Part shown: one piece after another, positions 1-64,000 of the stretch
Layout: every line of letters begins with the position of its first letter
Position numbering within the stretch: the stretch's first letter is position 1
DNA from: Patiria pectinifera
Taxonomy: Eukaryota > Echinodermata > Asteroidea > Valvatida > Asterinidae
NCBI GenBank assembly: GCA_029964075.1
Contig: CM057144.1
Coordinates: 7,711,281 to 7,775,280 of the forward strand
Direction: 5' to 3'
DNA: 64,000 bases
Position numbers and translations under genes: made by a program
The notes under the pieces: model-generated
The model's database searches: none
What the model was told of the DNA's origin: nothing
Seen by the model: only the letters and a program-made list of their open reading frames with translations

Positions 1-1378
1 TTTCAGACAAAAGAATCAGGAAACAAAATCAAATTATTTGCGTTATTAAAGACACATTGCATTATTTGTTATATACCAGCAGCTAGATGGCTTTTAAGGA
101 ATTGTCATAGCATTTAGAGCTTAACAGTGAGTTAGAAAATCTGTATGTACATGTACATGTATGTTATTGCATGTGTGTTATGTGTCTGTGGAGCTGGTCT
201 CCAGTGAACTATAGAGTTTTTATATAAATGTGTATGGCAGCTTTTGAGCATAAGGGACGCCTTCTAGGTTATATTTGCCTTGGTAGCAGTCAACATGTGT
301 TAACCATTTGGCCGTTTTTGGCTTAGTAGATTTGGGCACTGCAGAATCAGAGAATCAAACTGTTGAAAGAAACCTTTATTATCAAAATGTGGCTGTAGTT
401 TTTTAAAAAAGTTAATCCCAATGTTCATGTAGTTAATATCACCTTGACATTATTTTAGAGGTTCGGAAAAGGGGTTCGGAAAAGGAATATATTGCAACTA
501 ACGAATTGCACGTTTGAAATGGAATTTGTGGGTTTTTTATTTCAACCCTCGGATTGTAAACTCCTGTAATTTTGTTTTAAATTGTTAAGCAGAACATATG
601 GCTTCCAACAGTTTCGTTAACTGATATAAATGTGGAAAAAAATTGTTCAATTGACAAAAGTTTGTTCATCCAAATTTTAGTTGATGACCGCTGCAAGACA
701 CGTGATGGAATGTGAAACAAATATATCATAAAGTTTAATTTCTTTTGAATTGACCTTAGTGATATCAGAACGGAGAGTCCGTGGCATTTTTGAATGTTAA
801 GGAAGATGCATGTCACCATTTCATCTGCTTCATGTAGGGATCAGTTTTATGTAATGTGTGCTCTGGAAGCATTTTGTTAGATAGTCCAAGGTAGCCTGTT
901 TTTAGCATTGCAGCACTTGAGTGGCACATCACAAGTCAACACAAAGTAAAAGATGAAGTTTGTTAGTTTTAATGTCAGATTTGAAAATGACGTACCGAAA
1001 GGTTAAGAGCTGGATCAAAACCTCTCTTGTTCAATTATTGTCAACAGTATCAGAAGTTGTATCTGCTAATTTATTATATCATTATATTCATTGATGGATG
1101 ATGTGTAGAGTTCATTATAGTCCATTGAAATACAGTATTTGTATTTTGTGCATTATTGGATGAGTTGTAGAATATGTGTGCATCCATGCATGCAATACTT
1201 CATTTGGTGCATTAAGAGTTTTGTATAATTTATTAATTTATTTATTTACGAAGTTTTGGAGCTAGTTGATTTCTATATGAATTATTGTAGATGTTACATG
1301 TGTTAGGTGCTTTAATTGTTTCTAAAATGATCGAACAATGAAAACCTTGCCAATGAATGGAAAACAAGAGAGATAGTA
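1..1378. other. AT-rich stretch without a recognisable gene
   Basis: I see no conserved reading frame or splice-bounded coding block here. An ACATGTAC-type run lies near 144-162. In human, PDK3 lies on this side of PCYT1B, so this could be the 3' untranslated end of a left-hand neighbour. That is a guess; no coding exon is visible to support it. Confidence 0.3.
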
Positions 1379-1560
1379 TCAAATTAGGTTTTGCCCTTCA
1401 CCGACGTTTAAACACAGTATACTCAGTGTGTTACCTCCCGAGTGAAAGTTGGAAAAAAATCACTTGGGTGGGACTCGAACCACGTCCAAACGTTTAAACA
1501 TCAGTGAAGGGCAAAACCTAATTTGATTTATATCACCCCGACGCAAAAATTCCATCTTAT
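1379..1560. repeat. tRNA-derived SINE-like element with terminal inverted repeat
   Basis: The block opens with AATTAGGTTTTGCCCTTCAC (about 1382-1401) and the reverse complement GTGAAGGGCAAAACCTAATT returns near 1505-1524, so it can fold back. Between them the minus strand carries GGTTCGAGTCCC, a pol III B-box-like T arm. The tail (gatgcaaa-like, ATTCCATCTTAT) is shared with pieces at 33426-33480, 36700-36770 and 36955-37016. Several related members in one window argue for a dispersed SINE family rather than a tRNA gene. Confidence 0.6.
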
Positions 1561-3404
1561 AAAAGAGAGATAGTAAACGTGTCTAATGTGTACATCTTCA
1601 TGTTTTGTTGTCCCTTTATTTCTCAAAGGGGCGGGACTTGGCAGTGGGGATGGGGGAGGGGGGGGGGGAGACAAAGCCTATGCCATCCATTCTGCACTAG
1701 CTGGAATGCACAATGTTCAGTCAGCCTCTGATCACCTCATCAGAGACGGCCTTAGAAGCACGTAGTTTGAAAATGCCAATAGCATCCTCTGGACGTGTTT
1801 TCAATTGTTTCTAGGCAACACATGAAAACTATATGTATTACAATTCTTACCTATTTTTTGGAAGGACCATTACCTATTTATGTAAAGGGAAGTTTCCAAG
1901 AGCTCATTAGTTTACCCATTCCCATTGGTTGAGAGCCCGTCACGTGACCGGTATAAACGAATGATAAACCATGGCTGGCTGGTCTTAAACACTTTTCCAG
2001 TGTCACATGAAATTTGGACCCCCATAAAATCCAGGCCTTTTATAATTTTATTTGTTGAACTCGCATAGGCATGCACAATACTACAGTACCAGTGAATCAG
2101 TAAATTCACAACGCACTTGCCACAGCTGCATCTGCGCGTGATCCCCCAATCTCCATAAAAGGAGTTGTTTACGTCTTACTCGCGAGTTGGACACTCCATT
2201 CTATAGCTAGAGGGGCGTTTCGAAAAAAGTAAAATTGTTGAACAAAATCTTTGGATTTTTTTTAAATTTTTGACTTGTTTTGACTTTTGGACCGGATAGT
2301 TTTGATTTGAGAAATAGCCATGAAATTAAACTTCTAAACGGATGTCAGTTTGTCTTTTTTTTTTTTTTGAAAAGTGGAAAAGTTTAAGAAGATAAAGCGG
2401 AAAAATAACTGAAGTATGTCAAGGAAAAAGGGCAAAATACAAGCAATGAAATGCAATTTTCTTTATATTCATCTTTAATTGCTGACCAAAGCATTTTACC
2501 ATCATATACATTTTAACAGAGAAGCACCTTGAAACATTACCCACCCCAAAAACTAATAAAACTGAAGGAACAAAATCACTCCAATTGTAACACGATCATA
2601 TATAAAAGAATCCGTTCTCTAAAAAAGTCAATGAAAGGGGACAGTACTACCTGTACTTTTCACTAAATTTTCACATTTTTTTCCTCTACGAGTCCTTATG
2701 TTTGCTTGAAAAAATTATACAAATTAACCACACTATTTTATTTTTTTAAAAACCATACAAAGGTATGTTCCCTCACTTTGTCAAAATAAATGTTTCATCC
2801 AGTCAATAAATATCAAAATACAAGACACATAGCAGAACAGACGTTCAATATTGGAAGACCCTTATATAATTTTGCGGAAATTTGTTACTGCTACTACTTT
2901 AGTTTACAGCGTAGATTCTATGATATGTCTACCATGTTCAACACTTCATTCTGAGAGAATATTTAAGGAAATGTCTTAGAAGTTCACTTAACCACACAAT
3001 TTCACAGGCCACAGTTCTACGTTTGCATTAATGACATCTCGGAGTTATTTTTAGCCTTACAAATAACGGTGCATTCCCTGTGCTCTTCAACAATTGTTTC
3101 TACTAATAAATGTTCAATTTAAGTTTTATTTAAATCCCCCCCCCCAAAAAAAAACCAACAAAAAAATGATTTCTTCCTTTTTGGAACTTCTGCAACCATC
3201 TGGAAAAAAGGCTTGTTTTGGGCACAATCAGATCCACTTGGCAAGCAGACCCCAAGTCTGTGCATTATTGATACAAATTGTGGGGAGGTAACCAACCTAT
3301 CCTACGAGTGTTCGAACGACTTGTATTTCTAGAAAAATAGTAATTTAGAAAAGGATTTTTAGGGGGCGGAGGGGGGGGGGGAGATGAAACTCCAAATAGC
3401 ACAG
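1561..3404. other. Non-coding stretch with homopolymer tracts
   Basis: No gene is recognised. The stretch holds a G-rich run near 1652-1670, an oligo-T run near 2357-2370, AATAAA motifs on the plus strand near 2555 and 2785, and C/A and G tracts near 3137-3165 and 3362-3382. The plus-strand AATAAA motifs would fit polyadenylation of a plus-strand left neighbour, but nothing else supports that. Confidence 0.3.
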
Positions 3405-3460
3405 AATATCTTGGTATCAGTAAGGAGGTTGTGGGTTCACATCCTTCTGGGGAGAATTTT
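3405..3460 (+). repeat. tRNA-like B-box fragment
   Basis: The text AAGGAGGTTGTGGGTTCACA (3420-3439) matches the B-box/T-arm region of the SINE copies at 36880-36903 and 57178-57200. No cloverleaf can be closed, so I call it a SINE remnant. Confidence 0.35.
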
Positions 3461-3486
3461 TTAATGGTGCCCACTGCACACATTAA

Positions 3487-3788
3487 CCCTCCTACTGTTT
3501 AAACAGTCACAGACAGTTAAAAGTCCATCCACTTCCCCTGCCATGCCTTTTACACAGGCTAGTCACCAACAGTCAGATCATATTTCAAGCAAGTACTCTG
3601 ACTTGTCAAATTCAGTCACCAGACAAAAGCTGGAAACTGGTAGAACAGCTGTCGTATCAATCACCTACAGTCAAAGCACAGGGTTTGTCAAGTTACATAA
3701 AGAGTCACAGCCAGTCAATCCTGCTTGATGTAGGCTGGGAGCTCTCAACTGTTGAAAACAGTCACTTGATTGAGCTTGCATAGGAGGG
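3487..3788. mobile_element. piggyBac-like MITE flanked by TTAA
   Basis: TTAA at 3483-3486 is followed by CCCTCCTA, and its reverse complement TAGGAGGG ends at 3788 directly before TTAA at 3789-3792. The 302-bp interior has no long frame. After the 8-bp terminal match, both ends carry subterminal GTGACTGTTT-type words in inverted orientation. A TTAA target and ends beginning CCC are the hallmarks of piggyBac-family transposons. An unrelated inverted repeat is possible, but the base-exact TTAA flanks make it unlikely. Confidence 0.6.
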
Positions 3789-3794
3789 TTAATG

Positions 3795-5505
3795 AAAAGG
3801 AAAAACATCATTGTAAAGGCCTGTTCATGAATACTTCATGTGAATGGTGATGCGAAGCGAATTCGTTATTACAGAGAAAGTTACAATAAAATTTTAATTA
3901 TTGACGTCATGAAATTCGTTTTCATTTTGATGTGAAGTGTGAACCTACTTTAACAACAAAATCCCTTTGTAAGATTGTTATAGACACACTATACAATTAA
4001 AATAACGATGATATGAGCAAAAAATTCTTTCAAACATCCAAGTGAAATCAAGCAAAAATTATTACCGTTGATGGACATATGAATGGTTAGTATTGTCTTA
4101 TGAAAACCCAGTGTGTGGATAAACATTGTGGATTGAAATCAGATTTCAATCAGATGAAAATGAAGTGGCATTTCCATTAATTTAGATAGCACACCATTCT
4201 CATGCATTGAAAATCAGTTCATCGTCTTCAACATAACAGGTTGAGAAAAGACCATTTGACTAAACTGAATCTGAAACTTGGACTTAAAATTAGCTCAACA
4301 CACACCAAATACATGTCTGAATTGTTATAAACCTAGACAAATATTAACATGGACAACTGCAGTATGTGGCCTAGCCCATTTTGTTTTTATATATCGGCAA
4401 GCTCTACTCACTGTCTGTGCTACGTTACTTTGGCAGATTTAGTAATTAAATTCCCTTTTATAATCATACAAATTAAACAACTTAAATACTATGTACTTCG
4501 GTCATCATTAAATGATGTACCTTTTTTTCAGTAATATACCAAGTAATGTTTTGAAATATAATGGATGTTTCTTGGCAACATGTTTTTAACATTATCATTT
4601 TGTTTTAAATTCACTTCAAAAAGTGTTTTCAATATTTGAAGAATTTTTATATGTAAATAATCCTGCATTTAAGATAAGGACGTTAAAGGGCTCTTCAAAT
4701 GTTTACTAAAGTTTTTTGGAGTTAAAAATTATAACCAACATTTTGTATGTTCCAAAACATGTTTTATTCAAATGGAATCCATCAAATTCCTTTCTCCAGT
4801 TTTTGTTCCCCTCAGTTTCACAATGAACTAATTCTCATTAGCTGGACATCTCATCCCTGTCCTGGATGCTCATTTCGGGTGCAATTCAAAACATGATTCG
4901 GGAATGTTTGAATTGAAATCAAGATCCTAGAATATTGTTTTCTCGGAAAATACAGCATTCACTGAGCTAAAACTTCATCAAGCTAGTTGTGAAGCACCCT
5001 TTAGATTTTTAGCACTTCTGTTGCTTCAAACAAAAACATTGCACAAATGACAAATGATATACTCTACCTTTAACAATGTCTGTTTAAGCACCGAATCAAA
5101 TGGTTTGTGTGTGAGAATACTAACATAAATTCATCGTATCTTATATAACATCCCCCAACTCTTATTTGAAACAAATAGTTTTTGTTTAATTTTATAGATG
5201 ACACTGCCATTTCAAAATATAGGCCGTACTCAATTTATGTGCCACAACACTTTGATGTGCGAGGCTTTAGTGCTTAAATATCCTAAACAAATCAAGCTTT
5301 TAATGAGTTGCACTTTCCAACAAAGCAAAAATGATCGTGCATATGAAGAAAGGCAAAAACCTTATTTGCAATTCTATGTTAATTACATAGAAAGCTACCA
5401 ATGAAAATGTAATTTGCATTATTTTCAACATTTTATGTGTTGGCAAGAACCAATCCCAGCCTTACATCGTCCATTAATAACCAATCAGATGGCTTGTTCT
5501 AATGC
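3795..5505. other. Downstream flank / probable 3' UTR of PCYT1 with a dispersed repeat
   Basis: This lies immediately 3' of the minus-strand PCYT1 stop codon at 5506-5508. Reverse-strand AATAAA motifs occur, for instance TTTATT near 4762, but which one ends the transcript cannot be decided. A block at about 4925-5075 is repeated in the same orientation at 8896-9050 inside a PCYT1 intron. Confidence 0.35.
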
Positions 5506-8500
5506 CTACTCATCTTGGACATCTTCTGATTCGCTATCATCCTCGTCTGGCGGTGTGGGTGAGGAGCTACATGTAGGACTTGCTGGGGGTGAGATGGCAT
5601 TCCTGAGACGATCGGTTCCATCTACAAACATCTTTTTCTGAAGGGCAAATGACATCAAGAGGTCATTTGTTTATGTCAATTATGCATTGTATGTGGCCCA
5701 TTACAATTTCCTTAATATCGAACTAGTTTTGTCACATGCCCTACACACTTTGACAAGATCTACCCACTCTGTAATTCAGTCATTCCTTTTCAATAAGTAC
5801 TCTTTTTTTCATGTGATTTACCATTTTGAAAGCAATTGGCTTGCATGTTACCTATATCAACCCTAACAGTCCCCATCCAGTCAAACTCCAACACCAGGGT
5901 TTGTTGGAATCTGTTGGAGTGAGTACTGCACTAGTAAACTGACTGTGCTTTACATGGGATTAGGCATACCACCAATAAGCAGAGTCCAACAGTTTTTGTG
6001 TACAGTTGACCCTATGGTGTTGGATTTTGCAGGAGTGAGGAAGGTTCCTAGTAAATCACGTTAGTAGGGGGTAGGGTTAACTCTAAACTCTCAATACGAA
6101 ATTTTAGACACATATACAGCTGTATATATAAGTCATAGTGTTTCCATCATTAACATTTGGACCTTTATGAGTTGAGTCCACGCTTCCATGCACTGAGTAT
6201 GATTTGTGATGCAGACCACACAAGACCATCCACTGTCCACACTACTGACAGTGACCATCAAGACAATATGACTTACCAACGTGCCCTCTGTTCCAAACAA
6301 GTCAAGGAAGTTGCCAATCATTTCTCGGGACTTCTCCTCCCAGCGCTGTATAAGCTCCCGACCTTTGTCTTCTACTTTTTGGACGAACTCCTTGGATTTT
6401 GTTTCCACCCTGTTGACCTTCTTTTTCACCTTATCGACCCGGTCTTGAAGACTCAAGCTGGTTTCCTTGAGTTGATCAAACATAAGACAAAAGACAAGAA
6501 CAAAATAATCTCCTATTTATCAAAAATGAAAGATACAGAATTTAACCTATGTAATCAATTTTATTGGCTAAACCCCCGTAAGCAAGCTCAGTTGCCTGTC
6601 TGTCTTAATTATCTGATCAGGGGGTAACCAGGGTGGTGTCAGCAAGATAATGTGTGTAAACCCGCGGATTATTTAAATTCGACCATCTCCGTGAAAGACT
6701 GGTAATCCATTGAACTAAAACAAAACGCTTGTTTAGTCAACTTGTAATTGTCTGCATGTATACTGGCGTGCAAATGTATTTACGTACCACCTACAAGATA
6801 TTGAGCTCGCGATTTCACCTCAAAATATCGTGATTGTTCAACAAATTTCCAAACCCGTGTCTTTTGTCATTTTTATATTCGTCGAAGGTAACATCGGAAA
6901 GAGTGCTTTTGGAAAGATTCACATCGTACAAGAGTGCTTGGACTCTGCAAATGAGCTGACATGGCTGATGGAGTCCGCCACTGCAGAATATACAATAACT
7001 GCTGCGTTAAGTGTATGAACATCACTTGATGAATAGAATCGCAGATGTCCTGGCCTCCAACAAGCAATGTCATTTCAACTCTTCCAGGTGAAGATGATAA
7101 TGATCAATCTGAAATCGAGGATGGAGATGACTGTAAATTGCATCAGCAAATGAAAGAAATCAGAGGCAGTAGTGGAATGCTGGAATTCGATGTGTCAAGG
7201 TGACAGTGGTCCCACTTCAGCTGCGTCAATTTAACCAAACGATCGGTCCTGAAGGGTAAAGCATCATGGGTTTGCTCAAACCAGTGTAGAATGTCCAAGG
7301 AAAAAAATCGGATCAAGCAATACAACTTCTCAATATCTTAACAGAAGGCACTAAGGAGTAGCATCTAAGGAATAAAAATGAAACGCGCCGAGGTGACGTC
7401 ATCTCGGTGAGTATTCAGCTCGCTGCCGTGCGGTGCTTTTTCTGGTAGCAAAAAAAACATGTAGTCGGTGGCATGTACTCTTTACGGAACCAGTCTGTTG
7501 TTGTAGTCCTTGTAACTACTGCAGTAAAGACACATTAAACAATGTTGGCACCAGACTATTTCAACCCTGTTGCCATTAACACACGGGAATCTGCAGCTCA
7601 GAAACAACAACGGCGGCTACGAGTACGAGTATCATTACTAGATTTCTGTCATTGACTGACGAAGATCTTGAATATGGTGTGCTGAATAAAGATGCAAAAT
7701 CCATGAAGGCCGTAATCAACAAGGCAGTGAGGCTACTAAAAAGACAGTGAGGCTACTAAATATTGATGAGGTGTAGTAAAACAAATACAGCATGGTTTAT
7801 TTCTGGAAAATAGTTGGAATTATTGGTCCCTCGGTGAAGGTCAGCTTGACTACCTCCCGATGCGAATAGTCAAGCTGACCTACACCTCGGGACCAGTAAT
7901 TCCAACTACTTCCCCTCAAACCATGCTGTCTTTGTGTAATACCATAACGTCATGTGTCATGGTCCAAAACCCCCCTGATCCACAGTTCCTTCCAGCTCAA
8001 ACACCTCCCAAACGAAGCACTATGCCGCATATCTCATGTAATCATTCCAACCTTACTGACCTTAATAAAGCTAACATTCATCTCTTTGGCTGTGTATCCT
8101 CTTGATAGATTCCTCCTGACATACATGTCATAGTCACGCACCAGTCTCGCGATGATGTCTGAGGTTGAGATACCCTCCGTACGATTTGTGGCAATAAACT
8201 TGCCGGCTGCCTTGATGTCCTTATAGACATCATTCATCTGCACACCAGGGGTGTTGTATGGAATGTCATCGTGTGCTACAAAGTCAATCTATAGAGGAAG
8301 AAAAATGGACAGAGGTAAAATGGCAGTAAACTGGTTGCAACTTGACCGTCACTCTGCTCAGTGCAACAAGCTGCACATGGAGCCACATACATACACACTT
8401 TAGTCTGGTTCAGATAAGAGGGATGTCTGCTCTGTATAGGAACTATGCGCTTAGGCAAAGACCAGACCTTCAAAGGCCCATAGTTAATTATTAGCCCAGA

Positions 8501-11500
8501 GATAATGACTACACCATCGTATTACTGACCTAATTATTTTTGATAAAAGCTTATTTGGTTTAAAAAAAGTAATGACACTAAATTTTCAGTGAAATGATTC
8601 CTTCTGGCATGCTGTCATTTTGAAGAATAGAATAAAAGAAGGCCATTCCCAAAGATGCGTCAAGTGACCAATTTTTGGAAATTTCCGTTGGCAGTTGGCT
8701 TGTAATTGGGCAAATCCGGTTGAAACACACATATGCTTTTATAATCTTTTATAATCTGTTACACCTCTAGTTTGCAGGAATCGGTTTCCATGACATTTTC
8801 ACTGATTATACACAAGAGTATAATTAATATGCTCCATCAAAATGACTTTTGAGAAATTTAACAATATCTGCTTGCACAAGTGTTTTGGGGTTACCCTGTA
8901 TTGCATTTTCTCTAAATATACAGCATTTACAGAGCTAACGCTTCATCAGGTTAGTTGTTAAACACCCGTCTTTGGATTTTAAGCACTTTCGTTGCTGCAA
9001 ACAAAAACAATGCACCAATGACATACATGTATGGTCTACTCTACCTTTAAATGTAATGCACACATAAAACCAAATGAGTTTGTATACATTATTCATACAA
9101 ATGCATACTGCATGACCAGGGCACTTATAGAAATAATATTTACTACTTAACAATGCTATTTGAACAGGCAGAGCAGAAAATGGCACAGAGGTACACCTAC
9201 TACCTACCAGTAATTTTCACTCTTTCAGCACTGAAGACCATACTTGTGCATGAACTGCATAAAGTGCTGCCCTATAAACCACAAATCTTTCATGATTAAC
9301 TGATCAGTCAAATTTGTACCACATTTTGCTTATTTTTTTCCTTAGAGATTCAAATTATCTACTCAAATCTTTGTGAGACTTCTTTTACAACATCTACATA
9401 GAAGATGCCACAAAACTCTTTTGAAAATCAGAATAAGGTCTGGTAAACTCCAGCATTTAAAACTTAAAATAGGTTTAATAAATATCGGTCTACAAATTTC
9501 TAGTTCCCAAGTCACAAACAAAAATGTCCACTTTGTGCTAAACCTAAGATGGATTGATTTGACCTCTGACCTTGTGTTCCTCAAGGTAATCTGGAGTGAC
9601 GACCCACGGTGCATCAAATATAACCTCATCAACATAGCGGCAATGACGGACGGCTTCATAGCGTTCCCATTCCGTCAAGACTGTATTGCCTTTAAGTCTC
9701 CTCGTCAGCTCGTCACTGCAAACTGGACAAAAATAGTTGGAAATGCTTAAAGAGAATGTTTTGTAAAGATGCTACATCTAATATGGTAATAAGGCCAAGA
9801 AAAAAATACTTGTTTCTGGTTACCCCACCCAACCAAGAAAACCAAGTGGAACCTAAATCTAAAAAATTATGGTGCTACCCCAATGTAGTTTTTGGGGAAA
9901 TCATCCTGCCTTTTTTGGATGGAAAGTTTTATTTCATTTTTTTGTTAAGTTGGTCAGCAGTGCGGTCTTACTGCATTGTGCAGCAAAGCCTATAAACAGC
10001 ACAGCAAGTACAGAATAAACAATTGATTCGCATTTATTCAGGCCTGTGGTTTAACCATTTTCCTTTAACAATGGTGTGATTTTGTCAAAAAAAAACTTGT
10101 TGAAAAACAACATTTAGCCTTGAAAAGCTCGTAAAAAAATACCGCTTCCATATTTCTACGTTCACATTGATGGTGTTTGAAAGCGCATGAAGCATTGCTA
10201 AATCAGCTTTGAATTCGGTATAATTTTTCCCTGACGTGACCGGCAAGTTTTTGGATTCCGTGTCGTGTAGCAGTTGAGCAGACAAGTTCCCGTCAAATAA
10301 ACATGATAACTGGATTGGCAAAAGGACCGAGAACCAGCTAATATTAGGCAATGGCACTGTGAAATATGTTTTGCAAACATTTTTCAAGTGATCCAAGACT
10401 GAAGATTTCAGCGGGCTATTTCTTAAAACTGGAATCATTCTTCTCTCCGTCAGATATTTTTTCTGTTTTCTTTAAAACAAAACAAAATCTCTTACATTTT
10501 CATTATAGTTTAAGAACCCTTTATAATGTTTTCCTTTTTCTATTTCTGTAAACCTATGGCAGTGATGTAGGCTTACCTCCGACAATGAGATACACATTGG
10601 GTAGACAGTTCTTGGCTTGCATGAGCGCCCTCGCATGGCCAGCATGGAAAATGTCAAAGATGCCGTCTGCATAAACTCTGATAGGTCTAGCGGCTGTGGT
10701 TACATAAAAAAATTTAAAAAAAAGAATATAAAAAAAGTATAATTTGACACAACTATCTTGCTTGTAACTGTGATGTAATTCTAATACACCATGCCCATTG
10801 CCATCTTTGCACGGATATACAGCTCTTTGGCACGGAATCATTCCCATTACAATTTTCCGTTGAATGGAAATTCGTTTAATAGTTACGCATTTAATGGACT
10901 AGAATGCTGTTTACCATGTTCACCAGTCCTAGCTTGTTCCTGGGTCACTGGGTAAAAGGTCCACCTTTCTTTTTCTATAGTTGACTCCTGAGTGCCTCCT
11001 ACAATGGCCGGTTTCAGGCAACTCTAAAAAAAAAGGTGAAACTATCTTTCTCAATATTGTTGGTAAAAAAACCCAGACTGGCTTGGCTTGGTTCGAACAT
11101 GAAGGTGAATCACAGAAAACTGGTGTCAATACAGACTCCTGTGCAGTTTGGACATTCAGTTTCTTTAACAATACTGACTCCTTTTAGGGACAGTGCAATG
11201 TAGAATGGCTCTGTGTGGGGCTGCTCTGTGTGTATATCTGTACATACAACCAATACTGTGACCATACATGACCCGTAATATTTGCTATGGACTACGTGCA
11301 TGTGCCACTTCATCAGCACTCACAAGAGCTCCAAGTGAAAGGGGCACACCCCAGGAGGGACACACCCCAGGAGGGACACACCCCAGGAGGGACACACCCC
11401 AGGACTGAGGAGGGACACACCCAAGGAGGGACACATCCCAGGAGGGAGGGAGGAGGAGGGAGGAGGAGGAGCGACACACGGGACAGACACACCACACACA

Positions 11501-12182
11501 GACACACCCCAGGAGGGACACATCTCAGGAGGGACACACCAAAGGAGCAACACATCCCAGGAGGGGCACACCCCAGGAGGGACACACTCCAGGAAGGACA
11601 CACCCCTGGAAGGACACACCCCAGGAGGGACACATCCCAGGAGGGACACACCGTGTGAGTGCATTGGTTCCCAGACGTATGGCATGAAGTATGCTCATTT
11701 TTATCTGATTGTGCACAAACCTGTAGTGTTTTTGCAATAGTCCCTCCCAGTGGTCTCTAACACTCAAACCTGTTATAATAAGTACAGTACAGTACACTCT
11801 GAAATAAAATGGAATCCACGCAAGGATCCCCCTGCTTGGATTCCACTTAATTTCAAGCTGTACTGTATGTGTCGAGGCATTAAGCAATACTACTCAAGTA
11901 GCCTAAATACACACTACGCCAAAATCAAATCACACAATTGTCTTCCCTCTAATTTGTTCCATGGAATGCAAGTTGACATGATCCAACAGCAATACCTTGA
12001 GCTTCTCTGCATAACTGTATAAGTCAACATACATGTTGTACACTATTATAGTAGGATTTTTAAACTTGTCAAAATCTAACTTGTGCAAAATCTGGACTTA
12101 CCGTGCGTGGTACTTTAGGTGGCACTTCATCCTCATGGATATCGTTCTCATTAAGACTGTAACGCTTCCTCTTAACGGACAT
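5506..12182 (-). CDS. PCYT1: Choline-phosphate cytidylyltransferase (CCT), complete, 7 coding exons
   Basis: The enzyme makes CDP-choline from CTP and phosphocholine, the rate-limiting step of phosphatidylcholine synthesis. Coding exons, read right to left, are 12182-12102, 10987-10915, 10693-10577, 9722-9571, 8288-8061, 6465-6277 and 5637-5506. They sum to 972 bp (323 residues plus stop), all junctions are GT-AG and phases agree. Residues 4-7 (KRKR) form a basic nuclear signal. The nucleotidyltransferase core (about 54-217) has the HxGH motif HAGH at 68-71, a lysine at 101 matching the human catalytic-loop lysine, and the RTEGIST signature at 177-183. Residues 218-275 form the K/R/E-rich amphipathic M helix that senses membrane lipid. 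The tail (about 296-323) is short, with S/P motifs and an acidic end ESEDVQDE. Human PCYT1A has 367 residues, so the phospho-domain is reduced here. Invertebrate genes precede the vertebrate A/B split, so I use PCYT1. Confidence 0.95.
5860..6075. repeat. Imperfect inverted-repeat block in PCYT1 intron 6
   Basis: ACCCTAACAGTCCCC near 5870 is mirrored by GTAGGGGGTAGGGTTAAC near 6063-6080, and TCCAACACCAGGGT by ACCCTATGGTGTTGGA inside it. The block is about 215 bp and looks like a decayed MITE. No duplication of the target site is clear. Confidence 0.35.
7640..7765 (+). pseudogene. Short remnant resembling a tyrosine-recombinase (DUF3504/Crypton-like) ORF
   Basis: In one frame this reads [14 protein letters not shown], then a segment ending [12 protein letters not shown], before a stop. 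The pattern 'RF-x-x-L-(T/S)-D/E-x-D-L ... K-D/N-x-K-(S/N)-x-K-x-V-I' is one I associate with the N-terminus of invertebrate DUF3504/KIAA1958-like recombinase proteins. Upstream and downstream are stops and an 18-bp local duplication (GACAGTGAGGCTACTAAA-like, near 7724-7760). It lies inside PCYT1 intron 5 on the opposite strand. The identification rests on recall only. Confidence 0.3.
7811..7908. mobile_element. 98-bp hairpin element in PCYT1 intron 5
   Basis: The left arm (7811-7851, starting TAGTTGGAATTATTGGTCCC) is the near-perfect reverse complement of the right arm (7867-7908, ending GGACCAGTAATTCCAACTA). The loop is about 15 bases. Such full-length hairpins are typical of tiny foldback MITEs. 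It could equally be a structured intronic RNA element. Confidence 0.55.
8896..9050 (+). repeat. Dispersed repeat, second copy of 4925-5075
   Basis: Shared words include ATACAGCATT, GAGCTAA, CTTCATCA, TTTTTAGCACTT/TTTTAAGCACTT, CAAACAAAAACA and CTCTACCTTTAA, in the same order and spacing as the copy at 4925-5075. The similarity is imperfect, so the two are old. No terminal repeats were recognised and the class is unknown. Confidence 0.5.
11335..11655 (+). repeat. 16-bp minisatellite in PCYT1 intron 1
   Basis: The unit is close to CCAGGAGGGACACACC, repeated head to tail for about 300 bp. It is interrupted near 11444-11515 by purine-rich GGAGGAGGGA and a CACACACAGACACA tract. One strand is almost pure purine plus CAC. 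Long open frames through it are only a by-product of a unit that, at 16 bp, cycles through frames without stops. Confidence 0.85.
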
Positions 12183-12756
12183 TTTTGCTGCGTCTGTAGT
12201 CTAAACAAAAATACATTTACACCATGAACATTCAAGTATTTTCTTTTATACCTTCTCTTAGATTCAACCAGATTACAGTCTAAACATACTGGATTAAAAA
12301 AATAAAAAAATAAAACGGGTACATGTACATGTAAGTGTAGTGTTAAAATGGGGGGGGGGGGGGGAATGCCCGCTTGCCTTGGGGCACCCCCTCCATTTCC
12401 CGAGTTGGGCTCTTGTGCATACCCCTTTAGGAAAATTGAGCTCCGCCCCTAAAAATAGGCAAGATCCAAGGCGTGTCAACTCAAAAAATCAACAATGTCC
12501 TATTACGACCCCGTATGCAGAAATTCACGCTTTAACCACGATTACTTGAGTTAGCAGCTCAACTACAGTAGCTGTGCGCAAAAAAACCTTTTTGACAATG
12601 CCATTGTGGTATAGCACTACTCCACCATAGAATCAGTGTTGTATTTTATAAACAGCATGCCTAAAATTGATTCCACTGTACACCTTCAAGCTCATGTGAT
12701 CTATCATAACAGCCACAATAAGTAAGCAACAAGCACTACATGTTAACCTCGCTTAC

Positions 12757-12840
12757 CTGTATGTGTTGAACTTCACTTCACCCACGGCTTATAATTGTCG
12801 AGACTTTCAAACTTCAAAGTACTGAACTTCAACATCTGAG
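12757..12840 (-). other. PCYT1: Possible 5' non-coding exon of PCYT1
   Basis: On the minus strand ACACATACAG|GTAAGC forms a strong donor at 12757/12756. The first coding exon is preceded by the acceptor TTTTTGTTTAG ending at 12201, only 18 bases before its ATG. A spliced 5' leader is therefore likely. The upstream limit of this exon is not visible. Confidence 0.35.
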
Positions 12841-12968
12841 CAGAAACCAAACAATATTTGATGCAACTGTTGTCCAGTTTACCCTGTAATAACACACAAA
12901 AATTATCAAATTATAATTACTATTTGAGTTTATGTACATTAAGAAAAGAACAGCTGAACATATTCCAA

Positions 12969-13156
12969 GTATAGGTGGGCATGGACCTCCGGGAATTTTT
13001 CAAATTGGCCTATCTAGGTCCCTCAACATGCTCTTGAAACTCAGTGGTTCTTGAGTCTGGAGTGCTGAATGGTAACACAAAGCAACCGATGAAAACTGGT
13101 GTGCAAATGAATAGATGTTTTCATCAGATTAAACATCAGCCCGCCCCACCTATACA
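12969..13156. repeat. Short inverted-repeat element upstream of PCYT1
   Basis: GTATAGGTGGGC at 12969-12980 is matched by GCCCCACCTATAC ending near 13155. The element is about 187 bp and non-coding. No duplicated target site was identified. Confidence 0.4.
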
Positions 13157-13724
13157 TGTTATGTGTGTAATGAGGTGTATAAACTCTGAATTGTCTCAGA
13201 ATTTACAGTACAGTACTGGTATATGTGGCACTTCAGAATACAATACAATCTGTATCTGTAATACACAAACAAAAATTCCCAGCACGCACCGGGCATGCCT
13301 TTCCCTGGTCAAAGTTCATAACTCTGTGTGAATTTTCAGTCCATAGATTAAAGTTCATTTGTTCTAACCATGTGTTTGTTTACATTCAGCATTTTCTCTC
13401 TAAGTTACCTTACGCTGATGTACACCTTAGTTACAGTGTATGTAAATGTATTGAACTAAATTATCCAAACAGAATTAACAATGTACAATGTCACATACGC
13501 AGTGTATGCGGCATTGTGTTTGTCTTCTGAATTGCCTGTAGGGCCCCGTTTCATAGGACCATGGAGGAAGACATTTGCTTTTACAAGTCTTTTTCTAATT
13601 GGCTTAAATTCAAGCCCTCAAATCAACTTTAAGGCTCATCATCGCACTATTTTCATGTTGTCAACTTTCATCCTGTTCTACATGTTCTAGTTACAGCTCA
13701 TATGGATTACCGCTGATTGAGTAA

Positions 13725-15293
13725 CTCGATTACTCGAGTACTCGCGAGTAGTTTATGCCACTTGTTATTCTACTCATGGTTTTTCATCTACTCAAGTACT
13801 CGTCCTGGCATTACTTCAAGGGGATTGAACTTTTTTTTTTGACTGGAGACCGACCAGTTTGGTTAGATTTTCACTGGTCCTTTAGGTTTTGACTGGTCTT
13901 CATAACGTGTACGTTGCGGTTAATCAGTTCCACATAAGTCATCACTAGACTATATAGTCAACACCCATGTCATCCGTCACCTGAGCATAGAGGTCTATTT
14001 TCTTCTCCATGGTCTGAGGGCCTTAAAATATAGTTCTGCCTCAGATCACATGCCTTTTAAAAATATGAATTCGGTCCGGTTGGTTTTTTTTTGGCCAATT
14101 TTTGCTATAAAGCTGATGGGGTAATCAACCTCCCATAAGAAGTTTTAGCCTGATTTATTTTCATTTTTCATCTAAAAACTATATACGTATACATACACAA
14201 AATGTTAACCAAAAGTGAATAAAAACTACCTTAATGCCCCCCAAAAAATAGTCTGCTTCCGATTATTGCCTTTCAAAATAGAATTTCGTGTGTTTTTCTT
14301 TCTTCTTTTTTTTTTTTTTTTTTTTTTGCAGATTGAATTTAATTAATTATGATAGGGCTTTTAGCCTGAACTATTATTTTGTATTACGAAAGAAATTACT
14401 TTAAAATGGCAACAAAAAATGAATAAAACCAACCTTATATGAGATTGGACTGACTGAAAATGAGTGTTTCAAAAGAAAATGCTGTATTTTCTCACTGCTC
14501 AAATTGATTGACTTTGATGAAATTGCTATGGGCTTGTTAGTTAGTCAATACAGAAAAAAATTAGTGAACTTAATCATATATGGAAATCTTTAATTTTTAT
14601 GCAGAGATTGAATGGCATCAATTATTATGTAAGTTTTAGCCTGAACTATTTTCACGCTAATTTCAAAAAATAAATTCAAAATTCAATTCGTTCGCATGCT
14701 GCTCACAATGCTAGTCAAGGCGGGAGCAAACTCTCCGAGGTGGTGTGTGTGCCATGCGTGTGGCGCGGCCCCCCAATGCCAGATAGACCCGCTTTGGTCA
14801 AAAAAAATTTGGAAACACACAGTAAGTAAAACCAAATAAATACAACAAGCATTTTTTCAAACGCAGATTTTTCGGCTGGCCAGCCGGACCAGGCATTTGG
14901 CCAGCGGACCACCGCTAAGGTCGAACCCTGAAGTAGAAGCAGGTACTCGCGAGTAGCAATTTAGGGTTCAGGGTTCATAGCTTAGTACCGGTACGTCCCC
15001 TGCAAATAGGGAATCACTTCCTCCATCTCTCTCTCCCTAGGATTCCATTCATCAAGAATAAAATTCAAGCACATGACCCAAAACGTGGCACAGTAGGGAT
15101 GTCTCCGTGCTGAAGAATGTGGTGTGACTTGCATGCTATTTGCTTGTAGTAACTTCCCGTCATACAAACAAATCTGTCATTTTTCTTTCAGTATTTTTGA
15201 GAATTCAGTTAACTAGTCGCGAGTACTTGACTACTCCCAAGTAATTTCTTGCAAGTACTCAAGTAGAAAAATTCACTACTCGCCCAGGCCTAG
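13725..15293. mobile_element. TE mosaic with ACTCG-type terminal motifs (hAT-like right end)
   Basis: Self-complementary TACTCGCGAGTAG occurs at 13739-13751 and 14944-14956, and related ACTCGAGTACT/AAGTACTCAAGTAG words flank both sides (13725-13805, 15213-15285). The right end reads outward-in as TAGGCCTGGGCGAGTAGTG, which resembles hAT termini. The interior contains pieces of the element delimited at 16418-17400, for example CTGCTTCCGATTATTGCCTT near 14250 and the stretch 14600-14830. No transposase frame was seen. The outer limits are approximate. Confidence 0.4.
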
Positions 15294-16417
15294 TGTGAAT
15301 ACAAAAGTGTGAAAACCTGTGCAATAATCTCTTTAACTCTGTGTACGTGTACGGCAAGCTAAAATACTTGCCCTAAACAGTGCCCATTGGAGACAACACT
15401 CCAATGTATCAGATCTCAAGTTCATGTGGCGTTTACATTTGATTGTTAAATAAAGGTAAATAATCAGTAGGCCTAGTCAAAGAGATAAAATCCAGAACAG
15501 GTACTCCTAAAACATGTACATCTCTACTGTACAAAATATATTTTATATGTAGGGCCTACATGTACATGTATACATGTGTCAGGTTCATGTTTCAAATACA
15601 ATGTTAACATTCCTCAGAATGGGAAAGCATAAATCTTTTGTAGACATCATGCAACAACAGCAACACATCTATGGCAGTCCAGAGGCTCAAAGAAAAAGAA
15701 ATTTCATATGCGAAGTCTAATATAAATCCTAACTACAAAAATATTCTGAATTTACCAAACCCAAATCCAAAAATTAATAATTTACTCATTGGAACAATCT
15801 TTGAACTTAAAAAAAATCTGGGACTTAAACATGTACGTACATCTACATGTACAATCCTGAAATTCACTTAACCTGACAGCAGATTTTATCTGGCTCAGAA
15901 TAAACACATGAACAGCTGTTGGAATATGGCCATATAACAAAGTACAACCAGTACAGTCAATATATTCTTTCAATTGAGCACAAATGCACAAACATGTGTG
16001 CTTCTATGGTTCAAGTCACGTACCTCAGTGTCTTTGACACATGTTTATTGGTAAATAATGTAGCTTGTTGACTGTAAAATGCCTTGATCACCTGATCACA
16101 CCATTCAGTCACATGACCATCAGCTTTTGACGCTGTGGTACATAAATGTTGAGAGCAATTCGTGCATCAGCTGACTATACTGTGCCTGACTAATTTGCAT
16201 AAATCTATTGTTATAAAAGGTCAATCTTTGACCTCCATCAGGCACAGACTGTAAATAGACACAGACCAGTAAATCCAAGGCTGAGAAATGTAAACACCAT
16301 CCAGTCTGCAAACCACTGTGTACATGTTCAAATACCAGATTATAACTGCAGACATCTAGCAATCTGCATCAGTAATAAATCAAAGTTTGAAAAAAGTTTT
16401 TCTTGTGGATGTAGTAA

Positions 16418-17400
16418 GGCCGAAAAAAAAAAACCTTCTGCTTCCGATTACATGCCTTTCAAAAATAGGGTCCGTGGGTCGGAATTTTTTTCGGGGGTCC
16501 AAATTTTTGTATGCAGATTGAATGGAGTATTCAATTATATGCAAAGTTTTAGCCTTAACTATTTCCATTGCACTATGACAGCTATACACAAAATGGCCAC
16601 AAAAAGTGAATAAAACCTTCCTTAATTAATGTCAATATATTTACGTTCGATAATTCTTTAAAAATAATGGAAAATTCAGGTTGTTCGCACCATATGCACA
16701 ACGCTAGTCAAGACAGGAAGCTGGCCAAAACTCCAAAGTGTGATGCACTGTGCATGTGTGGCGCGCGGCCGACAGACCTTGTTTTACCGGTCAAATATTT
16801 TGGGAAAAACGCTGCATGTATCACTCCAAATACGAGTAGTGCGATCTCAAAATGAACTCTTGAACACGGAAAACACATACACAGACAAGCTATATCCATT
16901 CTGTGAATTAACTTGCAAAAATATTCTTTCTCCATCGGTGTTGTCTTGGCATTTTTACAATGTCGAATCCGACCAGTTGACACAGTGCACCGGCCTGCAA
17001 TGCATAGCCATACTAGCGCTATAAATCATCGCATAGCCATGCACAGACTGGTTACCGCATTTTCATTATGTCTTCTAAATTGGCCCCCGCGCGGCGCGGC
17101 GGGAACCAGTTGTCACTGCATTGAGCTAGGTTTATAGTCACCGTGACATCGAATTGCGCAGTAGTTATATCGCAAAGCGAATTTGTAATAATTAACAAAG
17201 GTTTCTTTTGAAAAAAATAGCGAATGTAAATAAGAAAATGCAAACGGGTTGTTGAGAGGTATTTGGTGAAGACAGATTTATTCAATCATTATTTTTGTGG
17301 GCAAGGGGGGGGGGGGAATTGCCGATAAAATTTGTAGGGTCGCAGCCTAAAAATAGGGTCGGTCGGGTAACTGGAAGCAGAAGTAATTTTCTTTTTGGCC
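16418..17400. mobile_element. Harbinger-like non-autonomous element, family B, 983 bp
   Basis: TAA at 16415-16417 is followed by GGCCGAAAAAAA...CTTCTGCTTCC, and the other end reads GGAAGCAGAAG...CTTTTTGGCC up to 17400, followed by TAA at 17401-17403. A 3-bp TAA/TTA duplication and GGCC-starting inverted repeats are characteristic of PIF/Harbinger elements. The interior (GCAGATTGAATGG, AGTTTTAGCCT, GTGAATAAAACC) recurs several times in 14100-14830 and in part at 36540-36640. No intact transposase or Myb-like frame is visible. Confidence 0.6.
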
Positions 17401-18344
17401 TAAACACGGTAAATCATATCTGAAAAAATATCTCACATTCGGGAGTAGAACAGCCAGCCCATCACAGTGCAGCGGGACTCGTTTCAGCATCAATAATCAA
17501 GACATGCGCATTGTGATTGGCTGCCTGTTCTGATCCTGCATGGGATGGTTTTTTCGGATATGATACGGCCATAACCAGGCACGGTGCCCTTCACGTGTGT
17601 ACGTTAAAAAAAGGGAAATATTTTGGTCGGAGAACCAGACTACTTATACTCGGCTAGCTGCCTGTTATGAACTTCCACTTCAGTTGACAAATTAATTTTT
17701 AATAAGAGATGAATTTCACCAGAAGGAAGCACGGGGAAGTCCTAATTTTGGGGAAATATTGAGAGGTAAGGGCAAGTGAGCCTGCCCTCCAAGTACGAGT
17801 TGGAATGATTGCCAAAAAAAAAATGTGTTTTTCTTCAAATCCTCCACCTCCGGAAGCAATGTATGTATGGCCCAGCAAGCAGCAGTCTACTCCAGTGCGG
17901 GCCATAGACTAAGGCTAATTATGGCCATGATCTGGCAATCCAATAGATCATAAGAACACTCCCCCCCCCCCCCACCTTTCAGGACATTTCAATTGTCGAG
18001 TCTCCCAAGCACTAGAAAAGAAAACACAACACTTGCTTCAGTAGTTAGATAATATTTTGGAAAGAATGTAGACCCTAGTCTGCTAGTAAATAGTAGTAAT
18101 CCAGACGCCACTTCAGCGGTTGTGTACAAAGTCTAGAGTCAAAAAACAGATTGATGTGTTTTCAACATGTTTGCAATGAATAACTGACCTTTGTTCACTG
18201 AGATGATGACGAAAACAGAGGTGTCAGGATGCAACGTTCTTTCCAATATTTTTAAAAGATAGTGGATATTTTGCCGGTGGCAATCCCTATCAACAGAGGG
18301 CGCTATACTCTCTAAGATAGGGCTGAATTATAAGATATATTAAA

Positions 18345-18425
18345 TTAACACCAACGGTCTAGTGGATAAGCAACGGATCTCATGAGCGGGAAGACCCTGG
18401 TTCGATCCCGATCCCCGCTGGCGAC
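18345..18425 (+). repeat. tRNA-derived SINE head
   Basis: GGTCTAGTGGATAAGC (A-box-like) and GGTTCGATCCC (perfect B box) are spaced as in a tRNA. Stable acceptor-stem pairing is not evident, and a T-run follows shortly. I read it as the pol III promoter head of a SINE. A tRNA scan would be needed to exclude a real, diverged tRNA gene. Confidence 0.5.
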
Positions 18426-18487
18426 ATTTCTAAGGTTTTTTTTTCCCATCCCCAAAAAATAAGAATATTCTTCTTTTATTGTGGCAC

Positions 18488-19062
18488 AATTGCAGAATAC
18501 CCCGCCACTCACCTATCCCACCTCGTATCTGGATACGCAGATACGGAGTCACGCTTGGATGCTCAACCAAAACCACACGCGTGCACGTCTGCTAAAGTCC
18601 ACCCCGTATCCCCGTATCCGCATATCCACTTCCCGGCACCTACTTTGGACTTAAACATTTTTCCCCTGCTCCCCATTCAACTCACGTTGTCTCTGCCTTC
18701 GCTATTTTCCAACATGGATATGGATGCCTCGTTCTCAAAAATATTTTCCTCTGCTAAAGCTTATAAAGTCCACCCCATATCCCCGTATCCGCGTATCCAC
18801 TTCCTTGCACCCACTTTGGACTTTGATTTATTTAACCCCTGCTCCCCATTCAATTCACTTTGTCCCTGCTGGTGGCATTTCTTATTACAGGGAAATAGCG
18901 CCCTCTTTAGACCCTCCACCGCTCAAATCCACCCCGTATATTGTATCCACATATCCACTTCCCGACATCTACATGTACTTTGGACACTTCTGCAACATTT
19001 TTCGACAGCGTAGCTATTTATTTTTAGGGGTAATTTCCGCGTGGCGGGGTATTCTGCAATTA
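18488..19062. mobile_element. Element family C, copy 1, with GCAGAATACCCCGCCAC ends
   Basis: AATTGCAGAATACCCCGCC begins at 18488 and its perfect reverse complement closes at 19061. Between are two diverged internal repeats (CCACCCCGTATCC/CCACCCCATATCC, CTTTGGACTT, CTGCTCCCCATTCAA at about 18597-18690, 18770-18860 and 18925-18985). The same terminal word occurs at 19502, 19805 and 20996 and, inverted, near 20958. No coding capacity was recognised. Confidence 0.55.
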
Positions 19063-19498
19063 CTCCATTATTATTTTAACATGTCTCGAACATTCTATTG
19101 CAGAGTCTTACATTTTCTGTTTCAGATTTGTGGCTCTGGAGGATTTTTTTAAAGGGAAATAAAGTCTGAAATTGTCAAATGTCTGATTCCCATCTTTTGA
19201 ATACAAAGTTACAACGATAATGTTGGCATGGAGCCAGACTAAAATTTGTCACCGGAAAGTAAAAAAAACCCCAGTAACTGCGCATGTTCAGTGCATATGC
19301 AACAAGCTAACGTTTACTAAAGGTTTGCCGTCTCCGGCTATTAATATCCACTGCCTTTTTAAAATGTTCATGATTCTGGATCCCTACATAGTAAACAAAG
19401 CTGGCGTGTGAATACAAAACAGCTTCGCTAAGCATAATCACGGGCATATTTTACAGACTGCCCATCACATCTCCTATTTTGTCTCCCGCCTGACGGAG

Positions 19499-21055
19499 TA
19501 ATTGCAGAATACCCCGCCACTCGGAAATACACCCCTAAAATCTCTGGCTACGCCGTTGGAATCATTGGAAAAGAAACAATTCAAGTCCATTGCCAGCTAC
19601 GTGGATACTGAGTGGGGTCCATTATTCATGTTATTTGAGAACAAAGTAACACAAAAGGAATGGGAGTTGCTGAAAACAATTCTGAGTCCAAACCAACCAC
19701 CCTGCTGTTGGCGGCTACACGGATACGGAGTAGGAGTCCCCTTGAATATGCTTGAGAACGAAGCAACACAAAAGGAATGGGAGTTGCTGAAAAAATTCGG
19801 CACAATTGCAGAATACCCCGCCACTCCATCTATCCACCTCGTAGCCGGCTACGAGGTCACGGTTGGTTGACCTCAATAAACATTCTCAGCGCTACTTGTA
19901 TGTACTATGCATCATGCTCCATTGCACTCCTACTTCGTGACCGCGTAGCCGCCAACAGGGTAGTTGGTTTGGACTTAGAATTTTTTCAGCAACTCCCATT
20001 CCTTTTGTGTTGCTTCATTCTCAAGCATATTCAAGGGGACTCCCACTCCGTAGCCTCGTAGCTGCCAACAGGGTGGTTGGGTCGCACTAAAAAGCATCAA
20101 CACAGTGTCAACACATGACAGAAGCGTCAACACATCGTCAACACATCCAAAACACATTCTGGATTAACAAAAATGGTATATAATTGTAAAGCATAGAATA
20201 AAAGAGAATTTCCATTGGATTGAGTTTCCATTTTGTTGTTAAAAATATAGTATTTTCACGCGAAAAAAATGACCTTTCACTTGCACGGCCGTTGTCCGCC
20301 ATCTTGACTTCGCACAAAGCTTGGACTACACCATTTCAAGTAGGGGTGTGTAGGTAATGACATTATCTTGTCATAAACAACAGAGGGATACCAGATCTTT
20401 GAGGACTAGACTGAGGATCGGAGTGGTGGATCATTATTTTGTGAGTTGTGTTTATGTTTCATTTACTTTATTGAAATGAACATCTTTTGGTATTGGCCGG
20501 CCGCGCCCTCTCTGTTGGTTTATTGTACAACGCTATCACCCTTTAGCATAATGGTATGGTCCGCAGTGTCACTGAGGCAACATGGCAGCCGATTTCGGAG
20601 CGGCACGGAGAGCCAATTTTCTTGAACTGAAAATCGCAATTTTCAGACGTTTAACCTATTAATTTTAAGCCAAAATCTTGTTTCTGACCATACTATATGG
20701 GTTACATACTGCTTTTGTCACTTTTAATGCATTTTGGATGTGTTGACGCTATGTTGACGCTTTGGAGTGTGTTGACGCTTTTTAGTATGACCGGGGTGGT
20801 TGGTTTGGACTTTGAATTTTTTTCAGGAACTCCCATTCATTTTGTGTTGCTTCGTTCTCAAATAATGGACCCCCACTCAGTATCCGCATAGCTGGCAATG
20901 GACTTGAATTGTTTCTTTTGCAGTCGTGCCAGTGATTTTAGGGGTGTATTTCCGTGTGGCGGGGTATAGGTTTGGACTTAGAAATTTTTGGAGTAATTGC
21001 AGAATACCCCGCCACTCGGAAATACACCCCTAAAATCTATACCATGCATAATTCT
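19499..21055. mobile_element. Nested family C elements forming a palindromic mosaic
   Basis: The word GGAATGGGAGTTGCTGAAAA occurs directly at 19657 and 19776, and inverted near 19985-20006 and 20820-20836. ACACCCCTAAAATC occurs at 19530 and 21024, and inverted near 20936. Terminal GCAGAATACCCCGCCAC words punctuate the block. A separate element at 20081-20793 has inserted into it. The reading is repeated self-insertion and rearrangement of one foldback family. Confidence 0.5.
20081..20793. mobile_element. 713-bp TIR element inserted in family C, 9-10 bp target duplication
   Basis: Ends are GTCGCACTAAAAAGC (from 20081) and GCTTTTTAGTATGACCG (to 20793), with CGTCAACACA words repeated just inside both ends. 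GGGTGGTTGG stands at 20071-20080 and again at 20794-20803. Uninterrupted relatives, such as CAACAGGGTAGTTGGTTTGG at 19955-19974, show the pre-insertion sequence. A 9-10 bp duplication points to a Mutator-like mechanism, though the exact boundary may shift by a base. Confidence 0.55.
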
Positions 21056-21120
21056 GTAGAAAGTTTTTTTTCTGTAATTGAAGGCTATCATCACCCTATG
21101 CAGCCGGTACTACGTATACA

Positions 21121-21284
21121 TGGGAATTTTGTGCAGCATTTTTTGTATTTTTTGTCCGATGAGGGCGCTTTATTCTAGTTTTTTTATGTAGAGTGTATGT
21201 AGCTACACACATACCAGTCCAATACATGTACATGGGAATTTTGTGCAGCATTTTTTTGTATTTTTAACTGATGAGGGCGCTTTA
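21121..21284 (+). repeat. 112-bp tandem duplication
   Basis: TGGGAATTTTGTGCAGCATT begins at 21121 and again at 21233. The block through GATGAGGGCGCTTTA and TTCTAGTTTTTTTATGTAGAG is repeated. The second unit is cut after GGCGCTTTA by the element at 21285-21657 and resumes at 21658 through about 21715. Confidence 0.7.
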
Positions 21285-21657
21285 GGCCAAAAAAAAAAGG
21301 TCTCCGGTTTCTGGTATGGAGTTTGCCCAAAAAGTGGTGCGGTGACGCGGCTTTTTTTTTTTTTTTACCTGTTTTTTTTTTGCTTCAAATGTCGGCTGAG
21401 GACTGCAATTGGTGCCCGACTAAACTTAGTGAAAATATATGGGAGTCCAGAGAGGCCACATAAAGCTTATTCTCGATCATATCCCCATCTAAAAACACGT
21501 TAAAATTGTGCAGCAGCAGGATTCCAGTCAAACCAGTGAGTTTGGCAGTTTTGAGACATCATCTTTTATTGAAAAAAAACCTTTTTCATTTTGCCGACGC
21601 GCATGGCTACGGCGACGCGCGCGCATACCAGAAACCGGAGACTTATTTTTTTTGGCC
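21285..21657 (+). mobile_element. Harbinger-like MITE, family A, copy 1 (empty site preserved)
   Basis: GGCCAAAAA...GTCTCCGGTTTCTGGTATG on the left and CATACCAGAAACCGGAGAC...TTTTGGCC on the right form the inverted repeat, flanked by TTA at 21282-21284 and 21658-21660. The tandem unit just upstream holds the unoccupied site GCGCTTTATTCTAG (21168-21181), so insertion and 3-bp duplication are directly visible. The interior (GTGCCCGACTAAA, GGGAGTCCAGAGAGGCCACA, TTTGGCAGTTTTGAGACATC) is shared with 30088-30787 and 38335-38634. Confidence 0.7.
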
Positions 21658-21968
21658 TTATTCTAGTTTTTTTATGTAGAGTGTATGTTGCTACACACAT
21701 ACCAGTCCAATTTTTTTGGGTCCCATATGTTGCCCCAAATGCAAACCTAGGCCTACCCTGTTGGCGGCTACCATGGCTACGCGGATACGGAGTCGGGGTG
21801 CAGTGGAGCATGACGCATAGTATACAATTGCAAGTAGCGCTGAGAAGGTTTATTGAGGGCAATCAACCGTGACTCCGTAGCCAGCTACGAGGTGGATAGG
21901 CCTGACATCTGTTCCTTGCTCTATGCCCTATCCTCCATCATGCTCAGATGCTCTAGCATGTCTAGTCT

Positions 21969-22429
21969 TAGCCCCATAAATGTGGCCTATTTACTGGACT
22001 GCCTCCGTAAACATAGGCCACACACTGACCATGTACAAAAACGTGTCGACGGAGCCAAATTTTGATTTTCACATTTAGGCTTACTTTGTAGGTTTTTTTT
22101 GCTTTAGAAGCATTCTTACCCTCTATATAGGCTAATCAGAAAGTGCTGCCTTTTTCAGATGTCTAATTTTTGTGAAATTTCATGTTGAAATTTTGATACG
22201 CAAACGTGTGCAAATGTATCTGGAAATTTCACGAAAAATGGACATCTGAAAAAGGCAGCACTTTCTGATTAGCCTATATAGAGGGTGAGAATGCTTCTAA
22301 AGCAAAAACCTACAAAGCAAGCACAAATGTGAAAATCAAAATTTGCTCCATGACACGTTTTTGTACATGGTCAGTGTGTGGCCTATGTTTACGGAGGCAG
22401 TCCAGTAAATAGGCCACATTTTGGGGCTA
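21969..22429. mobile_element. Near-perfect palindromic element with 9-bp target duplication, copy 1 (Mutator-like)
   Basis: The element runs TAGCCCCATAAATG...GGGGCTA. The flanks are GTCTAGTCT at 21960-21968 and GTCTAGTCT at 22430-22438, an exact 9-bp duplication. Almost the whole length is an inverted repeat; matched words include GTGGCCTATTTACTGGACTG, AGAAAGTGCTGCCTTTTTCA and their complements, leaving a centre of about 40 bases near 22180-22220. Long terminal repeats with 9-bp duplications are typical of Mutator-like elements. No transposase is encoded. Confidence 0.7.
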
Positions 22430-23007
22430 GTCTAGTCTAAGTGCAACGTGGCCTTTGCATGATCATTCGTTTCATTTCACTATAGGCCTACTGAAATTTT
22501 CAGTACACTTCCGGTTCTCAGTTTCAAACTGTGAACAAATGGGGGTGTAGGCATTAAGGCCTAATGTGTAAAACAAGAAAATAATTCCTCGTGTTTATTT
22601 TGATGTAGCCTACAACTTACTTGCTCGATGCGCTGTTTACTTGACGCGAAGATTTAACTTTTTAGGCATGCTCCATACAGCTCTAGTATCAGTCTATCTA
22701 TATGGCTCCAAATGATACTGATGTGCGTGTACACGTACGTCTAGTCTAATCGTTCGATGTGGTTTGACCTCATGCTATTTACGGTATTGGAATTTTTCAT
22801 TTTCTAAGAGGAATTCGTAAATGTACTTATGAATTAAACTATTTCACATTTGAAACTTTAAAATATACATAATTATTTCATATTATTCTAAATTACACAT
22901 GATCAAAATTATTCTCATTTTTTCAATATTTCTGCATAAAATGGAAATACGCATAAAAAAATCCGATTACACACACCCCTTAATAAATATGGTGGAATCC
23001 GATCACC

Positions 23008-23032
23008 TTGACCTCAGTAGAGTATTGACCTC
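23008..23032 (-). promoter_or_regulatory. Paired TTGACCTC words upstream of POLA1
   Basis: TTGACCTC occurs at 23008-23015 and again at 23025-23032, spaced 17 bp. On the minus strand each contains AGGTCA, a nuclear-receptor half-site. A spacing of this size is not a classical dimer element, so function is uncertain. Confidence 0.3.
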
Positions 23033-23036
23033 ATCA

Positions 23037-23045
23037 TTTCGCGCC
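23037..23045 (+). promoter_or_regulatory. POLA1: E2F-type box in the POLA1 proximal promoter
   Basis: TTTCGCGCC fits the E2F consensus TTTSSCGC. It ends 29 bp before the POLA1 ATG, where the promoter or short 5' UTR must be. POLA1 is an S-phase gene and E2F control of DNA polymerase alpha is established in other animals. The motif is rare by chance in this AT-rich stretch. Whether the transcription start is upstream or downstream of it cannot be seen. Confidence 0.55.
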
Positions 23046-23074
23046 ACTTTCATATTATTCGAAGTGCTGTAGAA

Positions 23075-26000
23075 ATGGCTCCAATTTCAGACGATCCAGA
23101 CAATGTTTCTCAAGATGATGGTGAGGTTTTGCAATATGAATAGATACTTTGTAGCCCAAAATACTTAAGAATGTAAAAATATCGGTTTGTTGATTGCATT
23201 GCTTGTAAATGTTCTTGCCTCGTAAAGTCTGAATTGCACTGCATGCATGCAGTGCATTGCTTGGTGAAGTTGGTCAGTATATCATCTTTCTAGCTCGGCT
23301 CTTATCTTTTTTTTCACACAACACGGACCGACGTCAAATCACCGTCGATGATCCATCGTCGCATCACCTTCCTTCTGAACGCAGTTATGCGGAAATCAAA
23401 AACTTTTCCGAGAAGTCATTTGAAAGAAATCAAAGAGAGAGTAAATTATTGCCGTACTACTGATAAAACTAGTACTAGCATGACTAGGGCCTATAACATA
23501 ACATTATTGAATGGCCCATAAAACTAATGCCTAAAAACAAAGCCACAAATTTCCAGTCAGTGTCGCCGTCCAACCCTGAAATGTGAAAGACAACTTCGGT
23601 CGACTTTCACTAAACAACAGAGGACGTAATCAGAATTAAGGAGCACGAAAAACGATGTGCGCCTTTATTATCGCGTTAGTATTTTACGATCTGTTTAACC
23701 GAGATGCAGGTTTCGGCACCAAATTGTTTGTTGGAATGAATATGCTTTAAAATATATTTCGGTCGGAATGAAACCTAATCCTAATGTTTAAAGTACCCCA
23801 AAAGCATGAAAAGTAGGCCAATACCTAGCCCCATAAATGTGGCCTATTTACTGGACTGCCTCCGTAAACATAGGCCACACATCCACATGTACAAAAACGT
23901 GTCGACTTTGCCAAATTTTGATTTTCGCATTTAGGCTTAGTTTGTAGTTTATTTTTGTTTTGGAAGCATAATCACCCTCTTTATAGGCTAATCAGAAAGT
24001 GCTGCCTTTTTCAGATGTATATTTTTCGTGAAATTTCCAGATTCATTTTTACACGTTTGCGTATCAAAATTTCAACATGAAATTTCACAAAAATTAGACA
24101 TCTGAAAAAGGCAGCACTTTCTGACTAGCCTATAAAGAGGGTGAGTATGCTTCTAAAGCAAAAAAATCCTACAAACTAAGCCTAAATGTGAAAATCAAAA
24201 TTTGGCAAAGTCGACACGTTTTCGTACACGTAGATGTGTGGCCTATGTTTACGGAGGCAGTCCAGTAAATAGGCCACATTTATGGGGCTAGCCAATACCT
24301 ATCTTTTGCTTTTATTGAAATGATCTGTTCCTTGCTCTATGGTATCTAGACCCGTGAACGTGGCGTTGTATACAATGCCACACTCTTGTATCATTTCGTA
24401 CTGAACTCAACCTCAGAGGTCGAGTACTTACCTAGAAATCTATGTGTGTCTGCACGCGCGTTCAGGATGTGTTATTTCGAAGAAATTTGCCAAAATATGA
24501 AGACCCCATACGAACCTGTAGAAATACGATTTTAACATTAACTGCTGGACAAGTCTGCTCCATGTGACGCATACGACTAAGGTTGTCACTTGGACAGATT
24601 GGCGGCTGTTTCATGTCGCATCCCAGATCCCGTGGGGAGGACGGCTACCAGTATATCCTTTTTGTCCATAAGACCTAGTTTGTGGGGAACTTAATTGATA
24701 TCCCAGTTCACCAACAAGATCAGCAAGGATGTTTTCCATGCCTGGCCTTTTAAAAAATATTTTCCCCCCTGATTTTAATAGTACTAGTAGCAGGTGTAAG
24801 CTAGAGCATGAAGAGCAACTGTTCAATTTTCTCAGTTTTGTCACAAACAAGAGGTCAAAAGTGTAATGACTGCATTTTTTTACTTAATTATAAAAAAAAT
24901 TGGATAATTAAAGTGAAAAAGACGAGAATATTCTTTAATGATGAATTTAATTTTACCTGTTTTTGTTAGTTAAAATTAAAGAAAATAATTCAGGCATTTG
25001 CCATTTGCTTTGCCGCTTGTTTAACATGTCAAGGTCATTCTTGAGAGCGTCTGAGTCAGGTGACTCCAACTGCAAAAGACAACTCAAAGTCGCATGTTTA
25101 TCAACATATTGCAAGTGATGAGAAGAAAAGTTACAACAATTGATATTGCTTCAGAGCTTGCAAAGACACTTGGAATATTTGAGTCAGTGTTGGAGCAAAG
25201 GCTTTGACCCTCAAGGCCAAGGCCAAGGCCAAGGCTTTGACCCTCAAGGCCAAGGCCTTGACCCTCAAGGCCAAGGCCAAGGCCAAGGCTTTGACCCTCA
25301 AGCCTCGAGGCCAAGGCCAAGGCTTAACCCTCAAGGCCAAGGCCAAGGCCAAGGCCCTGTTTTATGAAATGACCACTGATATAGAACTAATTATAGTCAC
25401 ATGAGTGACACGTCATCACGCAAGGGCGGATCCAGAACACAATTTGGGGGTGGGGGGCAAAGAAATTTTGGTCCCCCCCCCCAAAAAAAAAGTGGGTCAA
25501 AAAATTACGGCTTGGGCTTAGGGGCCCGCTTAAGGGCCCCGAAAAAAATTTTGGACTCGATTTAAGGCAATTTCTGACCATTTTTACCGATGTTTTTTGG
25601 AGGAAAAGATGGTGGTGTACCCATTGCCTGCCTTTATTACGACGTCACATTAAAAAAAAACTGTTTCTTTTTTTGGGGGGGGGGGGCATGGCCCCTTTTG
25701 GCCCCCCTGGATCCGCCCTTATCATCACGAATTGCTCGTTACGAAGAACAACATTTCTTTAATTCCAATCAACATGCTCGCATAGGCCTACACCGTTTTA
25801 TGACTGCACTGTATCTATTAAAGTATAAGTTCAGGTCTTCAATATGGTTTAACTAGACAAAATAATGATTTACTTCTATATTGACACACAATTCTCCCAA
25901 GGAGTGTATCAAAAGGGGGATCCAAGAAACTGATTTGGGAATTTTTTTATTTGCTGGCCCAACATGGTCAGAAATATCAGCATTATCTAAAACAGATGCA

Positions 26001-29000
26001 TGCATATCTTTAGCACTTATCAGGGAGACATATACAACCAATCAGATCTATTCCATAGTTATATGCGCCTTGAGCGTCTTTTTTAGACGGATTTTGGCGC
26101 TATATAAATGTTCTCTATTATTATTATTATATGCAATTAAAGTGATCATCTCGTTAGCCCCACAAGTGTACGGAATATTTTTGCAGCAAATCTACTACAA
26201 AAGTGGAAGTGTGCCCAACACACAAATCTATAGGGTGCTTCCCTCCTCCATGGTAATACGATTAAAATGGTAACAGCAAAATTTCGAACAGATTTATCTG
26301 GAAAATGCAAAAATCTATGGGCCTTGAAGAGCCTTGACTCAAAATTGCAAGGCCCTGAACCCTCAAGGCCAAGGCCAAGGCCAAGGCTTTTGCCCTCAAG
26401 CCTCGAGGCCAAGGCCAAGGCCCTAAAATCCAGCCTTAAGGCAGCCTTAAGGCCAAGGCCCAGCATCAAGGCACTACATCACTGATTTGAGTTGCCCTTA
26501 AATATTCAATCGCAACTTGTAACTTGAGTTTTATTCCATATTCACTATTGATATACATGTACAAACTATCGGAGGCCATGTTTCAGCTTTTTTGGCTTCA
26601 TCTGGTTTGTTTTTACAGCCTCAAGCAGTTTGGCACAGAGACGAAGCAAACGGGCCGTCAGTAGCAAGAAGAACAGTCGACTTGCTGCTCTGGAACGACT
26701 GAAGGAAGCAAAGAGAGGATCAGGATCCAAATTCAAGTATGAGGTATGATCAGTTTAATGTCTGGTAGGCAAGTATTTACATATTGTAAAGTATTGGATG
26801 GAAATGTAATTTCACATGGTTATACGTACATTGTAGCATCAGCCAATCAATGTTTACATATCAAAGGGAAGATACAACATTTGCAAACATCAAAAGAACG
26901 AAATGATCAAATTATCACAAAGTACCTTACTGGATTGTTAGGGAATGACAGTCTAAAGCATCCTTCAAAATTGCGGCTTCTGGTGTGCTGACATTTTCAG
27001 GAAAAAGTTTGAAATTGAAAATTGAAATTGGCCTTGATGCATAAGTCATGACCAGAAAAATATTCAATTTGTTGTTGCCATGGAATGCAACATTTTACGG
27101 TGATGGCTAGGGGCATTGTCTACGTTTTAGAATTTCAATTAACTGATAAAGGTTTAAATGATATTTTGTAGTTTGTTTGGTTTAACTAATAAGAAAAGTG
27201 TAGTCATCTTTCAGTGGTCTTAAGCAGGTCATTCTGCAGTTATCAGGGTTGTAGTCAGGTCCTCACTTGCCAATCATAAGTCATGCAGTGTCAAGTCAAT
27301 TAGACAATCCATTCCAATGTGAAAAAGGCTTTGCGTTGTCATTGACTCCAAGCACAAGTCCCCCCTCAACAGAAAAAAGGGAGAGTTGGGGAGACCACTA
27401 GGAGGGACATGCGAACACATTGCCGACAGTGCCTGATGCTCATGCAAAGACGCTTTGGCTTTGTGCACTTTCAAAATAAAATAAGTTGTATTTACATTGC
27501 GCTAAACGCGCGCGAACCAGTGCGAAAAAGGTATAAAGCGCCGTCTTGTTTTTGCTCACCAAGCACATTGCTCAATTATTTTAGCAATCCAGTGTGTGTC
27601 ATTCACAGTTACTCAAATTCATGCCATGTCTTCATTGCCAATATGGGTCTTCTCATTTCTGTGTTGTCTTAATTGGTTCTCAATTTCCATCTTTTCAGCT
27701 GGAGGATATGCAGAATGTCTATGATGAGGTCGATGAGGACGAATATTCCAAAGTTGTCAGAGATCGTCAAGACGACGATTGGATTGTGGATGATGGTAAC
27801 AATTGTCATTGATCCAATTTTGAAAAGAGTACAGATAATCTTAAATGCATTGGTAAAATTACTTACGAAGCAGAGGCCCAAAATATGTTGAAGGGAAGGT
27901 TTTGAGTAATATTTATTCACTTATGCAATAGTCTTTTCCTAAACCATGCATTCATTCTGAACATTTGCAAACAAAATTAAATTTTGATGTAAGATTTGAC
28001 AGATTTTTGACCTTAAATTTGACCAAGACAAAAATGTATACTTGGACTTTTGGAAGCCTACATGTATGTCAACTTACAGAAGATTATAGAAAGGCTTCCC
28101 ATGAGTTGTAGTCCTTTGAATATTTGCCATCTATGTAGTAATATATCCATTTGTATGGGTTTTGTCTTGTGTAATAGATGGTGCAGGCTACGTGGAGGAT
28201 GGAAGGGAAATATTTGATGATGACCTGTATGGAGATGATGAGAAAGCAGCTGGAAAAGGTATGCCCAATGGTCATTGTAGAAATGTCATCAAATTATTGG
28301 GGGGGGGGGGGTTGTGGCCAAATTGCTGACTTCAAACTTTCTATTGCCATATTTGGTCAACATTTGTGAACAAGGTATATTTTGAAAATAAAAATGTCTT
28401 TCTGAGGGGAGTTTATTTGGTGTGTGTTATTGGTTAATTAAACAAATAAACAGGTTAATTAAAGGTATCCTGAAGTAAATAAAGTAAGTTTTAAAAAAAA
28501 CCTACCTACCTGGATAATTTTTAGACCATTACAGACAATTTGTTTTTTTGGCCTCGAAATGTACCCATTGTTACAGTAAACCAAATTGCACTGATCAGAA
28601 AATTGCACAGATTTCCAGCAATGGTTTTGTTTATTTAAATTTTTTTATTGGGTTCACATAATTCACCATTTTCTCTTTTAACGATCTTTACAGCTTCATT
28701 CTTGAGACCTTGAGAAAAATTGGGGTAATTAAATGAGATGGGGAGGACGTTTTGATTGGATGGAAATAATTGTGCAATAAAGTGAATCCCTCTGTCATGT
28801 AGATGTAAACAAGGGGTACTTAATTTTAATTGTCTTAGAATTTGTATGTTCAACTTTAAATGAGCATTTATAAGTCTCTTTAATATGTAACAGGAGTTGA
28901 CATGTTGATTGTATTTAACATTGACATGTAAAACATAAGAAATAATATGAAAATGTATTTGTGGTCACGTTTTTTCTCTCTCTCTCTCTCTTCCAAACAG

Positions 29001-32000
29001 GGAAAAAAGGAAAAGAATCCACCGCTCCCAAAGATTCAAAGAAACTGGTAAGACTAAAGATAAATATGTTGAAGAGTATTTAAAATTGAGATGTTTATTT
29101 TAACTTGTAGCATAAAGTTTTAATGATTTGAATGTGCAGTTGTTCAAATAACATACAGTTGATATTTGGTTATTACATGCACTGAATTCTGTACCACTTT
29201 ATAAAACTTTGAATCAAATAAAAGAGGACAGCAAATTATTGAGTGGATTCATCCAATATCTTCGTAGATGGTACACTGTAAATCTAAGTTGGTGGTTTTT
29301 AAGTTTCATGCGTCCAGGACATCAAATGAACCACAATGGGAGACTGGCCTAGGAACACTTTTATTATGATGACTAGAGTGCTATCTGAAATTTGTACTTC
29401 ACGAACGCTTCACAAACTTAGCTGTCGACGTCTGACTTTATGTCGGTTTCCCTTATTCAAGGGCCACTTTCCAGAAATCATTTATCCATATCAGTAACCA
29501 GTTATCAGTTATCAACTTTGATAATGAACTATTTAAAGACAACAGCTGTATCCTTTCTGGAGTGATGATTGATTGCAACTTCCCGGGTTTGTTTCTTGGC
29601 CACTGACACATGCAGGGCTATGACATCTGCCTAGCGGCTGTGGAAATAAAGACATTGACAAAATCAGAGAACACGAACAGTTAGCTCAGTTGGTAGACAA
29701 CCAGTACGATGGTGTGGAAGTTGCAGGTCCAAATCCTGACCCAAGCTTAATACTTTCACCCTAGCCAATTGTAGAACAAATACATTCTTGATCATTTTCC
29801 AGTCATTTATTCTATTTCAACCTATTTTTTTGTCTTAAGAACGTGAAAAAGCCTTCAGTGTCCAAGTCACATGACATTAAGTCCATGTTCAAGATGGGTG
29901 CCTCCAAGCAGCGTAAGCCTGAGAAGGAGGTTAGCCTTGCTGACGATGAACTACTTGGAGATATTCTCACTGATCTTCATAATGATGTGAGTACATTGAC
30001 CACCAGAGCCACGCTGTACTAAATAGGAGCAATGGTCCTAGGTGGACGCGCTCTCATGGAAAAGTGCACATGTAAACAAAGCGTGATGCCATAAAAGTCT
30101 CCGCTTTCTGGTATGGAGCTTGCCGCAAAAGTGGTGCCGCAATGTGGGGTTTTTATTATTATTTTTCCCCTACTTTTTTTTTTGTTCTTCAAATGTCAGC
30201 TGATGTTGCAGGTGACTCTTTGATCCCCTTAAAACTCTCAAAAATATCCTTCAGGGTGGAGCTTGAGGTGACCTTGGTCAGGCAATAAGGCTTGAGAATT
30301 CTGCACCCACTTAAGATCTCGACCAACATGAACATTCTTGGGAAATTTGGATGGTCAAGACAAAAATCAGAAAAAACGAAAACGTCAGACCATACAGTGA
30401 CATAGACATCGTGCATGTGCTGCCAGGCTGGTCATTAGTCTGCTCCCTTACATATTGCGCTAATTAAAACGCATTTTACAGGTTCCAGAAAGACGACCAT
30501 CGCTCCCTTAGTCTGGCTTCCGGACACACAGTTACAAAATTACAACACTGTCTCCAAATGGTGCCCGACTAAATTTTGTGCAAAATATATGGGAGCCCAG
30601 AGAGGCCACATAAAGCTTATACTCGATCATAACCCCATCTAAAAACACGTTAAAATTGTAAAGCAGTGAGTTTGGCAGTTTTGAGACATCATCTTACATT
30701 GGGAAAAAAACACTTTTTAACTTTGCCGAAGCGCAGGGCTACGGTGATGCGTGTGCATACCAGAAACCGGAGACCTTTTTTTGGGCCTTAGGTCTTAGGA
30801 CTATTCAGGAATACAGAGGGACAAGTTTTATGTATTAATTTCTGTAACTGTTCTTATTGACTGCACCAGATGTCATTCCAAACTGTTTCAAATATCAAGC
30901 TACTTCAAATCTTCATGATTTGGTTTGGCGTGACTCTGAAATGCCAGTCAGGGAGTTAGACCCTTAAACCCTTAAGAGCTTTGGGGATAGGTAGAATCTG
31001 TTATGTAACATTTCCCTTGTACTGGGACAAATTTGATCATGCCTAGCCATCATGAGATTTTACTACTGATGTAGTTATTATTTCTTGTGACAGAAATCCA
31101 CCGTTTAGATATAAATGTGGTTACTGTAAAGTGAGTATTGACCAACTTAAGTTGCATTTCAGAAGCAAGATGTGTTCAAGCCCTTACCAATCAAGAAAAA
31201 AGTGAGAACCTCAGGTTCAGGGTAAGTAGACCTGTTATTTTATTGTAAATACAGTATTGATAACATGCAATAAAAGTATAGTCTCTGTCTTCATTTATCC
31301 AAGACAAACAGACTCATTGTTAACAAAAAGTGGAATAAGTGTTATATTTGTAAGATTTAACACCACCAAAAAGTTATTATTCCATCTTTCTTAATACCAT
31401 TGTCCAAAAGAAAAGGAATATCAACATATTCTTATTATGAATTATATAGTGAATGTTGGAGATTTCATATATGATCAGCAGCAGATACTGGCCTCAACCA
31501 ACACAATGACCAAAAACATTTTTGAGAACTCACAAAAAATAGGTGATGACATTAACATAATTAATAATTAACAAAATTTATTATTATGTATGAAAATTCT
31601 TTTTGATGTACCTATTTAGCCCATATTTTCAGAGTACATCATCTTTCACAGTACCTCTTTAATGTGAAATTGGTTGAAAATTGTGTGTATTTACAAATGT
31701 TATTTTGGAGCAAGAATGTAATAATATTTACTGCAGAAATAATTTATTTTTAATTGTCAACCATTTTTCGTCCCATTTGGCAGGCCATCACCATCCACCA
31801 ATCGTAACCCCTTTTCCAAAACACCCACCCGACCACACCCAAGCACATCACAACCTAGAAGCGTGGACTATGACATGTCCTCTCCAGCCATACCTAAACA
31901 GCGCCCCCAAAGCCGTCAGACCATCGTCAAACGTGAAATGGATCCGGAGACTGAGGAACCAGCCAAGAGGCACAAAAGGTCAGAGGTCGTCATCAAGGAG

Positions 32001-35000
32001 GAGCCCAAAGATGAGATTGAGGAGTTTTCAGAAATGAGTGAAGATCAAGGCCATGGATTTGGTAAGTAGGCTAAACCTCTTGTGTGAGTGAAGTTGGTAT
32101 TGTGAGTCTTCAACTCTTTTTAGTATAGAAACTCCTTTTACCCTAACCCTGCCAGACGCAACACAGTGCATCAGGTGAAAGAGTCTGGTGTACTTTTGAT
32201 GCATTCAGCTATCAACACCAGTGCATAAATAGCCAATTCTGAGACATAGACAGCTAGTCCCATTGAACTATGCCACAGTTGTATCCTGCTGCATTCAGTG
32301 ACCACAGACTCTGAGGCAGTTTGGCCTTGACACTTTTGAGCTGATGGATCTTGCTACACTGGGCAGGCATTTGGCAGGGTTTCTAGCCAAGGGTTCAGGT
32401 TAAGGGCATTATATGGATTCCATGCAAAAAAGAACGCCTTACTCGGTTGCAAAGACAACACAGGCTATCACACAACATCAAGGACAACACGGGTGTGTGC
32501 ACATTCTGGCTAGAATGAATTGTCTGAATAGAATGAATTGTGCATTCTTCTGGCATTAAATGCATTGCGTCCCTCCTATGGGGTTCTTGATGAGTGGTTA
32601 TGATATGAAGCACCATCGACTACAGAGACCATGGCACAATTAATGTACACTTAAAGAGTTTATTTCTAAAACGCGATATAAGCCATTTTGTGTCTTTTAG
32701 ATTCCCACTCTCCCCTGGATGCGCAAAGTCAAATTCGACGGCTATCATATAGTTAAGCACAACTTGAAAATACAGCTACAGTGTTTCTATTGTTTACAAT
32801 TTCATAACCAGGCAAATGTTTCCCTTTTTTTCAAATGGATATAATTTCTTTACTTAAGGGACTTGTGCATACATTTATTCAAGGGCTGTGAACAGTGTGT
32901 TGCTTGCACTAGTTGGTGGTGTATAGTGTATAGACTAATCCAGGCAGGCTGTCAAATCTAACACAGAGTCCCCCTTCAGTCGCGACAGCGTTGTTCAGAT
33001 AGTCCATCACGGGGCAGTTGCTTTGTACAGTGCAATAGCGTGCACAATGCTTTCTCCATTGAAGGGGGCCTCGTGAGGATACAGTTATATGTGTCCAGCT
33101 GTCTATAGCAGCATGTTTCTTTAATATTCAACAGCAAGCAGAGGGATGTGAACCCAAGTGTTCCTTTGAAATTTCCACTATCATACAAAGCATAGAATAT
33201 ATTACGTAGATGTGGCCACTATTTTATCATATTGTAGAAAACATGGATTTTGACAACAATGAAATTGACAATTTCGACTCGGAGGATATTTCCCAAGCAA
33301 CAGTGAAGGAAGAGGTAAACACAAGTCAAGAGCCAGAGGTTAATGACAAAGGAAGAGCACAGAAACCAAAGTAAGTTCCTTCAAAACATTAACCATGAAA
33401 TATTCACAAGATGGAATTCGTGTCAGGGTGATGTAAATTCAATTTGGGATTTTGCCCTTCATCGACGTAGGGCAAAACCCAAAGCATTAACTAAAATGTT
33501 GCATCTTACTGTCAAAGACAAATTCTGTATAAAATAACGCCAACTTTTAATACGAATCCTATATCAGCTGAGCTTTAATTCATACGCAAAAACAAAACTC
33601 AAATCAGCTCGATCATGGTAACTTCCTTCCAAACATAAATCTTACGTCAACTGAACAGCTTTTTTAGAACACAAGTCACTGTTGACATGATCACAAATGA
33701 GAACCAAAATGGATACTAATTCCAAGCAATTTTTATCCTTTTGCAAGTGTGCATCCTGACGTCTGCTCCAGCTCGGGCTGGGAAACAATCAGAGAAGAAG
33801 CCGAGGACAAGGATGAGGTTGCCGCGGATATCCAAGTTGATTGCTCTTCGTTGCCCATGACAACCAATGACTCTGGTGACCAAGTGCTGCGATTCTTTTG
33901 GATGGATGCCTACGAGGATCCGTACCATCAACCAGGTAGATTTAGTGGATAATGTAAAGTTCATTATTGAATTTTCCCTTCATCCAATATTTGACTAAGT
34001 TTGATCAATTTTTCAGGTGAAAAAAATTAACTTGCACCTTATTGATATATTATTTCTAAGATTATTTGCTAGATTAAATTCACACAGTCAACTGTTAGTA
34101 CTTTTGATGCAGTATAAATGCAGTCTTAAAGTGTGGGAAACTCGAGGTAATTGCCTCATGATCATGACGTAAACCAGATCACAAGTATTTGAATTTTCTA
34201 GTTGAAGATTGGGTGCTGTCATTGATTGGGCTATATTGCCCTAAACAACATGTACCTGAAAGAACCAAATGTGAACAATGGTGAAAGATCTTGAACAATG
34301 CAGATCGCCGACACCATTAGTCATAGTTTCACCTGCTGTTTCAATGTTGGATACACATCAGCTATCTAATCCAATAAACCCGAGGTACTCTTGTGTCACG
34401 CTGCGCATCACGATGCCTGCCGAACAATATGATACGTAGACATCCTGCTCAAACTCAACAACATTCAACAGATGCCAAAGCACGATCATTTTTGTGAGGG
34501 TATTACAATCTACATATGTATCAGGTCAACTACATGAAGGACCGGAAGCCTACATGTTTAAACCTTCTAGCCACCGTAGGATCCAAAAGTGACACTGTTC
34601 TGTTGGATTATGCTGCTCCCGTTTACTGGTCATTAGTGCCCAATCCAACCATTTCCCTCAGCTGTTGTACCTTGTTGCGTTACCAGAGTTGTGGTTAGTG
34701 TCCTTGGAAAAAAGTGATGTAAGAGGTGACTGAGAGATTCCCTGCGAGATATCAAGGATTAAAAGGCAGCTAGATGTTAAAAAAAAAACTTGAAATGGTC
34801 AATGCAGTGAAGTCAAGGCAAGGAGGAAGTACATTGTTCACTTACATTGTTTCCACAAACAGAACCTGGTCAACCTGCCAGTGATGATGAGTTGTCAGTA
34901 GAATCAATGCCATGCGATGTCCAACTCACTGCCAGTGGATTGGAACTAAACAGACCTACAGATACATCACCCACCTCATCCAAACAACATTCACCATCAT

Positions 35001-38000
35001 CCCTGAACAGTTTGTCTGCCAGTCAGGCATCACACCATACAAGGAATGAACCAAGGAATCTCTCAGGTTTTAAGGAGCAGAAACCTCTGGATTTAGATCA
35101 GATTTTTAAAGGTATGAAACAGATCATCGTTGATAACATCCAAGAGATGCAGAACCAGACGAGACGAAATGATGCTGCACAAAGGGCATTTATGGAAGAG
35201 ATGAGGAGTGAAATGACAAGCATAAGACAGAGGCAAGACTCTATCTTGGATGGCCAGAAAGCACTCCTTGACAACATTCGACAGCTGCAACTTGGATCAA
35301 GGTTTGCAAGTCCTGTTTCAATGTCAGCAGATTGCCCTACCGGTATTTCTAATCTGGCATCAGCACTGAAAACAGGGCAAGTCTCTCAGCATGTAACTCA
35401 CAGGTTCAACACCCTCCCAGCAGCAACTGTACAGAGTACAGTGTCCAAACCATCCGAATCCATACACAGCATTGGCTCTGCACCTACAGTCAACTCCCAA
35501 ATGCCTCTCCTGGCCACGAAAGCAGTTGGAGGCAATCCCAAAAAGTTGTCTCTCAAACCTGATTATTGTTATGATCCCAAACCATCTTCTACACCAATTC
35601 CAGTTGATCTATATAAATCAGAGTGCCAGAATGAGTCGCCATCCAAAGAATCTGTAAACCAGTTAACATCAATACCTTCCACGGACAGCAATGATTTTCC
35701 ATCTGCTTCATCGCTAATTCCGCCACCATCCACAGCAATTCCGCCACCATCCACAGCAATCAGTCAAACTGGAAATGTGTCAGGAAGCTCATCTGTACCA
35801 TTGGAGTTAACCCCTGTCTGTGTCCTAGCTGCCCAACGTGGGATGTTTCTCCTTGGTGGAGTTGAAGGGATGGTGCGTAGTATTAGTAAATATGAGGACC
35901 ACCTGTGGAGTTCCTGGCTGAGGAGTGGTGATGACACAGCTAAAGCATGTCGTTCGCTTTGTACAACTTTACTTAAAAGTGAATTCTCTAAGCACGAGCT
36001 AGCCACAAGAAATCTTACCGGAAGGAGTAAAGACCCCTTAATGCAAAACATCGATTTCCCTAAGCTCGATGAGGTCATACTCCGGGCCATTTTTTCTCAG
36101 GCCAAGCTGCAGTTTCCAGGTTTCAAGGACTCTTATGAGGACTCCAGCTGTGCCACAGTCCAATTGCTCAATAACATATGCAGGCGTGTACGAGCCAACG
36201 AAAGAAAATAGACACTTAACAGCCTATGCAATGTAATTTTTTAATGCAATCCTGGAAGATGAGCCATTTTCAAGGGTATTTTGGTGCATTCAGGGGTCAA
36301 ATTTCATGAAAAGTCCACTGGGCCAGTTCCTCTTAAATTTACTGAACCGGAACACAGTTTACAAGACCAGGGCACAAAGAAAGGGAAATTTTGCGGAAAA
36401 AAAGATACCAGGCACATAATTGCCAAACATGCTCGGATGGTTAGAAAATCTTTTATATTGCCAATTTTTGTGTGTCTTGACATAACTATTCAATCATGTG
36501 TATTTCTTGACTGAATTATTGAAAGTGATCCCCAAAAGTGATCAAACCTTGCCTAAATCAATGTAAAAATATATTTAAGGTTGATTATTCTGAAATATAC
36601 TGGAGAATTTAAGTCGTTCACATGCACAACGTTACTAGTCATGATAGCCTTTCACTCTGAGGTGGGGGGAGGGGGTAATATACTGAGTATACAGTATTTA
36701 TACGTCGGTGAAGGGCAAACCCTAATATTGAATTTACATCACCTCAATGCAAATTCCATCTTATGAATACTTTCATTGCGGTACCCGTTACTACATCAGA
36801 TTTGAACCAGCCAACCGATTCTGCAAGCTGGGTGGGCGAGTGGTAAGACATCTGCAGTGCACTAGAAAGCAGGAGGTTGTGGGTTCAAGTCCCACCCGAG
36901 TGATGTATTCTAACTTTCTCCCAGGGGGTAACACTGAGTATACAGTGTTTATATGTCAGTGAAGGGCAAAAACTAATATTGAATTTACTTCACCCCGATG
37001 CAAATTCCATCTTATGAATAATTAAATTCCAATAATGATATAATTTGAGGCTTCTTGTTTATATGCCAAAAGGCTTTAAGTGTACATACCCAGGGTACGG
37101 TACAGGGGTTATATTCAGTTTTAGGCAGTTTATTATTTATAGTCGGTCAGTTGGCCCGTTGGCTGGTTACTCAGATGACAGTGGGCTTGCCCATTGTGTC
37201 TAAGCAAAAAGAGATGCATTAACACAAGAGGTCTTTAAAAACATGATCACATCTCTGTTGAAAAACATCCTGGTGCAATAGACTTGTTACATGCCTGTAT
37301 ATATTTCTGTGTACTATTTTAAAATGATGACAATTTTTCAATTCTAGGCATTGTGCATGGACTGCCTTAGTTAACCTGTACATATTTTGTACATGATGAT
37401 AGAACAAATTACACTCTGATTAAAACAAAAACGCCTGAACTGCATGCAAACTTGCTGGGTTTTTTTCTTCAAAATTTGTTACTTTTTCCCCCACAGCTTG
37501 GGCTAATGGGAAAGTACTTGTACGTGTAAGGAACAGTTTCAGTACAGATAATGGAAATTGGATAACGGAAAACTACTGACATTACAGTAAAGTTGTTTTT
37601 CTCAATAACGGTCTTGCACATCTTCGCATTACAAAGGCATAGTGCATGGCACAGTGCATGTGATAAAGAGTGCCTCGTATGAAAGAGTATTTCATGTTGC
37701 GCAGGAAAGCTCAAAGTAATCATAGTTTTCACTGGTGATTTAATTCAGTTCTTGTTTTGACATAAAGGTACAATTTAAAAAATAATAATAATAATGGTTT
37801 TGCCACTGTGATATGGGACACTTGTTTTCTTCTTAACGACGCATGTGATCTATTAGTTTGCTGTGGCTGTCATCATAGTGCTCATGTATTGAAAGCCTTC
37901 GCAAATGCAACAATTATTAATAAATACCTTGGAGATTTGATGGTTTCTGATTGGTCGAGACTCGATCACGTGGGGGTGTATTAACGGTGATATAAAGACC

Positions 38001-41000
38001 GGCTTCAAAGAACAAGCGAAAAAATAGCCCCTGAACCAGCATTGATCCAGCCCCATGGAAGGCAATGATTGGCCAAATTTACAACAGTCATATGGCAGCT
38101 TGTAACAATACAGCTCTGCACATGCGCTCAACCACCTTCGCGTGAGACTGACGCGCGCGTACGCAACACAGTTTCTAGAATGCGCGCGCGTACCGTAAGG
38201 AAGTTTTAAAACGACATCGTACAGTACAGCAGTGCAGTATACTGAGGATGTTTACGACGAAAGCGCAGATCTACGATTTATTTTCTTTAAACACTTTGCC
38301 CATCGACATATTTACCTTTCCTAAGGCCCCCCAAAAAAGTCTCCCGTTTCTGGTATTGAAAAGTTTTTATTCAATACAAGATGATGTTTCAAAACCGCCA
38401 AACTCACTGGTTTGACTGGAATTCTGCTGCTGAACAATTTTAACGTGTTTTTAGATGGGGTTATGATCGAGAATAAGATTTATGTGGCCTCTCTGGACTC
38501 CCATATATTTGCACTAAGTTTATTCGGGCACAATTTGCAGTCATCAGCCGACATTTGAAGCCAAAAAAAAATAAAAAAAAAAACCACTTTTGGGGCAAGC
38601 TCCATACCAGAAACCGGAGACTTTTTTTGTGGCCTAAACCAAGCATCTTTGTAATTCTGGACACAAGAAATGTGTAAACGAAATTTCAGTTTCCTCCATT
38701 AGGTAAAAATATGAAAACATTGTTATAATTTGTTTCGCTACGGCAGCAGAAGTCCAAACCCTGGACGTCGTACGCGTACGCAATGAAGACGTTGTCCAGC
38801 GCAGCCTGGGCCCGGCTGTGGTGTATATAACAACACTTATTGAAGAGACAGGGTACCACGCATAAGTTAAAATATGGCCCATGAACATGAACACAAAAAA
38901 GTCTGGAAACATCGCCGAAAGAAAGTCACAAAATTGGAGCATTTCAATTGTTTATTTCGTTAAAAAGGTCCATTAAAAAGGTCCATTAACAGCGGTCACT
39001 CCCAAACCCGGTCATTATCACGCAGCGAAGACCGGCTCCTCACACTGTTATTCCCTTAGTAATTGTGACTGGCTGTTTTTTCTGGGTTTTTTTTAATAAT
39101 ATATGTATTTTTTAAAAATATATGTATTTACCAAATAAATGTGTATCTAGCTACATGTAAACTGTCCATCAAGTTGTTGTGATTAGTATTTTCTGGTTGG
39201 AGATTGGTGTGTATGCATGTACTCCGAACTAAAGTCTTTGTTCAGCTATTCTTCTAGGCCTACCGGTATGATTGCCAAAGCAACCATCTTGATTATCTGT
39301 ACTCCAAAAACATTCACACCTTTACAAAGGACACTTTGTAAAAACATTACAGAATAGTGAAATGACAAATTGAATGAAATGGTTGTCCTGACATAAAAGC
39401 ATTCAATAAAATGTGATAAATGTCATCTAGTTCACTCTTTAAGTTCCACTGTATGATCTATAATAAACAGATAATACATGAAGTTAACATGGTTAAGAAC
39501 TTCCTTCTTGTAAATGTCTGGGTGATGAATAAGACAACCAAAAACACTGGAATTAGATGGCGAATTATGTCCAATCTTGAAGATCTAGATTCTGCAGACG
39601 ACATCGCCTGTCGACAAACTACTCACAAGTGCAAAGGAAAAACAAACAAACTGTCCGACATGGCAAAAAAAGCTGTATTAAAGATCAACCAAAAGAAGTC
39701 AAAGATCTTGAGAATGAATAGTAAAAAAATGGATGCTATGCAGCTTGACAAAAATGACCCAGAGGAGGTAGACGAATTCGCCTACATGTACCTTGTGCAA
39801 TTGTAAACAAAAAAGGCGGCTTGGGGAGAGATATAAAGCCAGAATTGTCTTCACAAAATTGAACAGTCTTGAGATCCAAACAATTTGGAAGAAACACTAC
39901 ATGTAAGTCAAATTACACAAGGCATTAGTCTGACCAGTACTGCTCTGTGCTTGCAAAACATGAAAAATGAACAAAGCTGACGAAAACAGGCTAGACTCAT
40001 TCATTATCAATGCCTAAAGAGGGCCCTTCAATTGGTATAGAAGAACTTAACCTCACTCAAGGGAAATACATCAGGAAGTCCAACACAGATGATGGAACCG
40101 GATTTGGCGTGTTTTAAGGAAAGAACGTGACCACCCTTGTATGACTGCCCTAACTTGGCAACCAGATGGAAGGTGCAAAGTAGGAATACCGAAAACAACT
40201 TGGAGAAGGACAGTAGAAAAGGAAAGAAAGTTTGCAGGATGGAGGACGTGGAAGGGAGCTAGGGGATGCACACGGGATAGACACAAATGGAAGCAGAGCG
40301 TGATGGCCTTATGTGCCACAGGGCACAAAACAGACAGGATAGGATAGAAACAAAAAGTAACACTACATGTATACATGTAATCCTTTCAGGACTGGTGCTT
40401 GAGCTTGGATATTGAAATACACACCAACCATTGATTTGGTAAGGGACCTCCTTAAAATAATCATAGTTGGGAAGAAACTGGGAAGATCATTTGGTAGTAT
40501 GATTGAAGTACTGTACCTCCAAATTTTGCAGATTTGGTTGTCCCTGCAGGGTCCAATTTCAAAACGCTGCTTAACAGAAGAAAAGTTGTGCTAACTATAG
40601 CAGAAAATGTTGCTTACCTCTAGCAATACTTCATGGTGTGGATGTGCTAACAGTTGCGCACATAAAGAGATTTCTATTATTAAGTCACTAATTTAAGCAA
40701 CTTTTCCACTGAGGTAAGTATGCCTTTTCCTGTGCTAACTGCTTATGATCTTCATGAAATGGACAGAGGCTCAGTTAGCAGAAAATCTTGTGCTTTGCAA
40801 TACTATGAAATTTGGCCCTTGTTTTTCTTACCTTTTGATATGGAATGGAAAGTAGCTAGGAGAACAAATGTGTCCTTGTGCAAAAAAAAGTCAATGCAAA
40901 AGAAGAGGAAGACTTTGAAAATCAACTGAAAAGAGATTGCCAGCAGAATAAAAAAGAAGAAATATAATCCTGAGAAACTAACAGGATGGCCAACTGATCC

Positions 41001-44000
41001 GAGTTATTGGGACCTGATTTCCCTTGTGTGCATTATCTGTGGTGCTAGTCTATTGTTCATAGCTCGATGGCTTTACTCAGTTCTGGCGATATTTACATGT
41101 AATACAAGACACAAAATGTCTGTCATGTTAGGTGTTAAAACTGTAATTGTGAGATACCTGGAATATATGTGGATGTCTCTTACTCAAATCCTTTGAAAAT
41201 GACAAGAACACTCAAAACTACAGATTTAAGTGGTAGAAACGTTACAATATTTCTTTATTTTCAAAAATTCAGGTTTAACTAGGACATCATCAAAATGACT
41301 ATACATGTAAAACATGTTTAATTATTTTTTAAAACTGGCATAAATCTGTGTGAACCATGGAAATGATTACACTCCCTCACCACTGAACTTTATGTTAAAG
41401 TATTTGATGCAAATTTGACATGTATTTTCTTATTTCAGGTACCGTGTATTTGTTTGGTCGAGTGTGGATTGAGTCTGCAAAGACACACATCAGCTGCTGC
41501 CTGTCTGTCAAGAACATTGAGAGAGTTATATACCTGTTGCCAAGGGAAACGGTGAGTTTATAACATTTATGAGTAAAAGCCGTAACTCAAACAGCGGTTA
41601 GAAACTCTCATTGATATTTTTTAAAAATATACATTTTGAGACGGTAATAAAGTTCCCTTTATTGCCAAATGCCTTCATATCTATGTTGTCCAGCTTTTAT
41701 ATTCTATTTGACACTATTGTTTCATTTACTGTTCTTTACTAGTTTACTTGAGAGTATATTGAAAATATACATAACACTGAGCATAGTGAAATATTTTTAA
41801 GTAGTATATTCTAAATGTCCATGCTGAGAAATATTGATTATTTGAACACATTTCTGAACTAAAGGAAAAAAATGTTATAATAAATCTAGTATTCTTGTCT
41901 TCTTTTACAAGATTCACAGATAGCTTTTTGGACAATTAAATTACAATTGTTACTATTTTTCAGAAATCCATATTTCTTTTAATTGTTGGGAATAGATGGA
42001 TGAATTTGAAAAGTTGACAGGCCTGCAAAAGGATCTGAACAGTTGTCATGGTGCCCAGTGTTATTTTCACATTTTTGCTTAATGTTTTCAGAGGATTAAC
42101 AGCAAGACTGGACAGGATACTGGGGAAGAAGTCAGCATGGTGGACATATATCAGGAGTTTGACAAGCTGGCTAACCATTACAAAATCATGAAGTATAGGT
42201 CCAAGGTAACGTCAACATTGTTGTCCTTATGGTTACATTTTGATCATTTTTTTTGGGGGGGGGGGGAGGGGGGAAGGCGGCTTCCCCATTTTGGTTTCTA
42301 TTTTATTAAAATATCTCTCTGTCCAGGAGATTTTTTTAGGGGTGATAGATAGATCTGTTCATGTAATTTAGGGATGCTGTGTAATGTGTGTATGTCCAAT
42401 GTATGCCACTCTAAATTTTCAAGAAGGCAGGGAGGGGTGTGGAAGTGGGTGAGGGGTTTGTATAACTAACAAAGATGTCGCTCCAACCATTCAGGAACTG
42501 AAAAAGTTCAGCTCCATCCTACACCTTGTAAGTGCCGCTTGTGTGCGTCATAACAGGACAGACTGTCCTCAGCGGTCAGTCCTCAACGGTCTTGGTTTGA
42601 GCTGCTTTGTTCTCTTCTACAAAACGAGCATCAAGCAATGAAGTTGTTATTGAAGTTATTGTTTGGACCACACGAAGAGACTCTAATTGGAATTATGTTC
42701 AATTTGTCATTACTCTTGTTTTGTTCTTGTTATGCTTTATGTTTACAGTTCAAAAAAGTTCTTTTAATTTCATTTACTTCAGATTGAACCACTTTCCCCC
42801 CCCCCCCTCGCTTAAAATTGCCCATTGCTCGTTCCCTCAAGAATGTATGCCCTGCCCTTTTACGTTAATTTAAATCGGCAAAATATTTCTCATTTTTTCT
42901 TGGTTGGCAGTATTCATTAACTTTGAGGTACATTGTATCTCTTTGCACACCCATTGTACTTCGACAAGTAGTAAAAATTTTAGATATTACAAACTGTTCT
43001 TCAATGTATGTATAATTATTTGACATTTTAGAAAGTCACCAAGCAGTACTGTTTTGAGAAGGATGGTATTCCCTCTGAATCAGAGTATCAAGAAGTCAGA
43101 TATGGGGTATGTACATAAATATGGTCCAGTTAAACATTCAGTGCACTGCCCAATTGCTCTCAGTTTTAGGCAGTAAATTTAGTGATTGGCTGGACCGCTC
43201 CTGAGGTATGGTCACTAAACAGATAACAAAGAAACCATATTAAATTACGTTTTGCCAATTTCAAACTTCAATAATTCCATCTCGTACTACTTTCAAATGT
43301 CCATTTGATTTTGAATTGAATACAGTCTGTATTAAGGATATTATTAAGTCAATGCCATTTTATGCACGATATTGCCCTTGGTACATTTAACCCCTTAAGG
43401 ACGGGGTGTAATGGGGACATTCCTCCACACATAGAGCAAGTGGCCCGCATGACTGCACAGCCTTTGTGTGGCAGCGGGACTGCACAAAAGCAGCAGCTGT
43501 GGAACTACCCACTAGCCATGTGCCACGGCATACCACAGCTGGCAACTGCATTCCAATGAGGATTAGCGGCCGCGGCCATGACCGCTTCCCGTACACATGG
43601 GGTTAAGACACCTGTGTTCGTAGACAAAATGAATTGATTTGTGTTTTATTTACCTGTCATTTTTGTAGGCTGAGTTCCCCCAGCTTCCGATAAATGTGGA
43701 AGGAGAGACCTTCAGTGGTGCATTTGGCACTAACACCTCCAGCTTGGAACATTTACTAATGGAGAGAAAGATGAGGGGTCCATGTTGGCTTGACATCAAG
43801 ATGCCACGTAAGCCAGGCAGTACTCAGCCTTATGACTTAGGGCCCAACAGAAAAATGGTTTTCAACAACTCATTTTCTTAAGAGAAATGTCTTGATTTTG
43901 CAGCTAGTTTGACAATGACATGTCCTGGCCTGGGATTTTGTTGACGTTTTATCCAGCCTGCAACTTGTCTTCTGATGAGAAAAATTTGTTCTTGTCTGCT

Positions 44001-47000
44001 TTTCATGTATGGCATTAAAAAGTGAAAAGCACTACAGAGCCTTGTAAAGTTTGGAATTTCTTCTTTTGTTGTGATTTCCAAGTTGCAAGCCTGGTTATAT
44101 GTGACCCTTCAATGGAACATAATGTAATAAAAGGCACTTCAATACAGACATCAAGTAATAATAGTTTTAACATGAATGCTGTAATATGATACGTACAAGA
44201 AATGGTGACAGTTAACAAATATTTTTTTCCTAAAATCTGTATAAGTATTTTTCTTTGCATTTCTAATGTCTAAATCATGGCTTTGCTGCTGCATTTATGA
44301 ATACATTTCCAGGTCAGTTTAACCAAAAATGTATATTCCTCATCTGTGCCAGAAATCAATCTAATTAGAAATTTTCATGAAATTAAAATGTAATTTTTAA
44401 AAATTCATTTCAGAGGTTCCAACGCAGCAAGTCAGTTGGTGTAAGATTGAAGTTTTCATCAATAAACAGGAAAACATCACCGTTGTCAAGGATTTGCCCC
44501 CACCCCCACTGGTTGTCATGACGATTAGCTTGCGGACCTTGCTGAATCAGACAACCCATCAGAATGAGGTTAGACTATGAAACAACTCTTCATAAATATC
44601 TATGTTTAATGTCTATGTGTGGATTATTTAACGATTTAAAACATGGAAATATTTCATTATACCAATTGAAAAGTTGAACAAAGAAATTGACTGGAGCGGG
44701 GCTTGAAGCAGCGATCTTCGGATTATCGTTATAATTTACCTAGTCAGTTTCCCTCTGTGGTCTATTTGAAATTTAATACTATACAATATGAAACAAAAGT
44801 GTCAAATAAAAAAATGAGTATCTTCTCAATAAATATGAGTGAGATTGCCACACTTTCCTCCATCTCTCTTTGTGTGAATATGAATCTATTCCGTCAAAAG
44901 TAACTCTTCGTTGGATCTAAAGTCTCAGTAGGATTGAATAATTTGAAAACATTTGGGCTTCACAGGTCATAGCAGTTGCTGCCCTTGTTCATCACAAATT
45001 CCCAATGGATAAAGCCCCACCCAGGCCCCCATTCCAACAGCATCTATGTGGTAAGTTTCCTCATCTCATTTCTTTCCTTAATGGATTAATAGGCAGTCTT
45101 CATGTGTGCTCCTAAAATTTACTGTAAACGTGACACAAGGAAAATTGAGATAAAAAAAAATCCAATGAAAAAACTCAATTTAAATGACAACTGTCATTTT
45201 TGTTGAGATCATTTTGTCAATATCTGTGTCTGAGTCCTCTTTTATTTGCAAATTTACTGCTTGTTTTCGATGAGTCATTTTACAGTGACCACTGTCATGT
45301 TCGCTATTGATTGAAAACGAGAGGAATTTTTAGACAAGAATTCTTTATTTTATTCTGATATATTTATTTGTTTCACATTACAGCTATTTCCAAACCAAGT
45401 GACTGCATATTTCCCTTTGACCTGAAGGACACAGTTAAGAAGCAGGTTTGTACAAGATTTCCTTCAGTTTTCCCTGATAACTTGAACTTCATCGCTACAA
45501 AACTAAACTCTGCCGACTTTTTAATTTAGGTGATATTAACCTTAGCAGGCATTTTGTGTTTTTTGTCCCTAGAACTCCAAGGTGGAAATCATGCCAACAG
45601 AGCGCGCTTTGTTGGGGTACTTTCTCGCAAAGATTCACAAAATTGACCCGGATGTCATTGTGGTGAGTCAAAAACAACTTTTTCCCTGAGCTTACAATGC
45701 TTTGAGATGTATAAGCTGTGTTTTAGATTTTGATTTTGAACTATCAATGCAACTATTTCTACAAATGTTTCATGATCAAAGATATGAATGACTTCTTTTA
45801 ATTTTGCTTTTTGCTGAACACATTCTCTTATAATAGAATATTAAATCAACCCACTTAAATAAAATGTGACGTTTACATGTTTAAACGAAAACAATTCTAT
45901 ATCCATTTACAAATTTTCCAAAACGTTAAATGAAACCCAAATTATAAAAAAAAAGGGACCTACTTTCACGTGATCATCCTTTGAGTTAAACATGCCTAGC
46001 ACAAATAATTAACAATGTTTTCAAACCAATTTAATTTACAAAACCCCAGTGCTTGATTTACATTCAGGGTACACATACTTTTTACTGTTTCAATGACTGT
46101 TCGCTATTTTGTCAATCATTGTTGATCATGTTAATCACACCGGTCTGCAGACATATTGGACAGGTATTGGCCTTTGTGAATTAGCTAAATGCTTCAACAT
46201 TTGAACAGTATTTAAAATATTTGCAAAAGTAAATGCAAAGTCACATCCTTACACATAAATCCCCATCTTAGTTTGGATGAGCTTGCTTTTAACATGAAAG
46301 ATAGATAGTTTATTTTATTATTCAGGCATGCAACTGTTCCTAGGTTCCACTTATTTCCTCATTTTTTGCTTCTCATGAATGCCATTACAAATTGAAAAAT
46401 ACTGTACAAAGTCTTGTGTGGTTTGAAACTTCCTCGTTTTTTGTAAATTCCCTGTTGCATACCTGAATATTGTCTGTTTTTTTTTTATTTCAGGGGCATG
46501 ATATCTTTGGGTTTGACTTGGATGTCCTGCTGCATAGAATCAATGCTAACAAGGTCCCTCATTGGTCTCGTATTGGACGGCTCAAGAGAACAAACATGCC
46601 CAAATTAACAGTAAGTATACTTCTCTTGTGAATGAATAATCTGTATAAATCGATAAAACACACAAAACAGTTAGTTTACATTTGGACATTGTACAAATGT
46701 TTGGCGTTTTTATTAATTCTCTAAAAAGACTCTACAATACTACTAGAGCAATTACCAAAATCACACTCTGACAAAGAACAATTGTGAATTAAAAAGTTTG
46801 CAGTTTGATTATCATTTTGAATTCTGGATTTATGTGTGAGTTCAGAAGCTTGTGCATAGGTCTGTTCATTTCCGAATCCTTTAATATTCAATTACTCTTG
46901 CTTGCATGAGATGGAACATTCTAAATGCACTGGTCAAGTTTAACATGCACGAGCTTATACAAAATGGCCATTGATCAGGATTTGCCAGTGCCTGCTCTTG

Positions 47001-50000
47001 TCGAAAATCGAAAAAGAAGTTTTTAAAATACAATAAAGAAGAAGTAGCGGAGTGGCTGGTATTTGATCAATTTTACCGAATTATTTACCAGATATTCCTC
47101 ATGGAACAGGGATGTGATTTCTCCGTTTTTTTCCGGAAATCCGTTTTTTTTAGGCCTCAAAAGTCCACCAACGTGAATCATGTGAATCCGTTGAGAAAAT
47201 AGGGGGGGTAGAATGTGCTAATTAATTCTTCATAATGAGTTTTGCTTGCCGAAATATCCAAAATTTACTTACGGACATAACTTCGTTGATCGATATACAT
47301 GTATATTTTAACTGTACAGACTAATATTACTAGTACAGCATGGTACACTGGTACCGCTAACAGAATCAATGCTATGATGAAGGACATTTTCTGTGTATGT
47401 ATTTTCCATTGAAATAGAGATTGCAAAAAAAAACGAACTGTGGAAACATCGTAGCGTGTTTTTTGCAGTAGTGCAGACAGTGCAGCAATGCACACTGATA
47501 CTGTATATTTTGAATTAGGTGAGGCAAGTTTTAATCACTTTTGATTAAAGGCCCAGAATTTATTAGAACAAGAGTACATTTTAACAAATGAAGGAAAATT
47601 CTTCTTGCACTTGCAAAAATTTTCAAGTTTTTTTGTCACAGACCACCACATGCAAATTTTCAAGTTTTTTTGTCACAGACCAATCACATCCCTGATGGAA
47701 GCTCTCTAATCATGTGCGCATGTGGCCTTCAACAAAAGTGTGGCATTTGATAAACAGTAAAACCACACAACTTATTTGATTCAAAAACATCGTGGACATT
47801 TTTCATAATCTCAAAACTTCTCACATGTTTTGGAATATTTGAATCAGAAAAAAAAGTTATCCAAATATTCGGTTGATGATCAAACATTCTGTACATTCAG
47901 CACAGCCCTACTCCTTTACATTTTGAATTCAAAATCACATTTGAATTCACTGTGTTGATGTTGGAGTGTCTTTCATGGTTAATATCAGCATCGAATGTCA
48001 CTTTGCTCGAGACTGTTCCATTACATCACCTCTGACTAATGGACATAATCATTATTACATCCACCATTGCAAACATACACAGCCATTTATAGGCAGCCAA
48101 GTTAGGCAATCCAACAGCACTCGTAGTTATAAGCGAAACGACTTTAAAATATTGACCCCTTGAAGTAAACAGCCATGCAACTTTTCCTTGGATCAGCTGA
48201 TTTCCTCTTTGGGTGGAACTGCTCATCACAAAATCTACTTTCACTAAAGTGTAACTGTTAGAGAATCAACCCATTTGGTCAAGTATTTTGGTAAGAAAAT
48301 TTATTTGCATTTGTCTTTATGAAAACTACAAGAACATGAATCGGTCACCATACTGAGGTTGAAACACCCATCATTACCCTCGTATAATGCTGGTTTGTCT
48401 CAGGGTGGATATGGTGGAAAGGGCAGCACCTTCTCAGAGAAGAATGCTACATGTGGACGCATGGTCAGTGACATCAAGATCTCAGCCAAGGAACTGATCC
48501 GATGCAAAAGCTATGATCTCTCAGAGCTCACCAAGCAGATTCTGAAGAAAGATAGACAACAGATACCATATGAAGAATTCAGGAACATGTACAGGTATGG
48601 TTTGATTTCATCCAAAATAAAGATTTGTCTTTGTTATTTATGACGAGGGACTAAAAGTATGGTCGGCACTAGCACTCAAATTCTGTGCCACTTTTGTAAG
48701 CACAGAATCCTTTGTTACAGGATGTATGGTTTCACACACAGTGCTTGCCATTACAGCAGAACTGTCTGCTAAAGTTAGCAGCAATTTTGGCAGAGACGTG
48801 GCCAATTTCATGGCTCTGCTAACCACAGAACTCCGTGCTTACGATCACCATTTTGTGCTAACCGCGCTAGCCAAAAAATTCTGTGCTAGCCCTGTAAGCA
48901 CAGAAGCCTTAATTACAGGATGTACGCATGTGCAGAAGCCAAAATTCCTTGTTGACCCTTGAAATACGATTACCATAAGCACGGAATTTTCTGCTACAGT
49001 AAGCAGGGATTTTTCGCTAACCGCAAACAGAGCCATGAAATTGGGCCCTGGTCTTTGCTGAACCATTTAGGTCTATTGCAAATGCGAAGTGAATTTGACG
49101 TCGGAGTTCAAATGTGTTTAACTTTTGCGAATTCGCGCACTAATGTGGTGACATCACGCTAGGCTTTTAATGACTAAGGAGAAAATGTCTATCGTCAGTT
49201 AAATAATTGTCAAGACCAAGAAAAGGTTATTATTTAAAAAAAATAATTGTGTCATGATGACTAATGCAATTTATGGCAAACCATTTTCATCTTTTTCATT
49301 TTCAGTCTTTTTCCATTTCTTGAGACCACATGCTGACTTCAGAGCAGTATATGCATGAATTCTAACACACTTTAGAAGCATCCATATACTCACTTAAGTA
49401 ACGTGGCGAGCATGAAAAGGCTTATTAGTCTAGCACAGTTTGTCTGGTAACTGTTTACCTGCACCGTGAAATAAGGTCCAGATTTTTTTGCTACTTTTTG
49501 TTGTCTGATGATGACCATTCTAAAGATGTGAAAGACTGGCTTTTAAATGAGGATCATGATGAGAACAAGGATCAGTCCTTCTGTTTTGAGGCGTGCGATC
49601 ACACCCCCGCGCCATCACACGCCTAAAAGCTTCCCGAGAAGTGCGAATAATCGCACGCCTGAATCCCTCAGTACCGCACACCTCAGCATACATTTTCAGC
49701 ATAATTTTACTTCATAATTTGTGAAAAATAAAGTACGTCAGTGAAGAGAAAATGGCTTTATTGTAAACCAAGATGAATATTATGAAATATATCCCAGCTT
49801 GGACCATAGAATCACACACCTAGAAAAATCACTCGCCTGGAAAATCACACGCCTAGAAAAATCACACGCCTAAAAAAGTCACTTGCCTAAAAAAAATCCA
49901 GGTGTGCTTTTTTTCACACACCTGTGATTTTCAAATCAGAAGGACTGAGGATGGACATGTTCAACTTCCTGTTCACAAAATACTGGGGTTTTTTAAGTGA

Positions 50001-53000
50001 AAAATGGATTGTATGCATCAAATGAGATTAAAAAAATGATATGTGATTTTGAACAATTGATTACGTGACAAGTCTTTGTTTCCAATGAGAATACTCTCTC
50101 TCTTTAAAGTTATGCCATTGAACCCATGTGATTGGCTCCCATCTAGTATTAAGAATGGTTAAAGTTTTGTAAGATGATTGTAATGTTAGGAGTTGAGCAG
50201 TGTTGTATATTCATTGCAACCGCTGTTCCTCTGTCTTGTTTCTAGCACATCTCGCCACATGATGTATTTCATTGAGAACACCTGGATGGATGCATCACAC
50301 ATTCTTGACATCATGTGTGAGTTGAATGTGATACCTCTAGCGCTACAGATCACCAACATCTGTGGTAATGTCATGGTAAGTCAAAAGTCACTTGAACTGA
50401 TACCAAATTGGAAAAAAATATCTGAACTATGAAGATTTTATTTTATGAAAGCAAAGAAGAAGAGTTCCTTCCATTTAGAAATAATTCAGATGCTTGAAGT
50501 TCAGATTCGGAACTGATTGTTAGTGTTAACCCTAACCCTCTAAGGGCTCTTTGGGGGTCAAGTACCAAATACCACAGATTACTACATGCTGGTTCATAAT
50601 CTGCTGTATGGTGTCAAAAAGTTGAGCTCTTACATTGAAATGCTATACCACTGCGGTGTGTGCTTCCATTACTAGTCTCGTACTTTGATGGGAGGACGAT
50701 CTGAGAGAAATGAGTTCCTGCTACTTCATGCCTTCTATGAGAAGAACTTCATCTGTCCAGACAAGGAATATAAGAAGAAAGCTGCTCCTGTGAATGTTGT
50801 AAGTAAACAAGAGAGAAGAAAACCCACGTTTCTGTGAATTTGAAAATAATAAAAACAGGCTTGTGTTCATTAAGGAGCACCCAACCTCAAGCAGGTGTAT
50901 CAAAATGTATCATGTAGAGACAGAAGCATAAGCAACTGAGCCGGAATGAGTCGTCTGTTTTGTGGCATGAAATTTAACCTGGACACAAGGTGGTTGTGCA
51001 TTTTGTGTTTGATTCCCAAGTAGAATGGCATCATTGACCAGTGACAGGATGTTCAGCTTCAGACAGAGCGACGTCAAATAACCACAATGCTAACGTCGTC
51101 TTAGCGAAATGAAGCCTGACGGGTTCATCCATGCACATATTTATGGGAATCTAAAAACAACAATTTTTACTCCCAAGTTGGTATTTGCACAGTTGGATGT
51201 CATTTTAAAAATATAATTGACACAGCGAGACAGCATTACAAGCAAATAAATGAACATTTAGGCAGCTCTTGGTGTGTTGCATAGCATTTACTGTCTTAAT
51301 ATTGAAATATTTATTTTATACAGCACGATGATGAAGGCAATGAGGACGTAGAGAAGCCAGCCAGTTCATCCAAGGCACGTCGCAAACCGGCCTATGCAGG
51401 AGGCTTGGTACTGGAACCAAAACGAGGTTTGTTATCAAATATGTCATGATGTGTACAGTGACATATTGTCACATCAAGAGTTCTAATCAGTCAGTCCTGA
51501 AGATGCACAGATTGTTACCACCAAAATATCAATTTTTTGTTGAAGAGGGAATATTGACTGAAATGGAAACTGAGGTCTTGAATACTATAAGTTAGCCGAT
51601 GAGTACATGTGCAACGTAGAATAATGTAGTGCGTGTGTCCCATATGGACTAAAGGCTTAGCGGCACACGGAGCACTAACGCACTACATTTTCCGTGCTGC
51701 ACAAATGAAAATCTATCTTCATGTAAACTTGATGCACAGTAAAGATGTAACGCATATATGCTGTAGCAATGTTGTAACTGTTATCCCATTACACATTGGT
51801 GCAGTACTTACTAATAGATTAGTATGTGATACATACCATGCAATACGAACTGTGCAGTACGGGATAATACCAAACGGTTGTAATACCAAGGATTCATGCT
51901 TGCTTGAAGAGAAGATTCAGAGTTTTACCAACTCAGCTTTTCATCCATATTTGGGAGATCTACCAAATGTCTACACAACACAATTGACATCGGTGGTAAT
52001 CCATTCCTATGTCTTTACCCACCAGGGTTCTACGACAAGTACATTCTACTTCTGGACTTCAACAGCCTTTATCCATCCATTATACAAGAGTATAACATCT
52101 GCTTCACTACGATCAGCCGCACACCAAGACCAGAGGAAACGGTACGCATCTACATTTGACCTGAAGAAAAAGGGGAGGGGGGAATTGTAAAAAGCTTAAC
52201 CTCAGCAATGCTACACGCTGGTTATATCAGCTTAATTAAAATTGTGTGGAGTACCACTAGTTTTAATTAAAATGCCAAGTATATTTAAGGCTGTGCTGAG
52301 TATTCAAATATTTGATTGATTATTGAATCGTTGAGCATTTTTATTCTTCAGAATTTTGAAATGCAATGCTGATAAATTAAGGAGGAAAACGAACTTTAAC
52401 ATACAGATTTGTGTGTGTGAAGTTTTGTCCATTGTGACCACTGCATTTAATGCTTTATTGACCCAGAATCAATTCTCTTAATACCATGATGTCGGTGAAT
52501 GTGCAAGTATTCATTCATATGGAAAAATTAATAGTTGAAAATTGAATTACTGGAACTGAGCCAACCCTACCTCTATCAACATGACGCAAGTGATCGTGGG
52601 CTTTGTTTGAAAATCATGTGAGTTTGCCATCATTAACCTGGGTAATGATGAATTGAAAAAGTAACTGTTGAAAATATTCGTTAGGCAGCAAATTAGACGG
52701 CGCTCAGAAATGAAACTTTTCCGATTTTAATCGGAAATCCGACTTTTTGAATTTTCCAACGAAATTTCCGATTTTCTTACAATGTGTCCCACAAAATTTG
52801 ATTTTGTAACGATTTTTTCACAAAATGTCATTTTATTTCAATCATAATTTCGAAGAAAAGTCGATGGAAATGGCACGTCAAAATCATCACGAACATAGTT
52901 TTAATCTCTTTCACCAGTCGTTATTGGTGTGTTTCAACGGTAGAAATACAGGCAATAACACTGATCGGAGCCTTTTCCGGCTGGACAAAAGGTTAAACAT

Positions 53001-56000
53001 TGACAGGTGACACGGAAAAATCACTGTGTTGCACGTGCTTGCATATGTACTGTGCACAATGGTACCAGCGCACGTACCTCACCGTACCGTCCGCTATAGC
53101 ACATGGCCGGGCGGGAACGGGTAGCCTTGTGAACGATCCAGTGGATAAAATAAAATCATTATGTTGTGCAATTTTCGGAGTTTTCAGATTTAGTTGTACA
53201 AAATGCAATGCTTTAAATATCATGATGATTATCTCAAGGATAGCGCAGAGAGCATTAGCAAAACATTTCACTGGCATTTGTTGGATGAGAAAGACGATAA
53301 TGCCTGATTTTCCCCACATACGAATGCAAGTGGAGTAGTGGAGTTGTGTGGTTGAATCATGGACATGATTGAAGCACCATGAACGGTGCCTTGTCTTTCG
53401 GACTTTTTCCTCGACTTTCTCAAGTAAGAAGTGAACTTCTTTGTTGATGACTCCATTACTCTAACCGTAATTCAGGCGTTTTATGCAATGAAAACACTGA
53501 CCTTTTTTTTTTCATTGTGAAATTTTGTTTGAATCGAAAATAAAGCAGGAGTTGGTGTCCGGAAATTGGGCATGAAGTGTATTTTCATGCATGTATATGT
53601 GTGTAACTGCAGCACGGCCCAGATTTCGGACACGTATTTTTGTTTGGCCTATTTTCCAATTTTTTTTGCCATATGCCAGTTTCATCTCTGGGCGCTTTAA
53701 GATTCGTATGATGGAATGATCCTTGTGAGCTGCATCAAGGCATGATTTAGATATCAGACTAGTCATCTTGTGGAGAAGTCATTGGTGACTGAATCCTGGC
53801 AAAAGAAATGTGTCCTTAAGCAAGAATCTTTACCACAATTGATTCTCATTTTTTTTCAGTATGCACCATCATTGCTGCAGTTATTTCAATTTTGGTGAAA
53901 CTAGAAAGATTTCCAGTATTCATAGTTGCAAAAATAAAAGAAGTTAATACATGCCAGTTGAGGGAATGGTGATAGCACAAGTTGAGAGCACTTACAAGAC
54001 AGATTTATAATCATTTTTTTTTTAAACAAAAAATCGTCTGTTGACTGTACATCATTCTCTATTGCACAATTACTTCACAGCTATGTTTTGTTTGCGATAT
54101 TTGTATGTGCATATTTGTTGAAGGTGGATGATGATTGGTTGCCGGAGGTTCCAGATCGTTCCTTAGAGATAGGAATCCTACCAACAGAGATACGAAAGCT
54201 TGTAGAGAGACGTAAACAAGTCAAGCAACTCATGAAGCAACCAGACCTTAATGCCGATCTCAAACTCCAGGTACCAACAAAATAACATGTGTATCTTGCC
54301 TCTCCATGGAGAATTGGTTTTAGTTATACTTATATGGGTCATTCTGTAAATTCTGGGTAAGCTTTTGTTCCGTTCCCTGTTACATCTATGATGTTATAAT
54401 TCTGATGCACTCTTTAATGCAGTCGTCCTCCAAATAGTAAACTAATTAACTTACAAAATTATAAACAATTTTATTTAAAGTCATTCTTAATGATACTTCA
54501 ATGGCAAACTACAAAGTACCAAGGTAACAGGAAAAATGCCACACTTGTAATGACACTATGCAAAAGAGACCACATATTTGACAAGTAAAACTATGGCAAT
54601 GCTTTATTGCATGGCTCATGCAGCACACCCACATCATGCTGCAAATTCAAGTTACAACAATGAATTTTTCTAGGACCTAAAAATTGACATAGAAAAGCAC
54701 TTAATAGTAGAAGCTTAATATCAATAGGATATGACGTGTATAGTAGGGACCATTATAAATTTTACGCATACGGGATGTGTATGTGGCTCGGATAAACTAG
54801 CTGGTTATATCACCATTTTGTGTTGTCATTTTACAAAACCCAAATATATACATTTTGATGTGAAATGCACATTGCCTATAATGTGCCAGCTGAAATCACC
54901 CAGCAGAATAATTATTTATAAGCAATGTTTTCCGTGCCGTATTTATACGTTTCCTGCATGCCTACCATTTCTAATTGTCCCTAATAGCTCATTGCTTTTA
55001 CAAACTGGACAGTTTTAGACCAGTGAAATTATAATCTCCAAAAAAAGACATAACTTTGAATGGCAAATCTAGGATGGTGTACATAGGAGTAATATCTAAT
55101 TCAACTAATGAATTTCAACTAATAGACAAGTATTTGCTGTCTCTGACCTATGTGATATGGATTAATAGTCAACAAGTATTTCTTTTTAGTTTGTCATTGT
55201 TTTTCCCCCCTTAGTATGATATTCGTCAGAAGGCTCTGAAGCTTACAGCCAACAGTATGTACGGATGTCTGGGTTTCTCCCATTCTAGATTCTATGCCAA
55301 GCCGCTAGCAGCACTGGTTACAGGCAAGGGGCGAGAGGTAAGGTGTAACACTCACTCAGGTCAGACTATGAATTTGGACGAGCAAAGATATTTGATTGGA
55401 GAAGGATTTTTAAATCTCTTGTTTAGATTCAACAATCTTAAATATGTTGTGTTACCTGTATGGAATTGTAATACCTTATATAAAGATATATCAAAACTTA
55501 CACTATTACAGGCCAGTGCAACTTATATAGCACGGATGAGATTTGTCACAATTTTTCCTGATTTCAGCATTTTTTGACAAGATATTTTTCTAATTTCAGG
55601 ATTAAAAAGAAACCCATTTGGTATTTTTACCTATAAAAGGTTACATAGAACAATAGATATAGGTATTTTAAGGGATGATTTAAGACAAATACAAAGCCTC
55701 TACATTGCTGTGGAGCCCTCAGCAACCCTCAAATCCTGTGCTGATTATTTCATGGATTGTTCATTTCCCCTCCAATCTCACTTTTGATGTAGGCTTGAGA
55801 AATGTACCTGAACAAGCTCAGGCAGCCTGTAAGAAATATGACAGTGTTTGATCAAAAGCTTATGTGGTAATTCTTGCTACTAGCTTTCTGTGTCATGTTA
55901 AAATGGCAATTTTTTTTACTTCGTATTTATTCCCAAGAGGAGACAAAGCAGTATGGTAAAATGACTTTCCCAAGAAAAACAAAACAAAACCACACCCATT

Positions 56001-59000
56001 GTTTATTGAGTTATTTAATTTCATGATGACAATGAACTAAGGATCTGTGAAGGTAAACTACCTCACAATACTAGCAAGAATCCTTGCGAGTGAATCCTTT
56101 TTGGAGAAGACAATGAAAGCAATGCCAATTTTAGATGTGAGAGAAACTCACAGAAATTGTTTTATGAATAACCGAAACAAGTAGGAACTGACAAATCCAA
56201 TCAGATGGGATTTGAACCAAGGTCACTAGTGTTAGAAGCTGAGTGGGGAAAGTAAGAAACTGAATGATGATAGCCATACATTGAAGCCTTTAATATCTAA
56301 AGGGAATCAGAATCCCTAACCATTGGAATGCAGTGTAAAACCTGTTCAAACCGTCTATCCACCAGTGGTCAGAAAGATTAATTTTAAACATCAGATGCTC
56401 TGTAATTGTTTTGTTTTTCCATATTTATTTTCGTAAGAAGTGTTTGATTCTGATGAGCCAAATGGTTAAGAAAAGTTCAACTCGTGAATTTGTGTCTCTT
56501 TTCAGATTCTAATGAACACTAAGGAGCTTGTTCAAAAGGTAGGATTTTCTGCTCAAACAAAGCGATAATTCTTACTGTTTTAAAGAATACTCAAATACAA
56601 CTGGAGTAACAGCCGTTGCATGACTTAGAAAGCCAATTTGTTAACTTTCAAAGGTATGCAAGTTTATTTAAGTACATGTTGTAGCATTTAAAGTTGCAAA
56701 ATTTCTTTACACGTTGACTTTTGCATATATTTGTATTGTCATATCAAATGGGAAATTCTCCTCAAAATTGTATTTTCCATTTTCTGTAGCTGATATTTTT
56801 ACTTCAAGAATGTTTTGTTTCTTGGTTATTTTCAGATGAATTTGGATGTGATATATGGAGACACAGATTCCATCATGATCAACACAAACACCAACGACTT
56901 GGATCAGGTCATGAAAGTCGGTAACAAGGTAAATGCTGCACTGGACCAGACAAAATTTAGACAATTGGGGGTACCAGTGAACATCTTCCTCCGGCCAATG
57001 TGCACAAGTCCTGGGGTCTGTGACAATTTACCCAGCTGATGTTATTTTGCTAGCAGTGCATGTTCGGTGCATTCTGGAAGCTTGTGAGGAAACAAATTTC
57101 ACATATTTTGACTTAAACCCAGTACATACTACTTACTTGTGCAGGTGTCTTAAGCCCTTGATCACCACTAGTAAGTAGGAGGTTGTGGGTTGGTGTCCCA
57201 CCTAGGTAATCTATTGAAGCTTTTCAGACTAGATGTTGGAAAACATTAATCATACAGTGCTGTTGTTGAAGGACTAAATCTGGTTTCAAAATAAACATCA
57301 TCTCAACGCAAAAGAATTGCATAAGAGGAAACCACGAGAGGCCTGCTTTTTTCCATAGTCAAACTATCAAATTTCTTGTAAAATATTTTTATGTCAAACG
57401 GTCAAATGTCAAGATCTCTGTAGTCAGAAAAAGGTTAAAGTCTTTGCCTTTCTCTGTCCCTGAAGAATCAAGTGGTTTTGACATTTGCTTTAAATTTTCA
57501 GCCACTCTTTACAGCAGTGTAATTCTTTATCAATAGGAAACACTGTGTTATTTCACACCAATACTTAACTGCTGTAGTAATGTATTTTTGGTTGTCCTTT
57601 TGTCTGAAGGTCAAGAATGAAGTGAACAAGCTGTATCGTCTGTTAGAGATTGACATAGATGGCGTCTTCCAGTCAATGCTGCTACTCAAAAAGAAGAAGT
57701 AAGTTTTTCAGTTTTTCAAGTTTCCCCACTGTGTGTGGTGGACAAAATCATGGTGTTGCTCTTTGAAATCCAATAGGAATGTTATTCGTTTTTCAGATGT
57801 CTTTTCTGATTCCAATTCTAAGAATATTCACAACATCCTGGTTGAACTGGCGCATTAAACTTCAATGCGCCCGAGCTCACACAGCCACGCAGATTTGTTT
57901 GCGTAACAATGCTTAGAACCAATCAGTAATGTGCCTTACTCTTCCTTTGCTTTTTGTTCAGGTATGCAGCACTTTCTGTGGAGCGTCATTCTGATGGAAC
58001 GATAACAACCAGTCAGGAATTGAAGGGACTGGATATCGTACGCAGAGACTGGTGTGATCTGGCCAAGGAGACTGGAAAGTAAGAAATTGAAATTTCTCTT
58101 CTGAATATTACAATGAGTAACCTGCTTAACATCACAATAAAAAAATTGAATCATTCTGAAAACGTGGAATGTGTTCTATGGTGTACAAAACAGTAGCATG
58201 TGGAATTCCTCTAGATTGTTTTGATATATTCAGGCCATTGGTTTTTTTCCTACAGTAAGCCATTGGTTAACTAAAGACTGATTCGTGACGTACCTTCTCC
58301 CTGTACCTTGACAAACATGATCATCAAACCATTGGGCCCTAAATCGAAGTACTGTAAGCAGCAACCAGCACTGACGGCCGGGCTTGAAATGACCCACATG
58401 TATCTCACAGCAATGACTAATGGAATCTGTGCACAAGTTCCCACTCACTGAAGTACATTTCAATAAAAAGGGAACATTCTTTTTGTTTTCAGCTATGTGA
58501 TTGGTCAGATCCTGTCAGCTGACCTGAGAGAGACCATCGTTGAGAACATCCATTCCAAATTGATTGAAATCGGGGAAAAAGTCGCCAAGAATGAGGTGCC
58601 TCTCAAGATGTATGAAATCAATAAGGTTAGTTAAGCTTGCGTGCCCTCCTGAACAAAACAACAATCTTACAGTGAGGTTGGGCTGGGGAACCCGATGGGT
58701 TGGGCTGGTATAGGTTAGGTTAGGTAGGGTTAATCTCAATACCAAGGACATCCAGTGTAGGATTGGCTAAACTGAAATGGGATGGGCGTCGTTAGGTTGG
58801 GTTGATTGATAAGAATATCAGGATAAGTGGGGTGTGGGATAGGGATTTGGTTTATGTTGGGTTAGATAGGGTAGGGTTGGGTTTGGCTGCGGTTTGGCTG
58901 GGATGAGTTTATATTTGAGTGCAGGTTTGGCTGGGGTTGGGCTGAATTTGGGCCAAGGTGGATGGGGTGGGGTCTATGATAAAACCACATATAATTAATA

Positions 59001-62000
59001 AATATATCAAAGGAAGAGTGTTTTTTTATGCTTGTTATTATCCATGTATCAAATTAGTAATGTAGAAGAAATCAAAAGGACTTTTTCCACAATATATAAT
59101 AGTGGTTCTTTTTGATATTCATTTGGGTTGGGTTATGTTGGGTTCAGGTTACCTTTAGATTTGTGTTTTGTTGGCTAGAGGGTTGGCTTGGGTTGGATCA
59201 GGTTACTTGTGGTTAGATTGGATTGGTTTACAAATAGTTTAGTTTGGGGTTTGATTTGATCTGGTTAAGTTAGGTTTAGTTGGGTCATGCACTTTTTGTA
59301 GTAAAAAGCCATATCCTCTGCAAGTGATCCCTGTGTGCTATTTCCAAGGTTTGCACCACGACTAATGTTGCTAGCATCATGACTTTGGGTGTGATCACTG
59401 GCTACATACGGGTTTATGGCTAGCACCCTTGAACAATGACATTGACAAATTGGGAAACTGCCAACATAGGGCTGGATAGCTTGGTTGGTGGAGCACTGGT
59501 ACAGTAATCTTTAGGTCACAGGTTCAAATGCTATTCAGTTAATTTCTTTGTTCGACTTTATGATTAAAACTAATGCACCTGGTCAGTTTCTGTTCAATTT
59601 AGACTAGCATCCTTAATCTCATTTTGTTCCTCATTCAATCACAGAGCCTGACAAAAGCACCACATGATTACCCAGATAAGAAGAGCTTACCTCACGTCCA
59701 CGTAGCTCTCTGGCTGAATAGCCAGGGAGGTAAGAAGGTTGGAGCAGGGGATACCATCTCCTATGTAGTGTGTGAGGTAAGTAGATATCACATAGAATGT
59801 GGGTAGAAACTGCTGGAGCCAGGATGTCAAGGTGCTTGTGTCCTTGAGCTAGACACTTTACATCATGAATATTCACATACAGGCATGCAACTATTCCTCA
59901 GATCCGTTGATTACCTCGTTGTATTTCTCAGGAATGCCATTACAAATTGAGAAACACTGTAGAGTCTTGTGTGGTTTGGAATGTCCTCATTTTTTCTAAA
60001 TTCCAAGTTGCATGCCTGCACATATTTACAAAGATTTCCAGTTGCTGTGTGCCGTCAAAGCTCTGTAATGGCGCAGGTTTTTTAGTCATGAAATCTGTGA
60101 TACAAGTATTTGCTTGACAAAACTGTATAGTTACCTATAATGTTGCACAAACATTTGTGATAAGATATGGTGCATAGTACACTGTGAGTTAGAAGTCATT
60201 TTAAATACTGAGTACAATGGCTTTTTAATGATGTGATTGTATCTCAATTCATGTGGCAGCAGATTAACATGTATTTATGCAATGTAGGCATTGAGGCTGT
60301 TTGTCATGCTATGCATGTGTTAGAACTGCTGTAGTTGCTTTTCTTGTCTTGTACGTGTATATAGAGGTACCAAATTTTAACAATTAAAACATTTTAAACA
60401 GTAAAACTTGGCCACAAGTCAGACTTTTGATGCTCCAAATCGTCTGTCTCTTAAAAGTTTATAAAAACTTATATATTTGAATACAGATATGTTGCATCAT
60501 GATACTATGCTGTGGCATCCTTTATTGTGATGATCACATATTGTGGTGTATTATATAGGCCCTATTAATGAAATAGAATTAAAGGGGAATCGTAATACAA
60601 ATCTTACCATAATTATTGCCCGTTCCTCCAGGATGGTTCTGTTCTGCCAGCCAGCCAGCGTGCATACCATCCAGGTGAAGTCCAGAAGCAAGACCATTTA
60701 AAGATAGACACCAAGTACTACCTGTCACAGCAGGTGCATCCAGTGGTCTCCAGACTGTGCGATCCTATTGAGGGTACTGATGCTGCTCGTATTGCTGAAT
60801 GCCTTGGTAAACACAACTATTTCAAATTCTATCCATTCGGTTAAGATTAGTGGGTTTTGTTTGTTTGTTTGTTTGTTGGGGGTGTTTGTTTGTTTGTTTG
60901 TTGGGGGTCTTTTTGGTTCTTATATTAAGCCTTAATGCCAGTGGGGCAATGCAGAAGTCTCCAAATATTAGGTTGTCAACATGGACACTTTCATGTTGGC
61001 AAAAAGTCCATCAAAGTGATTTTGTGGACCTTTCAAATGTTCTACACACAGGCATGTGAAATTTCCACGGATTTCCGCATTTTTTTATTTTCCCACTTCT
61101 TGTTTTTGTGTGACTGCCCTTTTTTTTTTAGTCCCCAGGCATAATTCCTGTAACAACTTCCCGTAATATTACGTGCGGCGCAGTTAGGACTCAAGTTGCG
61201 CATGAGTAACGGGCTATATACCTCAGCACAGTATGCATTTTCTTACAAGGTGTGACTAGACTAGCCAGCCTTTATCGCGGAACTGCCGGCCACACATATC
61301 ATCCATACATAGCCTTGGAGTTGAGGCTAAAACCAGAGTATTCCACTGTGAGAGTTTGTTCATTCAAGTCAGACAGCACCGTGAGGAAAACAAAACGCCA
61401 CCATACTGCCAAATTTGACTTGCCAAAAACGCCTTTCTACAACATTTGGACGTCAAAAATTATCCAATATCACGTCTTTCGTATTGAGATTGAGAGCGCA
61501 TGAAATATTGCTATTATTAAAAACTATTTTATGCATACTGTTGTGTGTGTGTGTCCGGACAAATCTTGTCAGCGTGATAACTTGAGAAATACTTAACATA
61601 TGAACTTCAAATTTGGTTTGTGTATTGTTCTTGGTAATCCAAAGAACCCTTTTGTATTTGGGGCCGAAAGGTCAAGAGTCAAGGTCACAGTGACTAAAAC
61701 AAAAGAAATTTTGTCAGCGCGATAACTTGAGAAATACTTTACATATGAAATTCAAATTTGGTTTGTGTATTGTTCTTGGTAATCCTAAGAAGCCTATTGC
61801 ATTTGGGGCCGAAAGGTCAAGGGTCAAGGTCACATTGACTGAAACAATAGAAATTTTGTCAGCGCGATAACGTGAGAAATACTGTACATGTGAACTTCAA
61901 ATTTTGTTTGTGGATTGTCCTTGGCAATCCTAAGAAGCCTATTGCATTTGGGGCCAAAAGGTCAAGGGTCAAGGTCACAGTGGCTAAAACAAAAGGAATT

Positions 62001-64000
62001 TTGTCAGCGCGATAACTTGAGAAATACTTAACATGTGAACTTCAAGTTTGGTTTGTGGATCGTTCTTGGTAATCCAAATAGGCCTATTGCATTGGGGGTC
62101 GAAAGGTCAAGGGTCAAGGTCGCAGTGGCTAAAACAATAGAAATCTTGTATTTATTCTGAGAGCAAGGGATAAGGGATTAATTCATATAAAACCTACAGA
62201 AGACACTAATGCTGTCAATGAACGTTCCATGTAACCAAGGTACATTTATAGTTGATGTTAAAAGAGTGGTGTTATGTCGTGGGAACAGTCACGGTTGCGG
62301 GGCATTTGTGTTTGTAAACACACCTGACTTGTTTTGTTTTACAACATTGATTGCCATTGTTCATGCTATTATACAAAGCCACTGCCCCATGACAGATTAT
62401 CTAAACATCAGCTACTACTATGCCTCATCCATTGAAGGGGGCCTTCGTGATAGAATTGATAGCATGCTCGGAGTGGTCAATAGGTGCTCAAGTGTTTTTA
62501 TATGTTATTATTGATGCCTTCAATTAATTTCGTGTCTGATGTGTACAACAGGATTAGACCCTGCAGGTTACCGGCATGCAGTGCGCCAGCATGACGATGA
62601 AGCAGACGCCATGTTGGGTGGTGATGCAGCAATGGCTGACGAGGAGAAATACAAAAATGCTGACCGCTTCAAGTTTGTCTGTCCGAACACAAAGTGTGGC
62701 AGAGAGAATATCATTGATAGTGTCTTCACTGGCAGTGTGAGTATGGAATGAGTTGTGTTCACAATACATTATAGGAAAGTAATCAAGTCATCTCAAGTCA
62801 ATCACATAGCAAGCCAATCAGAAGTCAGTCACAGGTCACATACCGGTAGCAAGCCAATCATAAGTCAGTCACAGGTCACATAGCAAGCCAATCAGAAGTC
62901 AGTCACAGGTCACATAGCAAGCCAATCACAAGTCAGTCACAGGTCACATAGCAAGCCAATCATAAGTCAGTCACAGGTCACATAGCAAGCCAATCACAAG
63001 TCAGTCACAGGTCACATAGCAAGCCAGTCAGAAGTCAGTCACAGGTCACATAGCAAGCCAGTCAGAAGTCAGTCACAGGTCATACTTTAAGCTAATAGGA
63101 AGTCATGATTCACAAGTCAAGGGCCAGCTATTCAAATGAACTATGTCATTGCTCATTACCTGTTACATGTGATTGACTTGTGATTGGCCTGGCAAACCTC
63201 TGCCAAAGGACCTAAATTTGATGAAACCTTGTTAGGTGAATCACAATATTTTCTTTGTATTACCACTCTGGTCGCTGTTCATGTTCTTCAAGTTACACCC
63301 TCATTGAGTCTAGTCCTCATCTGGCTCATACTAGGCGCTTAACGATGCAGACACCTGTCTTGAACACATACCTTTGATTAGGTCATACATCTTAATGTAA
63401 TTAGAAGAATTAGCATTTTGAGGTACAATTAAGGATGTTTTTGAAGGGTTCAGTTAATTTGGAAAGTAAATAATCAGGGCCCAATTTCATAGCGCTGCTT
63501 AACAGCCGACTTTGTGCTTACCCATCCTCCATCTACGTGTATTTCATAGGGACCGTTAAGCAGTAAGCACAGCAAAAGCACGCTTAATCCCAGAAGAAAA
63601 CTTTGCTTAAATCAGTGATGTAACAATAGACATCTCCATGCACAAACCGCAAGATGAATAGTGCTTAAGCAGCAGCAGCATTTTGATTTTATTGCTATAT
63701 TAGCACTTTTTTTTTTAAGAGCAGTGCTATGAAATTGGGCCCAGTCCAAAGTTGTAACATCTGGAAGGTTTGGGAATTCGATATAGTAACTTTGGGGTCC
63801 AGAAGGCTGTTGACTGACATTCCAACATGCTCAGTTTGATTGCATGGACTCAGTCACAGTGTATTACACATTGCAGTTACGATATTTAACCAAACAGCTG
63901 TTGCAATTTGTGGTACTTACCATGTACATAATTATAAATGTTGGTGTATGCTGTGGTATTCCATATCAATTATCAGCCTAAATGCAGATTGTTTGATATA
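23075..64000 (+). CDS. POLA1: DNA polymerase alpha catalytic subunit, 34 coding exons, 3' end beyond window
   Basis: This family-B polymerase extends primase-made RNA primers at origins and on the lagging strand. Exons: 23075-23120, 26619-26743, 27699-27795, 28178-28258, 29001-29047, 29840-29986, 31163-31221, 31784-32061, 33238-33370, 33748-33935, 41439-41551, 42092-42205, 43032-43106, 43669-43807, 44414-44568, 44966-45050, 45384-45445, 45573-45662, 46494-46610, 48404-48594, 50246-50375, 50676-50798, 51324-51426, 52026-52141, 54124-54270, 55215-55337, 56506-56538, 56836-56928, 57610-57698, 57962-58078, 58493-58625, 59645-59776, 60632-60806, 62552-62736. They total 4041 bp in one frame (1347 residues); every boundary is GT-AG and every phase agrees. 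Collinearity with vertebrate POLA1 continues from the MAP start to the first C-terminal zinc module. About 150 residues (rest of the zinc modules) must lie to the right. No frameshift or internal stop was found. Confidence 0.97.
23826..24290. mobile_element. Palindromic element with 9-bp target duplication, copy 2 (Mutator-like), in POLA1 intron 1
   Basis: This is the same element as at 21969-22429. It runs TAGCCCCATAAATG...CATTTATGGGGCTA with GCCAATACC at 23817-23825 and exactly GCCAATACC at 24291-24299. Arms again carry GTGGCCTATTTACTGGACTG and AGAAAGTGCTGCCTTTTTCA facing each other. Two copies with different 9-bp duplications show independent transposition. Confidence 0.75.
25200..25362 (+). 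repeat. AAGGCC-based minisatellite, array 1
   Basis: Runs of CCAAGG/AAGGCC hexamers are separated by CTTTGACCCTCAAGGCC, giving a higher-order unit of about 30-35 bp. It lies in POLA1 intron 1. Open frames on both strands (repeats of [10 protein letters not shown] type) are artefacts of the hexamer. Confidence 0.8.
25421..25721. mobile_element. hAT-type MITE, 301 bp, 8-bp target duplication
   Basis: Ends are CAAGGGCGGATCCAG and CTGGATCCGCCCTTA. TCATCACG stands at 25413-25420 and again at 25722-25729. The (C/T)A(A/G)GGGCGGATCCAG terminus is a form I associate with hAT transposons, and 8 bp is the hAT duplication length. The interior is G- and C-tract rich without coding capacity. Confidence 0.7.
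26064..26131 (+). repeat. LINE/SINE 3' tail with (ATT)n
   Basis: GCGCCTTGAGCGTC...GGCGCTATATAAATG followed by TATTATTATTATTAT resembles the conserved 3' end of L2-clade LINEs and their SINE partners. No upstream reverse-transcriptase frame is adjacent, so it is a 5'-truncated copy or a SINE tail. Confidence 0.45.
26322..26475 (+). repeat. AAGGCC-based minisatellite, array 2
   Basis: Again in POLA1 intron 1, about 1 kb from array 1, with the same CCCTCAAGGCCAAGGCC motif and the shared variant CAAGCCTCGAGGCCAAGG. The two arrays probably arose from one by local duplication. Confidence 0.75.
29676..29750 (+). repeat. tRNA-derived SINE head
   Basis: TTAGCTCAGTTGGTAGA (A box) and GGTCCAAATCC (B box, one change from GGTTCAAATCC) occur at tRNA-like spacing in POLA1 intron 5. 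The anticodon region and acceptor stem do not form a clear cloverleaf. Confidence 0.45.
30088..30787 (+). mobile_element. Harbinger-like MITE, family A, copy 2, with an insertion
   Basis: The left end carries GTCTCCGCTTTCTGGTATG, the right end CATACCAGAAACCGGAGAC...GGGCC followed by TTA (30788-30790). Compared with 21285-21657 it holds about 360 extra bases between roughly 30206 and 30565. The leftmost GGCC terminus is degraded to TGCC. Confidence 0.6.
32139..32389. repeat. Imperfect inverted-repeat block in POLA1 intron 8
   Basis: ACCCTAACCCTGCCAGACG near 32140 is mirrored by TTGGCAGGGTTTC and AAGGGTTCAGGTTAAGGG near 32370-32405. Internal TGATGCATTCAG/TGCTGCATTCAG words repeat. Probably a decayed MITE. 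Confidence 0.3.
33426..33480 (-). repeat. Fragment of the AAGGGCAAAACC SINE family
   Basis: CAGGGTGATGTAAATTCAAT and GGGATTTTGCCCTTCATCGA match, in inverse orientation, the tails at 36700-36770 and 36955-37016. It lies in POLA1 intron 9, right after exon 9. Confidence 0.5.
34863..36211 (+). CDS. BEN-like domain protein exon nested in POLA1 intron 10
   Basis: The frame stays open from 34811 to a TAG at 36209-36211. There is no ATG at its start; the first in-frame ATG is at 34907 (about 434 residues). TTTCCACAAACAG ends at 34862 and makes a good splice acceptor. Using it, the exon starts with two bases of a codon, which is the phase that POLA1 exon 10 (ending ...CCA G at 33935) supplies. Counting from 34863: an S/T/P-rich N-terminus, a coiled coil from about residue 65 to 130 ([36 protein letters not shown]), a low-complexity S/P linker with IPPPSTA repeated twice (35716-35757), and a C-terminal BEN-like fold with [29 protein letters not shown] and [17 protein letters not shown] domains bind DNA or chromatin proteins. 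It is either a nested gene with its own 5' exon or an alternative POLA1 terminal exon. The family call is from pattern recall. Confidence 0.75.
36540..36660 (+). repeat. Fragment of Harbinger-like family B
   Basis: GGAGAATTTAAGTCGTTCAC, CATGCACAACG and TAGTCATGATAG correspond to 16675-16710 (TTCAGGTTGTTCGCAC, ATGCACAACGCTAGTCA) and to 14680-14720. Termini are missing. Confidence 0.4.
36665..37020 (+). repeat. tRNA-derived SINE with duplicated tail
   Basis: A tRNA-like head at about 36830-36903 (GGGTGGGCGAGTGGTAAGA as A box, GGTTCAAGTCCCACCC as B box) is bracketed by two copies of a tail module. These carry GAGTATACAGT, GTGAAGGGCAAA, ATTGAATTTAC and GCAAATTCCATCTTATGA (36685-36768 and 36925-37018). 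This is the best-preserved member of the family also seen at 1379-1560 and 33426-33480. Confidence 0.65.
38335..38634 (-). mobile_element. Harbinger-like MITE, family A, copy 3 (inverted)
   Basis: TAA at 38332-38334, GGCCCCCCAAAAAAGTCTCC at the left end, ACCAGAAACCGGAGAC...GTGGCC at the right end, TAA at 38635-38637. The interior is in opposite orientation to 21285-21657 (GATGATGTTTCAAAACCGCC, GGCCTCTCTGGACTCCCATA). Length 300 bp. Confidence 0.7.
39540..40350 (+). pseudogene. Decayed LINE reverse transcriptase C-terminal remnant
   Basis: A first piece reads [18 protein letters not shown], with the palm ADD box, and [14 protein letters not shown]; a later piece reads [15 protein letters not shown] and [11 protein letters not shown]. 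These are typical of the end of the RT domain and the C-terminus of endonuclease-RT non-LTR retrotransposons. Stops and frame changes separate the pieces (about 39805-40140). It lies in POLA1 intron 10, same strand. Not active. Confidence 0.65.
40549..40818. mobile_element. GGGCCCAATTTCATAG-family MITE, copy 1
   Basis: GGGTCCAATTTCAAAACGCT at the left end and TACTATGAAATTTGGCCC at the right are diverged versions of the perfect termini seen at 63477-63742. Interior words GTGCTAAC and TTAGCAGAAAATCTTGTGCT are shared with 48650-49048. Confidence 0.5.
43391..43602. mobile_element. piggyBac-like MITE flanked by TTAA, in POLA1 intron 13
   Basis: TTAA at 43387-43390 precedes CCCCTTAAGGACGGG, and CCCGTACACATGGGG ends at 43602 before TTAA at 43603-43606. 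The 15-bp ends match at about ten positions. The GC-rich 212-bp interior contrasts with the AT-rich intron around it. Different in sequence from 3487-3788, so a second family. Confidence 0.55.
43955..44093. mobile_element. CAGGCATGCAAC-type MITE, copy 1 (diverged)
   Basis: CAGCCTGCAACTTGTC near 43956 faces TTTCCAAGTTGCAAGCCTGG ending at 44093. Internal TTTTCATGTATGGCATTA and TTGTAAAGTTTGGAATTTC fit the two other copies at 46325 and 59880. Target duplications are not clear. Confidence 0.45.
44688..44735 (-). repeat. Reverse-oriented tRNA-derived SINE piece
   Basis: GAGCGGGGCTTGAAGCAGCG followed by ATCTTCGGATTATCG reads on the minus strand as a tRNA anticodon/T-arm region with the B-box-like GCTTCAAGCCCC. 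Only this part is recognisable. Confidence 0.4.
46325..46463. mobile_element. CAGGCATGCAAC-type MITE, copy 2, in POLA1 intron 18
   Basis: CAGGCATGCAACTGTTCCT to AATTCCCTGTTGCATACCTG, 139 bp, the same length and order as 59880-60018 (GAATGCCATTACAAATTGA, GTCTTGTGTGGTTTG). Flanks ATTATT/AATATT may be a diverged 6-bp duplication. Confidence 0.6.
47107..47694. mobile_element. CAGGGATGTGATT-ended element, 588 bp, 6-bp target duplication
   Basis: CAGGGATGTGATTTCTCCG starts at 47107 and CCAATCACATCCCTG ends at 47694, with ATGGAA at 47101-47106 and again at 47695-47700. Near the right end, ATTTTCAAGTTTTTTTGTCA occurs twice in tandem. The CAG...CTG ends resemble hAT-related transposons; the 6-bp duplication is shorter than the usual 8. 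Confidence 0.6.
48640..49048. mobile_element. GGGCCCAATTTCATAG-family element, copy 2 (rearranged)
   Basis: The right terminus GCCATGAAATTGGGCCC ends at 49048. Inside, CTGCTAA, CAGAATTCTGTGCTTA-like and GTAAGCACAGAA words recur several times (48700-49015) in both orientations, suggesting internal expansion. A left terminus is not clear. Confidence 0.45.
49573..49947. mobile_element. CAGTCCTTCTG-ended element, 375 bp, with ATCACACGCCT repeats
   Basis: CAGTCCTTCTGTTTTGA at 49573 faces TCAAATCAGAAGGACTG ending at 49947, with AGGAT at 49568-49572 and 49948-49952. Near both ends are clustered CACACGCC words in opposite orientation, and 49800-49895 is a run of AAAAATCACACGCCTAG-type units of about 17 bp. 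This subterminal repeat layout is common in hAT and related DNA transposons as transposase binding sites. Confidence 0.6.
52699..53695. mobile_element. Approximately 1-kb TIR element in POLA1 intron 24
   Basis: GGCGCTCAGAAATGAAACT at 52699 is matched by AGTTTCATCTCTGGGCGCT ending near 53695 (16 of 19 bases). The left subterminal part repeats TTTCCGATTTT in several forms. The interior is non-coding. No clean target duplication. Confidence 0.4.
56190..56250 (-). repeat. Reverse-oriented tRNA-derived SINE piece
   Basis: GATGGGATTTGAACCAAGGT reads on the minus strand as CTTGGTTCAAATCCCATC, a B-box/T-arm match. GTTAGAAGCTGAGTGGGG next to it gives a rough anticodon region. It lies in POLA1 intron 26. 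Confidence 0.4.
57155..57215 (+). repeat. tRNA-derived SINE piece
   Basis: TAAGTAGGAGGTTGTGGGTT followed by GGTGTCCCACCTAGGTAAT is the same head as at 36875-36905. A degenerate tail (CTCAACGCAAAAGAATTGCA near 57302) follows at the expected distance. Confidence 0.45.
58673..59290 (+). repeat. GGTT-rich degenerate satellite in POLA1 intron 31
   Basis: Words GGTTGGGCTG, GGTTAGGTTAGG, TTGGGTTTGGCTG and GGTTTGGCTGGG recur over about 600 bp, interrupted near 58980-59120 by AT-rich sequence. The unit is close to TTGGG/TTAGG but not regular, so it is a degenerate GT-rich array and not a telomere. Confidence 0.6.
59464..59540 (+). repeat. tRNA-derived SINE head
   Basis: GATAGCTTGGTTGGTGGAGC (A-box-like) and ACAGGTTCAAATGC (B-box GGTTCAAATGC) are spaced as in tRNA. 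It lies in POLA1 intron 31. No acceptor-stem closure. Confidence 0.45.
59880..60018. mobile_element. CAGGCATGCAAC-type MITE, copy 3, exact 6-bp duplication
   Basis: CAGGCATGCAACTATTCCT to AATTCCAAGTTGCATGCCTG, 139 bp, flanked by CACATA at 59874-59879 and 60019-60024. This is the best-preserved of three copies, all in POLA1 introns. Confidence 0.7.
60852..60910 (+). repeat. (TTTG)n microsatellite with GGGGG interruptions
   Basis: TTTGTTTGTTTGTTTGTTGG followed by GGGTG and a second similar run, a simple repeat 45 bases after POLA1 exon 33. Confidence 0.8.
61561..62145 (+). repeat. Tandem array of four 145-bp units
   Basis: Units begin at about 61561, 61706, 61851 and 61996, each with TTGTCAGCG(C/T)GATAAC, GAGAAATACT, TTCAAATTTGGTTTGTG, TTCTTGGTAATCC, CTATTGCATTTGGGG and GGTCAAGGGTCAAGGTCA. 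The spacing is exactly 145 bp. The unit resembles a repeat I recall as widespread in marine invertebrates. It lies in POLA1 intron 33. Confidence 0.8.
62793..63085 (+). repeat. 34-bp minisatellite just after POLA1 exon 34
   Basis: The unit joins CAGTCACAGGTCACATA with GCAAGCCAATCA(T/C/G)AAGT. About eight copies occur with few changes, so the array is young or homogenised. GTCAC/AGTCA words also dominate the element at 3487-3788. Confidence 0.8.
63477..63742. mobile_element. GGGCCCAATTTCATAG-family MITE, copy 3 (best preserved)
   Basis: A perfect 16-bp terminal inverted repeat, GGGCCCAATTTCATAG at 63477-63492 and its complement at 63727-63742, extends to CACTGC/CGCTGC with one change. The 266-bp interior has GTGCTTA and TTAAGCAG words in both orientations. 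No clear target duplication. Confidence 0.65.

Follow-up and report, generated by a model that had tools for sequence, protein, structure and literature searches.

The POLA1 gene of Patiria pectinifera holds within one of its introns, and on its own strand, a large open exon that ends in a BEN-like region. This raises the question of whether the exon is spliced to POLA1, belongs to a gene of its own nested in the intron, or survives there as an inert relic. The locus lies in a 64,000-nucleotide stretch, here called the window, which corresponds to the forward strand of CM057144.1:7,711,281-7,775,280 in assembly GCA_029964075.1 (labelled G000:C16:7711281-7775280); copies and relatives of the exon were sought in the 613.5-Mb assembly. 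Human POLA1, used as the query, maps exon by exon to the plus strand from 26612 to 62736. Five N-terminal exons were mapped with this human sequence, and the name exon 10 follows the numbering of the original prediction. Exon 10 (33748-33935, plus strand) ends in a phase-1 donor, CAG/GTAGAT (a slash marks the splice site), and is followed in the polymerase reading by an exon at 41439-41551 (plus strand), the bounds of which were taken from splice scores, leaving an intron of 7.5 kb. The peptide joined from these two exons matches 12 PDB sequences of the DNA polymerase alpha catalytic subunit, the best match being to residues 321-393 of 8d96_C (E = 1.1e-28). Owing to this match, exon 10 is placed with its end near residue 356 in 8d96_C numbering, and a fusion would share about 356 POLA1 residues rather than the first 400 that had been claimed. 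This end point presumably lies before the polymerase core; the POLA1 tail contacts the replisome. A polymerase-like match at 1081-1140 was set aside, being weak (E = 0.67) and lying in no open frame of at least 60 codons.

Inside this intron, 3' of 33935, a stop-to-stop frame of 466 codons runs on the plus strand from 34811 to 36211, in agreement with the open exon that had been predicted. The BEN-like terminal exon itself (34863-36211, plus strand) encodes 449 residues and a stop, its first codon being split with the upstream exon. Its phase-1 acceptor at 34862/34863 reads ...TGTTTCCACAAACAG/AACCTGG and is, as foreseen, present and usable. When 33748-33935 is joined to 34863-36211, the junction is phase 1 to phase 1 and the frame stays open to the stop at 36209-36211, which bears out the uninterrupted reading proposed for exon 10. 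The splice scores are ordinary: 6.3 for the donor and 4.7 for the acceptor, which ranks 41st among the 456 AGs in the intron. The exon was also correctly described as having no starting ATG; its first 15 residues contain no start codon, and the first in-frame ATG after the acceptor, a candidate alternative start read from the sequence, is at 34907-34909 (plus strand). The encoded protein has an acidic start, a coiled-coil-like stretch at about 35080-35300 (judged by eye), a low-complexity linker and the BEN-like C-terminus. At one place, 449 stop-free codons would arise by chance with a probability of about 4e-11, given a stop rate of 0.052 per codon from the base composition. By codon usage the frame does not stand out (0.041, against at most 0.038 for other frames, with a table from approximate exon bounds that held a stop codon), and this was counted against the reading as a selected gene.

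The BEN-like region (35801-36196, plus strand) resembles transposon and genomic BEN proteins. The Pfam BEN profile (PF10523) finds the C-terminus at E values of 0.0009-0.0061, yet its 17.2-19.8 bits fall below the cut-off of 23.2 bits; DUF5725 matches the same end at E values of 3e-5 to 4e-4, also below its cut-off. A search of the genome for the BEN family gave eight places that pass the cut-off among 35 candidates scored. The genomic exon L033 scores 35.3 bits in Pfam BEN, above the cut-off, and matches the BEN stretch of the window at 41 bits and 36% identity. Because of its homology to L033, the window exon is called BEN-like, and on this sequence comparison the C-terminus is BEN-like by homology to an accepted member; the predicted BEN character thus stands through L033, while the profile score of the exon itself remains short of the Pfam threshold. 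PDB sequence searches with the whole protein and with alignment A1 returned no match, and an AlphaFold single-sequence model of the 138 C-terminal residues was uninformative on the fold (pLDDT 40). For DUF5725, the genome search gave 0 matches, as did its controls, and a literature search found nothing. In a scan of viral contigs with A1, the pattern occurred in 48 stretches, none of which encodes a relative. Like BEND5, BEND6 and Insv, which we take to be the type of Pfam PF10523 protein for comparison, the window exon has a BEN-like C-terminus after coiled-coil-like and linker stretches; it differs from BEN domain proteins of this type in scoring below the Pfam cut-off, in sitting in a POLA1 intron and in having no ATG at the exon start.

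A DNA search of the genome returned the window copy alone, with no second copy of the BEN exon, whereas a protein search found 12 places besides the window (13 matches among 20 candidates scored), nine on contig C7, two on C10 and one on C22. The transposon-type matches are 32-44% identical to the window protein. From each of the 12 places 10 kb were taken, and several of these copies share stretches of 1-3.5 kb that are about 95-99% identical at dispersed places. A large open reading frame on the opposite strand, whole or in pieces, faces the BEN exon in four of the seven flanks for which long frames were listed (L016, L017, L024 and L025), at a distance of about 0.5-1.1 kb; none was found within the 10-kb stretches of L018, L019 and L021. 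The one facing frame that was scanned, 635 residues long in L017, matches DDE_Tnp_ISAZ013 weakly (E = 0.028; 13.9 bits against a cut-off of 26.9). Element ends were sought in nine of the 12 copies. Both ends, with similar terminal inverted repeats, were found in five of them, and all five have equal 3-bp target duplications (TAA in X17, X21, X22 and X24; TTA in X23); X26 gave a single end, and X15, X16 and X20 gave none with the patterns used. These BEN paralogs, at least, are genes of DNA transposons. Zator resembles ISAzo13 and both make 3-bp duplications (PMC10045372), and the transposons are tentatively assigned to a Zator/ISAzo13-like group. Neither this kinship with mobile elements nor the 12 further genomic matches figured in the original prediction.

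The transposon BEN exons also bear on the splice phase. The start of the BEN exon is recognizable in seven of the 12 flanks, from about four subfamilies, and all seven fit a phase-1 acceptor, picked by eye, followed by an acidic SDDE-like start. The phase call rests on a long frame (211-337 residues) in five of the seven; the frames of L018 and L025 are interrupted after 25 and 29 codons. The window exon thus shares with the ISAzo13/Zator-like BEN genes the phase-1 acceptor and acidic start, where these are recognizable, and differs from them in being single-copy by DNA search, CpG-poor and outside their clade. Over the N-terminal 200 residues, alignment with the transposon proteins is not significant (best E = 0.24), and likewise no significant similarity was found outside the BEN region and linker; a fragment of L024 matches residues 93-227 of the window protein at E = 0.018. 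Since the N-terminal similarity is not significant, only phase and architecture speak for a homologous acceptor. Because the transposon exons are also phase 1, the agreement in phase with POLA1 may have been inherited rather than evolved for a fusion, and as a sequence feature it is weak evidence for one.

Beside the window exon, the facing transposase-like frame and terminal repeats of the transposon BEN genes were not found: the best candidate for a facing transposase relic had an E value of 0.22, and no terminal-repeat relic around the exon rose above shuffled sequence. On these sequence comparisons, the exon belongs to neither an intact nor a recently inserted transposon of this kind. The observed/expected CpG ratio is 0.36 in the exon, 0.44 in the POLA1 exons (with approximate bounds) and 0.53 in the rest of the intron; in seven transposon BEN stretches it is 0.63-0.91, above that of the window exon, in which TpG and CpA are in excess. 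Four transposon BEN frames, which are shorter than the window frame, were put through simulated neutral decay, without indels and on the assumption that the window exon began at a transposon-like CpG level. On reaching the CpG level of the window exon, the frame was kept in 0-24 of 150 runs per setting over 12 settings (0-2 at tenfold, 4-20 at twentyfold and 6-24 at fortyfold CpG transitions). Within this model, the result supports selection for an open frame, short of proof, and the window exon is probably an old, selected gene.

Three readings of the exon can then be weighed. The one we prefer, with a probability of roughly 0.47 on the sequence, is a nested, selected BEN-like gene with its own 5' exon and a product that would bind DNA or chromatin. 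The exon would be the terminal, large exon of a gene that is old, is kept by selection, lies on the sense strand of the POLA1 intron and shares ancestry with the BEN-like proteins of DNA transposons in the same genome, and its product would be a nuclear protein with a coiled coil and a BEN-like end. The phase-1 acceptor would have to be joined to a phase-1 donor upstream, most likely that of an exon belonging to the gene itself, within the 927 bp of intron between exon 10 and the BEN exon (33936-34862, plus strand; CpG ratio 0.46, gene-body-like), which offer room for a nested 5' exon. We infer selection, the nuclear role and the own 5' exon. What tips the balance slightly towards a nested gene is the short distance upstream of the BEN exon in those transposons that have a facing frame; the 5' exon of the transposon genes presumably lies in those 0.5-1.1 kb, and a 5' region of that size would fit in 927 bp. 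Pieces that start with ATG and reach phase-1 GT sites exist there, such as ATG 34107 with GT 34147, as expected by chance, and a homology search identified no own 5' exon at the window or in the transposons. A CpG-rich promoter upstream is not indicated, the ratio of 0.46 being equal to the gene-body mean of 0.46 and 44% of 117 windows being as high; the 500-bp windows over 33.4-34.8 kb are slightly higher, at 0.59-0.75. Even with a nested gene, some POLA1-BEN splicing would be expected, since the BEN acceptor is present in every POLA1 pre-mRNA. A nested gene would still be a BEN-like gene akin to accessory genes of transposons, which would suggest that a BEN module has passed between host and transposon genomes.

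The exon may instead be an alternative last exon of POLA1, a possible if lesser reading of the sequence. One promoter would then yield two products, polymerase alpha itself and a protein in which about 356 residues from the POLA1 N-terminus are followed by 449 with a BEN-like end; the latter could carry a DNA- or chromatin-binding module to the replisome contacts of the POLA1 tail, or act as a decoy. The in-phase, open join speaks for it, as do the gene-body-like CpG pattern of the exon and the lack of an ATG among the first 15 residues, a part with an acidic SDDE-like start reminiscent of transposon BEN proteins, although that resemblance is not significant in alignment. The sole certain upstream exon, with the nearest certain donor and the right phase, is that of POLA1; this was counted against the nested gene, and because of this donor the fusion comes close behind it. 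Nevertheless, phase 1 is common to transposon BEN exons and the splice scores are unexceptional. The fuller proposal, that in this lineage a BEN-like last exon related to mobile elements was captured by POLA1, whose single promoter now serves both polymerase alpha and a DNA- or chromatin-binding protein with a replisome-contacting tail, is on this evidence less likely than not. Were the fusion in use, exon capture would have given a second product to a gene central to replication, and the effect of a polymerase-less polymerase alpha tail on replication-coupled chromatin could be tested directly. That the exon is inert, as a leftover of a transposon BEN gene or a dead duplicate with a frame open by luck, is improbable. 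Transposon genes are its best-scoring relatives found, and the window differs at 22 of the 56 columns that are invariant in the five transposon sequences of A1, one of the differences being a gap; moreover, the mildest simulation settings leave as many as 16% of neutral runs open, which was likewise counted against the selected gene. Against a relic stand the 449 codons, CpG-depleted yet stop-free, and the absence of the transposase and termini that a recent insertion would have alongside.

The direction of descent is a separate matter, and we hold it evenly balanced whether the BEN gene passed to the transposons from a host lineage such as this one or was domesticated by the host from a transposon. 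The five transposon sequences group without the window sequence, with support of 100/99 in one tree and 86/94 in another, and L033 is matched at 41 bits by the window and at no more than 22 bits by transposon proteins; both observations would fit transfer from host to transposon. However, the 86/94 split is not firm, the BEN trees have long branches and an unknown root, and L033 is itself a very long branch. In addition, L037, another genomic BEN exon, is matched at 35 bits by the transposon protein L021 but at 24 bits by the window, and the acceptors of L033 and L037 appear to be phase 0, unlike those of the window and the transposons.

Host-transposase fusion genes reportedly arose by exon capture, in work ascribed to Cosby et al. 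2021. The window exon would likewise be an alternative last exon, kin to mobile elements and in phase with a host exon; it differs in that its module is BEN-like rather than a transposase and its splicing is putative. Another parallel is offered by the Ben4 and Ben9 genes, domesticated in Lepidoptera from bracoviruses, in which the third and final exon ends in the BEN domain, and the retained Ben4 fragment is that exon (PMC4574769). They, too, are BEN genes of mobile (viral) origin retained in a host genome, but, by their description, they are virus-borne, found in butterflies and not in POLA1. The titles and abstract openings of literature on BEN domains, POLA1 last exons, Zator/ISAzo13 and transposase capture did not describe the window exon.

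On the 3' side of the exon, the flank at 36212-36664 has no match elsewhere in the genome among the matches listed, and about 36665-37034 is an abundant dispersed repeat with at least 74 matches, the best 40 of 3977 candidates having been scored. Inverted repeats around the locus, considered as termini of a BEN element, include this repeat and were rejected. Beyond the stop, the first AATATA occurs at 36568, the first ATTAAA at 37021 and the first AATAAA at 37919.

The 12 further places in the same genome assembly that match the BEN-like protein of the window (L015–L026, on contigs C7, C10 and C22) include DNA transposons that carry a BEN-like gene. Nine copies were examined for element ends, and five of them have a terminal inverted repeat at each end, flanked by a 3-bp duplication of the target site. 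In four of the flanks a large open reading frame stands head to head with the BEN-like gene, and the single facing frame scanned gave a weak ISAzo13-type DDE match. Among the papers listed for BEN domains together with transposons, no title or abstract opening describes a BEN-gene transposon of this kind.

In the window, the 3' flank beyond the BEN-like exon includes an abundant dispersed repeat (36665–37034; at least 74 matches at about 72–94% identity in a genome DNA search). It contains a weak tRNA match at 36826–36903, for which ARAGORN reported no tRNA; the repeat is possibly a tRNA-derived SINE.

A cytidylyltransferase-like exon (10554–10898, − strand; Pfam CTP_transf_like) reads like choline-phosphate cytidylyltransferase. 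Since PCYT1B adjoins POLA1 in the human genome too, this hints at an old linkage of the two genes. The open reading frame listing also shows a tandem low-complexity stretch at 11272–11893, with units of 15 protein letters and several frames open on both strands.
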